51,992 bases of DNA from Pelagibacteraceae bacterium AG-345-F21 (GTDB lineage Bacteria > Pseudomonadota > Alphaproteobacteria > Pelagibacterales > Pelagibacteraceae): assembly GCA_003281795.1 (NCBI GenBank), contig QCAW01000007.1, positions 1-51,992 on the forward strand, read 5' to 3'. The number at the start of each line of letters is the position of its first letter. Position 1 is the stretch's first letter. The translations under genes and the position numbers were made by a program. The notes under the pieces are model-generated. The model ran no database searches and was not told the DNA's origin. It was given only the letters and a program-made list of their open reading frames with translations. This document shows positions 1-51,992 of this stretch, in pieces.

Positions 1-131
1 TCTTTAATATCTCCCCAGCTATAAGTTGATTTCCCAGGTTTTAACCATTTTAAAAATGCCTTTTTATTATCTATTTCATTACACTTATTGAAATATAACT
101 CTACAAGACTATTTAATTTATTTATTTCCAT
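1..131 (-). CDS. AMP-dependent acyl-CoA synthetase, N-terminus only (probable)
   Basis: The gene enters from the left edge; only the first 43 residues are visible, from an ATG at 131. The piece has a helical start (LNSLVELYFNKCNEIDNKKA) followed by FLKWLKPGKSTYSWGDIK. A helix, a short strand and a Y-[ST]-W-x-[ED] turn is how AMP-dependent synthetases of the long-chain acyl-CoA ligase type usually begin. The ATP-binding and adenylation motifs lie outside the window, so the assignment rests on the N-terminal pattern alone. The start codon is only four bases past the encoded CCA end of the tRNA-Leu gene on the same strand, and no Shine-Dalgarno sequence fits in between. Confidence 0.5.
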   Translation of the reverse strand, partial: MEINKLNSLVELYFNKCNEIDNKKAFLKWLKPGKSTYSWGDIK

Positions 132-135
132 AATT

Positions 136-222
136 TGGTGGGCGAAGAGAGACTCGAACTCTCAAGGTATTGCTACCACCGGATTTTGAGTCCGGCGCGT
201 CTACCAGTTCCACCATTCGCCC
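136..222 (-). tRNA. tRNA-Leu (anticodon CAA)
   Basis: Read on the minus strand this folds as a class II tRNA of 87 nt. The acceptor stem GGGCGAA pairs with TTCGCCC, followed by discriminator A and an encoded CCA at 136-138. The anticodon stem CCGGA/TCCGG closes the loop CTCAAAA, which puts CAA at the anticodon (decodes UUG). A long variable arm follows, and the T-arm GAGAG-TTCGAGT-CTCTC is canonical. The class II arm and the CAA anticodon agree on leucine. The gene sits 13 bp downstream of the BASS transporter stop codon and 4 bp upstream of the next start codon, so it is probably excised from a longer transcript. Confidence 0.96.
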
Positions 223-235
223 TTTTTTAAATAAT

Positions 236-1081
236 CTAATTGATTTTTCTTACTATGAGAACAAAAAATATAGATGTTGTAAACATTATTAAAGCATATG
301 CTGCGGTAGGAACCATAAATATGATATCATTAAATAACTGGGTAGCCACTACTACTGCTAAAGTTCCATTTTGTAAGCCACACTCTAAAGAAATACATTT
401 TCTTTGAGCAACACCTGAAGCAAAGAATTTAGCAACATAGTATCCTACAAAAATCATTGTCATATTTAAAATGAAAGCTATTAAGCCTGCTCTAGTAATA
501 AAAGAAACAATTTTATCCCATTCCTCTATCCAAATTGAAAGAAATACGATTAAGAATAAAATTACTGAGAACCTTTGGACTATAAGAGTTTTGGAAACAA
601 CAAAATCTGTCATTAAACTTCTAACAATCATTCCAAATATAACTGGAACAGTAACTACAAAAAACATTTTCATAGCTATATTTAGCATTGATATTTCCTT
701 TATAATTTCTACGCCTAAAAAATTTGCAGAGTTAAAAACAATCAATGGAACTGTTAAAACGGATAGTAAACTTACAATTGCTGTTAAACTTACGGATAAA
801 GCAACATCGCCATCAGCGAATTTAGTTAAAATATTTGAGGTTACACCTCCTGGGGATGCTGCAATTATCATCACACCCATGGCAATTTCAATAGGAAGTG
901 AAATAATTTGTATTAGAAAAAAAGCTATAATCGGAAGTAAAATAACCTGACAGATAAAGCCGACGAAAAAGTCTCTTGGATTTTTTACAACTTTAGTGAA
1001 ATCTGAAATAGTTAGACCAAGACCTAAACCGAACATTATTATCGCTAAACAAATTGGAGCTATTGTTTTTGCTATTTCCAT
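236..1081 (-). CDS. BASS-family (bile acid:sodium symporter-like) transporter
   Basis: A 281-residue polytopic membrane protein with about nine to ten hydrophobic segments and no large soluble domain. The start MEIAKTIAPICLAIIMFGLGLGL and the later segments MGVMIIAASPGGVTSNILT (about residues 68-86) and SLECGLQNGTLAVVVA (about 231-246) are hallmarks of the SBF/BASS family: the small-residue crossover regions (SPGG and GLQNG) form the sodium and substrate sites. Family members move bile acids, pyruvate, pantoate or other organic anions with sodium across the inner membrane; the sequence does not reveal the substrate. It lies 27 bp downstream of the tandem winged-helix gene, same strand, and could be co-transcribed with it and with the tRNA that follows. 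Confidence 0.88.
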   Translation of the reverse strand: MEIAKTIAPICLAIIMFGLGLGLTISDFTKVVKNPRDFFVGFICQVILLPIIAFFLIQIISLPIEIAMGVMIIAASPGGVTSNILTKFADGDVALSVSLTAIVSLLSVLTVPLIVFNSANFLGVEIIKEISMLNIAMKMFFVVTVPVIFGMIVRSLMTDFVVSKTLIVQRFSVILFLIVFLSIWIEEWDKIVSFITRAGLIAFILNMTMIFVGYYVAKFFASGVAQRKCISLECGLQNGTLAVVVATQLFNDIIFMVPTAAYALIMFTTSIFFVLIVRKIN

Positions 1082-1108
1082 GAGGTTTTAAATAATTTTA
1101 AAAGTAAT

Positions 1109-2140
1109 TTATAGCTTAAAATTTGAGTTTTTCATTAAGTCGAATACATCTGTTAAAAATTCTGCAACATAATTTTGATTTAATAAAAAATTTGAGGCAA
1201 TTTTTTTGTTCATTTTTCCTCTGGAAGTCATTACATATTCTAAATTTTTGGTCTTCGATATACAATCTGCTTTTACTAAATATTTCAATTTTCTTATTAC
1301 AGTAGCTCTAGGTATTGTTGAAATATCTGAAATAGAAGAGGCATTTACTCCTTGTTTCATTTTTATATTAATTACAGAGCTGTAATAGTTATTAAATCCT
1401 ATCCGTTCTTTAGCCTTATCATTATATAAATCACTGTCTATTTTTTTTGCTAGATTATACTGATGAGTTAAAGCTATGTTTCCCCAAACAATCCAAGATT
1501 CTAAATCACCGAAAACATTTTTGTGTCGTATTAAAAAAGGAATTTGCATTTTAAAAAATCTTAACCAAAATATTGTAAAGTATTTTTTAATAAATTTTTT
1601 AATTTCTTCTTTTGTCCAACTTTCTCCAAACCAATCATTCCCTTCTAACATTTTAGATTTTTTTTCTATAAAATTGGATAATAACTCGATGGTTTCTTGC
1701 GGTTTTTGAAAATCTATACCTGATTTATTAAAAGTGATTGTCTTTCCATTTCTGGTTAAAATATTTGCATCTTGTAATTCATTTACCTTTCTTCGTATGG
1801 TTTCTTTAGGAATATTAAGCTCATTTGATATCTGAATTAAATTAATCTTATCAATAGTAATTTCGTTTTGATCATAAAATTCATCCATTGAATAATAGAT
1901 AAATTTATCTGAAAGATTTTGCCAATGATTACGAATTAGATAAATCATCACAATATACTTTTCTAAATCTTTGAACGTTCTATAGGCGCTATTTGTCCAA
2001 GCTTGTTGAAATTTTCCCCAGGTATCCCAATGAGTTAAAATGTTTTGTTCTAAATTATCTAAAACTAAAGACTTATCAAATTTGATTGGGTTTAATTGCG
2101 GTATAATTTTTTTAGTTTTAATATCAATAGGTTCGGACAT
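1109..2140 (-). CDS. Tandem winged-helix DNA-binding protein of unknown role
   Basis: The 343-residue soluble protein seems to be built from two copies of one unit. The first copy (about residues 38-147) has a helical region with FKDLEKYIVMIYLIRNHW, then a winged helix: IQISNELNIPKETIRRKVNE followed by a wing around ILTRNGKTITFN. The second copy (about 195-315) has FGDLESWIVWGNIALTHQ, then ISDISTIPRATVIRKLKYLV with a wing around CISKTKNLEYVMTSRG. Both recognition helices have the [IP]-P-[KR]-[EA]-T-[IV]-x-R-K pattern of MarR/CRP-like readers. No enzymatic or ligand-binding domain is recognisable. It is probably a transcription regulator that contacts DNA as an internal pseudo-dimer. It starts 3 bp after the stop of the small membrane protein and precedes the BASS gene, which makes those genes possible targets. 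Confidence 0.7.
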   Translation of the reverse strand: MSEPIDIKTKKIIPQLNPIKFDKSLVLDNLEQNILTHWDTWGKFQQAWTNSAYRTFKDLEKYIVMIYLIRNHWQNLSDKFIYYSMDEFYDQNEITIDKINLIQISNELNIPKETIRRKVNELQDANILTRNGKTITFNKSGIDFQKPQETIELLSNFIEKKSKMLEGNDWFGESWTKEEIKKFIKKYFTIFWLRFFKMQIPFLIRHKNVFGDLESWIVWGNIALTHQYNLAKKIDSDLYNDKAKERIGFNNYYSSVINIKMKQGVNASSISDISTIPRATVIRKLKYLVKADCISKTKNLEYVMTSRGKMNKKIASNFLLNQNYVAEFLTDVFDLMKNSNFKL

Positions 2141-2143
2141 ATA

Positions 2144-2329
2144 TTATTTCTTCCAAGTTACAGATTGATTTATCAAAATCGCCATTAACAGCCAAATTAT
2201 AAAAGTATCTGCTGGAGAAAATCCATAATCTGCTCCAAAAATTCCAGCAATAATCACAATAGCGTAAATTGCAATAGTGGATAATATTAAACTTGCCAGA
2301 TACCTAAGTATTGTGCATTTTAAATTCAT
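2144..2329 (-). CDS. Small two-helix membrane protein, unknown function
   Basis: A 61-residue protein with two predicted membrane helices, about residues 10-32 (YLASLILSTIAIYAIVIIAG) and 40-55 (FSPADTFIIWLLMAIL). The linker FGADYGFSPAD is acidic and the C-terminus is basic (VTWKK). No family is recognised. It is tightly coupled to the winged-helix gene (3 bp). Its ATG shares the four bases CATG at 2327-2330 with the start of the divergent DedA-like gene. The proportion of hydrophobic residues and the operon-like spacing support a real gene, but it is short and could be spurious. Confidence 0.5.
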   Translation of the reverse strand: MNLKCTILRYLASLILSTIAIYAIVIIAGIFGADYGFSPADTFIIWLLMAILINQSVTWKK

Positions 2330-2927
2330 GTTTTTAAAAAAACTATATGACAGATGTGTAGAGCTTGCTAGACATAAATTTTCTAAGCCTTTACTAGCTT
2401 TTGTTTCATTTATAGAGAGTTTTTTTTTCCCTGTTCCCCCAGATTTAATGATTATACCTATGGTCGTTGCTAAACGAGAAGATTATTTTAAAATTTTTTT
2501 AATAGCTACTTTTGGTTCTGTTTTAGGAGGATTATTTGGATATATGTTAGGTGTTTTTTTTCTAGATGCTTCCATGGTCATCATTGAATTTTATGGGTAT
2601 GAAGAAAAAGTTTTTGAAATGCAAGATAAGATGTCGACTAAAGGGGGATTTTTAGCCTGGCTTGGAATTATGTTTTTAGCTGGGTTTACCCCTTTGCCTT
2701 TTAAAGTATTTACTATCACAAGTGGGGTTATTAATTATAATCTTCCAGTTTTCTTTCTTATCTGTTTGTTTACAAGAGGATTGCGATTTTTCTTGGTAGC
2801 ATATTTAACAAGTTTATTTGGTCAAAAGTTTGGTGAATTTATTGAAAAAAAAGGTGCTATTTGGTTTTCTATTGGAGGAATATTTATTGTAATTTTAGCT
2901 TTCGTCTTGTACATAATTTTTACTTAA
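2328..2927 (+). CDS. YqaA-type DedA/SNARE-associated (VTT domain) membrane protein
   Basis: A 199-residue inner-membrane protein. MFLKKLYDRCVELARHKFSK opens it, then SFIESFFFPVPPDLMIIPM (the F/E-x(3)-FP-x-PP-[DE] re-entrant motif of DedA/YqaA proteins), GSVLGGLFGYMLG, a second half with FTPLPFKVFTITSGV (glycine/proline re-entrant loop), and RFFLVAYLTSLFG. DedA relatives are linked to membrane lipid (undecaprenyl phosphate and phospholipid) flipping; YqaA members are less characterised. The ATG at 2328 is preferred over an in-frame ATG at 2277 because the family begins with this L-Y-[DR]-x(3)-LA segment and the longer form would run into the opposite gene. Its stop overlaps the dsbB start by one base (TAATG). 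Confidence 0.85.
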   Translation: MFLKKLYDRCVELARHKFSKPLLAFVSFIESFFFPVPPDLMIIPMVVAKREDYFKIFLIATFGSVLGGLFGYMLGVFFLDASMVIIEFYGYEEKVFEMQDKMSTKGGFLAWLGIMFLAGFTPLPFKVFTITSGVINYNLPVFFLICLFTRGLRFFLVAYLTSLFGQKFGEFIEKKGAIWFSIGGIFIVILAFVLYIIFT

Positions 2928-3406
2928 TGTCAGATAATAAATTTTTATTAAATTCAATTTTAGCTTTTAGCATATTATCTCTATCCATAGCTTATTTTGT
3001 TCAATATATTCTGGGACATAAACCTTGTAATCTTTGTTTAATTGAGAGAATTCCTTATTTTTCAGCAGTAGTGGTAATCTCACTGATTTTTATAACAAAA
3101 AGATTTGAGAGATTATTTTCAGCAATAGTTTTGTTATTTTTTATATTTGGATCATTAGTTTCATTTTACCATGTTGGAATTGAACAGGGTTTTTTTGATG
3201 AGTCGCTTGTATGTAACTTAGAAAATTCAAGAGAAAGTCTGTCTAAAGATCAACTTTTAAAACAATTAAAAAACGTTCCAATTAGTTGCAAAGAAGTAAC
3301 CTTTAGATTTTTAGGGCTTTCGCTTGCTACAATAAATACCATTATTTCAACTATTTTAAGTGGTATCATGTTAAAAATAATTATTAATTATGGACAAAAC
3401 AAATAA
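2927..3406 (+). CDS. dsbB: Disulfide bond formation protein DsbB
   Basis: A 159-residue inner-membrane protein with four hydrophobic segments. The quinone-coupled first cysteine pair is C34-N-L-C37 within GHKPCNLCLIER, at the periplasmic end of helix 1. The second redox pair lies in the larger periplasmic loop at C96 and C121. DsbB reoxidises periplasmic DsbA and passes electrons to ubiquinone. The ATG at 2927 is used because translation from further upstream would add an unrelated tail from the DedA-like gene's sequence. The stop overlaps the coq7 start by 17 bp, so dsbB and the ubiquinone-synthesis gene are translationally linked, a sensible pairing since DsbB needs quinone. Confidence 0.92.
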   Translation: MSDNKFLLNSILAFSILSLSIAYFVQYILGHKPCNLCLIERIPYFSAVVVISLIFITKRFERLFSAIVLLFFIFGSLVSFYHVGIEQGFFDESLVCNLENSRESLSKDQLLKQLKNVPISCKEVTFRFLGLSLATINTIISTILSGIMLKIIINYGQNK

Positions 3407-3923
3407 AAAAACTTTAGAGGAAATAATTAGAGTAGACCATGCAGGAGAGCGGGGAGCTATCAAGATTTATGAAGGCCAATTATTGGCTTTAAAAACTTTT
3501 AAACAAAATGCCTCACTTAAAAGGAAGATTGAAGAAATGAAAGAACACGAGAAAGAACATTACGAATATTTTGACAGTGAGATTAAGAAAAGAAATATAA
3601 AGCCTACTAAACTTCTTCCTTTATGGGATTTAATGGGTGTTACCTTGGGATTTGGAACTGCAATGCTCGGTGAGAAAGCAGCTATGCTATGTACTGCATC
3701 AGTGGAAGAAGTTATTGACGGTCACTATAAAGATCAAACATATAAATTGGGTAAAGACGAAAAAAAATTAAAAGAAAAAATAATAAAATTTAGACAAGAT
3801 GAACTAGATCATAAAAATATCGCTTATGATAATGGTGCAACTAAAAAAGGTTTATTTGGCGTTTTAGATAAGGTTATTAAAACTTCATCACGCATTGCAA
3901 TAACTATTTCTGAAAAAATATAA
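3390..3923 (+). CDS. coq7: Demethoxyubiquinone hydroxylase, Coq7 di-iron type
   Basis: A 177-residue ferritin-like di-iron monooxygenase that adds a ring hydroxyl late in ubiquinone biosynthesis at the membrane surface. Di-iron ligands fit the expected order: E20 in RVDHAGERGA, E54-x-x-H57 in HEKEHYEYF, E106 in VEEVIDGHY, and E138-x-x-H141 in DELDHKNIA. The central LGFGTAMLGEKAAMLCTASVEE segment is the membrane-associating part of the family. Length is normal. The gene begins inside dsbB and its stop (3921-3923) abuts the stop of the convergent HNH gene with no base between, so no terminator can sit there without entering a coding region. Confidence 0.95.
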   Translation: MDKTNKKTLEEIIRVDHAGERGAIKIYEGQLLALKTFKQNASLKRKIEEMKEHEKEHYEYFDSEIKKRNIKPTKLLPLWDLMGVTLGFGTAMLGEKAAMLCTASVEEVIDGHYKDQTYKLGKDEKKLKEKIIKFRQDELDHKNIAYDNGATKKGLFGVLDKVIKTSSRIAITISEKI

Positions 3924-4493
3924 TTAAGGTTCTAGTTCAATATCCCAGTACAAATAGTCCATCCAACTTTCATGCAGAAAGTTTGGCGGAAAATTTCTTC
4001 CATTTTTATGTAAATCTTCAACGGTAGGTGCATAAGGTTTGTTGGCTAATTTTAATTCACACTGCTCATAAAGTTTTCCACCTTTTTTAACGTTACAGCT
4101 TGAGCAAGCGGTAACCACATTATTCCAGTCGGTTAATCCACCTTTTGATTTTGGCAACAGATGATCAAAAGTTAGGTCTTTTTTATCTCCGCAATACTGG
4201 CAAGCAAATTTATCTCTCAAAAAAACATTAAATCTTGTAAAATTCGGATTTTTTGATGGTTGAATAAAACTTTTGAGTGCTATTACGCTTGGCAAATTCA
4301 TTTCAAAAGATGGGCTTCTAATTTTTCTTTTATAGTTTGAAACTATACTAACTCTATTTAGAAAAACTGACTTAACAGCATCTTGCCAACACCATATTGA
4401 TAAAGGGTAATAACTTAAAGGTCGAAAATCAGCGTTTAGCACTAAGGCTGGACATTTTTCCAATGGAACTTTATCTGCTGAAGAAATTATCAT
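3924..4493 (-). CDS. HNH endonuclease-domain protein
   Basis: A 189-residue protein of the HNH family widespread in alphaproteobacteria. The N-terminal part carries PALVLNADFRPLSYYPLSIW, typical of this group. The zinc-bound HNH core follows: C98-x-x-C101, then LTFD110-H111-LLPKSKGG, N124/N125, and C130-x-x-C133 in TACSSCNVKKGGK. It is predicted to be a metal-dependent nuclease; the biological substrate is unknown, and there is no adjacent methylase or restriction partner. The start at 4493 (ATG) is preferred over a TTG at 4514 because the family starts close to the PALVLN segment. It converges with coq7 with zero spacing. Confidence 0.88.
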   Translation of the reverse strand: MIISSADKVPLEKCPALVLNADFRPLSYYPLSIWCWQDAVKSVFLNRVSIVSNYKRKIRSPSFEMNLPSVIALKSFIQPSKNPNFTRFNVFLRDKFACQYCGDKKDLTFDHLLPKSKGGLTDWNNVVTACSSCNVKKGGKLYEQCELKLANKPYAPTVEDLHKNGRNFPPNFLHESWMDYLYWDIELEP

Positions 4494-4553
4494 ACTAAAA
4501 GCTAACTGATACAAAAAATTATATCAAGTTATAATTTTGTTACAGGTGTATTT

Positions 4554-5210
4554 TTATGAATTAAAATGTTTTTTTATGAATTGTAGACCTAAACTTGACC
4601 CTTCTGTAGGTATACGGTGCTCACAATTTTTAAATATCTTGGTTTCTATCTCATAATTGTTTTTTTTAAAGAAGTCTTTTGCTTCTAATAAAGAGTCAAT
4701 AGGAACAATTTGATCAGAGTCTCCATGCATTAAAATTATATTCGGTTTAGAGATAATGTTATTTTCAAGATGCACTATATCAATGATTCTTCCTGAGTAA
4801 CCTACTATTGAATTAATTTTGTCTTTTCTTTTAATACCTGCTTGAAGACTGAGCATACATCCTTGGCTGAAACCTCCAATTATAATTTGGTCGGCTGATA
4901 AATTGTTGTTTTTTTTTACTTCATCAATAAATTTATTGAGTTTTGACTCTGCAATTAAAGATTTAGACAAAATTTGATCAGAAGTTTGATCTATTAAATC
5001 AAACCATTGAAAACCTGTTGGGCTGGCTGCGCATTTTTCAGGAGCATCAGGACAAATAAATAAAGTGTCAGGTAAATGCGCTTTCCAATAATTTGCAAGT
5101 ATTGAAATATCCTTGCCGTCTCCTCCGTAGCCGTGGCAAAGTATTACAGCATTTTTAGGTTTTTTTTTACTTAGAGGTTCTAAAATAATTGTATTTAATG
5201 AGTAGCTCAT
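4554..5210 (-). CDS. Alpha/beta-hydrolase, carboxylesterase/phospholipase family
   Basis: A 218-residue cytoplasmic serine hydrolase of the bacterial carboxylesterase/acyl-protein thioesterase family. Visible are the oxyanion-hole strand VILCHGYGGDG (residues 22-32), PDAPE, the nucleophile elbow G-F-S115-Q-G, the acid D166 in MHGDSDQIVP, and the general base H198 in NCEHRIP. This is a complete Ser-Asp-His triad and a normal length. Members cleave short acyl esters or lysophospholipids; the sequence does not fix the substrate. Its ATG lies only 18 bp from the ATG of the divergent HIG1 gene. Confidence 0.88.
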   Translation of the reverse strand: MSYSLNTIILEPLSKKKPKNAVILCHGYGGDGKDISILANYWKAHLPDTLFICPDAPEKCAASPTGFQWFDLIDQTSDQILSKSLIAESKLNKFIDEVKKNNNLSADQIIIGGFSQGCMLSLQAGIKRKDKINSIVGYSGRIIDIVHLENNIISKPNIILMHGDSDQIVPIDSLLEAKDFFKKNNYEIETKIFKNCEHRIPTEGSSLGLQFIKKHFNS

Positions 5211-5228
5211 GATAATGAATTATTAAAT

Positions 5229-5429
5229 ATGTCAGAATTTTTTTTTAATTTTATAGGTTTCACTTTATTAGGCGCTGTAGCGATAGTTTTAATCATGGGT
5301 ATTTATACTTTATTTAAAGGTGGAAATACTAGTAAAAAATATTCTAATAAGTTAATGCAACTTAGAGTTCTATTACAATTTATAGCAGTTATAGTTTTAG
5401 TTTTAATGGCTTATTTTTTAAAAGACTAA
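5229..5429 (+). CDS. HIG1-domain twin-transmembrane protein
   Basis: A 66-residue protein with two membrane helices (about residues 8-30 and 46-63) joined by a basic loop holding SNKLMQLRVLLQ, which matches the [SN]-x-K-[LM]-M-[RQ]-x-R-[VI]-x-x-Q signature of HIG1 domains. HIG1 proteins associate with cytochrome c oxidase or respiratory supercomplexes in mitochondria and alphaproteobacteria. A role in aerobic respiration is inferred from family membership only. The gene stands alone, divergent from the esterase and overlapping the tail of tlpA by four bases on the opposite strand. Confidence 0.8.
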   Translation: MSEFFFNFIGFTLLGAVAIVLIMGIYTLFKGGNTSKKYSNKLMQLRVLLQFIAVIVLVLMAYFLKD

Positions 5430-5953
5430 ATATATCTTTTTAATAATTTTATAAAATCTTTATCTATAAAATCAATTTCACCAACAATTCTTCCAAATTC
5501 GAGTCCATTTTTATCAATTAGAATGCTGGTAGGTAATCCTCGCATCTTAAATTGTTTTACTAATTTTAATTCTGGGTCAAAATAAATGTCTAATGAAAGC
5601 ACGCCAACAAATTTAAAAAAATCTTGAGCTTTAAGTTTATTAGGTTTCTCCATGTTTATCGCATAAACTTTGACTTCTGGATATTGGTGTGTAAGCTTTT
5701 CAAGAGAAGGCATTTCTCTCCTGCATGGTGCACACCATGTAGCCCAAAAATTTAGTATCATGATATTGCCTTTTTTGTTTGTTAAATCGACCTCTTGAAG
5801 ATTTAAATCTTTAAATTTTAGTTCCCCTATTGTCTTTGGTTTTTCATAAATAACTATATTTTTGGAAAAATCAGTGTCAGCTAAAACGTTTTTGCTGATT
5901 AAAAACACAAGTAATATGTGAATATAGATTTTAAAAGATTTACTAATTTTCAT
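5426..5953 (-). CDS. Periplasmic TlpA/ResA-type thiol:disulfide oxidoreductase
   Basis: A 175-residue protein with an N-terminal signal or anchor helix (about residues 8-25, ending VLADTDF) and a thioredoxin fold. The active site is C74-A-P-C77 in NFWATWCAPCRREMPSLEKL, followed by LPTSILIDKNG with the cis-proline before T. TlpA/ResA proteins reduce disulfides in the periplasm, often for cytochrome c or cytochrome oxidase copper-site maturation. No cytochrome maturation genes are next to it here. It is transcribed away from argH, with 29 bp between the two start codons, an arrangement seen in other alphaproteobacteria. Confidence 0.9.
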   Translation of the reverse strand: MKISKSFKIYIHILLVFLISKNVLADTDFSKNIVIYEKPKTIGELKFKDLNLQEVDLTNKKGNIMILNFWATWCAPCRREMPSLEKLTHQYPEVKVYAINMEKPNKLKAQDFFKFVGVLSLDIYFDPELKLVKQFKMRGLPTSILIDKNGLEFGRIVGEIDFIDKDFIKLLKRYI

Positions 5954-5982
5954 ATTAATTTAAATTAAAAATAACATAGTTT

Positions 5983-7371
5983 ATGACAAATAAAAATAAG
6001 ACAGTTTGGTCAAGCAGATTTAAAAGCTCAACTTCTAAATCGTTTCAAAGAATTGGGGCTTCAATAAATGTAGATAAAAGGCTCTACGAACAAGATATTT
6101 TTGCATCAAAAATTCATACTCAAATGTTAATTAAGAAAAAAATTATACCTGCAAAAGAGGGTAAAAAAATACTTAAAGGGTTGGAAAAAATCAAAGGACA
6201 GATTAAAAAAGGTAAGTTTATTTTTAAAGAAAAATTTGAAGATATTCATTTAAATATTGAAAAAGAATTATACGAAATAATCGGAAACTCAGCAGGTTAT
6301 ATGCACACTGCTAGATCGAGAAATGATCAAGTAGTTACTGATTTTAAGCTTTGGGTAAAAGACTCATCGCTAATTTTGATTAAAGAATTAAATTCTCTAA
6401 TGAAAAATATTATAAACAAAGCTGACAAAAATATAAGTACTGTGATGCCGGGTTTTACGCACCTTAAAAATGCACAGCCGGTTTCTTTTGCTCATTATCT
6501 CTTGGCTTACTATGAAATGTTAAAAAGAGACAGAAAGAGATTTAAAAATAATTTAGAGTTAATTGATGAGTCACCTCTTGGAGTAGCAGCTTTATCAGGG
6601 ACTTCTTATAATATAGATAGAACTTTTACATCTAAGAAATTAGGTTTTAGAAAACCAACAGATAACTCTATTGATACAGTTTCTGATAGAGATTTTGCAA
6701 TTGACTTTCTTTATACTTGTGCTGTATGTGCAATGCACTTATCAAGATTGGCAGAAGACTTCATAATATTAAATTCAGATGCTTATCAACTTATTAGCTT
6801 TAACGATAAAATGTTGACCGGTTCTTCTATCATGCCGCAAAAAAAAAATCCTGACCCTGCAGAACTTATTAGAGGTAGAACTGGGATAAATTATGGAAAA
6901 TTAAATTCTATTTTAACAATAATGAAAGGACTTCCAATTTCATATTTTAAGGATTTACAAGATGACAAAGCGTTAGTATTTGATGGGTTTGATACTTTGA
7001 AAGATACTTTAATTATGAGCAATGAATTAATTAAAAATGTTAATCCTAATAAAAATAGAATGTCTAATATGGCAAAAACTGGATATACAACAGCAACGGA
7101 CTTTGCAGACTACCTGGTGAAAGATAAAAAACTATCTTTTAGAGAAGCTTATAAAATATCATCAAAAATTGTTAATTATGCTGAAAAAAACAAAAAAAAT
7201 TTAGATGAGTTAACTTTAGATGAAATTAAAAAGTTTCATAAGGACTTAAATAATAATGTTTTAAAAATTTTTGACATAAAAAACTCTATGAATTCAAAAA
7301 AATCTTATGGCGGTACATCTGAAAGAAATATAAGAAATATGATAAAAAAGTACAAAAAGGAACTTAAATGA
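5983..7371 (+). CDS. argH: Argininosuccinate lyase
   Basis: A 462-residue member of the fumarase/aspartase superfamily. It splits argininosuccinate into arginine and fumarate in the last step of arginine synthesis. The start WSSRFKSSTSKSFQRIGASI and HTARSRNDQVVTDFKLW (about residues 107-123), TVMPGFTHLKNAQPVSFAHY, and the mobile signature loop GSSIMPQKKNPDPAEL (about residues 280-295, with the catalytic serine) are all present. Length is normal for the family. It heads a tight rightward operon: its stop TGA overlaps the ATG of the small lipoprotein gene (ATGA), which is followed by lysA. Confidence 0.97.
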   Translation: MTNKNKTVWSSRFKSSTSKSFQRIGASINVDKRLYEQDIFASKIHTQMLIKKKIIPAKEGKKILKGLEKIKGQIKKGKFIFKEKFEDIHLNIEKELYEIIGNSAGYMHTARSRNDQVVTDFKLWVKDSSLILIKELNSLMKNIINKADKNISTVMPGFTHLKNAQPVSFAHYLLAYYEMLKRDRKRFKNNLELIDESPLGVAALSGTSYNIDRTFTSKKLGFRKPTDNSIDTVSDRDFAIDFLYTCAVCAMHLSRLAEDFIILNSDAYQLISFNDKMLTGSSIMPQKKNPDPAELIRGRTGINYGKLNSILTIMKGLPISYFKDLQDDKALVFDGFDTLKDTLIMSNELIKNVNPNKNRMSNMAKTGYTTATDFADYLVKDKKLSFREAYKISSKIVNYAEKNKKNLDELTLDEIKKFHKDLNNNVLKIFDIKNSMNSKKSYGGTSERNIRNMIKKYKKELK

Positions 7372-7478
7372 AATTTGTAATTTCTCTTATTATGTTAATG
7401 TTTATATTTGGATCTTGCGGAAAAAAATCAGATCCTCAATATCAAGGGTCAATTAATAGTTTTGCAAAAATAATTTAA
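7368..7478 (+). CDS. lptM: LptM-like small lipoprotein (36 residues)
   Basis: A short gene with ATG at 7368, overlapping the argH stop as ATGA, and ending three bases before the lysA ATG. The product, MKFVISLIMLMFIFGSCGKK followed by SDPQYQGSINSFAKII, has a signal peptide with a lipobox (F14-G-S-C17) and a GKKSDPQYQ segment right after the lipidated cysteine. In proteobacteria a small lipoprotein with a C-G-x-K-G/S-D/P-x start sits at the argH-lysA or yifL-dapF position; the E. coli member LptM helps assemble the LPS export pore LptD-LptE. Position and motif support the match. The protein is far shorter than E. coli LptM, so shared function is an inference. Confidence 0.8.
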   Translation: MKFVISLIMLMFIFGSCGKKSDPQYQGSINSFAKII

Positions 7479-7481
7479 TAC

Positions 7482-8711
7482 ATGTCTTATATAAGGTATA
7501 AAAATAATAATCTATTTGTGGAACGTGTTTCTGTAAGAAGTTTAGCTTCAAAATTAAGTACTCCTTTTTATCTTTATTCTGAGGGTAATATTATTGAGAA
7601 TTATAAGTCGTTTTCGAGTAATTTCAAAAAATCTAACCCATTGATTTGTTTTTCAGTAAAAGCGAATTCAAATATTCAAATTTTAAAAGTTTTAAAAAAA
7701 ATGGGGTCAGGTGCAGATGTAGTCTCAGGGGGTGAATTACTTAAAGCTATTAAATCAGGTATAAAACCAAATAAAATTGTTTTCTCTGGTGTTGGTAAAA
7801 CAGAGGATGAAATTAAATTAGCAATAAGAAAAAATATTTTATTGATAAATGTGGAGTCGGAGAATGAAGCTGTATTAATAAACAAAATTGCGGGTGATCT
7901 AAAAAAAAAGATTGCTATAGGTATAAGGTTAAATCCTGATATCAACGCTCCAACACATAAAAAGATTTCAACAGGTAAAGCTGAAGATAAATTTGGTCTT
8001 TCAAAAACAAACTTAATTTCATTTTGTCTTAATATTAAAAAATTGAAAAATTTACAACTTGATGCGATAAGTGTGCATATTGGGAGTCAAATATTAAGTG
8101 AAAATCCTTTTAAAAAAACTTTAAAAGTTTTAGAGGAAATAATAAAAAAAACAAAAATCTTCTTCAAGTTTGTAGATCTTGGTGGTGGATTCGGTATTGC
8201 TTATAAAAAAAGTGATAGAAAAATTAATCTTAAAAACTACTCAAACTTAGTAGAAAAATTTAGAAAAAAATATAATTGTAATATTATTTTTGAACCAGGG
8301 CGGACAATTGTGGGTAATACAGCTATTTTAGTAACTAAAGTTCAATATCTAAAAAAAGGTTCCAATAAAACATTTGCAATTCTAAATGCTGGTATGAATG
8401 ATTTTATGAGAACTGCACTATATGATGCCATTCACAATATAATTCCAGTGATTAAAAATGGTAAAAAAAATAAAGGGCCTATAGAATTTGTTGGACCTAT
8501 ATGTGAGACTACCTGCAAATTTATTAAATATAATAAATACCAAAAACTGAACCAATCTGATTACGTCGCCATATCAGATGTCGGAGCTTATGGTGCTTCT
8601 TTATCTTCAAATTATAATACTAAGCCTTTAATAGCTGAGATAATTATAAATAAATCTAAAGCAAAAATAATTAGAAAAAAACAGGATATAAAAAGTTTGC
8701 TCAACCAATAA
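7482..8711 (+). CDS. lysA: Diaminopimelate decarboxylase
   Basis: A 409-residue PLP enzyme with the alanine-racemase-type barrel. It decarboxylates meso-diaminopimelate to lysine. The cofactor lysine is K60 in CFSVKANSN; SGGELLKAIKSG, HIGSQI (about residues 197-202), the glycine-rich phosphate loop DLGGGFG, EPGRTIVGN, and GPICETTC with the substrate-binding cysteine and glutamate follow in the expected order, and the final SDVGAYGASLSSNYNTK block is intact. It follows the lipoprotein gene by three bases and overlaps plsC by one base, so it sits within a four-gene operon argH-lptM-lysA-plsC. Confidence 0.97.
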   Translation: MSYIRYKNNNLFVERVSVRSLASKLSTPFYLYSEGNIIENYKSFSSNFKKSNPLICFSVKANSNIQILKVLKKMGSGADVVSGGELLKAIKSGIKPNKIVFSGVGKTEDEIKLAIRKNILLINVESENEAVLINKIAGDLKKKIAIGIRLNPDINAPTHKKISTGKAEDKFGLSKTNLISFCLNIKKLKNLQLDAISVHIGSQILSENPFKKTLKVLEEIIKKTKIFFKFVDLGGGFGIAYKKSDRKINLKNYSNLVEKFRKKYNCNIIFEPGRTIVGNTAILVTKVQYLKKGSNKTFAILNAGMNDFMRTALYDAIHNIIPVIKNGKKNKGPIEFVGPICETTCKFIKYNKYQKLNQSDYVAISDVGAYGASLSSNYNTKPLIAEIIINKSKAKIIRKKQDIKSLLNQ

Positions 8712-9418
8712 TGCAATTTATAAGATCATTCTTATTTACTATATTATTCTATTTAACCTTAGTATTAGTTTTTATTATAGCTATACCTACATTAGTTTTA
8801 CCCAGTAAAGCTACTTTAATCTGCGGAAAAGTATTGGCTCACATGATTATATTCCTATTAAAATTTGTATTGGGGGTTAAAGTTAATTTTTCTGGACTAG
8901 AAAACTTAAAAAAAAATGAAAGATTTTTTGTTGCGAGCGCACATCAATCTTTACTTGAAACATTTATACTTCAAGCACCTTTGCAGTATCCTATTTTTAT
9001 TCTTAAAAAAGAACTTTTAAAAATTCCTTTATTTGGTTGGTATTTAAGAAAAATTGGTTCAATTGATATAGTTAGAGACACTACTACAAAAGATAATTTA
9101 AATTTTTTTGATAAAATTAAAAATAATATTGAAGTTAGTAAAAGACCTCTATTAATTTTTCCCCAAGGGACAAGAGTAAAATTTGGTGAAAGATTACCTT
9201 TTAAAAAGGGTGCTGGTAGAATTTACGAAGCATTAAATTTACCTTGTGTTCCTGTTGCGCTAAATACTGGTAAGGTTTGGCCAAAAAATAGTTTTTTAAA
9301 ACATAATCATGACATTAAGATATCTTTCTTAGAACCTATTGAACCTGGAAAAGATAAAAATATTTTTATTAATGATTTAGAAGCAAAAATTTATTCCTCG
9401 ATTGATAATTTAAATTAA
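8711..9418 (+). CDS. plsC: 1-acylglycerol-3-phosphate acyltransferase (PlsC-like)
   Basis: A 235-residue membrane-bound lysophospholipid acyltransferase. An N-terminal hydrophobic hairpin (about residues 8-58) precedes the catalytic block. The acyltransferase motif is H78-QSLL-E83, a variant of H-x4-D with glutamate, as in many alphaproteobacterial members. Motif III FPQGTR (150-155) and the downstream PCVPVALNTGKVWP are intact. The enzyme makes phosphatidic acid from lysophosphatidic acid; related paralogues acylate other lipids such as ornithine lipid, so the acceptor is not certain. It starts on the last base of lysA (TAATG) and its end overlaps the convergent tyrC by four bases. Confidence 0.87.
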   Translation: MQFIRSFLFTILFYLTLVLVFIIAIPTLVLPSKATLICGKVLAHMIIFLLKFVLGVKVNFSGLENLKKNERFFVASAHQSLLETFILQAPLQYPIFILKKELLKIPLFGWYLRKIGSIDIVRDTTTKDNLNFFDKIKNNIEVSKRPLLIFPQGTRVKFGERLPFKKGAGRIYEALNLPCVPVALNTGKVWPKNSFLKHNHDIKISFLEPIEPGKDKNIFINDLEAKIYSSIDNLN

Positions 9419-10320
9419 TTTTTTTTTCTTCCAAAGTCAGGGGATTCAACATCTTGCCCAGCTTTAATTATCTCTTTTCTTACATTCTTAGTAGAAGCAA
9501 ATATTTTTAAAAGTTTATCACCATTTTTTTCAGTAATAGCTTTTTTAAAATCATCAATGTTCTTAGAGAAATCATCTAAAATCTTCAAAATATTTTCACT
9601 ATTATCAATAAAAATATCCCTCCACATTAAAGGATCTGAAGATGCAATACGAGTAAAGTCTCTTAAACCTCCAGCGCTATATTTAATAATTTCATTTCTA
9701 AATTTTTCATCAGCATTAATTGCTGTTTTTACAATGTTGTATGCTACTGCGTGAGGTAAATGACTTGTTAACGCAAGTATGTGATCATGTTCGTCAATAT
9801 TCATTAATTTTACTTTGCTTCCTAAAAATTCCCAGAATTTTTTTAATTTTTCAACTTTGTCTTTATTGGAGTTTTTGCTATCACAAATAATTGTCCATCT
9901 ATTTTTAAATAGATCTTTAAAACCAGCAGAGGGACCACTTTCCTCAGTTCCTGCTATAGGATGAGATGCCACCCAGGAGATATTTTTTAAATTAAAATTT
10001 TCAAATATTTTATTTACCTCTTTTTTTACTGAACCAGTGTCTGTAATTATAGCATCCTTTTTAAACAAGTCCTTTGCAGATAATAAAACTTCTTTGTAAG
10101 AGCTTAAGGGAATAGCAAGAATTATTAAATCTGAATCTTTTACTGCAGATTGAATATCTTTCGATATATTGTCACATAAGTTTTCTTTTTTTATAGCTTC
10201 GATTACATTCTTTGATTTATCAAAAACCGTAATTGACTTACTAATTTCATTGTTGTTTATATTTCTCAAAATTGACGAGCCTATTAAACCACATCCAATT
10301 ATAGCAATTTTATCAAACAT
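9415..10320 (-). CDS. tyrC: Prephenate/arogenate dehydrogenase
   Basis: A 301-residue NAD(P)-dependent dehydrogenase for tyrosine synthesis. It oxidises and decarboxylates prephenate (or arogenate). The dinucleotide fold opens at IAIIGCGLIGSSIL; ITDTGSVKKEV and the HPIAGTEESGPSAGFKDLF block (catalytic H followed by G-x-E-x-S-G) and LALTSHLPHAVAYN are the expected substrate-binding motifs. No chorismate mutase domain is fused. Preferred substrate cannot be told from the sequence. Its ATG shares one base with the hisC stop, giving the hisC-tyrC pair that often lies beside metX in alphaproteobacteria. Confidence 0.93.
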   Translation of the reverse strand: MFDKIAIIGCGLIGSSILRNINNNEISKSITVFDKSKNVIEAIKKENLCDNISKDIQSAVKDSDLIILAIPLSSYKEVLLSAKDLFKKDAIITDTGSVKKEVNKIFENFNLKNISWVASHPIAGTEESGPSAGFKDLFKNRWTIICDSKNSNKDKVEKLKKFWEFLGSKVKLMNIDEHDHILALTSHLPHAVAYNIVKTAINADEKFRNEIIKYSAGGLRDFTRIASSDPLMWRDIFIDNSENILKILDDFSKNIDDFKKAITEKNGDKLLKIFASTKNVRKEIIKAGQDVESPDFGRKKN

Positions 10321-11396
10321 TAAATCATCTTCCTTAAAGTATTAATAAATTTTTTATTTTCCAAATTGTTTCCAATTGTTATTCTTAAAGAATTTTTAAT
10401 CTTATATACATCCATTTTTCTAACCAATATTCCTTTTTTGGCTAATTTTAAAAATGTTTTTTTTGCACTCCCTCTAATTTTATTAAAGTTTGCCAGTAAA
10501 AAATTTCCATAACTGGAGTTCGTTTCTATTCCTAAATTCTTAAAGTTATCATAAAAAATTTTAGCCCATCTATTAACGTGTTTGATTTCTTTGTTTAACC
10601 ACTTAACATCTTTAATTGATTCCGCCGCGGCGAATAAAGCAGCTCTATTAATATTGAAAGGTGGTTTAGTTTTGTTTAACGCATGTATTAAATTTTTGGG
10701 ACCATACCCCCATCCAATTCTAAGACCTGCAAGACCGTAAATTTTTGAAAATGTTCTTGTAACTATAACATTTGGGGAATTAGAAAATAGCTTCATTCCC
10801 GGTAAGTAATTTTTGTCTTTTACATATTCAAAGTAAGCATCATCAACAACTAACAATATATTGTTTCTTAATTTTTTTCTTAATGTTAACAATTCGTTTT
10901 TACTAATAATTGTTCCAGTAGGATTATTAGGGTTGGCTAAAAAAACAATTTTTGTTTTTTTAGTTACTTTAGAAAGAATATTATTAATAGATATTCTAAA
11001 ATTTTTTTCTTTAGCATATTTAATCTTTGCACCATAAATTTTACTATAAATTCTATAAATTATAAAACTAAACTCAGGAACAATTACTTCATCATTTTTA
11101 TTAATAAATGATTTACATATTAATTCAAATATTTGGTCAGAACCTGATCCAAGTATAATTCTTTTAGGATCAAGTTTAAATTTATTAGCTAGCACTTTTC
11201 TGAGAAAGACACCTTCAGAGTCTGGATATCTTTTTAAATTTTTTGATACTTTGTTAAATTCTTTTATTGCCCTTGGACTTGGGCCCAATGCAGACTCATT
11301 AGCTGAAAGTTTAATTTTCACTGTTTTTTGCTTGTATAAACTTAATCCAGCAACATATTTTTCTGCGTTAATTTTTTTTGGCTTCGGTAAATTCAT
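10320..11396 (-). CDS. hisC: Histidinol-phosphate aminotransferase (possibly also aromatic aminotransferase)
   Basis: A 358-residue class II aminotransferase. The PLP-binding lysine is K218 in TRTFSKIYGLAGLRIGWG. FLANPNNPTG (153-161) and VVDDAYFEY (183-191) bind the pyridine ring and phosphate. KLSANESALGPSPRAI at the start and the RYPDSEG stretch are typical HisC features. It makes histidinol phosphate from imidazoleacetol phosphate. Because it pairs with tyrC, it may also transaminate prephenate or phenylpyruvate, as documented for alphaproteobacterial HisC-like enzymes; this second role is inference. It is transcribed away from metX across the 178 bp riboswitch region. Confidence 0.93.
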   Translation of the reverse strand: MNLPKPKKINAEKYVAGLSLYKQKTVKIKLSANESALGPSPRAIKEFNKVSKNLKRYPDSEGVFLRKVLANKFKLDPKRIILGSGSDQIFELICKSFINKNDEVIVPEFSFIIYRIYSKIYGAKIKYAKEKNFRISINNILSKVTKKTKIVFLANPNNPTGTIISKNELLTLRKKLRNNILLVVDDAYFEYVKDKNYLPGMKLFSNSPNVIVTRTFSKIYGLAGLRIGWGYGPKNLIHALNKTKPPFNINRAALFAAAESIKDVKWLNKEIKHVNRWAKIFYDNFKNLGIETNSSYGNFLLANFNKIRGSAKKTFLKLAKKGILVRKMDVYKIKNSLRITIGNNLENKKFINTLRKMI

Positions 11397-11453
11397 TTTA
11401 TTTCTGTTAATATATAAAAAGCTTTAGTAATGCTAGTTTCATTACATATGAAT

Positions 11454-11482
11454 TTGACAAGTTTACGACTATTTAGTATTAA
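11454..11482 (+). promoter_or_regulatory. Sigma-70-type promoter for the metX SAM-II leader
   Basis: A perfect -35 box TTGACA (11454-11459) is followed by a 17-base spacer and TATTAA (11477-11482), matching four of six bases of the -10 consensus. Transcription would begin about 7 bases on, near 11489, at the first paired base of the SAM-II aptamer. The agreement between predicted start and aptamer edge supports the assignment; it has not been mapped. Confidence 0.65.
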
Positions 11483-11486
11483 TCTC

Positions 11487-11542
11487 TTCAAGGCGCTGAT
11501 TTAACCAAATTGCAGGCGCTTGATAAATATAGCTAAATAGGA
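11487..11542 (+). promoter_or_regulatory. SAM-II riboswitch aptamer
   Basis: The region holds the conserved SAM-II series in order: stem strand GGCGCT, loop GATTTAACC, TTGCA, the return strand GGCGC, TGATAAATA and AGCTAAA. These are the conserved nucleotides of the H-type pseudoknot that binds S-adenosylmethionine, a class found mostly in alphaproteobacteria ahead of metA/metX-type genes. It lies directly upstream of metX, the expected target. The downstream hairpin and U-tract make it a transcription-terminating off switch when SAM is abundant. The P1 helix contains one bulged G in my pairing. Confidence 0.93.
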
Positions 11543-11545
11543 GAT

Positions 11546-11572
11546 AGCCCGGTTTAGCTGGGCTTTTTTTTT
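11546..11572 (+). terminator. Riboswitch-controlled intrinsic terminator
   Basis: The arms AGCCCGG (11546-11552) and CTGGGCT (11558-11564) form a seven-pair stem, one pair being G-U, around the loop TTTAG. Nine T follow (11564-11572). The loop plus the first two bases of the 3' arm (TTTAGCT, 11553-11559) are the exact complement of AGCTAAA (11531-11537) in the SAM-II aptamer. Pairing of these two segments would break the hairpin, giving a simple antiterminator. The U-tract ends two bases before the metX start codon. Confidence 0.85.
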
Positions 11573-11574
11573 GG

Positions 11575-12714
11575 ATGAACGATAAATTAGTAGATATAAA
11601 AAAAATAAACGTTTCAAAACCACTAAAATTAGACTGTGGAAAAACAATAAAAGATTTTCCTTTAGCATATGAGACTTATGGCAAGCTAAGTAATAACAAA
11701 GATAACGCTATATTAGTTTTTCACGCTTTAACGGGCGATCAATTTGTAAGTGAAGTAAATCCAGTAACAAAAAAAGAAGGCTGGTGGATAACGGCTGTAG
11801 GGCCAGGTAAGGCTATTGATACAAATAAATATTTTGTCATTTGTGCAAACGTAATTGGTGGATGTATGGGATCTTTAGGACCAAGAGATTTAAATCCTGA
11901 AACAAAACAACCATATGGATTAGATTTTCCAGTAATTACAATCAAAGATATAGTAAGAGCTCAAGAGTCTTTATTAGAACATTTAGGTATAAAAAAACTT
12001 CTTTGTGCTACAGGTGGATCAATGGGTGGGATGCAACTTTTACAATTTTGTGCAACTTTTCCAGATAAAACTTTTTCTGCTATTCCGATAGCTTGCAGCT
12101 CAAGTCATAGTGCTCAAAATATTGCTTTAAATGAATTAGCTCGTCAGGCTATTATGGCAGATCCTGTTTGGGATAAGGGTAAATATGTTTTAAAAAATTT
12201 ACAGCCAAAAAATGGTTTAGCTGTAGCCAGAATGGTTGGGCATATAAGTTATCTATCGGAAAAAGGCATGCAGGAAAAATTTGGAAGAAAATTACAAGAA
12301 AAAGCAGATTATGAATTTAGTTTTGATGCAGATTTTCAGGTAGAAAGTTATCTAAGACATCAAGGCTATGCATTTGTAGAAAGATTCGATGCTAATTCTA
12401 TTCTTTATATAACAAGAGCAATGGATTATTTTGATCTATCAAAACAATTTAAAGGTGGTTTGATTGAAGCTTTTAGAAATCAAAAAGCTAAATTTTTAAT
12501 TATATCTTTTTCTTCGGATTGGCTTTACACAACTAAGGAAAATAAAGATATAGTCATAGCTCTTAATGCGTCCGGAGCTGATGTTTCGTATTCTGAAATT
12601 ACCACAGATAAAGGACATGACTCTTTTTTAATTGATGAGCCAGAATTTTTAAAAACTATGAAAGGTTTTATAGACTCAATGTATGAAAAATTTAAAAATG
12701 AAAAAAGAATTTAA
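11575..12714 (+). CDS. metX: Homoserine O-acetyltransferase
   Basis: A 379-residue alpha/beta-hydrolase-fold acyltransferase that activates homoserine for methionine synthesis. It has LVFHALTGDQ, GPGKAIDTNKYFVICANVIGG (family block), the nucleophile S149 in CATGGSMGGMQ, the acid in FSSDWLYTTKE and the base H in DKGHDSFLIDE. Some enzymes of this family use succinyl-CoA, which the sequence alone does not exclude. The ATG at 11575 directly follows the terminator U-tract, and no Shine-Dalgarno sequence precedes it at normal spacing. It is controlled by the SAM-II switch and overlaps metW by 17 bp. Confidence 0.95.
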   Translation: MNDKLVDIKKINVSKPLKLDCGKTIKDFPLAYETYGKLSNNKDNAILVFHALTGDQFVSEVNPVTKKEGWWITAVGPGKAIDTNKYFVICANVIGGCMGSLGPRDLNPETKQPYGLDFPVITIKDIVRAQESLLEHLGIKKLLCATGGSMGGMQLLQFCATFPDKTFSAIPIACSSSHSAQNIALNELARQAIMADPVWDKGKYVLKNLQPKNGLAVARMVGHISYLSEKGMQEKFGRKLQEKADYEFSFDADFQVESYLRHQGYAFVERFDANSILYITRAMDYFDLSKQFKGGLIEAFRNQKAKFLIISFSSDWLYTTKENKDIVIALNASGADVSYSEITTDKGHDSFLIDEPEFLKTMKGFIDSMYEKFKNEKRI

Positions 12715-13291
12715 AGTAATTTCAGACTTATTGCCTAACAACACTAGAGTGTTAGACGTTGGTTGTGGTGATGGATCTTTAATGAGTTTCCTTGAAAAAG
12801 AAAAAAATATTGAAGTTCGTGGATTAGAGCTTAATCAAGATAAGGTGCAGCAGTGTATCCATAAAGGCCTACCTGTTATTCAGGGCAATGCAGAAACTGA
12901 ACTGCACCAATTTCCAAATCAATCATTTGATTATGTAGTTTTAAGTCAAACGCTACAAGCATTTTATGACCCTGAGAAAGTATTAAAAGATCTTTTGAGA
13001 GTCGGAAAATCAGTAATTATTTCTATTCCAAATTTTGGATTTTGGAAAGTTAGAGCCAATCTTTTGTTTTTCGGCAAAATGCCAGTTACAAAAACGTTGC
13101 CCAATACATGGTATAATACTCCTAATTTACACATGTGTACAATTAAAGATTTATTCGATTTTTGTGATGAAAAAAATATTAAGATAAAGAAAGTTGTAGG
13201 AGTAAATGAAGACAAGACGTCTTTGATTAAAAAAAGTAATTTAGAAGTTAAAAATCTTTTTTCAAAATTAGGGATTTTTTTAATAGGATAA
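12698..13291 (+). CDS. metW: MetW, methyltransferase-fold partner of MetX
   Basis: A 197-residue class I methyltransferase-fold protein. Motif I is VLDVGCGDGSL; RGLELNQDKVQQCIHKGLPVIQGNAE, FDYVVLSQTLQAFYDPEKVL and VIISIPNFGFWKVR follow and are diagnostic of MetW. MetW is encoded next to metX in alpha-, beta- and some gammaproteobacteria and is needed for full homoserine acetyltransferase activity or methionine synthesis. I chose the ATG at 12698 (MKKEFKVISDLLP) over one five codons earlier because MetW proteins begin close to the [IL]-x-D-L-[IL]-P segment. It would share the SAM-II controlled transcript. Confidence 0.92.
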   Translation: MKKEFKVISDLLPNNTRVLDVGCGDGSLMSFLEKEKNIEVRGLELNQDKVQQCIHKGLPVIQGNAETELHQFPNQSFDYVVLSQTLQAFYDPEKVLKDLLRVGKSVIISIPNFGFWKVRANLLFFGKMPVTKTLPNTWYNTPNLHMCTIKDLFDFCDEKNIKIKKVVGVNEDKTSLIKKSNLEVKNLFSKLGIFLIG

Positions 13292-13292
13292 G

Positions 13293-14051
13293 ATGGAAAT
13301 AAAAATTATACCGTGTTTAAGTGATAATTACAGTTATTTAATTTTTGAAAAAGAAACTAATACTTTGTCGATTGTTGATCCTTCTGATTTTCACGCTTGT
13401 GATGAAATAATTAAAAAATATAAAAAATTAGATTATATTTTGAATACTCACCATCATGCAGATCATGTGGATGGTAATATTAAACTCAAAAATAAGTATA
13501 ATTGTAAAATTTTAGGTTTTAAAAATGATAAAAATCGAATTCCAGGAATAGATATTTTATTAAACGAAAATCAAATGAAAAAAATTGGAAATCTAGAATT
13601 TAAAGTAATTTTTATTCCAGGGCATACTAAAGGACATATTGCCTTTTATTTTAAAAAAGAAAAAATAGTTTTTACAGGAGACACATTGTTTTCATTAGGA
13701 TGTGGTAGAGTATTTGAAGGTACTCACAAAGATATGTTAAATTCCTTAAATAAATTGAAAAATCTTCCACCGGAGACAAAGGTGTACTGTGGTCATGAAT
13801 ATACTAAAACGAATTTAGATTTTTGTTTAAAACATGATCCAAATAATGCTCTGCTAAAAGAAAAATCATTAATAATAAACTCAAAATTAAGCAGTAATTT
13901 GCCGACTATTCCTACAACTATTGGTGAAGAAAAAAAAATGAACGTATTTTTAAGGTACGATGATGTTGCTCTTAAACAAGCTTTAAACCTTAAAGGTTCT
14001 TCAGATCAAGAAATTTTTAGCAAATTACGAGATTTAAAGGACACTTTTTAA
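13293..14051 (+). CDS. gloB: Hydroxyacylglutathione hydrolase (glyoxalase II)
   Basis: A 252-residue metallo-beta-lactamase-fold thioesterase. It hydrolyses S-lactoylglutathione to lactate and glutathione in methylglyoxal detoxification. The dinuclear metal site is intact: THHHADH (about residues 50-56), the histidine in FIPGHTKGHIAFY, the bridging aspartate in VFTGDTLFSLGCGRVFEGT, and YCGHEYT. The C-terminal glutathione-binding helices, ending NVFLRYDDVALKQAL, are present. It begins one base after the metW stop and may ride on the metX-metW transcript; gloB often sits near a methyltransferase gene in alphaproteobacteria. Confidence 0.95.
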   Translation: MEIKIIPCLSDNYSYLIFEKETNTLSIVDPSDFHACDEIIKKYKKLDYILNTHHHADHVDGNIKLKNKYNCKILGFKNDKNRIPGIDILLNENQMKKIGNLEFKVIFIPGHTKGHIAFYFKKEKIVFTGDTLFSLGCGRVFEGTHKDMLNSLNKLKNLPPETKVYCGHEYTKTNLDFCLKHDPNNALLKEKSLIINSKLSSNLPTIPTTIGEEKKMNVFLRYDDVALKQALNLKGSSDQEIFSKLRDLKDTF

Positions 14052-14062
14052 CCTCAATAATC

Positions 14063-14090
14063 TTGACTTGATAATATTGATAGCTATATT
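14063..14090 (+). promoter_or_regulatory. Sigma-70-type promoter for rplU-rpmA-obgE
   Basis: TTGACT (14063-14068) and TATATT (14085-14090) each match five of six consensus bases and are separated by 16 bases. They lie in the 65 bp gap between gloB and rplU, the only gap before the long rightward gene run. A start near 14097 would give a leader of about 20 bases. No riboswitch or ribosomal-protein binding structure is evident in that short leader. Confidence 0.65.
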
Positions 14091-14116
14091 GCGATGAAAC
14101 TAGAAAAAAAGGTTAT

Positions 14117-14542
14117 ATGTCATTTGCAATTATTGAAACTGGTGGAAAACAATACAAAGTTTCTGCAAGTAAAATTTTAGAAATAGAAAAACTTGATGCA
14201 AAAGTTGGTCAAACTATTAAGTTTAAAAATGTTTTACTTTTAAACGATAGTAAAAATACTGAAATTGGAAACCCAAGCATTCAAGGAGCTACGGTTGAAG
14301 CTAAGCTATTAGATAATGTTAAAGACCGAACAGTTCTAGTTTTTCATAAAAGAAGAAGAAAACATTCAAGAAAGAAAAATGGACATAGGCAAAGACATTC
14401 TAAAATTCAAATAACTAAAATTTTATCTAAAGATGGTAAGTTAATAGCAGAAGCCTCGATAGCTACATCAAAAAGCAAGTTTAAGTCTGAAAAAAAAGAA
14501 ATTAAAAAAACTGAAAAAACTAAGAAAATTACAAACAAATAA
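14117..14542 (+). CDS. rplU: 50S ribosomal protein L21, with lysine-rich tail
   Basis: The first 103 or so residues are a standard L21: MSFAIIETGGKQYKVSASK, VGQTIKFKNVLLL, VEAKLLDNVKDRTVLVFHKRRRKHSRKKNGHRQRHSKIQITKI. L21 binds 23S rRNA in the large subunit. The protein is 141 residues, about 38 longer than the E. coli form, because of a basic low-complexity tail rich in K, E, S and T (KSKFKSEKKEIKKTEKTKK). Similar tails occur on L21 in other alphaproteobacteria. It is the first gene after its own promoter and is followed after six bases by rpmA. Confidence 0.97.
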   Translation: MSFAIIETGGKQYKVSASKILEIEKLDAKVGQTIKFKNVLLLNDSKNTEIGNPSIQGATVEAKLLDNVKDRTVLVFHKRRRKHSRKKNGHRQRHSKIQITKILSKDGKLIAEASIATSKSKFKSEKKEIKKTEKTKKITNK

Positions 14543-14548
14543 GTTTTT

Positions 14549-14803
14549 ATGGCAACAAAAAAAGCAGGTGGATCTTCGAAAAATGGACGAGATAGTAAAG
14601 GTCGACGTCTAGGTGTGAAAAGATATGGAGATCAGATAGTCATACCAGGAAATATAATTGTAAGACAAAGAGGGACTAAAATTCATCCTGGAGAAAACGT
14701 TAGTATGGGCAAAGATCACTCCATTTTTTCGTTAATAAAAGGAAAAGTAAAATTTAAAAAATCAAAATTGAACAGAACTTTTGTTTCTGTTATTCCCAAT
14801 TAA
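14549..14803 (+). CDS. rpmA: 50S ribosomal protein L27
   Basis: An 84-residue L27 with the expected N-terminus [27 protein letters not shown], which reaches the peptidyl-transferase centre, and the core [21 protein letters not shown] followed by KGKVKFKK. There is no cleavable N-terminal extension of the Firmicutes type. L27 stabilises tRNA substrates on the large subunit. The rplU-rpmA-obgE order is near universal in bacteria. The 37 bp gap to obgE holds a perfect palindrome. Confidence 0.98.
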
Positions 14804-14805
14804 AT

Positions 14806-14831
14806 TTATAAATAACTTAAGTTATTTATAA
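14806..14831. repeat. Perfect 26 bp palindrome between rpmA and obgE
   Basis: The half-site TTATAAATAACTT (14806-14818) is followed directly by its exact reverse complement (14819-14831). There is no spacer at the centre. It starts just after the rpmA stop and ends nine bases before the obgE ATG. As RNA it could fold into an A-U-rich hairpin with a few central bases unpaired; as DNA it is a symmetric site. No U-tract follows, so an ordinary terminator is unlikely. Confidence 0.8.
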
Positions 14832-14840
14832 TATATTTAC

Positions 14841-15824
14841 ATGAAATTTTTAGACCAAGCAAAAATCAATATAAAAGCAGGCAATGGAGGTTCTGGCTCA
14901 GCTAGTTTCCGGAGAGAAAAGTTTATTGAATACGGAGGACCTGATGGAGGAGATGGTGGAGATGGTGGCTCAATTATTATTGAGTCGGAAAGAAATCTTA
15001 ATACTTTAATAGATTTTAGATATTCTCAACATTTTAAAGCCCAAAATGGGAAGCATGGAAGCAAAAGAAATAAAACAGGAGCTAATGGAAAAGACACTAT
15101 TTTAAAAGTTCCAGTTGGAACTCAAATCTACGAGGAAGATAATAATACTCTAATTTACGATTTTACAAAAAATAAAGAGAAATATTTAGTAGCATCTGGA
15201 GGTAAGGGTGGACTAGGAAACGTAAGATTCAAAAGTTCAACTAACAGGGCGCCTAAAAAAAAAACAAATGGTAAAATTGGTGAAGAATTTTGGATCTGGT
15301 TACAATTAAAAGTTATTGCTGACATAGGCATAATTGGTCAACCTAATGCTGGTAAGTCAAGTTTGCTTGCAGCTTTAACGAAGGCAAAACCAAAAATAGC
15401 AGACTATCCTTTTACAACAATCAATCCTAATTTAGGAGTAGCATATTACGGTGGTAAGGAAATTACTTTGGCGGATATACCCGGTTTAGTTGAGGGGGCA
15501 CACAAAGGAGTTGGACTAGGAGATAAATTCTTGAGACATATTGAAAGATGTAAATTACTATTACATTTAATTGATTTATCTGAAGAGAGTTTAATTGATA
15601 ACTATAAAAAAATTAAATTAGAACTTGTAAATTATGATAAAAATTTAGGTAAAAAAAAAGAACTTATTTTTTTTAATAAATCTGATTTACTAAAAAAAAA
15701 TGATATTACTAGAAAAGTAAAAGAATTTGAAAAAAAAATTAAAGCGAAATGTGAGGTAATTTCAGTGTTTTCTAACGATGATATACAAAAAATAAAAAAA
15801 TTATTGTCTAAATATGCTTATTAA
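14841..15824 (+). CDS. obgE: GTPase ObgE/CgtA
   Basis: A 327-residue GTPase with the glycine-rich Obg fold at the N-terminus (GNGGSGSASFRREKF, GGPDGGDGGDGGS) and a G domain: P-loop GQPNAGKSSLL, switch I YPFTTINPN, DIPGLVEGAHKG, and FFNKSD for guanine recognition. It acts in late assembly of the large ribosomal subunit and in stress signalling. There is no C-terminal OCT domain; the protein ends soon after the G domain, as is common in this group. It overlaps the start of proB by 11 bp, linking ribosome assembly to proline synthesis in one transcript. Confidence 0.96.
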   Translation: MKFLDQAKINIKAGNGGSGSASFRREKFIEYGGPDGGDGGDGGSIIIESERNLNTLIDFRYSQHFKAQNGKHGSKRNKTGANGKDTILKVPVGTQIYEEDNNTLIYDFTKNKEKYLVASGGKGGLGNVRFKSSTNRAPKKKTNGKIGEEFWIWLQLKVIADIGIIGQPNAGKSSLLAALTKAKPKIADYPFTTINPNLGVAYYGGKEITLADIPGLVEGAHKGVGLGDKFLRHIERCKLLLHLIDLSEESLIDNYKKIKLELVNYDKNLGKKKELIFFNKSDLLKKNDITRKVKEFEKKIKAKCEVISVFSNDDIQKIKKLLSKYAY

Positions 15825-16905
15825 AAATTCAAAAAAGATTGTTATTAAACTTGGTTCCTCTACTGTTGTAGATCCAAAAGGTAATTTTAAAACAAAATGG
15901 GTTACTAGTCTTATTAAAGATATAAAAAAATTTAAAAAAACTAATGATTTAGTAATTGTTTCTTCGGGTGCTATCGCATTAGGACAAAATTATCTTAAAA
16001 TAAGAAAAAGAAAGATTAAGCTAGAAATGAGTCAAGCTATTGCAGCAATTGGTCAAATTCATTTAGCTGGGGAATTTCAAAAATTATTTGATAAATTTAA
16101 GATTAAAACTGGTCAAATATTAATAAGTCCAGATGACACCGAACAACGAAGAAGAGCGTTAAATGTCAGAAGAACTTTTGATAATTTATTTAAACTAAAA
16201 GCTATACCAATTGTTAATGAAAACGACACGACAGCAACTACAGAAATTAAATATGGTGACAACGATAGATTAGCAGCAAGAGTAGCTCAAATTATAGGAG
16301 CAGATACATTAATTATTTTATCTGATGTAGATGGGCTTTACGATAAATCAAAAAGAAAAAAGATTATTAAGACCGTAACAAATGTTGATACTAAAATTGA
16401 ATCACTTATCGATCAAAAAAAAAATATGTATGGGTCTGGAGGAATATCTACAAAGTTAGATGCTGCAAAAATTTGTATGAATGCTGGATGTCATATGTTT
16501 ATTGGAAATGGAAAAACAAATAACGCTATTCGTAATTTGATAAAAAATAAAACCTATACACATTTTATACCTAAAATTTCAAATTTAGCTGCACGAAAAA
16601 AATGGATTGTTAGTTCATTAAATTCTGCAGGTAAAATATTTATCGATCAAGGTGCAGCAAAAGCATTACATTCAGGAAAAAGTTTGTTGGCAGCAGGTAT
16701 AACTAAAATTGAGGGAAATTTTAATAAAGGAGAGAACGTATTAATTTTAGATCAAAATAATAAAAACCTTGCAAGAGGGTTGTCCTCTTTTTCCTCAATA
16801 GAGATTAACAAGATCAAAGGTAAACAAAGTAAAGAAATAGAGAATATTCTTGGATATTTAAGTAAGTCTGAAATTATTCATAAAGATGATATGGTAAAAT
16901 TATAA
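15814..16905 (+). CDS. proB: Glutamate 5-kinase
   Basis: A 363-residue kinase that phosphorylates glutamate in the first step of proline synthesis. The amino-acid-kinase domain shows VIKLGSSTVVDP, VIVSSGAIALG, SQAIAAIGQIHLAGEFQ, PIVNENDTTATTEIKYGDND and LIILSDVDGLYDKSKRK. A C-terminal PUA-type domain (about residues 265-350) starts near IFIDQGAAKALHSGKSLLAAGI, which is the standard long form. In the long family form, proline feeds back on the kinase domain. It is coupled to obgE by an 11 bp overlap and to proA with one base between. Confidence 0.96.
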   Translation: MLIKNSKKIVIKLGSSTVVDPKGNFKTKWVTSLIKDIKKFKKTNDLVIVSSGAIALGQNYLKIRKRKIKLEMSQAIAAIGQIHLAGEFQKLFDKFKIKTGQILISPDDTEQRRRALNVRRTFDNLFKLKAIPIVNENDTTATTEIKYGDNDRLAARVAQIIGADTLIILSDVDGLYDKSKRKKIIKTVTNVDTKIESLIDQKKNMYGSGGISTKLDAAKICMNAGCHMFIGNGKTNNAIRNLIKNKTYTHFIPKISNLAARKKWIVSSLNSAGKIFIDQGAAKALHSGKSLLAAGITKIEGNFNKGENVLILDQNNKNLARGLSSFSSIEINKIKGKQSKEIENILGYLSKSEIIHKDDMVKL

Positions 16906-16906
16906 G

Positions 16907-18148
16907 ATGAAATACCTTAAAAAAATTGGGTTTAATGCGCAGAAAGCTTTTAAAGAATTAAAAGATGCTAATCACAATAGAATTAAATCAGTATTAAACG
17001 ACTACAGTTTTCTAATTTCTAAAAATAAAAGAAAAATAATCAAGGAAAATTTAAAAGACATAAAAAATGTTAAAAGAAAACATCTTGTAGATAGGCTTGT
17101 TCTTAATGAAAAAAGAATTGAAGGTATTAGAAGTTCAATAAATCAGATATCTAAGTTTAAAAATCCAATAGGTCGAGTTTTAGAAAGTTGGAAAAGACCT
17201 AATAATCTAAAAATAAAAAAAATTTCTACTCCAATAGGTGTTATTGGAGTTATATATGAGAGTAGGCCAAATGTTACTGCTGATGTAGCGTCTTTATGTC
17301 TGAAATCCAAAAATTGTTGTATATTAAAAGGTGGATCAGAAGCTTATAATTCAAACAAATTGCTTACAAATCTTTTTCGAGAAAGTTTAAGAAAAAATAA
17401 ACTTAACCCAAACTGTGTTCAGTTTATTGACAAGAAAGACAGAAAAATAGTTGATCTTTTGCTTTCAAAAATGAGTGAGTATATAGATGTAATTGTGCCA
17501 CGAGGAGGAAAAGGATTAGTAGCAAAAGTACAAAAATTTTCGAATGTTCATGTAATAGGCCATTTAGAAGGATTGTGTCATATCTATCTTGATAAATCAT
17601 CAAATATTTCAATGGCAAAAAACATTATCGTAAATGCAAAAATGAGAAGAACAAGTATTTGTGGCGCACTTGAAACTTTGCTGATTGATCAAAGAGCTCT
17701 GAGTTCTCATGCAAAGCCAATCATTAATTCACTAATTGACTCAGGATGTGAAGTTAGAGTTGATAAAAATATAAATAAAATTTTTAAACATAAATTAAAA
17801 AAAGCCAAAGATCTTGATTGGAAAACTGAGTATCTTGACTCAATTGTTTCTATTAAAACAGTTAAAGGTGTAAAAGATGCGATCGATCACATTTTAAAAT
17901 ATGGAACGATGCATACTGACAGTATAATTACAAATAATTCTAAAAAAGCTAGAGTTTTCTTAAATGGAGTGAATAGTGCCATCGCCATGCACAATGTTTC
18001 TACTCAATTTGCTGATGGAGGTGAATTTGGATTTGGAGGAGAAATTGGGATTTCAACAAATAAACTTCCGCCTCGAGGTCCTGTAGGAATAAACCAATTA
18101 ACTTCTTACAAGTATTTGGTGTCTGGAAAAGGAATTATTAGAAAATAA
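16907..18148 (+). CDS. proA: Gamma-glutamyl phosphate reductase
   Basis: A 413-residue aldehyde-dehydrogenase-fold enzyme that reduces glutamyl 5-phosphate to the semialdehyde with NADPH. Visible motifs are PIGVIGVIYESRPNVTADVASLCLKSKN, LKGGSEAYNSN, IDVIVPRGGKGLV, and the catalytic cysteine in MRRTSICGALETLL; the end has QFADGGEFGFGGEIGISTNKLPPRGPVG. The length is normal. It follows proB by a single base and nadD starts three bases after its stop. Confidence 0.97.
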   Translation: MKYLKKIGFNAQKAFKELKDANHNRIKSVLNDYSFLISKNKRKIIKENLKDIKNVKRKHLVDRLVLNEKRIEGIRSSINQISKFKNPIGRVLESWKRPNNLKIKKISTPIGVIGVIYESRPNVTADVASLCLKSKNCCILKGGSEAYNSNKLLTNLFRESLRKNKLNPNCVQFIDKKDRKIVDLLLSKMSEYIDVIVPRGGKGLVAKVQKFSNVHVIGHLEGLCHIYLDKSSNISMAKNIIVNAKMRRTSICGALETLLIDQRALSSHAKPIINSLIDSGCEVRVDKNINKIFKHKLKKAKDLDWKTEYLDSIVSIKTVKGVKDAIDHILKYGTMHTDSIITNNSKKARVFLNGVNSAIAMHNVSTQFADGGEFGFGGEIGISTNKLPPRGPVGINQLTSYKYLVSGKGIIRK

Positions 18149-18151
18149 TTA

Positions 18152-18694
18152 ATGTCAAATTTGAAAGAAAAAAAAATTGGCATTCTAGGTGGAAGCTTTG
18201 ATCCCCCTCATAAAGGACACGTTAAAATTACAAAAATAAGTTTATCAAAAATTAATTTTTATAAAATTTATTGGATAATTGCAAAAAAGAATCCTTTTAA
18301 AAAAAGTGCTAAATTCTCTGTAGAAGAAAGAGTGATAAAAAGCAAAAAGTTGCTAAAAACAACCAGAAATGTGAATGTGTCATATATAGATGATAAAATT
18401 AAATCATCTCGAATGATAAATGTTGTTAATTATTTTATTAAAAAGAAAAAAAAGAAAAATCTATACCTCATTTTAGGTGCAGATTGCTTGTTAGATTTTC
18501 ATAAGTGGACAAGATGGAAAAAAATAGTTAAACTAACAAAATTAGTTGTTTTTTCAAGAAAAGGATATGATAAAAAGAGTAAAAAATCTACAGTGGTAAA
18601 ATATCTTAATAAAAAAAATATTATATTTATAAAAAACAAACCAATAAATATTTCATCATCAATTATTAAAAGAAGGCGTTTTAAAAAATTTTAA
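18152..18694 (+). CDS. nadD: Nicotinate-nucleotide adenylyltransferase
   Basis: A 180-residue nucleotidyltransferase that makes deamido-NAD from nicotinate mononucleotide and ATP. The phosphate-binding HxxH motif is in ILGGSFDPPHKGH (H20, H23); KNPFKKSA, LILGADCLLDFHKWTRW and the C-terminal ISSSIIKRR (the S/T-x-x-x-R adenylate motif) follow. It is slightly short because the C-terminal helix is trimmed and the sequence is very lysine-rich. Its stop overlaps the rsfS start by one base. The proBA-nadD-rsfS order is conserved in alphaproteobacteria. Confidence 0.94.
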   Translation: MSNLKEKKIGILGGSFDPPHKGHVKITKISLSKINFYKIYWIIAKKNPFKKSAKFSVEERVIKSKKLLKTTRNVNVSYIDDKIKSSRMINVVNYFIKKKKKKNLYLILGADCLLDFHKWTRWKKIVKLTKLVVFSRKGYDKKSKKSTVVKYLNKKNIIFIKNKPINISSSIIKRRRFKKF

Positions 18695-19041
18695 TGAAAA
18701 TTTTAGAGATGAAAAAATATATAGAAAAAATATTAGATGATAACAAAGCAATCAATATTACCTCGATTGATTTAAAAAATAAATCATATATAGCTGACTA
18801 TATGATAATTGCCTCTGGGACATCATCTAGACATTTACAATCACTTTCAGAAATACTAGTAGCAGATTTAAAAAAAATTGGCCTTAATGAATGCAGAATT
18901 GAGGGAAGAGAAAGCCAAGACTGGAAATTGGTAGATGCAATGAATATAATTGTACACATTTTTCATCCTGAAAAACGAGAATTTTATGATTTAGAAAAAA
19001 TGTGGTCTGAAGAAATTCCAAAAGAAAAGGCAATGGTGTGA
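18694..19041 (+). CDS. rsfS: Ribosome silencing factor RsfS
   Basis: A 115-residue RsfS/Iojap protein. Features are DLKNKSYIADYMIIASGTSSRHLQSLSE and the C-terminal EGRESQDWKLVDAMNIIVHIFHPEKREFYDLEKMW, the near-invariant family core. It binds L14 on the large subunit and blocks subunit joining when nutrients are short. It overlaps the ctpA start by four bases as GTGA. Position between nadD and the ctpA protease gene is typical. Confidence 0.96.
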   Translation: MKILEMKKYIEKILDDNKAINITSIDLKNKSYIADYMIIASGTSSRHLQSLSEILVADLKKIGLNECRIEGRESQDWKLVDAMNIIVHIFHPEKREFYDLEKMWSEEIPKEKAMV

Positions 19042-20174
19042 AAAAAATTACTTTTTTTACAATTTTATTTTTTTGTATTAATTTTACAAATTTAAATTCT
19101 AAAAATGACCTATACGAAAAAATAGATCTTTTTGGAGAAGTTTTAGAAAAAATAAATAAAGATTACGTTGAAGATGTAAATCAATCAGAAATGATGGACT
19201 CTGCTATAAATGGAGTTCTCCAATCTTTAGATCCTTACTCGGCTTACATGAGTCCAGAGCTATTTAAAGAAATGCAAACAGATACTCGTGGCGAATTTGG
19301 AGGTCTTGGTATTGAAATTGGGATGGAGTCAGGAGTAGTAAAAGTGATATCTCCGATTGATGATACACCTGCCTCAAAAGCAGGAATTAAAGCTGGAGAC
19401 TACATTGTAAAAATTGGTGATGAACAAGTTCAAGGAAAATCTTTAATGGAAGCTGTTAAACTTATGCGAGGACCAATTGGTACCTCGGTAGAACTCACGG
19501 TTAGAAGAAAAAATATTAAAAAACCTTTAAAATTTAAGATTACAAGAAAAATAATTGAAATTAAATCTGTAAAATCTGAAATAATGGGTAAAAAAAGTAA
19601 CTTAGGATATATTCGTCTTAAATCTTTCAATGAAAACAGTGATAAACAATTTTTAAAAGAAATTAAGCAATTTAGAAAAAATTCAAAAATTGATGGTTAT
19701 ATTTTTGATTTAAGAAATAACCCCGGGGGTCTTTTGACTCAAGCAATTAACATTACGGATTATTTTTTAGATGATGGTGAGATTGTTTCTACCAAAGGAC
19801 GTAAGCCATCAGAAACTAGAAAGTTTTTTGCCAGAAAAGGAGATGAAGTAAGCGGTAAACCGATAATAGTATTAATCAATAACGGCTCAGCATCAGCGTC
19901 AGAAATATTTGCAGGAGCTCTTAAAGATCATAAAAGGGCTATTATCTTAGGAGAAAATTCTTATGGTAAAGGATCGGTTCAATCAATAATTGCTTTACGT
20001 AATGGTGGTGGAATGAGACTTACTATTTCAAAATATTATTTACCATCGGGAGACTCTATTTCAGAAGTTGGAGTTACTCCTGATATAGTTGTAGAAGAAA
20101 CCGAAGAAAATTTTAAATTAAATTCTAAAAATGATAATCAGCTAAACTACGCTATAAAATTATTCAATTCATAG
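19038..20174 (+). CDS. ctpA: Carboxy-terminal processing protease (S41)
   Basis: A 378-residue periplasmic serine protease. An N-terminal signal segment (about residues 3-20, ending near NLNSKN) precedes a PDZ domain (about 85-155, with GGLGIEIGMESG and AGIKAGDYIVKIGD) and the S41 core. The Ser-Lys dyad is S286 in NGSASASEIFAGAL and K311 in GENSYGKGSVQ, 25 residues apart as in the E. coli tail-specific protease. It trims or degrades envelope proteins from the C-terminus. Translation starts at GTG (19038), which overlaps the rsfS stop. No LytM/EnvC-like gene lies before it, unlike in many alphaproteobacteria. Confidence 0.95.
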   Translation: MKKITFFTILFFCINFTNLNSKNDLYEKIDLFGEVLEKINKDYVEDVNQSEMMDSAINGVLQSLDPYSAYMSPELFKEMQTDTRGEFGGLGIEIGMESGVVKVISPIDDTPASKAGIKAGDYIVKIGDEQVQGKSLMEAVKLMRGPIGTSVELTVRRKNIKKPLKFKITRKIIEIKSVKSEIMGKKSNLGYIRLKSFNENSDKQFLKEIKQFRKNSKIDGYIFDLRNNPGGLLTQAINITDYFLDDGEIVSTKGRKPSETRKFFARKGDEVSGKPIIVLINNGSASASEIFAGALKDHKRAIILGENSYGKGSVQSIIALRNGGGMRLTISKYYLPSGDSISEVGVTPDIVVEETEENFKLNSKNDNQLNYAIKLFNS

Positions 20175-20176
20175 TA

Positions 20177-20647
20177 ATGGACGAAAAAAAACTCCCTTTG
20201 AGAATTGGTGTTGGAGTTATAGTTTTGAATAAAAATAATTTAGTTTTTGTTGGAAAAAGAAAAGATAATCCGATAGATAAATGGCAAATGCCTCAAGGAG
20301 GAGTAGATAAAAATGAAAATTTTGTTGCGGCTATGAAAAGAGAACTTTTAGAGGAAACAAGTATTATAAACATTGAAATTTTAAAAGAAATTAAAGGAAC
20401 ATTTGAATATGAGCTTCCAAAAAATTTACTTGGGAAAATATGGAAAGGTAAATATAGAGGTCAGAAACAAAAATGGTTTATTGTAAAATTTATTGGAAAT
20501 GAAAATGAAATAAATCTAAAAACAAAATACCCTGAATTTATTGAGTGGAAATGGATAACTATAGAAAAATTACCTGAGGTAATTGTAGATTTCAAAAAGG
20601 ATGTTTATTTAAAACTATTAATAGAAATAAAAAAGTTTATCTATTAA
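20177..20647 (+). CDS. rppH: RNA pyrophosphohydrolase (Nudix)
   Basis: A 156-residue Nudix hydrolase of the RppH/IalA type, which removes pyrophosphate from 5'-triphosphate RNA to start decay. LPLRIGVGVIVLNKNN, KWQMPQGGVDKNEN, RGQKQKWFIVKF and PEFIEWKWITIEKLPEVIVDFKK match the family. The Nudix box GGVDKNENFVAAMKRELLEE fits G-x5-E-x7-REU-x-EE, but the usual final G is S (EETSI). The core catalytic glutamates are all present. It is the last gene of the rightward run and its 3' end overlaps convergent atpC by 11 bp. Confidence 0.93.
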   Translation: MDEKKLPLRIGVGVIVLNKNNLVFVGKRKDNPIDKWQMPQGGVDKNENFVAAMKRELLEETSIINIEILKEIKGTFEYELPKNLLGKIWKGKYRGQKQKWFIVKFIGNENEINLKTKYPEFIEWKWITIEKLPEVIVDFKKDVYLKLLIEIKKFIY

Positions 20648-21025
20648 TTTCTTTTAGTGTCGAAATTTTATAAGATAAGAGATATTTTTCTTTATCAGAG
20701 ACATCGCTGGTGCTAAGTTTTTTTTCAGCCTCACTAATCATTGTGTTCAATGAGTTTTTTTCTAAATCCAAAACCTCCTTTGCCGTTGATGATAAAACCA
20801 AAAGATTGTTATTAGAAAACTCTACAGTACCCTCCTCAACATAGTAGTTTTTTTTATCTTTATTCATAATAACGATTATTCCAGGTCTTAAAAATGTAAT
20901 TAAAGGAATATGATCTTTTAAAATTCCCATCTCTCCTTCGTAAGATGGAATAGTGACCTCTGAAGCATCTGTTTTAACTAATGATTTTTCAGGAGTTATA
21001 ATTTCAATAGTAAATTTTTCAGACA

Positions 21026-21026
<1 letters not shown>
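20637..21026 (-). CDS. atpC: F1 ATP synthase epsilon subunit
   Basis: A 129-residue epsilon subunit. The N-terminal beta-sandwich is recognised by FTIEIITPEKSLVKTDASEVTIPSYEGEMGILKDHIPLITFLRPG; a short C-terminal helical hairpin follows. Epsilon sits on the central stalk, couples rotation to F0 and can inhibit ATP hydrolysis. It is the last gene of the F1 operon and shares one base with the end of atpD. The convergent rppH overlaps its 3' end. Confidence 0.95.
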
Positions 21027-23327
<2,301 letters not shown>

Positions 23328-23328
<1 letters not shown>

Positions 23329-24857
23329 TATTTACTGCCTTTCTTATATTCTTCTATTATTTGTGAAAGAAGTTTCTCAGTATTCTCCTCTAATTTACCA
23401 GACGATTGAATATCATCAATTATTTCAGGCTTTTCTGATCTAATTTTTTCGATAATGTCACTTTCAAATTTTTTAATTTTATTTAAATTAACATCGTCTA
23501 AGTGTCCTTTTACACCTGTAAATACTGATACGACTTGCTCAGCTACTGTCATGGGAGAATACTGATCTTGTTTCAAAAGTTCTGTTAATTTAGCTCCCCT
23601 ATTTAGTAACGCTTGTGTAGATGCATCTAAATCAGAACCAAATTGTGCAAAAGCAGCCATTTCTCTATATTGAGCTAACTCTAATTTTATAGAACCTGCT
23701 ACTTTTTTCATTGCTTTGGTCTGAGCAGCAGAGCCTACTCGCGAAACTGAAAGTCCAACATTTACTGCAGGCCTAATTCCCTGATTAAATAATTCAGTTT
23801 CTAAAAATATTTGTCCATCTGTTATAGAAATAACGTTAGTTGGAATATATGCTGAAACATCTCCGGCTTGTGTTTCAATAATAGGAAGCGCAGTCAAAGA
23901 ACCTCCACCACTTTTTTCATTTAATTTAGCTGCACGTTCCAATAATCTGCTATGTAAATAAAATACATCTCCTGGGTAAGCTTCTCTTCCTGGAGGTCTT
24001 CTTAAAAGTAGAGACATTTGTCTGTAAGCAACTGCTTGTTTAGATAAATCATCGTAAACAATTAAAGCATGCATACCATTATCTCTAAAATATTCACCAA
24101 TCGTACATCCAGTGTAAGGCGCTAAGAACTGTAAAGGAGCAGAGTCAGATGCTGTAGCAGCAACTATAGTTGTGTATTTTAAAGCTCCTGCCTCTTCTAA
24201 GGTTTTTGTTATTTGAGCAACAGTCGAACGTTTTTGACCTATAGCTACATATACACAATATAATTTTTTCTTCTCATCCGAAGATTCATTTATTTTTTTT
24301 TGATTTATTATTGTATCAATTGCTACAGCCGTTTTTCCTGTTTGCCTATCTCCGATAATTAATTCACGCTGTCCTCTTCCAATTGGTATTAGAGAATCTA
24401 TAGATTTTAGACCTGTTTGCATTGGCTCGTTAACAGATTTTCTTGGAATAATACCAGGTGCTTTTACCTCTACTCGTTTTCTATTTTTAACTGAGAGCTC
24501 TCCTTTTCCATCAATAGGATTTCCCAATCCGTCAACTACTCTACCTAGAAGCTCTTTGCCAACTGGAACATCGACAATTGCATTCGTTCTTTTGATAGTG
24601 TCACCTTCTTTAATATTCCTATCATCCCCAAAAATTACCACTCCAACATTATCGTTTTCTAAATTTAAGGCCATCCCTTTAGATCCATCCTCAAATTCAA
24701 CCATCTCTCCAGCCTGAACGTTGTCTAGTCCAAAAACTCTTGCGATTCCATCTCCTACAGATAAAACTTTTCCTATTTCTGAAACTTCAGCTTTTTCTCC
24801 AAAATTTTTAATTTGGTCTTTTAGCAATTTTGTAATTTCTGAAGGATTAATTGTCAT
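23328..24857 (-). CDS. atpA: F1 ATP synthase alpha subunit
   Basis: The 509-residue non-catalytic subunit. Visible are the N-terminal barrel, P-loop GDRQTGKT (about residues 170-177), [35 protein letters not shown], and the signature [17 protein letters not shown]. It holds tightly bound nucleotide and forms half of each catalytic site. Length is normal. It lies one base from atpH. F0 genes are not in this window, as expected for alphaproteobacteria, which keep F0 and F1 in separate operons. Confidence 0.98.
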
Positions 24858-24858
24858 A

Positions 24859-25416
24859 TTAACTTTCTAACATTGCCTTTTCAAATTTTTTTAATTTATT
24901 CTTTATAGATGTATCGACCATAAAACTACCTAATTGCAATTTTAAGCCTCCAATTAATTTTTCATCTACTTTATAATCAAACTTAATAGTTGAACCCATA
25001 GATTTCGATAATTCTTGACTTATTTTATCTAGTTCGGAAGAGGTTAATTTTTTTGATGATATTAATGATGCTTTCATCTCTCCTCTTTTTTTAGAACACA
25101 ACTTTAAAAAGCTTTCGATAATTTTGTTTAGGAAGAGAATTCTTCTTTTTTCAATTAACAGTAAAAAGAAGTTTTTTAAGATTTTGGTAAAATCTAACTT
25201 CTCTGACAATATGGTAACAGCTTTATTCTGATTATTAATACCTACGGTAGGATTTTGTATAAAATTTTTTATCTCGGAACTGGAATTAAGGAGTGTTTGA
25301 AAATTTTTAATATCACTCTCAATTTTATCTAATTCTTTTGCTTCATTTGCTATCTCGAAAAGAGCACGAGAATACCTTTCTGAAGTTTCAGTTGAGAAAG
25401 ATTTGTTTGTACTCAT
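24859..25416 (-). CDS. atpH: F1 ATP synthase delta subunit
   Basis: A 185-residue delta (OSCP-type) subunit. The helical N-terminal domain begins [34 protein letters not shown] and the C-terminal [22 protein letters not shown] match the family. Delta joins the top of F1 to the peripheral stalk. I use the ATG at 25416 (MSTNKSF) rather than a position 48 bases further up, because the family starts here and the longer form would add an unrelated 16-residue extension through the probable leader. It is the first gene of atpHAGDC. Confidence 0.94.
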
Positions 25417-25467
25417 TTTTTTATTGTTAGAAATAATTGTGAAATTATGCTGTGGTCGTACCATAAC

Positions 25468-25473
25468 AGTATA
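25468..25473 (-). promoter_or_regulatory. Candidate -10 element for the atpHAGDC operon
   Basis: In the 83 bp gap between priA and atpH, the minus strand carries TATACT, five of six bases of the -10 consensus. No convincing -35 lies at 17 bases: TTGGCA and TTGATC are nearby but at poor spacing. Transcription from here would leave a leader of roughly 45 bases before the atpH ATG. This is the only gap wide enough for a promoter between lpdA and atpC. Confidence 0.35.
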
Positions 25474-25499
25474 ATTTGATCAAGTTGCCAATTTTGAAT

Positions 25500-27446
25500 T
25501 TAAGCAAAATTGACAGGATCTACATCAACCGTGAGTTTAATTTTTGATGATATTTTAAGTTTATTAAGTAAATTTGTTATTCTTATTTGCATAAGCGCTT
25601 GATTGTTAAATCTAACTAAAAGTCTTGATCGAAAATACTTTTTAATTTTTAATAATGGTGAGTCTATTGGCCCTAAAATCTCAATGCCTTTTATTTGATT
25701 TAATTTTATTTTAATTTCTGTTGCACCTTTTAAACTCAAACTATGATCCTTTGAAGAAATAATAATTGAAATTAATCTTATAAATGGGGGTAGCCTATTT
25801 TTTTTTCTAATTATCAATTCATTTTTTAGAAATTCTTCTGATCGATTTTTAATTAATTCATTAAGTGTAGTATCTAAAGGAGACAAAGTTTGATAAATAA
25901 TTAATGACTCTGAACTAAATCTTCCTGCTCTTCCGCTTAACTGATGGTATAATTGAATATTTTTTTCAGTAGATCGTAAATCAAAGCCTCTACCCGAGAA
26001 GTCAGCATCTATCACCACAATACAATTCAATTTGGGAAAATTAAAACCTTTTGAAACCATTTGAGTTCCAATTAAAATATCTATCTCATTTTCATTTATC
26101 CTTTTAAAAAGATCTTCGACTTCATCTTTTTTTTTCATATAGTCGCTAGAAAAAATATTAATTTTTTTATTTGGAAATATTTCTTTAACTTCTTCAAATA
26201 TTTTTTCAACACCAGGCCCATACATTATAAAATCACAATCTGCTTCTGACTTGCATTTATATTTTATATTTTTTTCGTAAGAACAATAATGACAAATCGC
26301 TTTGTTTTTTAATTTATGAAATGTTAGATACAATGAGCAATTCTTACAGACAAGTTTTCTGCCGCAATTTTTGCAAATAAGATAGGGGGCAAATCCTCTT
26401 CTATTAATAAAGAATAAAACTTGTTCTTTTTTTTTTAAATACTTTTTTACTAATTGAATTGTCTCTTTTGCAATAAATTTTTTTTTATATTTAACTATAT
26501 TTAAATTAATAATTTTAGTTTTTGGTAATGGATAATTTTCAAATCTTTTAAAAATTTTAACATGTCTATATTTTTTATTTTGAATATTATTGTAAGTTTC
26601 AATTGATGGCACAGAAGTAACTAGATGTATGGGAATTTTTTCAAAGTTAGCTCTAGAGATAGCCATATCCCTAGCGTTATAAATTACTCCTTCATCTTGT
26701 TTGTAGGAAGCGTCGTGTTCTTCGTCTACAATTATAATTCCAAGTTTTTTAAAGGGTAATAATAATGAAGATCTTGCACCAATTACTATTTTAATTTCAT
26801 TGCATATAATTCCTTTCCAAATTAGTCTTTTTTGTTTTGGTGTTATTTTTGAATGCCAAATTGCTGGTTCAAAACCAAAGAAATCTTCAAATCTAGACTT
26901 AAAATCATTTGTTAAAAATATTTCAGGTAATAAAATTAACGCTTGATTTTCTTTTTTAATAATCTTTTTAATTCTCTCAAAATATACTAAAGTTTTGCCT
27001 GAGCCAGTTGTTCCTTGTAGCACTGAAACATCAAATTTATTATTTGTCGTTTCAAGAAATGATAGAGCTGATAACTGTTCCTTATTAAGTATAAATTTTT
27101 TTTTTTTAGTTTTCTTCAGTTCAATGGATTTATCATTTTTCTTTATAAATTTGTCATTTCCTCCAATTACCATTTTTAATACAAGGCCGACCGGAACCAT
27201 GTTGTAAACTGAAAACCATTCAACAAATTCAATTAATTTTTCATCTATTGAATAGTTGATTTTTTTACTAATATTTTTAATTTTAATATTTTTAGGTTCC
27301 AAATAAGAATTTTTCCAAATAACTCCTAATTCTTTTTTTGAACCAAATGGTACTTCAACTAAATCGCCAATTTTAGTTTTAATGTTGTTTAGATTATACG
27401 TAAAAGGAAAATTAAATACTTTTGGCAACAATACTTGAGCTTTCAT
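25500..27446 (-). CDS. priA: Primosomal helicase PriA
   Basis: A 648-residue superfamily 2 DNA helicase that restarts stalled replication forks. The 3'-DNA-binding domain begins MKAQVLLPKVFNFPFTYNL. Walker A is LQGTTGSGKT, the DEEH box is IIVDEEHDASYKQ, and IGTQMVSKGFNFP and LSGRAGRF are helicase motifs V and VI. The inserted zinc region has CKNC-(4)-VCKNC, ICHYC and a final pair spaced C-x5-C rather than C-x2-C. The start at 27446 is preferred; an in-frame upstream extension would overlap lpdA. A run of 12 A occurs in its coding strand at 27096-27107. Confidence 0.94.
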   Translation of the reverse strand: MKAQVLLPKVFNFPFTYNLNNIKTKIGDLVEVPFGSKKELGVIWKNSYLEPKNIKIKNISKKINYSIDEKLIEFVEWFSVYNMVPVGLVLKMVIGGNDKFIKKNDKSIELKKTKKKKFILNKEQLSALSFLETTNNKFDVSVLQGTTGSGKTLVYFERIKKIIKKENQALILLPEIFLTNDFKSRFEDFFGFEPAIWHSKITPKQKRLIWKGIICNEIKIVIGARSSLLLPFKKLGIIIVDEEHDASYKQDEGVIYNARDMAISRANFEKIPIHLVTSVPSIETYNNIQNKKYRHVKIFKRFENYPLPKTKIINLNIVKYKKKFIAKETIQLVKKYLKKKEQVLFFINRRGFAPYLICKNCGRKLVCKNCSLYLTFHKLKNKAICHYCSYEKNIKYKCKSEADCDFIMYGPGVEKIFEEVKEIFPNKKINIFSSDYMKKKDEVEDLFKRINENEIDILIGTQMVSKGFNFPKLNCIVVIDADFSGRGFDLRSTEKNIQLYHQLSGRAGRFSSESLIIYQTLSPLDTTLNELIKNRSEEFLKNELIIRKKNRLPPFIRLISIIISSKDHSLSLKGATEIKIKLNQIKGIEILGPIDSPLLKIKKYFRSRLLVRFNNQALMQIRITNLLNKLKISSKIKLTVDVDPVNFA

Positions 27447-27474
27447 AAATGAATAGTAATAGAATTTTTTTTTT

Positions 27475-28878
27475 TTAGAAATGAATTGGTCTTTTATCAA
27501 CAGCTAAAGCTGCTTCTTTAATTGCTTCTGTGTGAGTCGGATGCGCATGGCATGTTCTTGCAATATCTTCTGCACTAGCTCCAAATTCCATGGCTAATGC
27601 CATCTCGGCTATCATATCTCCACAATGTGGGCCTATAATGTGAACCCCTAAAACTTTATCTGTTTTATTATCTGCTAAAATCTTCACAAATCCATCTGTT
27701 TCATTGTTCACCTTAGCTCTAGAATTGGCTAGAAAAGGAAATTTTCCTATTTTGTAACTGGTGTTCTCTGACTTAAGTTGTTCTTCAGTCTTTCCTACAT
27801 AAGCAACCTCTGGAGATGTGTAAATAACTCCAGGTATAACATCGTAATTTACATGTCCAGCCTGACCAGCCAAACTTTCCGCAACTGCAATGCCCTCTTC
27901 CTCAGCTTTATGGGCTAACATAGGTCCTTTAATAACATCTCCTATAGCATAAATATTATTAACTGAAGTTTGTAGTTTGTCGTTTACCACAATTCTTCCT
28001 TTTTCATCTTTTTTAATTCCAATTTTGGTAAGATTTAAATCTTCTGTATAAGGCTTTCTTCCTACAGCTACTAAAACTTTATCTGCCTCTAAAATTTCCT
28101 TTTTTTTATTTTTGTTGTCCGTGAATTCTACTAAAACGGAATTTTTTTGATTTTTGACTGAAATTACTTTTGAATTTAATCTAAATTTAATTCCTTGTTT
28201 AATTAAAATTTTTTGAAACTCCTTAGAAACTTCTCTGTCCATACCTGGGGTAATATGATCTAAATATTCTACAACAATTACTTCTGTGCCTAGCCTTGAC
28301 CATACTGAACCCATTTCTAAACCAATATAACCACCACCGATTACTACCATTTTTTTTGGAACCTTACTCAAAGTAAGAGCTCCAGTCGAAGAAATTATAT
28401 TTTTTTCATCAATTTCTATACCTGGCACTGAAGCTACGCTTGAACCTGTTGCAACTACAATATTTTTGGCCTTATAGTTTTGCTTGCTATTATTATTATA
28501 GACTACCACGTCATTTTTAGAAAAAATAACACCTTTTCCCTTCAAATAAGTAACTTTATTTTTTTTGAATAAAAATTCTACACCTTTTGTAAGAACGTCA
28601 ACTGATTTATCCTTATTGGACATCATTTTATCGATATTTAATTTTAATTCGTTAAATTCTATGCCTTGAAGGTTAAATTCTTTTTTGGCCTTATGAAAAT
28701 TTTCTGATAAATTCAATAAACTTTTAGAAGGTATACACCCTACATTAAGGCAAGTGCCTCCTAGAGATCCTCTAGACTCAACACACGCTGCTTTGAGTCC
28801 TAGCTGAGATGCTCTAATAGCGCATACATAACCTCCCGGGCCGCCGCCGATTACGATTACGTCAAAATTATTTTCCAT
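27475..28878 (-). CDS. lpdA: Dihydrolipoyl dehydrogenase
   Basis: A 467-residue flavoprotein disulfide reductase, the E3 of 2-oxoacid dehydrogenase complexes. It has FAD binding VIGGGPGGYVCAIRASQLG, the redox disulfide C43-LNVG-C48 in GGTCLNVGCIPSK, NAD fold VIGGGYIGLEMGSVW, YAIGDVIKGPMLAHKAEEEG, and the C-terminal active-site HAHPTHTEA. As the last member of the sucCDAB-lpdA run it is expected to serve the 2-oxoglutarate dehydrogenase complex, and perhaps others. It sits two bases from sucB. Confidence 0.97.
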   Translation of the reverse strand: MENNFDVIVIGGGPGGYVCAIRASQLGLKAACVESRGSLGGTCLNVGCIPSKSLLNLSENFHKAKKEFNLQGIEFNELKLNIDKMMSNKDKSVDVLTKGVEFLFKKNKVTYLKGKGVIFSKNDVVVYNNNSKQNYKAKNIVVATGSSVASVPGIEIDEKNIISSTGALTLSKVPKKMVVIGGGYIGLEMGSVWSRLGTEVIVVEYLDHITPGMDREVSKEFQKILIKQGIKFRLNSKVISVKNQKNSVLVEFTDNKNKKKEILEADKVLVAVGRKPYTEDLNLTKIGIKKDEKGRIVVNDKLQTSVNNIYAIGDVIKGPMLAHKAEEEGIAVAESLAGQAGHVNYDVIPGVIYTSPEVAYVGKTEEQLKSENTSYKIGKFPFLANSRAKVNNETDGFVKILADNKTDKVLGVHIIGPHCGDMIAEMALAMEFGASAEDIARTCHAHPTHTEAIKEAALAVDKRPIHF

Positions 28879-28880
28879 TA

Positions 28881-30191
28881 TTAAATATTAAGAAAAAGTC
28901 TTTTCGGTTGTTCTAGAGACTCTTTTACTATTTTTAAAAATGACACTGCTTCTTTACCGTCAACAATTCTATGGTCATACGACAAAGCTAAATACATTAC
29001 TGGCCTAACTTCTACATTTCCATCAATTACAACTGGTCTTTGAACAATATTATGCATACCTAATACAGCTGATTGAGGTGGATTTAGAATTGGTGTAGAA
29101 AGCATGGAGCCGTATATACCACCATTTGTAATTGTAAATGTTCCTCCTTGCAAATCATCAATCGTAATTTTTCCGCTTCTCGCTTTTTCTCCTAATTTAC
29201 TAATATTGTTTTCAATTTCTGCGAACGACATCTCGTCTGTTTCTCTTAGCACTGGAACAACCAAACCTCTGTCTGTTCCTACAGCTATACTTATGTTATA
29301 ATAATTTTTATAAACTATTTCGTTTTCTTGAATTTCTGAGTTGATTGCTGGAAAATTCTTCAAACCAATAACACAAGCTTTAACAAAAAATGACATAAAA
29401 CCAAGTTTCACTTTATAATTATTTTGAAATTCATCTTTGTATTGGTTTTTCATAGATATAACTTCACTCATATCAACTTCATTAAAGGTAGTTAACATTG
29501 CAGCATTTTCTTGAGCTTCTTTTAATCTTTTGGCTATAGTTAGTCTTAATCTTGTCATCTTAATTCTCTCTTCAGGACCATGATTAATTTTTCTTTCAGA
29601 AGGAGCAGGCTTTACTCCCATTAAATTCATTACATCTTCTTTCAGAATGACGCCGTGCTTTCCTGAGCCATGAATTTTGCTTAAGTCTATTTTTGACTCA
29701 GTTGCCATTTTTCTTGCAGCAGGTGAGATAGTGGGTTCTTTGTATTTTGTATTTTCAGCTATAGGCATTTCTTTTTCAGCAAAATTGTCTAGTATTAATG
29801 TTTCTTCCTCTTCTAATCTTAAAGGTTGAGTTTCTTTTTTTTGATTCTTTGGTGGTTGTTTATCTTTTTTTTCAGGCTTTTTTGAAACTTGAACTTCTTT
29901 TTTAGGAGGAGAATAAGACTTTATTTCTTTTGGTTGTTCTATAATTTTTTTTGCAGATCCATTTACCATCCCTAATAAAGCTCCTACATTTACAGTTTCA
30001 CCCTCTTTGACTGAGATCTGCTCTAAAACACCATTTGAAGGTGCTGGAACTTCAACATTTACCTTGTCAGTTTCCAATTCTACTATTGGTTCGTCCGCTG
30101 AGACTTTTTCACCTTGGTTTTTAAGCCATTTTGAAACGGTAGCCTCTGTTACAGACTCTCCTAAAGCTGGTACTATTATTTTATCTGACAT
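28881..30191 (-). CDS. sucB: Dihydrolipoyl succinyltransferase (2-oxoglutarate dehydrogenase E2)
   Basis: A 436-residue E2. It holds one lipoyl domain (about residues 2-77) with the lipoylated K43 in [15 protein letters not shown] long flexible linker rich in K, P and E (about 88-150) follows, then the E1/E3-binding domain ([19 protein letters not shown]...[11 protein letters not shown], about 155-192). The catalytic core (about 200-436) carries the active site [10 protein letters not shown] near the end. It transfers succinyl groups from lipoyl-lysine to CoA. The gene order sucA-sucB-lpdA supports OGDC rather than pyruvate dehydrogenase. Confidence 0.97.
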
Positions 30192-33071
30192 TTACCTTTT
30201 AACTATCTTTTCTAATATTTCTTTTTGTTCTGCAAGATGTTTATTAAGATTTCCAGTCGCAGTTGAGGAAGAAGCCTTTCTACCCACATATTTAACCTTA
30301 TCTTTTGTAAAGTATATTATTTCTAGGGTTCTATCTATGTAATTTCTTACAGTATTCCAAGCTCCCATGTTTTTTGGTTCTTCTTGACACCATATAAATT
30401 TAGCTTTTTCATATTTTTTTAATAGATTTGCTAAAGTTTTCGCTGGAAAAGGATATAGTTGTTCAATTCGTATGAAAGCTACTCTATTATTTTTTTCAAT
30501 TTCTCTTGCCTCTAGAAGATCATAATAAATTTTTCCTGAACACATTACGACTTTTTCTATTCCCGGATCATCTTTTAATTTTATTAATCCACTGTTTTTA
30601 TTATAAGCATCATCATTTAAAACTCTATGAAATGAACTTTTAGTTGTAAATTCATTTAGGTTAGAAAGACATTTTTTGTGCCTTAACAAAGACTTAGGAG
30701 TCATTACCACTAAAGGTTTCCTAAAATCTCTATGCATCTGCCTTCTTAAAACATGAAAATAATTAGAAGGTGTAGTGCAATTTACTACTTGAATATTTTC
30801 ACCAGCGCATAATTGTAAAAATCTCTCTAGTCTAGCAGAGGAATGTTCTGGACCTTGTCCTTCATATCCATGAGGCAATAACAATACTAAACCATTTGCT
30901 CTGCCCCATTTAGACTCTCCAGAAGTAATAAATTGATCAATTATAACTTGCGCACCATTAGCAAAATCTCCAAATTGAGCTTCCCAAATTACTAAGGTTT
31001 CTGGTTCTGACAAAGAATAACCAAATTCAAACCCTAGCACTGCCAGTTCTGACAATAAACTGTCAATTACTTCAAATTTTTTTTGTTTGTCAGAAATATT
31101 ATTAATAGGAATAAATCGATCATGATTTTCTTGATTTCTTAACACTGCATGTCTTTGACTAAACGTACCTCGAGCAGAGTCTTGTCCAGAAAGTCTTACT
31201 GAAAAGCCTTCTGTTAATAAAGTTCCAAACGCTAAACTTTCAGCCGTCGACCAATCTATTAATCTATTCTTTTCAAAAGATGAAAATCTTAAATCAAAAA
31301 TTTTTTTTATTGTTTTGTGCGCATTTAGATCTTTTGGAATTGTAGATATCTTTTTCCCAATCTCTATTAATTTTTCTTTATTAAATCCACTTGCCCCTCT
31401 TTTATCTTTGCCTAAACCGGGCTTAAATCTAGACCATGCACCTTCGAACCATTTTAACTCGGATTTATAACTTTTTGATGACTCAAACTCTCGTTCAAGA
31501 AATTTTTTAAAATCAAGTTTTTGTTTTTCTATTTTATCTAAAGAAGTCAAACCTTCATTAGAAAGTTTTGATCCATAAATCGAAAGTGTTGAAGGGTGAG
31601 ATTTAATTTTTTTGTACATTATGGGTTGTGTGAAAGAAGGTTCGTCTCCTTCATTATGCCCAAACCTTCTGTAACAAACCATGTCTATTACAACATCTCT
31701 GTTAAATTTTTGCCTATACTCAGTAGCTATTTTAGCACAGTGGACTACGGCCTCGGGGTCATCTCCGTTTACGTGAAAAATCGGAGCTTGAGCAATTTTT
31801 GCGACATCAGATGGATAAGGGGAGGATCTGGCGAATCTAGGGGCAGTAGTAAAACCTATTTGATTATTAACAATAATGTGAATTGTTCCTCCAATATTAT
31901 GACCGGGTAACCCTGACATTGCAAAACATTCAGCGACTATTCCTTGACCGGCAAAAGCAGCGTCTCCGTGCATCAATACTGGAATAACTTTTTGTCTTTT
32001 TAAATCTTTGTGAAAAAATTGCTTTGCTCTGACTTGACCTAGGACAACTGGGTTCACAGCCTCTAAATGAGATGGGTTATCTGTCAAACTAATGTGAACT
32101 GAGTTTCCATCAAATTCTCTATTAGAAGATGCGCCTAAGTGATATTTAACATCTCCTTCAAAATCTTCTTTTGGTGTAGCACTTTTTCCAAAAAATTCAC
32201 TAAATATAGCTTTAAAAGGTTTTCCCATTACGTTAGCTAAGACATTCAGTCTTCCTCTGTGGGGCATACCTATCTTAATTTCTTTGGCTCCTAGATTTCC
32301 TCCTCTTTTTATAATTTGTTCTAAAGCAGGTATTAAAGACTCGCCTCCATCTAATCCAAATCTTTTAGTTCCTACAAATTTCACATGTAGATATTTTTCA
32401 AAACCTTCAGCCTCAATTACCTTATTTAGAATTGCTTTTTTTCCATTCTCAGTAAATTGTATTTCTTTTTCCGGCCCTTCAACCCTGTCTCTAATCCAGT
32501 TTTTTTCATCTGGATCACTCATATGCATAAATTCATAGCCAATATTTGAACCATAAGTTTTTTTCAAAATCTTTAAAATCTGGTTTAAATTAGCGTATTG
32601 TAAACCTAAAACACCATCTAAGAAAATTTTTCTGTTATAATCTTGTTGGGTAAAACCATATGTTTCTGGTCTTAGTTCAAGATGTTCTTTTTTTTCTTGA
32701 AGTGATAATGGATCCAAATTTGCAATCAAGTGCCCTCTTATTCTAAATGCTCTGATAAGCATTATTGCACGCACTGAATCTTTTGTTGCCTGTTTAACAT
32801 TGTCCGATTCAAAATCATTCGATTTATTTTTTTCTGAATTTTGCTCTAAAGGTATATTTATTTTTTTTTCTGGTGACCAGCTTGGACCGTTAAGATCATC
32901 ATAAATTAACTTTTCCTCGTCGCTTAATCCATCAAAAAACTGCTTCCAGCTAGTAGGAAGTGATTTAGAATTAGAGAGATAGTCTGCGTAATATTCGTTT
33001 ATAAATTCAAAATTATTACCTTCTAGAAATGAGGTTTTTTTGTAAGTATTGTTATTTTTTGAAGACGACAT
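30192..33071 (-). CDS. sucA: 2-oxoglutarate dehydrogenase E1
   Basis: A 959-residue thiamine-diphosphate enzyme that decarboxylates 2-oxoglutarate. It begins with the E2-anchoring segment NEYYADYLSNSKSLPTSWKQFFDGL; thiamine-binding motifs include GMPHRGRLNVLANV, HGDAAFAGQGIVAE and NNQIGFTT. The C-terminal transketolase-like half has EAQFGDFANGAQVIIDQFI and LLPHGYEGQGPEHSSARLERFLQL. Length is within the usual 930-1000 range. Adjacent to sucB with no gap, 31 bp after sucD. Confidence 0.98.
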   Translation of the reverse strand: MSSSKNNNTYKKTSFLEGNNFEFINEYYADYLSNSKSLPTSWKQFFDGLSDEEKLIYDDLNGPSWSPEKKINIPLEQNSEKNKSNDFESDNVKQATKDSVRAIMLIRAFRIRGHLIANLDPLSLQEKKEHLELRPETYGFTQQDYNRKIFLDGVLGLQYANLNQILKILKKTYGSNIGYEFMHMSDPDEKNWIRDRVEGPEKEIQFTENGKKAILNKVIEAEGFEKYLHVKFVGTKRFGLDGGESLIPALEQIIKRGGNLGAKEIKIGMPHRGRLNVLANVMGKPFKAIFSEFFGKSATPKEDFEGDVKYHLGASSNREFDGNSVHISLTDNPSHLEAVNPVVLGQVRAKQFFHKDLKRQKVIPVLMHGDAAFAGQGIVAECFAMSGLPGHNIGGTIHIIVNNQIGFTTAPRFARSSPYPSDVAKIAQAPIFHVNGDDPEAVVHCAKIATEYRQKFNRDVVIDMVCYRRFGHNEGDEPSFTQPIMYKKIKSHPSTLSIYGSKLSNEGLTSLDKIEKQKLDFKKFLEREFESSKSYKSELKWFEGAWSRFKPGLGKDKRGASGFNKEKLIEIGKKISTIPKDLNAHKTIKKIFDLRFSSFEKNRLIDWSTAESLAFGTLLTEGFSVRLSGQDSARGTFSQRHAVLRNQENHDRFIPINNISDKQKKFEVIDSLLSELAVLGFEFGYSLSEPETLVIWEAQFGDFANGAQVIIDQFITSGESKWGRANGLVLLLPHGYEGQGPEHSSARLERFLQLCAGENIQVVNCTTPSNYFHVLRRQMHRDFRKPLVVMTPKSLLRHKKCLSNLNEFTTKSSFHRVLNDDAYNKNSGLIKLKDDPGIEKVVMCSGKIYYDLLEAREIEKNNRVAFIRIEQLYPFPAKTLANLLKKYEKAKFIWCQEEPKNMGAWNTVRNYIDRTLEIIYFTKDKVKYVGRKASSSTATGNLNKHLAEQKEILEKIVKR

Positions 33072-33102
33072 TAAAATTTATTTTAACACAATTGGGTAAA
33101 AA

Positions 33103-33978
33103 TCAACTATTAAGTTTCTCAAAAAGAGTTTTTCCTATATCTGCAGGTGATTTTGATATAGTAATTCCTGCTGATTTCATTATTTCAATTTTATCTTCAG
33201 CACCACCTTTTCCACCAGAAATAATCGCTCCTGCGTGCCCCATTCTTCTTCCGGGTGGAGCCGTTAAACCAGCAATAAAACCAACCATGGGTTTCTTAAT
33301 TTTTTCACTTTTAAGAAATTCTGCCGCTTCTTCTTCTGCTGAACCTCCTATTTCACCAATCATAACTATTGATTTGGTGTCTTCATCTTTTAAAAAAAGT
33401 TCTAGACAATCTATAAAGTTAGTGCCGTTAATTGGGTCTCCTCCTATTCCGATGCATGTGGACTGTCCCATTCCATTAGATGATGTTTGAGCTACAGCTT
33501 CATAGGTCAAAGTACCGGATCTAGAAACTATACCAACTGAACCTTTTTTGTGAATATTGCCAGGCATAATTCCAATTTTACATTCATCGGGAGTAATAAT
33601 ACCTGGACAATTAGGTCCTATTAATCTTGATTTACTTTTAATTAATTCCTTTTTTACCTTCAGCATATCTAAAACAGGAATTCCTTCTGTGATGCAAACA
33701 ATTAATTTAATTTTTGCTTCTATCGCTTCTATAATTGCAGCAGAAGCAAATTTAGGAGGAACATATATCATTGTTGCATCAGCTAATGTTTGATCTTTCG
33801 CTTCCTGAACGGTATTAAAAACTGGGAGGTTCAAATGTTTCTGACCACCTTTCTTAGGTGTAACACCACCAACTAAATGTGTTCCATATTTTATAGATTG
33901 TTCAGAGTGAAAAGTTCCATGAGTTCCAGTAAATCCTTGACAAATTACTTTGGTGTTTTTATTAACTAATACAGACAT
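33103..33978 (-). CDS. sucD: Succinyl-CoA synthetase alpha subunit
   Basis: A 291-residue CoA-binding subunit. Motifs: [15 protein letters not shown] (CoA loop), [32 protein letters not shown], and the phosphorylated histidine in [21 protein letters not shown] (about residue 245). With the beta subunit it makes ATP or GTP from succinyl-CoA. It directly abuts sucC. Confidence 0.98.
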
Positions 33979-35142
33979 TTAATTTATTGCCTCAACTATT
34001 TTTTTTGCAGCATCATTTAAATCTGATGCAGATAAAATTTTTAAATTCGATTTGTCTAATATTTCATTTCCTTCTTTAAAATTTGTTCCAGCTAATCTAA
34101 CTACAAGTGGAACAGATAAACTAATTTGCTTTGCGGCTTCCACAACTCCTTGCGCAAGCACATCACACCTCATTATTCCACCAAAAATATTTATTAAAAT
34201 TCCTTTTACATTTTTATCTGACAAAATAAGCTTAAAAGCTGCTGCAACTTTTTCTTTAGTAGCTCCTCCACCAACATCCAAAAAATTGGCTGGTTCTTGG
34301 CCATATAATTTAATAATATCCATTGTAGCCATTGCTAAACCAGCGCCATTTACCATGCAACCAATTGAACCGTTAAGTTTAATGTAGGCAAGATCGTGCT
34401 TGCTCGCTTCTATTTCAGCCGGCTCTTCCTCATTTAAGTCTCTTAACTTTAAAATCTCTGGCCTTCTAAAAATTGCATTGTCATCAAAATTCATTTTTGC
34501 ATCTAAACAAATAATTTTATCATCTTTAGTTATGATCAAAGGATTAATTTCTATTAGACTGGCATCTTTTTCTACTAGTATTTTGTATAAAGATTTAATT
34601 AATTTTTTAGCAACAATTTTTTGTTGATCGTTAAATTTAAATATAGAAATAATGTTTTCTACTTCTTTTTCGTTTGGGCCCTCATCTTTAAAATTAATTT
34701 TATTTGTAACAATTTTATCTGGTGTATCTGATGCAACTTTTTCTATATCCATTCCTCCTTTTGTGCTACTAATAAAGGCTATTTTAGAAGTTTCCCTGTC
34801 AATTAGACATGATAAATAAAACTCTTTAGAGATTTGCGATGCTTCTTCAACATATAGTTTTTTAACTTCTTTTCCTTCTGATCCTGTTTGATGAGTTACA
34901 AGAATTTTTCCCATCATTTTACCTGCTTCTACCTCTAATTCAGAAATGCTATTTACCAGCTTTACCCCTCCAGCCTTACCTCTACCTCCAGCATGAATCT
35001 GAGCTTTTAACACATATTTTTTTGAATTTAATTTTTTGATTTTGTCCTTTATTTCGCTGACGTTTGAAATAATAACTCCGTCAGAAATTGGTGCTCCGTA
35101 TTCTTTTAATATTTCTTTAGCTTGATATTCGTGTATATTCAT
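33979..35142 (-). CDS. sucC: Succinyl-CoA synthetase beta subunit
   Basis: A 387-residue ATP-grasp subunit. It begins MNIHEYQAKEILKEYGAP, then KAQIHAGGRGKAGGVK, LIEINPLIITKDDKIICLDAKMNFDDNAIFRRPE (metal site) and LDVGGGATKEKVAAAFKLIL with INIFGGIMRCDVLAQGV. It binds the nucleotide; ATP versus GTP preference is not settled from the sequence. It heads the sucCDAB-lpdA operon. The 63 bp up to the divergent cassette gene is nearly all A and T and should contain its promoter, but I cannot single one out. Confidence 0.97.
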   Translation of the reverse strand: MNIHEYQAKEILKEYGAPISDGVIISNVSEIKDKIKKLNSKKYVLKAQIHAGGRGKAGGVKLVNSISELEVEAGKMMGKILVTHQTGSEGKEVKKLYVEEASQISKEFYLSCLIDRETSKIAFISSTKGGMDIEKVASDTPDKIVTNKINFKDEGPNEKEVENIISIFKFNDQQKIVAKKLIKSLYKILVEKDASLIEINPLIITKDDKIICLDAKMNFDDNAIFRRPEILKLRDLNEEEPAEIEASKHDLAYIKLNGSIGCMVNGAGLAMATMDIIKLYGQEPANFLDVGGGATKEKVAAAFKLILSDKNVKGILINIFGGIMRCDVLAQGVVEAAKQISLSVPLVVRLAGTNFKEGNEILDKSNLKILSASDLNDAAKKIVEAIN

Positions 35143-35205
35143 TATTATAGTGAGTATATATACATTGAAATAATATTTATTCTATAAATAATTTAATTTT
35201 TGTTA

Positions 35206-36855
35206 ATGATTTCAAAATCTTTTGTAAAAAACCTTAGAAAATATTTTATTTTTTTTATTTTTTTAGTAATTGGTTTGAGTATCTATAAAGACTTTGGCTT
35301 CAATATTGATGAAAAATTTCATAGATCAAATGGATTTTATTGGCTTCGGTATATAGCTGAATTTTTTGGTCTAACCGAACTATCAATTATAGCTAATGAT
35401 AAACTAGCAAACATTCCAGCTTTTACACTGTCTTCAGTAGATTATTATAATAAGTATGGAATCGTATTCGATGTACCTGCTGCGATTATTGAAATTTTAT
35501 TTAAACTAGATAGTCCAATTGATTATTATCATGCTAGGCATCTTTTAACATTCTTATATTTTTTTATTAGTCTAATTTTTTTATATAAAGTTTTATTAAA
35601 CAGATTTAAAAGTGACTACATTGCAATTTTAGGAGTTTTACTACTATTCATTACTCCAAGAATATTTGGTGATAGTTTTCAAAATAATAAAGATATTATT
35701 TTTCTTAGTTTTACTATTATATCAACATATTTCTGTTTTAAAATATTAGAAAAAAATAAAAAAAAAAATATTTTTTTATTTTGTTTTTTTTCAGCAATAG
35801 CAACGTCTTTAAGATTATTTGGAGTTTTTTTACCAATATCACTCATTGCCATTCAATTGATTCTTATAAAAAAAGAAAACTATAAAGCGCTTGTTAAAAA
35901 TATTTTATTAATAGTGTTTTATTTTATAATATTTTTAATTTTAGTTTGGCCTTTGTTGTGGGAAAACTCTTTATCTAATTTTTTAAGTTATTTTAAAATT
36001 TTAGATGATTATTTTGGTGCGAAAGTTTTTTTTGGAGGAAATTATTATGAGTCAGATCAACTGCCGTATTATTATCTTCCTTTTTGGATAATTATTTCAA
36101 CACCACTTTTACACCTTCTACTTTTTTTTCATGGTTTTTTAATTATGAGTAAAAGATTTTTTTCAAGACTAATTAATTTTAATGAAAATAATCTATATCC
36201 AGATTTTTGGAGAAGCAAAAATGAAATGAAAGATTTTTTTATTCTTTTTAACTTTTTAGCAATCCTCTTTGGTTTAATTTTTTTTAATATAAAACTATAT
36301 AATAGTTGGAGAATTGGATATTTTTTATATTTTTTTATTATATATTTTTGCGTTTATGATCTTAGTTTTTTATTCAACAAAAGAAAATTCGATAAAATTA
36401 AGATCATTGGCTTCAAATTAATCTTATTCTCTCTAATTATTTATACATCTTTAAGAATAATAGTTTACCATCCGTATCAATCATTTTATTTTAATGCTCT
36501 GGTGCCAAAAATTATTAAAGATAATGTTGAAGTTGATTATACCGGACTTTCTTCAATAAAATTTCTTAATGAAGTTTTAAATGAAGAGTCGGAAAATAAA
36601 CAAATTAAAATTGGAGTTGCTTCTTGGTATCCAATTTGGAGAATGTTAGAACTTTTGGATAAAAAAAAAATTAATAATGCTAAAATTGTAGAAATTAAAC
36701 AAAATCATACTGCAGATTTTCTTTATACAAATCGTATCTCTGATGTTGATAAGAGGTATAATAAAAAATATGATATTCCCTCTAATTTTAAAAAATATAA
36801 AGAATTAAATATTGATGGAACCACAATATACGAGGTATATAGAAAAATTAAATGA
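35206..36855 (+). CDS. GT39-like polytopic glycosyltransferase
   Basis: A 549-residue inner-membrane protein with about ten to twelve hydrophobic segments and a C-terminal soluble domain (about residues 440-549). GFNIDEKFH (about 33-41) at the first periplasmic loop resembles the acidic catalytic site of ArnT/PMT-type enzymes, and TPRIFGDSFQNNKDI (about 148-162) matches the P-R-x-F-x(2)-S-F-x-N-x-KD motif of bacterial GT39 relatives. Such enzymes move a sugar from a polyprenyl-phosphate carrier to lipid or protein on the periplasmic side. Donor and acceptor are unknown. The ATG at 35206 is used; a TTG two codons earlier is less likely. First of three rightward cassette genes. Confidence 0.72.
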   Translation: MISKSFVKNLRKYFIFFIFLVIGLSIYKDFGFNIDEKFHRSNGFYWLRYIAEFFGLTELSIIANDKLANIPAFTLSSVDYYNKYGIVFDVPAAIIEILFKLDSPIDYYHARHLLTFLYFFISLIFLYKVLLNRFKSDYIAILGVLLLFITPRIFGDSFQNNKDIIFLSFTIISTYFCFKILEKNKKKNIFLFCFFSAIATSLRLFGVFLPISLIAIQLILIKKENYKALVKNILLIVFYFIIFLILVWPLLWENSLSNFLSYFKILDDYFGAKVFFGGNYYESDQLPYYYLPFWIIISTPLLHLLLFFHGFLIMSKRFFSRLINFNENNLYPDFWRSKNEMKDFFILFNFLAILFGLIFFNIKLYNSWRIGYFLYFFIIYFCVYDLSFLFNKRKFDKIKIIGFKLILFSLIIYTSLRIIVYHPYQSFYFNALVPKIIKDNVEVDYTGLSSIKFLNEVLNEESENKQIKIGVASWYPIWRMLELLDKKKINNAKIVEIKQNHTADFLYTNRISDVDKRYNKKYDIPSNFKKYKELNIDGTTIYEVYRKIK

Positions 36856-37112
36856 AAACTTTTATTTATAAAATTTTAATATTTTTTGTAGTTTTTTTTG
36901 TTCTGTATCAAATTACAGTTGGTAAAACTATCAATGAGATAGAGTCCAGAATTGAATTTTCTAAATCAAAAGAAAATATAGAATATGTTAAATCAAAAAT
37001 AAAAGAAGAAATGAGAAAGTCTCTCACTAAAGAAAAATATATATCCACTGAGGATGCTCAATTGATAAATGATTTTCTTAATAAAATAAAAAAAGATCTT
37101 AAAATTAATTAA
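36852..37112 (+). CDS. Small membrane-anchored protein of unknown function
   Basis: An 86-residue protein not assigned to any family. It has one N-terminal hydrophobic segment (about residues 5-24, FIYKILIFFVVFFVLYQITV), then a soluble, charged region with helical heptad-like character (NEIESRIEFSKSKENIEYVKSKIKEEMRKSLTKEKY). It is probably a single-pass inner-membrane protein with its C-terminus outside. Its ATG overlaps the GT39-like gene stop as ATGA, and the GT2 gene follows after eight bases, so it is translated within the glycosyltransferase operon and may help one of those enzymes. Confidence 0.6.
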   Translation: MKTFIYKILIFFVVFFVLYQITVGKTINEIESRIEFSKSKENIEYVKSKIKEEMRKSLTKEKYISTEDAQLINDFLNKIKKDLKIN

Positions 37113-37120
37113 TTAAAAAA

Positions 37121-37975
37121 TTGCAAAATTATATTATTTTATTGCCACTTTATAATGACTGGAAGTCACTTCAAAAACTTCTTTATTTAATAAATACTAA
37201 ACTAAAAAAATTTCGTAAAAAAGTTGAAGTTTTAGTTATTGATGATAATTCTACTATTTCACCTAGCCTTAATATTAAAAATTTAAAAAATATCAAAAAA
37301 TTAAAATTACTGAAATTAAAAAAAAATTTAGGAAGTCAAAAAGCGATTTCTATTGGTTTATCTTATTTAAATAAAGTAAAAAAAAAATCTATTATTACAA
37401 TTTTAGACTCCGACGGTGAAGATGATTTTAATAAAATTTTAGATATGATAAAATTTGCAGAAGCCAATAAAAATAAAGTAATCGTTTCTTGTCGTACGAA
37501 AAGAAGGGAAGGTAATATTTTTGTTTTTTTTTACTTATTGCACAAAATTATCACTTTTGCTTTTACGTTTAAGTGGATAAATTTTGGAAATTATTCTTGT
37601 TTTGACTCAAAAAATCTTAGTAAAATTTTATCGAATAATAACTCGTGGTTTGCTTTTTCTTCATGTGTAGCTAAAAATTGTGAAATAATTAAATTAAAAG
37701 CAGAAAGAAAAAAAAGATTTTTTGGAAAGTCAAAACTTTCATTTGTTGGTTTGTTTTTTCATGCGTTGAGAGTTAATGTTCCTTTTATTTCAAGAATTGT
37801 ATTATCATCATTATTTTACACAATCATTTTAATTGCTCTTAAAGAAAATATTACTTTTTTTCTATATCCAAGTATAAGTTTTATTATTTTGTTTAACTTG
37901 ACTTTAATTTTTACTTTTTTTTATTCAGTTCCTTGGGAATATAATAAAAGAATGAAATTCATAAGCAAAGTGTAA
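37121..37975 (+). CDS. GT2-family glycosyltransferase with C-terminal membrane helices
   Basis: A 284-residue protein. The GT-A fold starts MQNYIILLPLYNDWKSLQKLL; VLVIDDNSTIS (about residues 38-48) binds UDP or another nucleotide, LKKNLGSQKAISIGLSYL follows, and the metal motif is LDSDGED (about 94-100). Two hydrophobic helices near the C-terminus (about 222-242 and 246-270) recall dolichyl/undecaprenyl-phosphate sugar synthases. It could make a polyprenyl-phosphate sugar for the GT39-like enzyme upstream. Translation starts at TTG (37121), as no ATG fits the start of the fold. Confidence 0.75.
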   Translation: MQNYIILLPLYNDWKSLQKLLYLINTKLKKFRKKVEVLVIDDNSTISPSLNIKNLKNIKKLKLLKLKKNLGSQKAISIGLSYLNKVKKKSIITILDSDGEDDFNKILDMIKFAEANKNKVIVSCRTKRREGNIFVFFYLLHKIITFAFTFKWINFGNYSCFDSKNLSKILSNNNSWFAFSSCVAKNCEIIKLKAERKKRFFGKSKLSFVGLFFHALRVNVPFISRIVLSSLFYTIILIALKENITFFLYPSISFIILFNLTLIFTFFYSVPWEYNKRMKFISKV

Positions 37976-37983
37976 TTCTAATC

Positions 37984-38604
37984 TTATATTTTTTTAATTA
38001 AAACATTCATTAACTTAGGAATTCTGATTTTTTTTCCTAAATATTTAAATTTAAGTTTTTTTTTATAGAACATTAATGCTCTTTTTGTATCTGTTTCACA
38101 TGACAAATACTTAGTGTTTTTATCTTTTTTATTTTTAATTATGTATTCCATTAATTTTTTTCCTATACCTTTCGATTGATATTTTTTTGCTATTGCTAAT
38201 AGGTTTAAATTTAAGGAATTTTCAAAAATAACTCTGTTTTTCTTAGATATAAGTAAATTATCCATATTAAGTTTTAAAAAAATCAAATTAAGGATTGTCA
38301 ATATTTTTAACTTTAAAATTAAATCGACTAAAAAAAAATATTGATATTTTTTGAAATTAATAGATAAATAAATTGGTTTACTTGATGTAATTGCATATCC
38401 TATTATTTTTTTATTATATGCAATAAATAAATCTAACTGCTTGGAGTAAATCACTTCATTTATATATATTATAAGATTTTCGTCATTTAATTTTGATAAA
38501 ATTGAGGACTTGTTTTCAGATCTAATAATAAAAATTAATTCTTTTAAATCTCTTTTTTTTAATTTTTTTTTTACATTTTTAAATTGAATTTTTTTAAATT
38601 TCAT
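37984..38604 (-). CDS. GNAT-family N-acetyltransferase
   Basis: A 206-residue protein. The acetyl-CoA pyrophosphate loop is in NLLAIAKKYQSKGIGKKLMEYIIK (Q-x-x-G-x-G), and the C-terminal YLSCETDTKRALMFYKKKLKFKYLGKKIRIP fits the GNAT motif B region (N-x-x-A-x-x-F-Y-x-K-x-G-F, here with R for N). The N-terminal half is lysine-rich with weak similarity only. The substrate could be an amino sugar, given the aminotransferase in the same group. Start ATG at 38604 overlaps the stop of the upstream membrane gene as ATGA. Confidence 0.75.
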   Translation of the reverse strand: MKFKKIQFKNVKKKLKKRDLKELIFIIRSENKSSILSKLNDENLIIYINEVIYSKQLDLFIAYNKKIIGYAITSSKPIYLSINFKKYQYFFLVDLILKLKILTILNLIFLKLNMDNLLISKKNRVIFENSLNLNLLAIAKKYQSKGIGKKLMEYIIKNKKDKNTKYLSCETDTKRALMFYKKKLKFKYLGKKIRIPKLMNVLIKKI

Positions 38605-40187
38605 GATTGTAAATACTGACACCTATTTATTTTGATTTTTTTAATATAATCATTTATATGCTCAATATTATAACAGTTATTAGGCAGGTAATCTAAAACG
38701 AGTATTTTAAGAAATTTTTTATTAATTTTTTTGTCTGTAAAGAAGATATAAATATTTTCAATTTCATTTTTATTAATGTTATTTTTAAAATATAATTTAT
38801 ATTTATCAAAATATTCACTTCCTAATTGTGGATATGAAATTCTATCGTAAGTTCTGCTAGGTGAATTTAACTTTTCATTTAATAATGAAGAATAAAATAA
38901 ATAATTACTTAGTAAAATTTTTCTACTTTTATCAGCCTTTAATAAAAGATAAAATTTTTTTATGATTTTGAGTTCCTCTTTAGGTTCTTTAAAACTTGGA
39001 CTTATCCAATTTAAGCCTTGAAAAAAATCTTTTTCAAATTCAATTTTAACGGCATCGCTTAAATTGGTGTTTGCTAATTCATGAAATTTACGATCCACGT
39101 TAAACCTTTCATGGTATTTCCATGTTGAAAAAATACAAACTAATATAAAAACTATTTTTAAAAAAAATTTTTTCTTAAATTTAACGTTGTCGACTAGATA
39201 TATCGTAAAAGCACATAAAATGGGTATTAGAAAAAAAATAAAAATTTGATTTTTTGTAAAAATTTGATGGTGTATCAATGAAATAGTATAAATAGTTATT
39301 ATAAAAAAATAATTCAACTTTCGTTCACTAATTTTTTTACTCTTGATAATTTCCTTTCCAATAAAGATAAAAATAAATATTAAAAAAAAATAAATAAATT
39401 TAAAATTAAAAAATACGTTATTTAAATTTAATGAATAACTATTATACCTATCCTGAGCTATATCACTTGGAAATATAATTAATTGAAAGAAAAAGTTTTT
39501 AAAATCAGTTCCTGTTAAAAATAAAAAAATTAAAAATAATGTAAAAAAAGTTATCACGCCATACAAAGAATATATGATCGGTAATAAACTTTTTGTTCTG
39601 TAACTATAAAAGACTAAATATATTCCCATGCCTAAAATTGTATACCCAGCTGGAACTTGTTTGCTTAAAAACGCTAATCCAAAGACTATAGTTGAAAAAA
39701 ATATGTAAATATTATTATTATTTTTTATTGCTAGTATCAAATAGTATACCGCTATTAGAGATAAGAAGGCTGAATGTAAATCTAAAAATGGTGTTCCGCT
39801 AACTGGGTATGCTAAAATTGAAAAGCTTATGGATAGAAGAAATGCTTTAAAATCTCCAATTTTGAAATCTTTAAATATTTTAAATGAAAAGATAGTAAGT
39901 ATTAAATTAAATAATGAAGAGTGTATTACGTAACTTTTCCAGTTAACACCAAAAATTTTAAAAAACAAAGATTGTATATAATCTACAAATAAACCATGGA
40001 CTATCCAATAATCTCTTATAGGTAATTCATTATTTAGTATTCTTGAACCAGCATCAAAATGTAAGAATGTATCAAGTGGTAAAACCCCTCTAGACGCTGT
40101 CCAGTAGTTAATTGCAAATGAAAAAGTGATCAAAAAAATGTAGTAAAAATATAATATACTTATCTTTGAATTAAATTTTGAAACCAT
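38601..40187 (-). CDS. GT-C-like polytopic membrane protein
   Basis: A 528-residue protein with about ten to eleven membrane helices and a C-terminal soluble part (about residues 375-528). Near the N-terminus RGVLPLDTFLHFDAGSRILN followed by ELPIRDYWIVHGLFVDY resembles the first loop of RgtA/ArnT-like GT-C proteins (D...G..il.G..pY.D....hgP). The catalytic aspartates in that loop are plausible, but no motif of a named family is complete. It probably handles a lipid-linked sugar at the periplasmic face. It lies directly after the aminotransferase gene with no gap and overlaps the GNAT gene. Confidence 0.6.
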   Translation of the reverse strand: MVSKFNSKISILYFYYIFLITFSFAINYWTASRGVLPLDTFLHFDAGSRILNNELPIRDYWIVHGLFVDYIQSLFFKIFGVNWKSYVIHSSLFNLILTIFSFKIFKDFKIGDFKAFLLSISFSILAYPVSGTPFLDLHSAFLSLIAVYYLILAIKNNNNIYIFFSTIVFGLAFLSKQVPAGYTILGMGIYLVFYSYRTKSLLPIIYSLYGVITFFTLFLIFLFLTGTDFKNFFFQLIIFPSDIAQDRYNSYSLNLNNVFFNFKFIYFFLIFIFIFIGKEIIKSKKISERKLNYFFIITIYTISLIHHQIFTKNQIFIFFLIPILCAFTIYLVDNVKFKKKFFLKIVFILVCIFSTWKYHERFNVDRKFHELANTNLSDAVKIEFEKDFFQGLNWISPSFKEPKEELKIIKKFYLLLKADKSRKILLSNYLFYSSLLNEKLNSPSRTYDRISYPQLGSEYFDKYKLYFKNNINKNEIENIYIFFTDKKINKKFLKILVLDYLPNNCYNIEHINDYIKKIKINRCQYLQS

Positions 40188-41444
40188 TTAATTAATTTTT
40201 TTAAAAAAATTATCAATATTATAAATTATATAATCTATATAATCTCTTTTTATTTTTATGTGATTGGGCAAACATATAATTCTATTTTCGTAGTTTTCTA
40301 CATTATATCTATTTTTTCCTTTAAAAATTTTATGACAATCAGAATATTGTATTGCTTTGGTTTCAATCCCTTTGCTAAGAAGATGATTGACTAAAATTTC
40401 TTTTATTTTATCGTTTTGCAATATTAATGGATAATCATTAAAATTTTGAAAATTTTTATCCTTTATTCTGATAATCTTTAAGTTTTTATTTTTATTTTTT
40501 TTAAATAATTTTTCATAATAAAGATTATTATTTTTTCTTATTTTATGATTAAGTTCTATATTTTTTTTATTTTGTAATTGAAATAAAATCATTTGTTTTG
40601 AAATTGCATTAATTTTAGTAAAGAAATTATTTTCAAAATTTTTTTTTTTAAATTTGAGACTGGGATAAAACATGGATAAAAAAAATTTGTTATTTGTCTT
40701 GTGTGACCAATTTACAATTTTTATAAAGAATATTTTATATAAAAGATTTACTGATAAAACTTTTAATATAATATAAGTAAAACATTGTTTCAAATACTTG
40801 AAACTTGGAAAACTATTAAAATTTTTTAATTTTTTTAATGAATAATCGTTAAAAAATTTATCATTAGTAGAAACACTTCCACCATACATACCCGAAATAT
40901 TTTTCATTATATTAAAACTATGTAAAGTGTAATCACCAAAACTGCCTGAATAGACTCTTTTTTTATTTGCTGCTGTTGAGTAATTGCTAAAATAAATTGC
41001 ATTATCCTCTATTAAATCAATCTTTTTTTTTCTACAAATTTTTTTAATTTCTATTATTTCTTCTCGAGTATTAAAAATATTTGTTACCACTATGGCCAAT
41101 GTATTTTTATTTATTTTTGTTTTTAAGTCAGTAGAAGAGATAAAAAGATTTTCATTAAGTTTAGGAAATACGATCTGTAAATTTAAGTTTTTACATATAT
41201 TGGCCATCTCGGCTAAATTGTACGAATTTAGAATTATTTCTTTTTTTTTTGGCTTTTTTTCTTTTAAGTAACTTAAAATTAAATAGAAACCTACCCGTAA
41301 CTGACCTGTCAATATTGTATAATCTTTTTTTGTATATCTATTTAACAAGTTTTGAATTTTGATCTGATTGTTTTGATCTTTTTGAATCAACGATAAAAAA
41401 AAATACTTAAATTTAAGATAAATATAAATTCTAAAATAACTCAT
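40188..41444 (-). CDS. DegT/DnrJ/EryC1-type PLP aminotransferase
   Basis: A 418-residue fold-type I aminotransferase of the sugar-aminating family. TILTGQLRVGFYLILSYLKE lines up with the N-terminal substrate loop, INKNTLAIVVTNIFNT with the central strand, LIEDNAIYFS (E146-D147) with the pyridine-binding aspartate, and the internal-aldimine lysine is K181 in HSFNIMKNISGMYGGSVSTND. The C-terminal third is divergent. Relatives aminate keto-sugars on nucleotides or keto-cyclitols. It overlaps the GMC gene by four bases, which makes the oxidised product of that enzyme the obvious substrate candidate, though this is inference. Confidence 0.8.
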   Translation of the reverse strand: MSYFRIYIYLKFKYFFLSLIQKDQNNQIKIQNLLNRYTKKDYTILTGQLRVGFYLILSYLKEKKPKKKEIILNSYNLAEMANICKNLNLQIVFPKLNENLFISSTDLKTKINKNTLAIVVTNIFNTREEIIEIKKICRKKKIDLIEDNAIYFSNYSTAANKKRVYSGSFGDYTLHSFNIMKNISGMYGGSVSTNDKFFNDYSLKKLKNFNSFPSFKYLKQCFTYIILKVLSVNLLYKIFFIKIVNWSHKTNNKFFLSMFYPSLKFKKKNFENNFFTKINAISKQMILFQLQNKKNIELNHKIRKNNNLYYEKLFKKNKNKNLKIIRIKDKNFQNFNDYPLILQNDKIKEILVNHLLSKGIETKAIQYSDCHKIFKGKNRYNVENYENRIICLPNHIKIKRDYIDYIIYNIDNFFKKIN

Positions 41445-42859
41445 TTAGACAATAATTTACCTATTCTCCTTGCATTTGCTATGACTAATCCAAGTGGATA
41501 TTTATTTGTTTTAAAGTCGAATACAGATCCATCCACAATATAAATGTTTTTATTCGCAAGTAGCTGGCATTTGTTGTTAACACCTAATCTTCCTTTTTTT
41601 TTAAACGGGATACTTCCAAAATAATGATAATCAGCACCGTTTCCTGGGTAATATGTTTTATAAAAAGGATAAATAACCTTTTTTGATACTAGAAATTTAA
41701 ATATTTTTTTACTTTGTTCCTTTAGTTTTTTACTAGCATCATTTGCTTTGCTTAATAAAGTAAATTTATTACTTTCTCTTTTTAAAAATAAATTGCTATA
41801 ACTAGAGTCTAATAGTAAATTTGAAAAAATTAATCTATTTTGAAAAAGATTTACTAAAAATTTTATTGGATACAGATAGGGAAATCCCTCAATCAAAGAC
41901 TCGGTTATAAATTTATTTCCAGGTCTAATATCAGCTGAAAATCTTTTTTTAAATGATTTATTAACTACCTGCATCAGCGAAGGTGTAAATTTTAATTTTG
42001 AATTAATCGGCTTTCTTGAAAAAAATAAACCAAATAACCTTGGATGGTGTTTAATCTTTATTTCATCTTTAATTTTAAGGTAATCTATTAAAATTTTTGT
42101 TGTAGCAATAGCTCCAGCAGCAAATATGATCTTTTTACAATGAATAGTTTTGCTATTATTTTTATTTTTTAAAACTAATTGAATGATACCTTTATTTTTT
42201 ACGATTTTATCAACATAATAGTTATGAAATATTATTTTTTTTCTTTTATCAATTTTTTTTAAAAAAATTTCTGGTACAAGTCTATCGTTGTTTTCATTAA
42301 TTTGATCAAAATATATATATTTTTTTTTTGAAAAATAACCAAGAATTGGCTTTTCAAATTTAAAAAAATTATCTTTGATTTTAATTAGTTTGTTAAGAAA
42401 TGTCGGTATTTCGAAATTATTTTTATAAATTAATTTTTCATTAGAATAAAAATTTCCTATAATTTTAAATTTTTTCAAAAATTCAACAAATTCTTTCTCT
42501 ATTAGTTTAAAAGTTTTTCCTTTCAATTCTTTCTGATCGTTAAAAAAATAGTTATCTAGCTGCAAACCCCAATAATTGGATAATCCACCTGACGCTAAAA
42601 CACCCAGCGCATTACAATTTTTTTCTAATTTAATTTGATTTGAAGAGAAATAATTTTCTATAAGAATATTTTTCCCTTTCATTTGAGATGGTAATGGTCC
42701 TGCTTTAAATTTTTTTTTAAATTTTAAAATACTTTTAAAGTCTGGTGATATTACATGTACCTTCTTTTTTTTTTCAAGGTATGTGTCTATAAAATTTAAA
42801 CTCGATAATCCACTTCCAATTACTACTAAATCCAAAATTTTTTTTTGTTTGACCTTCAT
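41441..42859 (-). CDS. GMC-type FAD-dependent oxidoreductase
   Basis: A 472-residue flavoprotein. The dinucleotide-binding motif VVIGSGLSSLNFID (residues 12-25) opens it, GVLASGGLSNYWGLQLDNY carries the family FAD-contact loop, KKIIFAAGAIATTKILID is the second family signature, and the C-terminus shows DYHYFGSIPF (candidate catalytic histidine) with NIYIVDGSVFDFKTNKYPLGLVIANARRIG, like the GMC C-terminal N-P segment. Such enzymes oxidise alcohol groups of sugars, cyclitols or sterols. No signal peptide is seen, so it is likely cytoplasmic. The gene starts six bases after the mdh stop and could be co-transcribed with mdh. Confidence 0.77.
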   Translation of the reverse strand: MKVKQKKILDLVVIGSGLSSLNFIDTYLEKKKKVHVISPDFKSILKFKKKFKAGPLPSQMKGKNILIENYFSSNQIKLEKNCNALGVLASGGLSNYWGLQLDNYFFNDQKELKGKTFKLIEKEFVEFLKKFKIIGNFYSNEKLIYKNNFEIPTFLNKLIKIKDNFFKFEKPILGYFSKKKYIYFDQINENNDRLVPEIFLKKIDKRKKIIFHNYYVDKIVKNKGIIQLVLKNKNNSKTIHCKKIIFAAGAIATTKILIDYLKIKDEIKIKHHPRLFGLFFSRKPINSKLKFTPSLMQVVNKSFKKRFSADIRPGNKFITESLIEGFPYLYPIKFLVNLFQNRLIFSNLLLDSSYSNLFLKRESNKFTLLSKANDASKKLKEQSKKIFKFLVSKKVIYPFYKTYYPGNGADYHYFGSIPFKKKGRLGVNNKCQLLANKNIYIVDGSVFDFKTNKYPLGLVIANARRIGKLLSK

Positions 42860-42865
42860 TTTAAG

Positions 42866-43822
42866 TTAAAGGTCAGGATCTATTTTCTTAGCTGCATCAT
42901 ATAAATTTTGAACTGATTTTACTGAGTCTTTAAATGCTGCTTCCTCATCTTTTGTAAGTTTTAATTGAATAATTTTTTCCACACCAGATTTCCCTATAAT
43001 AACTGGAACTCCAGCATAAATATTATTAAATCCATATTCTCCACTTAAAAAGGCAGCGCAGGGTAATTCTTTTTTTAAATCATTAACATAGCTTTCAGCC
43101 ATTTCAACGCCCGAAGCTGCAGGTGCATAAAATGCTGAGCCTTTTTCTAAATATTTAACGATTTCTGCTCCACCTTTTTTTGTTCTATCAACTATTTCGC
43201 CTAATCGCTCTTTTGTAATTTTTCCCTCTTTTATCAATTCACCTATTTTTTTTCCCTCAATTTTGGTTGAACCTAGCATTGCAACCATGCTATCCCCGTG
43301 GCCACCGAGCACAAAGGATCTAATTTTATTAACGGAAATTTTTAATTCTTGAGATAAAAAATAAATAAATCTTGAAGAGTCTAAGATTCCAGCCATTCCA
43401 ACAATTTTATTTTTTGGTAAACCTGAATACTTCTGTAAAGCCATCACTATTACATCTAGCGGATTTGTAATGCATATAACGAAAGCGTTTGGTGATGTTC
43501 TTTTAATACCATCAGCTACTTCTTTTATGATTTTAAGATTAATTCCTAGCAAATCGTCTCTTGTCATACCTGGTTTTCTGGGGACGCCTGCAGTAATTAT
43601 GATTACGTCAGAATTCTTAGTATCTTCATAGTCACTTGTCCCAGATAAGTTTATATTAAACCCGTTAACTGGTGATGACTGAGCTATATCCAATGCTTTG
43701 CCTTTAGCTATTCCTGCAGCTACATCAAATAATACTACGTCTCCAAGTTCTTTTAATGCAATCAAGTGAGCGAGTGTTCCTCCAATTTGTCCGGCTCCTA
43801 TTAAAGTAATTTTTTTTCTCAT
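42866..43822 (-). CDS. mdh: Malate dehydrogenase (LDH-like, alphaproteobacterial type)
   Basis: A 318-residue NAD-dependent enzyme converting malate to oxaloacetate. [20 protein letters not shown] (NAD fold), [20 protein letters not shown] (substrate arginines R82 and R88), [11 protein letters not shown] (R151) and the catalytic histidine H175 in LGGHGDSMV are all present. The arginine at 82 marks it as malate rather than lactate dehydrogenase. I chose the ATG at 43822 because AAGGAG lies four bases before it and the family begins right at this glycine-rich motif; a longer form from 43888 would run into mmsA. Confidence 0.96.
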
Positions 43823-43826
43823 ATAT

Positions 43827-43832
43827 CTCCTT
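43827..43832 (-). promoter_or_regulatory. Shine-Dalgarno sequence deciding the mdh start
   Basis: The minus strand reads AAGGAG followed by ATAT and ATG. This is one of the few clear Shine-Dalgarno sequences here; it lies in the 11-base gap between the mmsA stop and the mdh ATG, and rules out the longer upstream in-frame start. Confidence 0.75.
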
Positions 43833-43833
43833 T

Positions 43834-45327
43834 TTAATTCATTGTTGGCATTACGAATTCTGGATTTGATCTTGAGCCTGTAGGCCATTTTGATGTCATT
43901 GTTTTTAATTTAGTATAAAATCTAACTCCTTCTGGACCATGCATGTGCTGATCTCCGAATAAAGATCTTTTCCAACCACCAAAACTATGGAAGGCCATTG
44001 GAACTGGTATTGGAATGTTGATACCAATCATTCCTATCTTTGCTTTGCTAGAAAATGTTCTTCCAGAGTCTCCATCTCTAGTAAATATACTAGCTCCATT
44101 ACCAAACTCATGATCGTTTACTAACTTTAAAGCCTCGTCAAAATTTTTAACCCTAACCACAGATAAAACTGGTCCAAAAATCTCCTCTTTATAAATTTTC
44201 ATATCCTTAGTAACGTTGTCAAATAAGCAGCCCCCGATGTAATAGCCGTTTTCGTAGCCTTGTAAATTTAAATTTCTTCCATCTACAACTAATTTAGCAC
44301 CTTCCTTTTCTCCAATATCTACATAATTAATAACTTTTGCTAAATGATCTTTAGTTACAAGTGGTCCCATCTCAGATTTTTTATCCATTCCTGGTCCAAC
44401 CTTTAAAGCTTCAACTTTTTTTGCTAAACTGCTAACTAATTTGTCACCTATTTCACCAACGGCTACTGCTACCGACTGAGCCATACATCTTTCTCCAGCC
44501 GAACCATATGCAGCACCCATAAGTCCATTAACTGCTTGATCTAAATCACAATCAGGCATTACAACACAATGATTTTTAGCTCCTCCTAATGCTTGAACTC
44601 TTTTTTCGTTTTTGGCACAGTTTTCATAAATGTACTTAGCGATAGGAGTTGATCCTACAAAACTCATTGCTGCCACGTCTTTATTATTTATAAGTGCATC
44701 CACAGCTTCTTTATCTCCATTAACAACGTTAAATACTCCATCAGGTAAACCAGCTTCTTTTAGAAGTTCTGCTAATCGCATAGAACAAGAAGGGTCTTTT
44801 TCAGACGGCTTTAAAATAAATGTATTTCCACACGCTATTGCCATTGGAAACATCCACATAGGAACCATAGCTGGAAAATTAAAAGGAGTAATTCCAGCAC
44901 AAACGCCCAGTGGTTGTCTTATAGACCAACTGTCTACGTTAGTTCCAACATTTTCGGTAAATTCACCTTTTAATATTTGTGGTATTCCGCATGCATACTC
45001 TACAACTTCTAAGCCTCTTGTAAGTGATCCTTTAGCGTCTTCATAAACTTTTCCATGTTCAGCTACTATTATTTTTGTAAGCTCATCCGAATTTTTTTCA
45101 ATTAATTCCTTAAATTTGAACATTATTCTGGCTCTTTGAATAGGAGGTTTATTTGACCATGACTCAAATGCTTTTTTAGCGTTTGCTACTGCTTCATTTA
45201 CATCTTTAGTAATAGCCAATCTTACCTCTGCAGTTTGTTCGCCAGTAGCAGGATTAAAAATTTTTCCTATCCTTTTAGAATCTCCACTATAAGATTTGCC
45301 ATTTAGAAAGTGTTCAATAATTTTCAT
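43834..45327 (-). CDS. mmsA: Methylmalonate-semialdehyde dehydrogenase (CoA-acylating)
   Basis: A 497-residue aldehyde dehydrogenase. The substrate- and CoA-specific parts of this subfamily are visible: [64 protein letters not shown] with the catalytic cysteine C281, and [27 protein letters not shown]. It oxidises methylmalonate semialdehyde to propionyl-CoA (valine, thymine or beta-amino-isobutyrate breakdown) and can act on malonate semialdehyde to give acetyl-CoA (from beta-alanine). It lies between sdhB and mdh in the TCA block. Confidence 0.94.
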
Positions 45328-45350
45328 GATGTAATTGAATAAATAAGGAT

Positions 45351-46127
45351 TTAGCTTGTTGCAAGCATTTTCTTAATAGATCCAATAGCTTTTGCAGGAT
45401 TTAATCCTTTTGGACATGAATTAGTGCAATTCATAATGGTATGGCATCTATATAATTTTAATTCATCAGCAACTTTTTTAAGACGAGCTTTTTTATCATC
45501 ATCTCTGCTGTCATTAATCCAACGATAGGCCTGCAATAATACAGCTGGTCCTAAATATTTTTCTCCATTCCACCAGTAACTTGGGCATGATGTAGAGCAG
45601 CATGCACATAAAATACATTCGTAGTGGCCATCTAGTTTTTCTCTATCTTTCTGGGATTGGTTTAATTCTATTTTTTCCTCACCAGTTTGTTCTACTTTAA
45701 GCCAAGGTTGAATGGATTCATATTGTTTGTAAAGATTAGTTAAATCTCCTATTAAATCTTTTACAACTTTTAGATGAGGTAAAGGATATACATTTAATTC
45801 ACCATTAATGTCTGTATGTGATTTTATACAAGCTAACGTATTTACTCCATCGATATTCATTGCACATGAACCACATACTCCATGAGCGCATGAGCGTCTA
45901 AATGTCAAAGATGGATCAATCTCATTTTTAATTTTAAATAAAATATCTAAAACTTTTGGACCACAATTATCCATATCAACTTCAAACGTATCTATCCTAG
46001 GGTTTTTATCTGAAGATGGATCCCATCTATAGATATTTACTTTTCTTAAATTTCTGGAATTTTTTTTGTCTTTGTAGTACTCACCAACCTCAATTTTAGA
46101 ATTTTGGGGTAAGTTAAATTTAGTCAT
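45351..46127 (-). CDS. sdhB: Succinate dehydrogenase iron-sulfur subunit
   Basis: A 258-residue electron-transfer subunit with three iron-sulfur clusters. The [2Fe-2S] ligands are C80, C85, C88 and C100 ([12 protein letters not shown]...C). The [4Fe-4S] set is C171, C174, C177 with the C238-P partner, and the [3Fe-4S] set C181, C228 and C234. The spacing matches the family. It connects the flavin of SdhA to quinone in complex II. It follows sdhA by three bases. Confidence 0.98.
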
Positions 46128-46130
46128 CTT

Positions 46131-47906
46131 TTAATATACTCTTTCCTTTGGTGGAAAGTATTGAACATCATTTGTTAATGTTCTTGAATGAACATCTCTA
46201 TATTTAATCTCTACCTTATTATCTTTTTGCCATGCTAAAGTATGTTTCATAAAATTCTTATCATCTCTTTTGTTAAAATCTTCTCTCGCATGCGCACCTC
46301 TGCTCTCTTTTCTTTGATAAGCTGAGTCCATTGTTGTAAGAGCTTGTCGTATTAAGTTATCAAATTCTAAAGTTTCGACCAAATCCGTATTAAACAATAA
46401 TGACTTATCTTTTACTGAAATGTCAGCCATACCTTCGTAGGGTTTTCTTATTTGATCTACACCTTCTTTTAAAGTTTTCTCAGTTCTAAAAACTGCACAT
46501 TTTGACTGCATTGTTTTTTGCATTTTAATCCTCAAATCTGCTGTTTTAGTGGAACCGTTTGAATTTCTTATTTTATCAAATCTATCTAAACATTTATCTG
46601 TTTCCGAGTTTGATACCTCCTCGTGAGGCTTTCCAGGCTTTATAAGCTCAGCAGCTCTTTTTGCTGCTGCTCTTCCAAATACTACGAGGTCTATTAAGGA
46701 ATTAGATCCTAATCTATTTGCGCCATGAACTGATACACAAGCGGCTTCTCCGATTGCCATCAAACCTGGTACTGTTTTTTCTGATCCATTTAAAGTTAAA
46801 ACTTCCGCTTTATAGTTAGTTGGAATACCTCCCATATTATAATGGACCGTTGGTACTACAGGAATTGGTTCTTTATTAACATCTACATTTGCAAATGTTT
46901 TTGCTGCTTCAGAGATTCCAGGAAGTCTTTCATCAATAACTTTTTTATCCAAATGGTTTAAATGTAAATTTATATGATCTTTGTTGACACCAACACCTCT
47001 TCCCTCGTTTATTTCCATTTCCATCGATCTACTTACTACATCTCTTGATGCTAAATCTTTTGCGTTAGGAGCATACCTTTCCATAAATCTTTCTCCTTTG
47101 CCATTAACTAAAAATCCACCTTCGCCTCTTACTCCTTCAGTAATTAAACAACCCACTCCATAAATTCCAGTAGGATGAAATTGAACAAACTCCATATCTT
47201 GTAAAGGAAGACCTGCTCTTAATACCATTGCGTTTCCATCTCCAGTACAAGTGTGTGCTGAAGTAGCTGAATAATAAACTTTTCCGTAGCCTCCAGTAGC
47301 TATGATAGTTATTTTTGATCTAAACCTATGAATTGTTCCATCTGTTAAATTCCATGCTATTAATCCTTTGCACTCTCCATTTTTCATTATTAAGTCTAAG
47401 GCAAAATACTCAATAAAAAATTCAGTATTTTGTTTTAAAGCTTGACCGTACAAAGTGTGTAAGATTGCATGACCAGTTCTATCAGCAGCCGCACAAGTTC
47501 TCTGCGCTGTACCATTTCCATAATTTTTTGTCATACCTCCAAAAGGTCTTTGGTAAATTTTACCATCTTCTGTTCTGCTGAATGGAACACCGTATCTCTC
47601 TAATTCTACAACCGCTCTTGGAGCTTCTTTGCATAAGTATTCTATTGCATCTTGATCCCCGAGCCAGTCAGAGCCTTTCACAGTATCATACATATGCCAT
47701 CTCCAGTCATCTTCTCCCATGTTTCCTAAAGCAGCAGATATTCCTCCTTGTGCAGCAGACGTATGGCTTCTAGTTGGAAAAACTTTTGAGATACAAGCCG
47801 TTTTTAATCCAGCTTCTGACAATCCAACTGCAGCTCTCAAGCCAGAACCCCCAGCGCCGAGGACTACGACATCGTATTCATGATCAATAATTTTATATGC
47901 ACTCAT
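46131..47906 (-). CDS. sdhA: Succinate dehydrogenase flavoprotein subunit
   Basis: A 591-residue flavoprotein. FAD is covalently attached at H48 in [13 protein letters not shown]. Catalytic regions include [25 protein letters not shown], the arginine in RMEKTM-type loops further on, [13 protein letters not shown] and [21 protein letters not shown]. It oxidises succinate to fumarate in the TCA cycle. It abuts sdhD. Length is normal. Confidence 0.98.
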
Positions 47907-48230
47907 TTATAAATTTAAAATTCCTATAATAGTAAATAAAGGAATTACTATAGCAAATATATTCAATGATTTATTTGCGACATTTTTGATTTTGTCATCT
48001 CGTATGTAATCCTCAAATATTTCACTTATTGTTAAAGCAGAAAAAAAGTAAGCAATTACAACAAATAAAGAGAACAATATCTTAGATGGCTGAGAGGAAA
48101 AAAAATTAACAATTTGTTGATAATCATTATCATAAATTTTTACTAAATTAATTATAAACCAAACAAGAAAAGGTATTAGAACCAATGAACTAATTTTTGT
48201 AAATAACCATTTTTTTGTTGAATTATGCAT
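47907..48230 (-). CDS. sdhD: Succinate dehydrogenase membrane anchor SdhD (unusual haem site)
   Basis: A 107-residue anchor with three hydrophobic segments (about residues 14-32, 50-70, 87-105). Order and size identify it as SdhD: it lies two bases downstream of sdhC and directly before sdhA. The conserved acidic-D-Y motif is present in SEIFEDYIRDD (D74-Y75), as in E. coli D82-Y83. The expected haem-ligand histidine 12 residues before that tyrosine is phenylalanine (F63), and the only histidine in the protein is H2. Complex II may bind haem through SdhC alone, or not at all. Confidence 0.85.
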   Translation of the reverse strand: MHNSTKKWLFTKISSLVLIPFLVWFIINLVKIYDNDYQQIVNFFSSQPSKILFSLFVVIAYFFSALTISEIFEDYIRDDKIKNVANKSLNIFAIVIPLFTIIGILNL

Positions 48231-48231
48231 A

Positions 48232-48618
48232 CTAAATAAAATATTTACCTACTAAAAAAAATACTAATGTTAATATAAAAGATCCAATGAAAACTAAAAC
48301 TCCTGTAACCTTTGCTACCTTAAGATCAAATCCGTATCCTAAATCCCACGCAATATGTCTTATTTCATTTAAAATGTGAAAACTAAACGTCCAACAAATA
48401 GAAATTATAAAAAATTTTCCAAAATAAGATTTTAAAAATATTCTTATCAATTCATATTTATTTTCACCAAATAGCAAATATAGAGCCCAAATAGAAATTA
48501 ACGTAATAATGAAAATATTTAATACTCCTACTATTCTATGAGAAATTGAAAGAAGTGATGAGACGTGCCATCTATAAATTTGTAAGTGCGGACTTAAAGG
48601 ATTTTTATTTTTTTCCAT
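48232..48618 (-). CDS. sdhC: Succinate dehydrogenase cytochrome b subunit SdhC
   Basis: A 128-residue membrane subunit with three helices. NPLSPHLQIYRWHVSSLLSISHRIVG carries the quinone-site serine and arginine (S24, R28), and SFHILNEIRHIAWDLGYG has the haem-ligand histidine H81, matching E. coli H84. It anchors the complex and forms the quinone pocket together with SdhD. It is the first sdh gene, 18 bases after the asd start region. Confidence 0.95.
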   Translation of the reverse strand: MEKNKNPLSPHLQIYRWHVSSLLSISHRIVGVLNIFIITLISIWALYLLFGENKYELIRIFLKSYFGKFFIISICWTFSFHILNEIRHIAWDLGYGFDLKVAKVTGVLVFIGSFILTLVFFLVGKYFI

Positions 48619-48636
48619 ATTTTGAATAAATCAATT

Positions 48637-49629
48637 TTATTTACTTTTTATTAAACATTCTACAATTTGGACAGTATTTAAAGCAGCACCTTTTAAAAGA
48701 TTATCGCTGACAACCCAAATATTTATTGCTTTTTTATTAGAATGGTCTTTTCTAATTCTAGATATAAAAGTCAAATAGTCTCCTTCTGCTTCTAGGGGAG
48801 TAATATATCCTCCATCCTTTCGCTCATCAACAACTTTACAACCAGGGGCATTATTAAGTATTTTGTTTACAGTTTCTAAATCATAGTCATTATCAAATTC
48901 TATATTAACTGACTCTGAGTGAGATGTTTTAACTGGAACTCTTACGCAAGTTGCACTCAACCCAATCTTTTTATCTAGTATTTTTTTTGTTTCATTCTCC
49001 ATCTTCCATTCTTCTTTTGTGTATCCATCTTCTACAAAATTATCTATGTGAGGAATAAGATTAAAAGCCATTTGTTTGGTAAAATTTTTTGATTTAATCT
49101 GTTTATTGTTCAAATAGTCTTTTGTTTGGTTAAATAGCTCATCAACTGAAGCTTTGCCAGCACCGGACACAGCCTGATAAGTTGAAACAATAACTCTTTT
49201 GATTTTATATTTATCGTGAAGAGGTTTTAAAGGAAGCATTAGTTGAATCGTTGAACAATTGGGGTTTGCAATAATATTTTTATGAACATTTAATGCCTCG
49301 GGATTCACTTCAGCGACTACTAAAGGTACATCATTATCCATTCTAAAATGTTTAGAATTATCAATAACAATTGTTTTTTTTGCTGCAATAGGTACCCAGT
49401 TTTTTGCTATTTCACTACCTGCTGCAAAAATTGTAATTTCTGCTTTAGAAAAATCATATTTTTCTAAAAGTTCTACGGTTAATTCTTTATTATTAAATTT
49501 CAATCTTTGCCCAGCACTTTTTTCAGAAGCTACAAGGAAAAGATTTTCAATTTTAAGATTAGATTTTTCTAGGACTTCTATTGTCTTTCTGCCCACGTTT
49601 CCTGTGGCTCCAATTATTGCTAGATTCAT
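48637..49629 (-). CDS. asd: Aspartate-semialdehyde dehydrogenase
   Basis: A 330-residue NADPH-dependent enzyme in lysine, threonine and methionine synthesis. LAIIGATGNVGRKTIEVL opens the cofactor fold; the catalytic cysteine is C125 in ANPNCSTIQL; YQAVSGAGKASVDEL, and CVRVPVKTSHSESVNIEF with the catalytic histidine are intact. It shares the aspartate pathway with lysA and metX elsewhere in this window. It stands between leuB and sdhC with gaps of 13 and 18 bases. Confidence 0.96.
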   Translation of the reverse strand: MNLAIIGATGNVGRKTIEVLEKSNLKIENLFLVASEKSAGQRLKFNNKELTVELLEKYDFSKAEITIFAAGSEIAKNWVPIAAKKTIVIDNSKHFRMDNDVPLVVAEVNPEALNVHKNIIANPNCSTIQLMLPLKPLHDKYKIKRVIVSTYQAVSGAGKASVDELFNQTKDYLNNKQIKSKNFTKQMAFNLIPHIDNFVEDGYTKEEWKMENETKKILDKKIGLSATCVRVPVKTSHSESVNIEFDNDYDLETVNKILNNAPGCKVVDERKDGGYITPLEAEGDYLTFISRIRKDHSNKKAINIWVVSDNLLKGAALNTVQIVECLIKSK

Positions 49630-49642
49630 ATTATTTATTATT

Positions 49643-50749
49643 TTATTTCAATTTCGATATAATTGCATCACCCATATCGGTTGTGGTGACTTCTTTTTTA
49701 CCTTTAGAAATTATATCTTTGGTTCTTAAACCTTCATCTAGCACTTTTTGAACAGCTTGATCTAACAGGTCAGCCTCTTTATCAAGATCTAAAGAATATC
49801 TCAGCGCCATTGATAAGCTTAAAATAGTTGCAATGGGATTAGCTAAATTTTTTCCTGCTATATCAGGAGCGGATCCATGAACTGGTTCATATAAAGATCT
49901 AATTTTACCATTTTTATCTTTGGCTCCTAATGAAGCTGAAGGGAGTAAACCAAGTGATCCTGTTAACATGGCTGCCTCGTCAGATAACATATCACCGAAT
50001 AAATTATCAGCTAATATTACGTCAAATTGTTTTGGATTTCTTAATAATTGCATAGCGCAGTTATCTGCTAGCATATGATTTAATTCTACATTTTTATAAT
50101 CTTTGTCTCTAATTATCTGTACTTCTTCTCTCCACAAAACTCCTGCCTCCATCACGTTTGATTTTTCGCAAGATGTAACTTTGTTTTTTCTTTTTTTTGC
50201 CAAGTCGAAAGCAACTTTTGCAATTCTATGAATCTCATTTGTAGTATAAGTATGAGTATTAATGCCTTTTCTTTGGTTGTTTTCTATTGGCTCAATACCT
50301 CTTGGCTCTCCAAAATAAATTCCTCCGGTAAGCTCTCTCACAATCATAATATCTAAACCTGATACTATTTCTGGCTTTAATGTAGATGAGTCAACTAGTT
50401 GTTTAAAACAGATTGCTGGTCTTAGATTTGCAAACAATTTGAGTTCTTTCCTAAGTTTTAAAAGTGCTCTCTCAGGTTTTTTTGAAAACTCTAAGTTATC
50501 CCACTTAGGACCACCGCATGCTCCTAAAATTACAGCATCTGACTGGAGAGACTTATAGAAAACTTCATCAGTAATTGGTATCTTGTTAACATCAATTGAT
50601 GCTCCACCAATTAATTCTTCTTCAAAACTAAAATCTAAGGATTTATTATTATTGAACCATTCTAATATTTTTTTTACTTCTTGTACAACTTCTGGTCCAA
50701 TACCGTCTCCTGGAAGCAATAAAATTTTTCTTGTATTTGGTTTATTCAT
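49643..50749 (-). CDS. leuB: 3-isopropylmalate dehydrogenase
   Basis: A 368-residue beta-decarboxylating dehydrogenase. [29 protein letters not shown] (substrate arginines), [16 protein letters not shown] and [27 protein letters not shown], then [20 protein letters not shown] are the standard motifs. It oxidises 3-isopropylmalate to 2-oxoisocaproate in leucine synthesis. It overlaps the end of leuD by eight bases. Confidence 0.97.
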
Positions 50750-51350
50750 TATTAAAAATCCATGGTTTAGTTAAGCTCATTTTTTTTTCATAATTATCTA
50801 TTTGATTTATCTTACCCATAGATAAAGCAATATCGTCTAGACCTTCTATCAAACATTTTTTTTTAAAAGTATCAATTTCGAATTTTATACCCTTATTGCC
50901 AAATTTTATTTCTTGTTTTTCTAAATCAACTTCAATTTCTTCTTTCCTTTTTGAATATTCTGATAATTCTAAAACTTTTTGCTCATCAAGCTTTATTGGT
51001 AAAATTCCGTTTTTAAAACAGTTATTGTAAAATATATCTGCGAAACTTGAACTAATAACACATGTAATACCAAAGTCTAATAATGCCCACGGAGCGTGTT
51101 CTCTTGAGGAACCACATCCAAAATTTTTACCAGAAATTAAAATCTTAGATTTGGTGTAAGGCTCATTGTTTAATATAAAATCTTTTAACACCTTTCCATT
51201 TTCATCATATCTCATCTCATAGAATAAACTTTTTCCTAATCCAGTTCTTTTAATGGTTTTTAAAAATTGTTTAGGAATTATCATGTCTGTATCAATATTT
51301 TGTAGAGATAGATAAGAGGGTATCGATTTTAGATTAGAAAACTTTTTCAT
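50742..51350 (-). CDS. leuD: 3-isopropylmalate dehydratase small subunit
   Basis: A 202-residue small subunit of isopropylmalate isomerase. The substrate-binding swivel motif [18 protein letters not shown] is intact, along with [16 protein letters not shown] at the N-terminus and [15 protein letters not shown]. It pairs with LeuC, encoded immediately upstream; their stop and start share a base. Confidence 0.96.
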
Positions 51351-51992
51351 TATTGAATCTCTCGTACATCAGAAAGATGTCCATTAATTGCAGCAGCGAT
51401 CGCCATTCCTGGGCTAACAAGATGAGTTCTTCCTCCTCTACCTTGCCTGCCTTCGAAGTTTCTATTGGATGTGGACGCGCACCTTTCTTTTGGTTTAAGT
51501 TGATCAGGATTCATTCCAAGACACATAGAACATCCTGGTTCTCTCCATTCAAAACCTGCTTCTATAAATATCTTATCTAATCCCTCTTTTTCTGCCTGTA
51601 GTTTAACTAATCCAGAGCCTGGAACAACCATAGCACTTATGTTTTTGGCAATTTTTTTTCCTTTTAAGAGCTCCGCAGCAACTCTTAAATCTTCGATTCT
51701 TCCGTTGGTACAACTTCCAATAAAAATCTTATCTATTTTTATATCTGATATTTTTGTATTTGCCCTTAGACCCATATAATCTAATGATCTTTTCATGGCC
51801 ATTTTTCTATCCTCATTTTTCTCTTTATCAGGGTCTGGAACTAGTCCAGTAACCGGTGAAACGTCTTGGGGAGAAGTTCCCCAAGTAACTAGAGGCTCTA
51901 TATTTTCAGCTTTTATATTAATTTCTTTATCGAATTTACAATCTTTGTCGGAATAAAGAGTTTTCCAAAATTTAACGGCCTTGATCCAATTT
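51350..51992 (-). CDS. leuC: 3-isopropylmalate dehydratase large subunit (3' part, continues past the edge)
   Basis: The C-terminal 213 residues or so are visible; the reading frame stays open to the right edge, so the gene is cut only by the window. [35 protein letters not shown] and [15 protein letters not shown] supply the [4Fe-4S] ligands (three cysteines), and [32 protein letters not shown] closes the domain. It forms isopropylmalate isomerase with LeuD. An apparent ATG at 51802 ([11 protein letters not shown]) is internal and not the start. Confidence 0.96.

Follow-up and report, generated by a model that had tools for sequence, protein, structure and literature searches.

Our analysis points to a conserved SAM-II transcription attenuator in SAR11 bacteria, with a predicted antiterminator that is built on the ligand-contacting bases of the aptamer itself. 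The window (the whole 51,992-nucleotide stretch of contig QCAW01000007.1 that was analysed) carries this element in the leader of metX, and we put the probability that the SAM-II riboswitch works as an OFF switch for metX, attenuating transcription by a decision taken while the RNA is being made, at roughly 0.78. The features of the locus are collected in Table 1.

Table 1. Features of the metX leader and its surroundings (positions of the window)
Feature	Position	Strand	Details
Promoter-like element	11454–11482	+	TTGACA (11454–11459), 17 nt, TATTAA (11477–11482); TTGACA placed by motif, TATTAA by eye
SAM-II (SAM_alpha, RF00521) match	11483–11557	+	25 bits, E 8.5e-4, gathering score 36
P1 stem	11493–11519	+	GCGCU 11493–11497 : GGCGC 11515–11519
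Pseudoknot P2	11505–11541	+	CC 11505–11506, UUGC 11510–11513 : GCUAAA 11532–11537, GG 11540–11541
Predicted antiterminator, 5′ strand	11530–11541	+	AGCTAAA and GG inside; from fold prediction
Predicted antiterminator, 3′ strand	11549–11560	+	CC, G, TTTAGCT, G; from fold prediction
Intrinsic terminator hairpin	11546–11564	+	AGCCCGG-TTTAG-CTGGGCT; −11.7 kcal/mol
Terminator T9 tract	11564–11572	+	
metX, homoserine O-acetyltransferase	11575–12714	+	NF001209, 508.9 bits, cut-off 331; ATG at 11575
metW, next gene of the metX unit	12683–13291	+	TIGR02081, 232.8 bits, cut-off 189.5
hisC, divergent neighbour	10320–11396	−	TIGR01141; start codon at 11396

The MetX protein of the window is 88–92% identical to the best 80 of 256 relatives, all of them Pelagibacteraceae or Pelagibacter. 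TTGACA is found 5′ of metX in all 81 metX leaders; a consensus promoter scan of 11300–11800 returned no promoters and did not list the TTGACA-17-TATTAA pair. All 81 leaders have the longer upstream ORF on the minus strand, and since hisC is divergent in the window, the leader terminator cannot serve to end an adjacent plus-strand gene upstream.

The SAR11 sample comprised 172 SAM-II loci, merged by identical sequence into 126 distinct leaders: 68 of type A, 26 of type B, 20 of type C, 9 of type D and 3 others. Loci from other alphaproteobacteria (L112–L141) and a copy of the window (L001) were left out of these counts, and seven added loci (L203–L208, L219) stand outside the pair-run and fold-energy counts. 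The source locus sets overlap, some of them drawing on the same genomes (e.g. L013 and L142), and some family loci were taken from among the matches listed.

The assignment to SAM-II made in the sequence-only reading is borne out by the RF00521 match together with the P1 and P2 pairing in SAR11 leaders. At 25 bits the window misses the gathering score of 36, which is a curated cut-off and not a property of the RNA; none of 297 family genomes passes this score (218 of them match at E 0.01), so standard annotation would miss the SAM-II elements of SAR11. P1 keeps five of five pairs in 126/126 distinct leaders through six arm combinations. Of the two P2a pairs, one is standard in 125 and the other in 123 of the 126, with C-G, U-A and A-U types, when type D rows are scored one base shifted; both P1 and P2 are kept by two-sided changes across the SAR11 leaders. 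The conserved core motifs GAUUU, UUGC and GCUAAA are present in the window; in the other SAR11 leaders they are no test of membership, because the leaders were picked by those motifs. The window aptamer shares 43 of 52 bases with the widely studied 52-nt SAM-II RNA, and the bases that contact SAM in SAM-II, U46, A47 and A49 (PMC11508383), correspond to window positions 11534, 11535 and 11537, all inside GCUAAA. The window RNA would presumably bind SAM.

Between the aptamer and metX lies an intrinsic terminator, as had been proposed, and its hairpin and U-tract are the sole terminator-like site in 11300–11800 (shuffles: mean 0.3, sd 0.5). The seven bases AGCTAAA (11531–11537) of the pseudoknot and their complement TTTAGCT (11553–11559) in the terminator are also where the sequence-only reading had placed them; the segment is common to the ligand site and the putative antiterminator, it is kept in relatives as judged by sequence and comparison, and the platform is indeed compact (43 bases, 11530–11572). 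The idea of an antiterminator of just these seven bases had to be modified. The pairing exists but is weak on its own (−3.4 vs −11.7 kcal/mol for the terminator), and the target takes in part of the terminator 5′ arm besides the loop and 3′ edge that had been named. The predicted antiterminator is extended by two G-U pairs and by GG:CC, which in many relatives is GGG:CCC: when the growing window RNA was folded, 11530–11538 paired with 11552–11560 and GG 11540–11541 with CC 11549–11550, and this was the minimum-energy state until position 11564 was made. Because the antiterminator uses up the 3′ strand of P2 together with some of the terminator 5′ arm, aptamer, antiterminator and terminator are mutually exclusive; by prediction and comparison, the antiterminator would therefore exclude both the terminator and the ligand-bound aptamer. 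The finished terminator of the window is predicted to be favoured over the antiterminator by about 4 kcal/mol, and antitermination would therefore have to be kinetic here. These fold energies and their order are predictions from an energy model that excludes pseudoknot P2 and SAM.

From this arrangement we infer the switch and its direction. P1 and pseudoknot P2 could fold once the RNA to about 11541 has emerged. With SAM bound, GCUAAA and GG would stay in P2 and the hairpin 11546–11564 would form, so that RNA polymerase would stop in the U-tract, right ahead of the start codon. When SAM is absent, the emerging 11549–11560 would pair with 11530–11541 (GCUAAA:UUUAGC, GG:CC and flanking pairs), and this pairing would block the hairpin and let metX be transcribed.

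The window by itself offers weak evidence for the complementarity; strong evidence comes from the relatives. Dinucleotide-preserving shuffles of the 35 bases that follow the core gave runs of at least seven pairs with P 0.10 and of at least six with P 0.36. Such runs arise because the stretch is T-rich, and at P 0.10 shuffling of the window is not decisive. With the stem fixed and the five-base loop random, the corresponding values are 0.002 and 0.006. Among the relatives, the maximum Watson-Crick run that the core region can form with the terminator measures six to eight pairs in 68/68 type A leaders, which have the stem GCCCRG/CYGGGC and mostly precede metX. It is seven or eight in 24/26 leaders of type B, which have a CCACC/GGUGG-type stem and in most cases a SAM-V-like sequence (by eye) behind it; L155 and L156 of this type reach only 5 and 4 in the region scored. 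The loop TTTAG is unchanged in 80 of the 81 metX leaders and a U-tract of nine or ten T is present in every one of them. By comparison, the mean pairwise identity at 72 fourfold-degenerate metX sites is 0.457, and none of these sites reaches 0.95.

The predicted folds point the same way. Three nucleotides before the hairpin is complete, the antiterminator is the minimum-energy fold in 68/68 type A and 18/26 type B leaders, the early predicted fold of the other 8 type B leaders not being the antiterminator. Measured against the terminator with eight U-tract bases, the best non-terminator fold has a median of −0.2 kcal/mol in type A and −1.9 kcal/mol in type B. Random loops in the same stems bring this fold to +5.8 and +6.45 kcal/mol, respectively, with 0.7% (A) and 0.2% (B) of them equalling the observed median.

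To look at the loop independently of its sequence, we ran a loop-blind pattern, with five free loop bases, on 397 family genomes and obtained matches in 151. The loops among the 150 matches listed (counted by eye) were TTTAG in 116, TCTAG in 14, TATAG in 10 and CTTAG in 8, with TATGG and ATTAG once each. T[CA]T variants break one core pair, and 21 of the 25 among the matches listed come from genus g2. We fetched 34 further leaders from the loop-blind matches, all 25 T[CA]T variants included; 26 of the 34 have a loop that is not TTTAG. Folded three bases before the hairpin is complete, all 34 pair at least four of the six core bases with the terminator. Leaders of genus g2 keep the helix by CAGCUA:UAGCUG, a core-adjacent C-G and GGG:CCC, and the core-adjacent C is found in 23/25 T[CA]T variants. 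In this genus, flanking pairs make up for the loop mismatch.

Covariation between the two segments, which the sequence-only reading had offered as a check, can be assessed in part. The six core pairs cannot covary, because the aptamer side is invariant in the leaders compared; the flanking pairs do change on both sides. Over 148 type A loci, which give 34 distinct rows of 28 nt, four core pairs are kept in every row; the remaining two of the six are kept in 26 and 30 rows. All 34 rows also keep the pair located two bases ahead of the core, and 33 keep the second GG:CC pair, whereas the pair two bases after the core is found in only one. For a 13-pair register over 35 distinct A and B rows, 79.6% of pairs are standard vs 74.4% after shuffling (0/500 shuffles reach the observed value), and slid registers of the same rows give 28–52%. 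The covariation score of this register is 0.141 vs 0.108 (0/500) and the cells changed on both sides number 17 vs 11.7 (8/500), in shuffles that leave in the relatedness of the rows, the leaders sharing descent. Two other pair-count measures do not exceed the shuffles (312 and 448 of 500). The clearest two-sided change adjoins the core, where part of type A has C-G or U-G and type B has G-C. Furthermore, three bases beyond the core also pair in 17/17 distinct type B rows, two of them with G-U.

The published view of the metX SAM-II model RNA is translational, and the alternative that holds up best is a translational switch in which the SAM-folded P2 hides an SD (AGGAG or AAGGGG at the aptamer 3′ end), with termination secondary or absent. 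SD-like strings do follow the core in 66/68 type A leaders, and an in-frame ATG stands beside such a string in 60/81 leaders. In Sinorhizobium metA, the AUG that uses the riboswitch SD lies 74 nt further downstream, beyond a terminator (PMC9373788). Against this, the upstream frame is closed by a stop in the window, and a metX start at an upstream in-frame ATG was rejected: 21/81 leaders are without it, a stop coming first in 18 of these and an upstream start being absent from 3 more, and the hairpin and U-tract persist. Within the last 40 nt of the window leader a single SD-like string occurs; it begins 36 nt ahead of the ATG, on the upstream side of the terminator, and no SD in P2 lies at a normal distance from the start codon there. 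The GG at the aptamer 3′ end is, moreover, already required by the P2a pairs alone. Across the window (1–51,992), SD-like strings are nearly absent 5′ of the starts, in 4 of 48 ATG-started ORFs of at least 150 aa (starts taken mechanically) vs 2 in the control, and there is no G peak, which suggests little SD use in this organism. Given the SD position, the closed frames and the rarity of SD-like strings, we judge SD occlusion unlikely as the main mechanism. A mixed form, in which the SD acts across the hairpin on a distant start as reported for Sinorhizobium metA, is possible.

The attenuation reading has also to be set against a constitutive leader terminator uncoupled from SAM, in which the complementarity would be inherited or would serve another purpose, such as recognition of the loop by an RNA or protein acting in trans. 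In close relatives the terminator stem is as conserved as the loop, both being nearly invariant, as such a terminator would allow, and the terminator below the SAM-II element of Sinorhizobium metA is not predicted to be under its control in the accessible part of PMC9373788. We nevertheless regard this explanation as very improbable: two different stems have a common loop complementary to the aptamer, the three further bases match the type B aptamer in every distinct row, the fourfold sites are far more diverged than the loop, and leaders with a loop mismatch retain the pairing via flanking pairs. Hardly any weight is left for a conventional antiterminator in which the P2a strand (AGG/GGG) pairs with the terminator 5′ arm alone and the core pairing is incidental, as P2a mostly does in other alphaproteobacteria and as the GG:CC of the predicted window fold might suggest, since P2a of SAR11 gives two or three pairs against five or six from the core, and type B leaders pair through GCUAAAGCG.

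The 52-nt metX SAM-II model sequence, which we take to be the crystallised SAM-II RNA of PDB 2QWY, can be placed in its native context. An identical sequence is present in 2/397 genomes (L013 corresponds to one of these two sites), and both copies are followed by GCCCAG-UUUAG-CUGGGC-U9-GG-AUG of metX, the same terminator as in the window. In the literature, the model sequence, which comes from the Sargasso Sea, is printed in PMC8494917, the metX SAM-II RNA is called a rare translational SAM-II (PMC6061858), and it is described with aptamer and platform merged (PMC5780412; PMC10907184). The literature on the model RNA has a translational, merged platform, whereas these two SAR11 genomes have the same aptamer before a terminator. 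We lean towards the view that the model metX SAM-II is natively a kinetically decided attenuator, its antiterminator made of SAM-contacting bases. If so, the expression platform of a much-studied riboswitch would be reassigned, and studies on the 52-nt aptamer alone would have covered half of the switch.

The tandem SAM-II/SAM-V element of bhmT has, like the window, a SAM-II aptamer, a U9 terminator and a GCUAAA complementary to the loop region (PMC9481103, PMC11508383, as far as their accessible parts go). It differs in its stem (ACCACCG/..GGUGGU), its longer pairing and the SAM-V aptamer that comes after, whereas in the window SAM-II is alone and the metX start comes right after the U-tract. 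In the full-length tandem of Pelagibacter ubique, SAM-II was unresponsive to SAM, a result described as ‘somewhat puzzling’ and blamed on the linker, and antisense primers restored the response (PMC11508383). Three primers of that study match L219, the element of which lies at the bhmT coordinates given in PMC2704228 and the source of which is taken as HTCC1062. For the 177-nt bhmT RNA, the pairing CUAAAGCG:CGCUUUAG has a predicted probability of 0.997 and the terminator one of 0.0. Pairing of the core with the terminator could, on this model, explain the silence of SAM-II in the full-length tandem, and the published puzzle would then get a directly testable base-level cause. The rescue by oligonucleotides does not follow from simple folding: the rescuing primers lie outside the predicted pairing, and the predicted antiterminator probability stays at 0.98–0.997 whichever of the three primer sites is blocked.

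SAM-II leaders of other kinds are found in the same family. Type C, at metX of genus g4 (20 distinct leaders: L093, L099, L102–L105, L108, L109, L175–L180, L183–L186, L201, L202), is without this terminator–antiterminator platform, and no hairpin terminator was found in type C leaders. In 20/20, a U-tract 3–4 nt after GCTAAA is followed by CTC(n)CAATTC[AG], a sequence complementary to TGAATTG of the P2 5′ strand and to GAG of the P1 3′ strand; this pairing is part of the predicted fold in all 20. In the three folds inspected, the U-tract pairs with an A-rich stretch of the aptamer. Going by these predictions, type C looks like a third, undescribed SAM-II platform. Type D (L110, L163, L168–L174; 9 distinct) has GGAG immediately behind GCTAAA, with an ATG no more than about ten bases on, which places an SD at a normal distance from the start codon; these are apparently genuine translational SAM-II elements. 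Further leaders of genus g4 (L213, L214, L218, L220, L224, L227, L228, L238–L241) have a compact SAM-II-like core ending in GCTAAA-nnGGA directly before a SAM-V match with no terminator between, another tandem form. The SAM-II leaders L150–L152 of genus g5 differ from types A and B and contain T-tracts and inverted repeats rich in AT.

In transcriptional preQ1-I riboswitches, the 3′ strand of a small H-type pseudoknot is common to ligand binding and the antiterminator. The SAR11 element would likewise draw the 3′ strand of its pseudoknot into the antiterminator, and differs from preQ1-I in ligand, aptamer and host group. Within the SAM-II class, leaders followed by terminators were already known (PMC1273637, PMC9481103, PMC6061858 and PMC2258182, in their accessible parts), and, according to PMC5069961, Pelagibacter bhmT and metX have SAM-II elements that act on transcription. 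Our literature search found no description of an antiterminator formed between core and terminator; Poiata 2009 and Gilbert 2008, which lay beyond its reach, may show parts of it. SAM-II elements of other alphaproteobacteria (PMC1273637; Sinorhizobium metZ, PMC9373788; accessible parts of both) belong to the same class, with methionine genes, a terminator between P2 and the gene and a proposed OFF switch. A terminator scan found terminators in 21 of 30 such leaders, the other 9 loci being without one. Among the 21, P2a pairs with the terminator (at least four bases) in 14, the core (four bases) in 3 and neither in 6. Pairing through the core is therefore not, in our view, general to SAM-II attenuators: the antiterminator is mostly placed on the P2a strand in other alphaproteobacteria and, in SAR11, on the ligand-contacting core.

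SAR11 bacteria count among the sea's most abundant cells. They rely on reduced sulfur compounds (PMC5069961). If our reading is right, the antiterminator would in this group have moved from the P2a strand into the ligand pocket, a clear case in which the aptamer stays fixed and the expression platform evolves around it.
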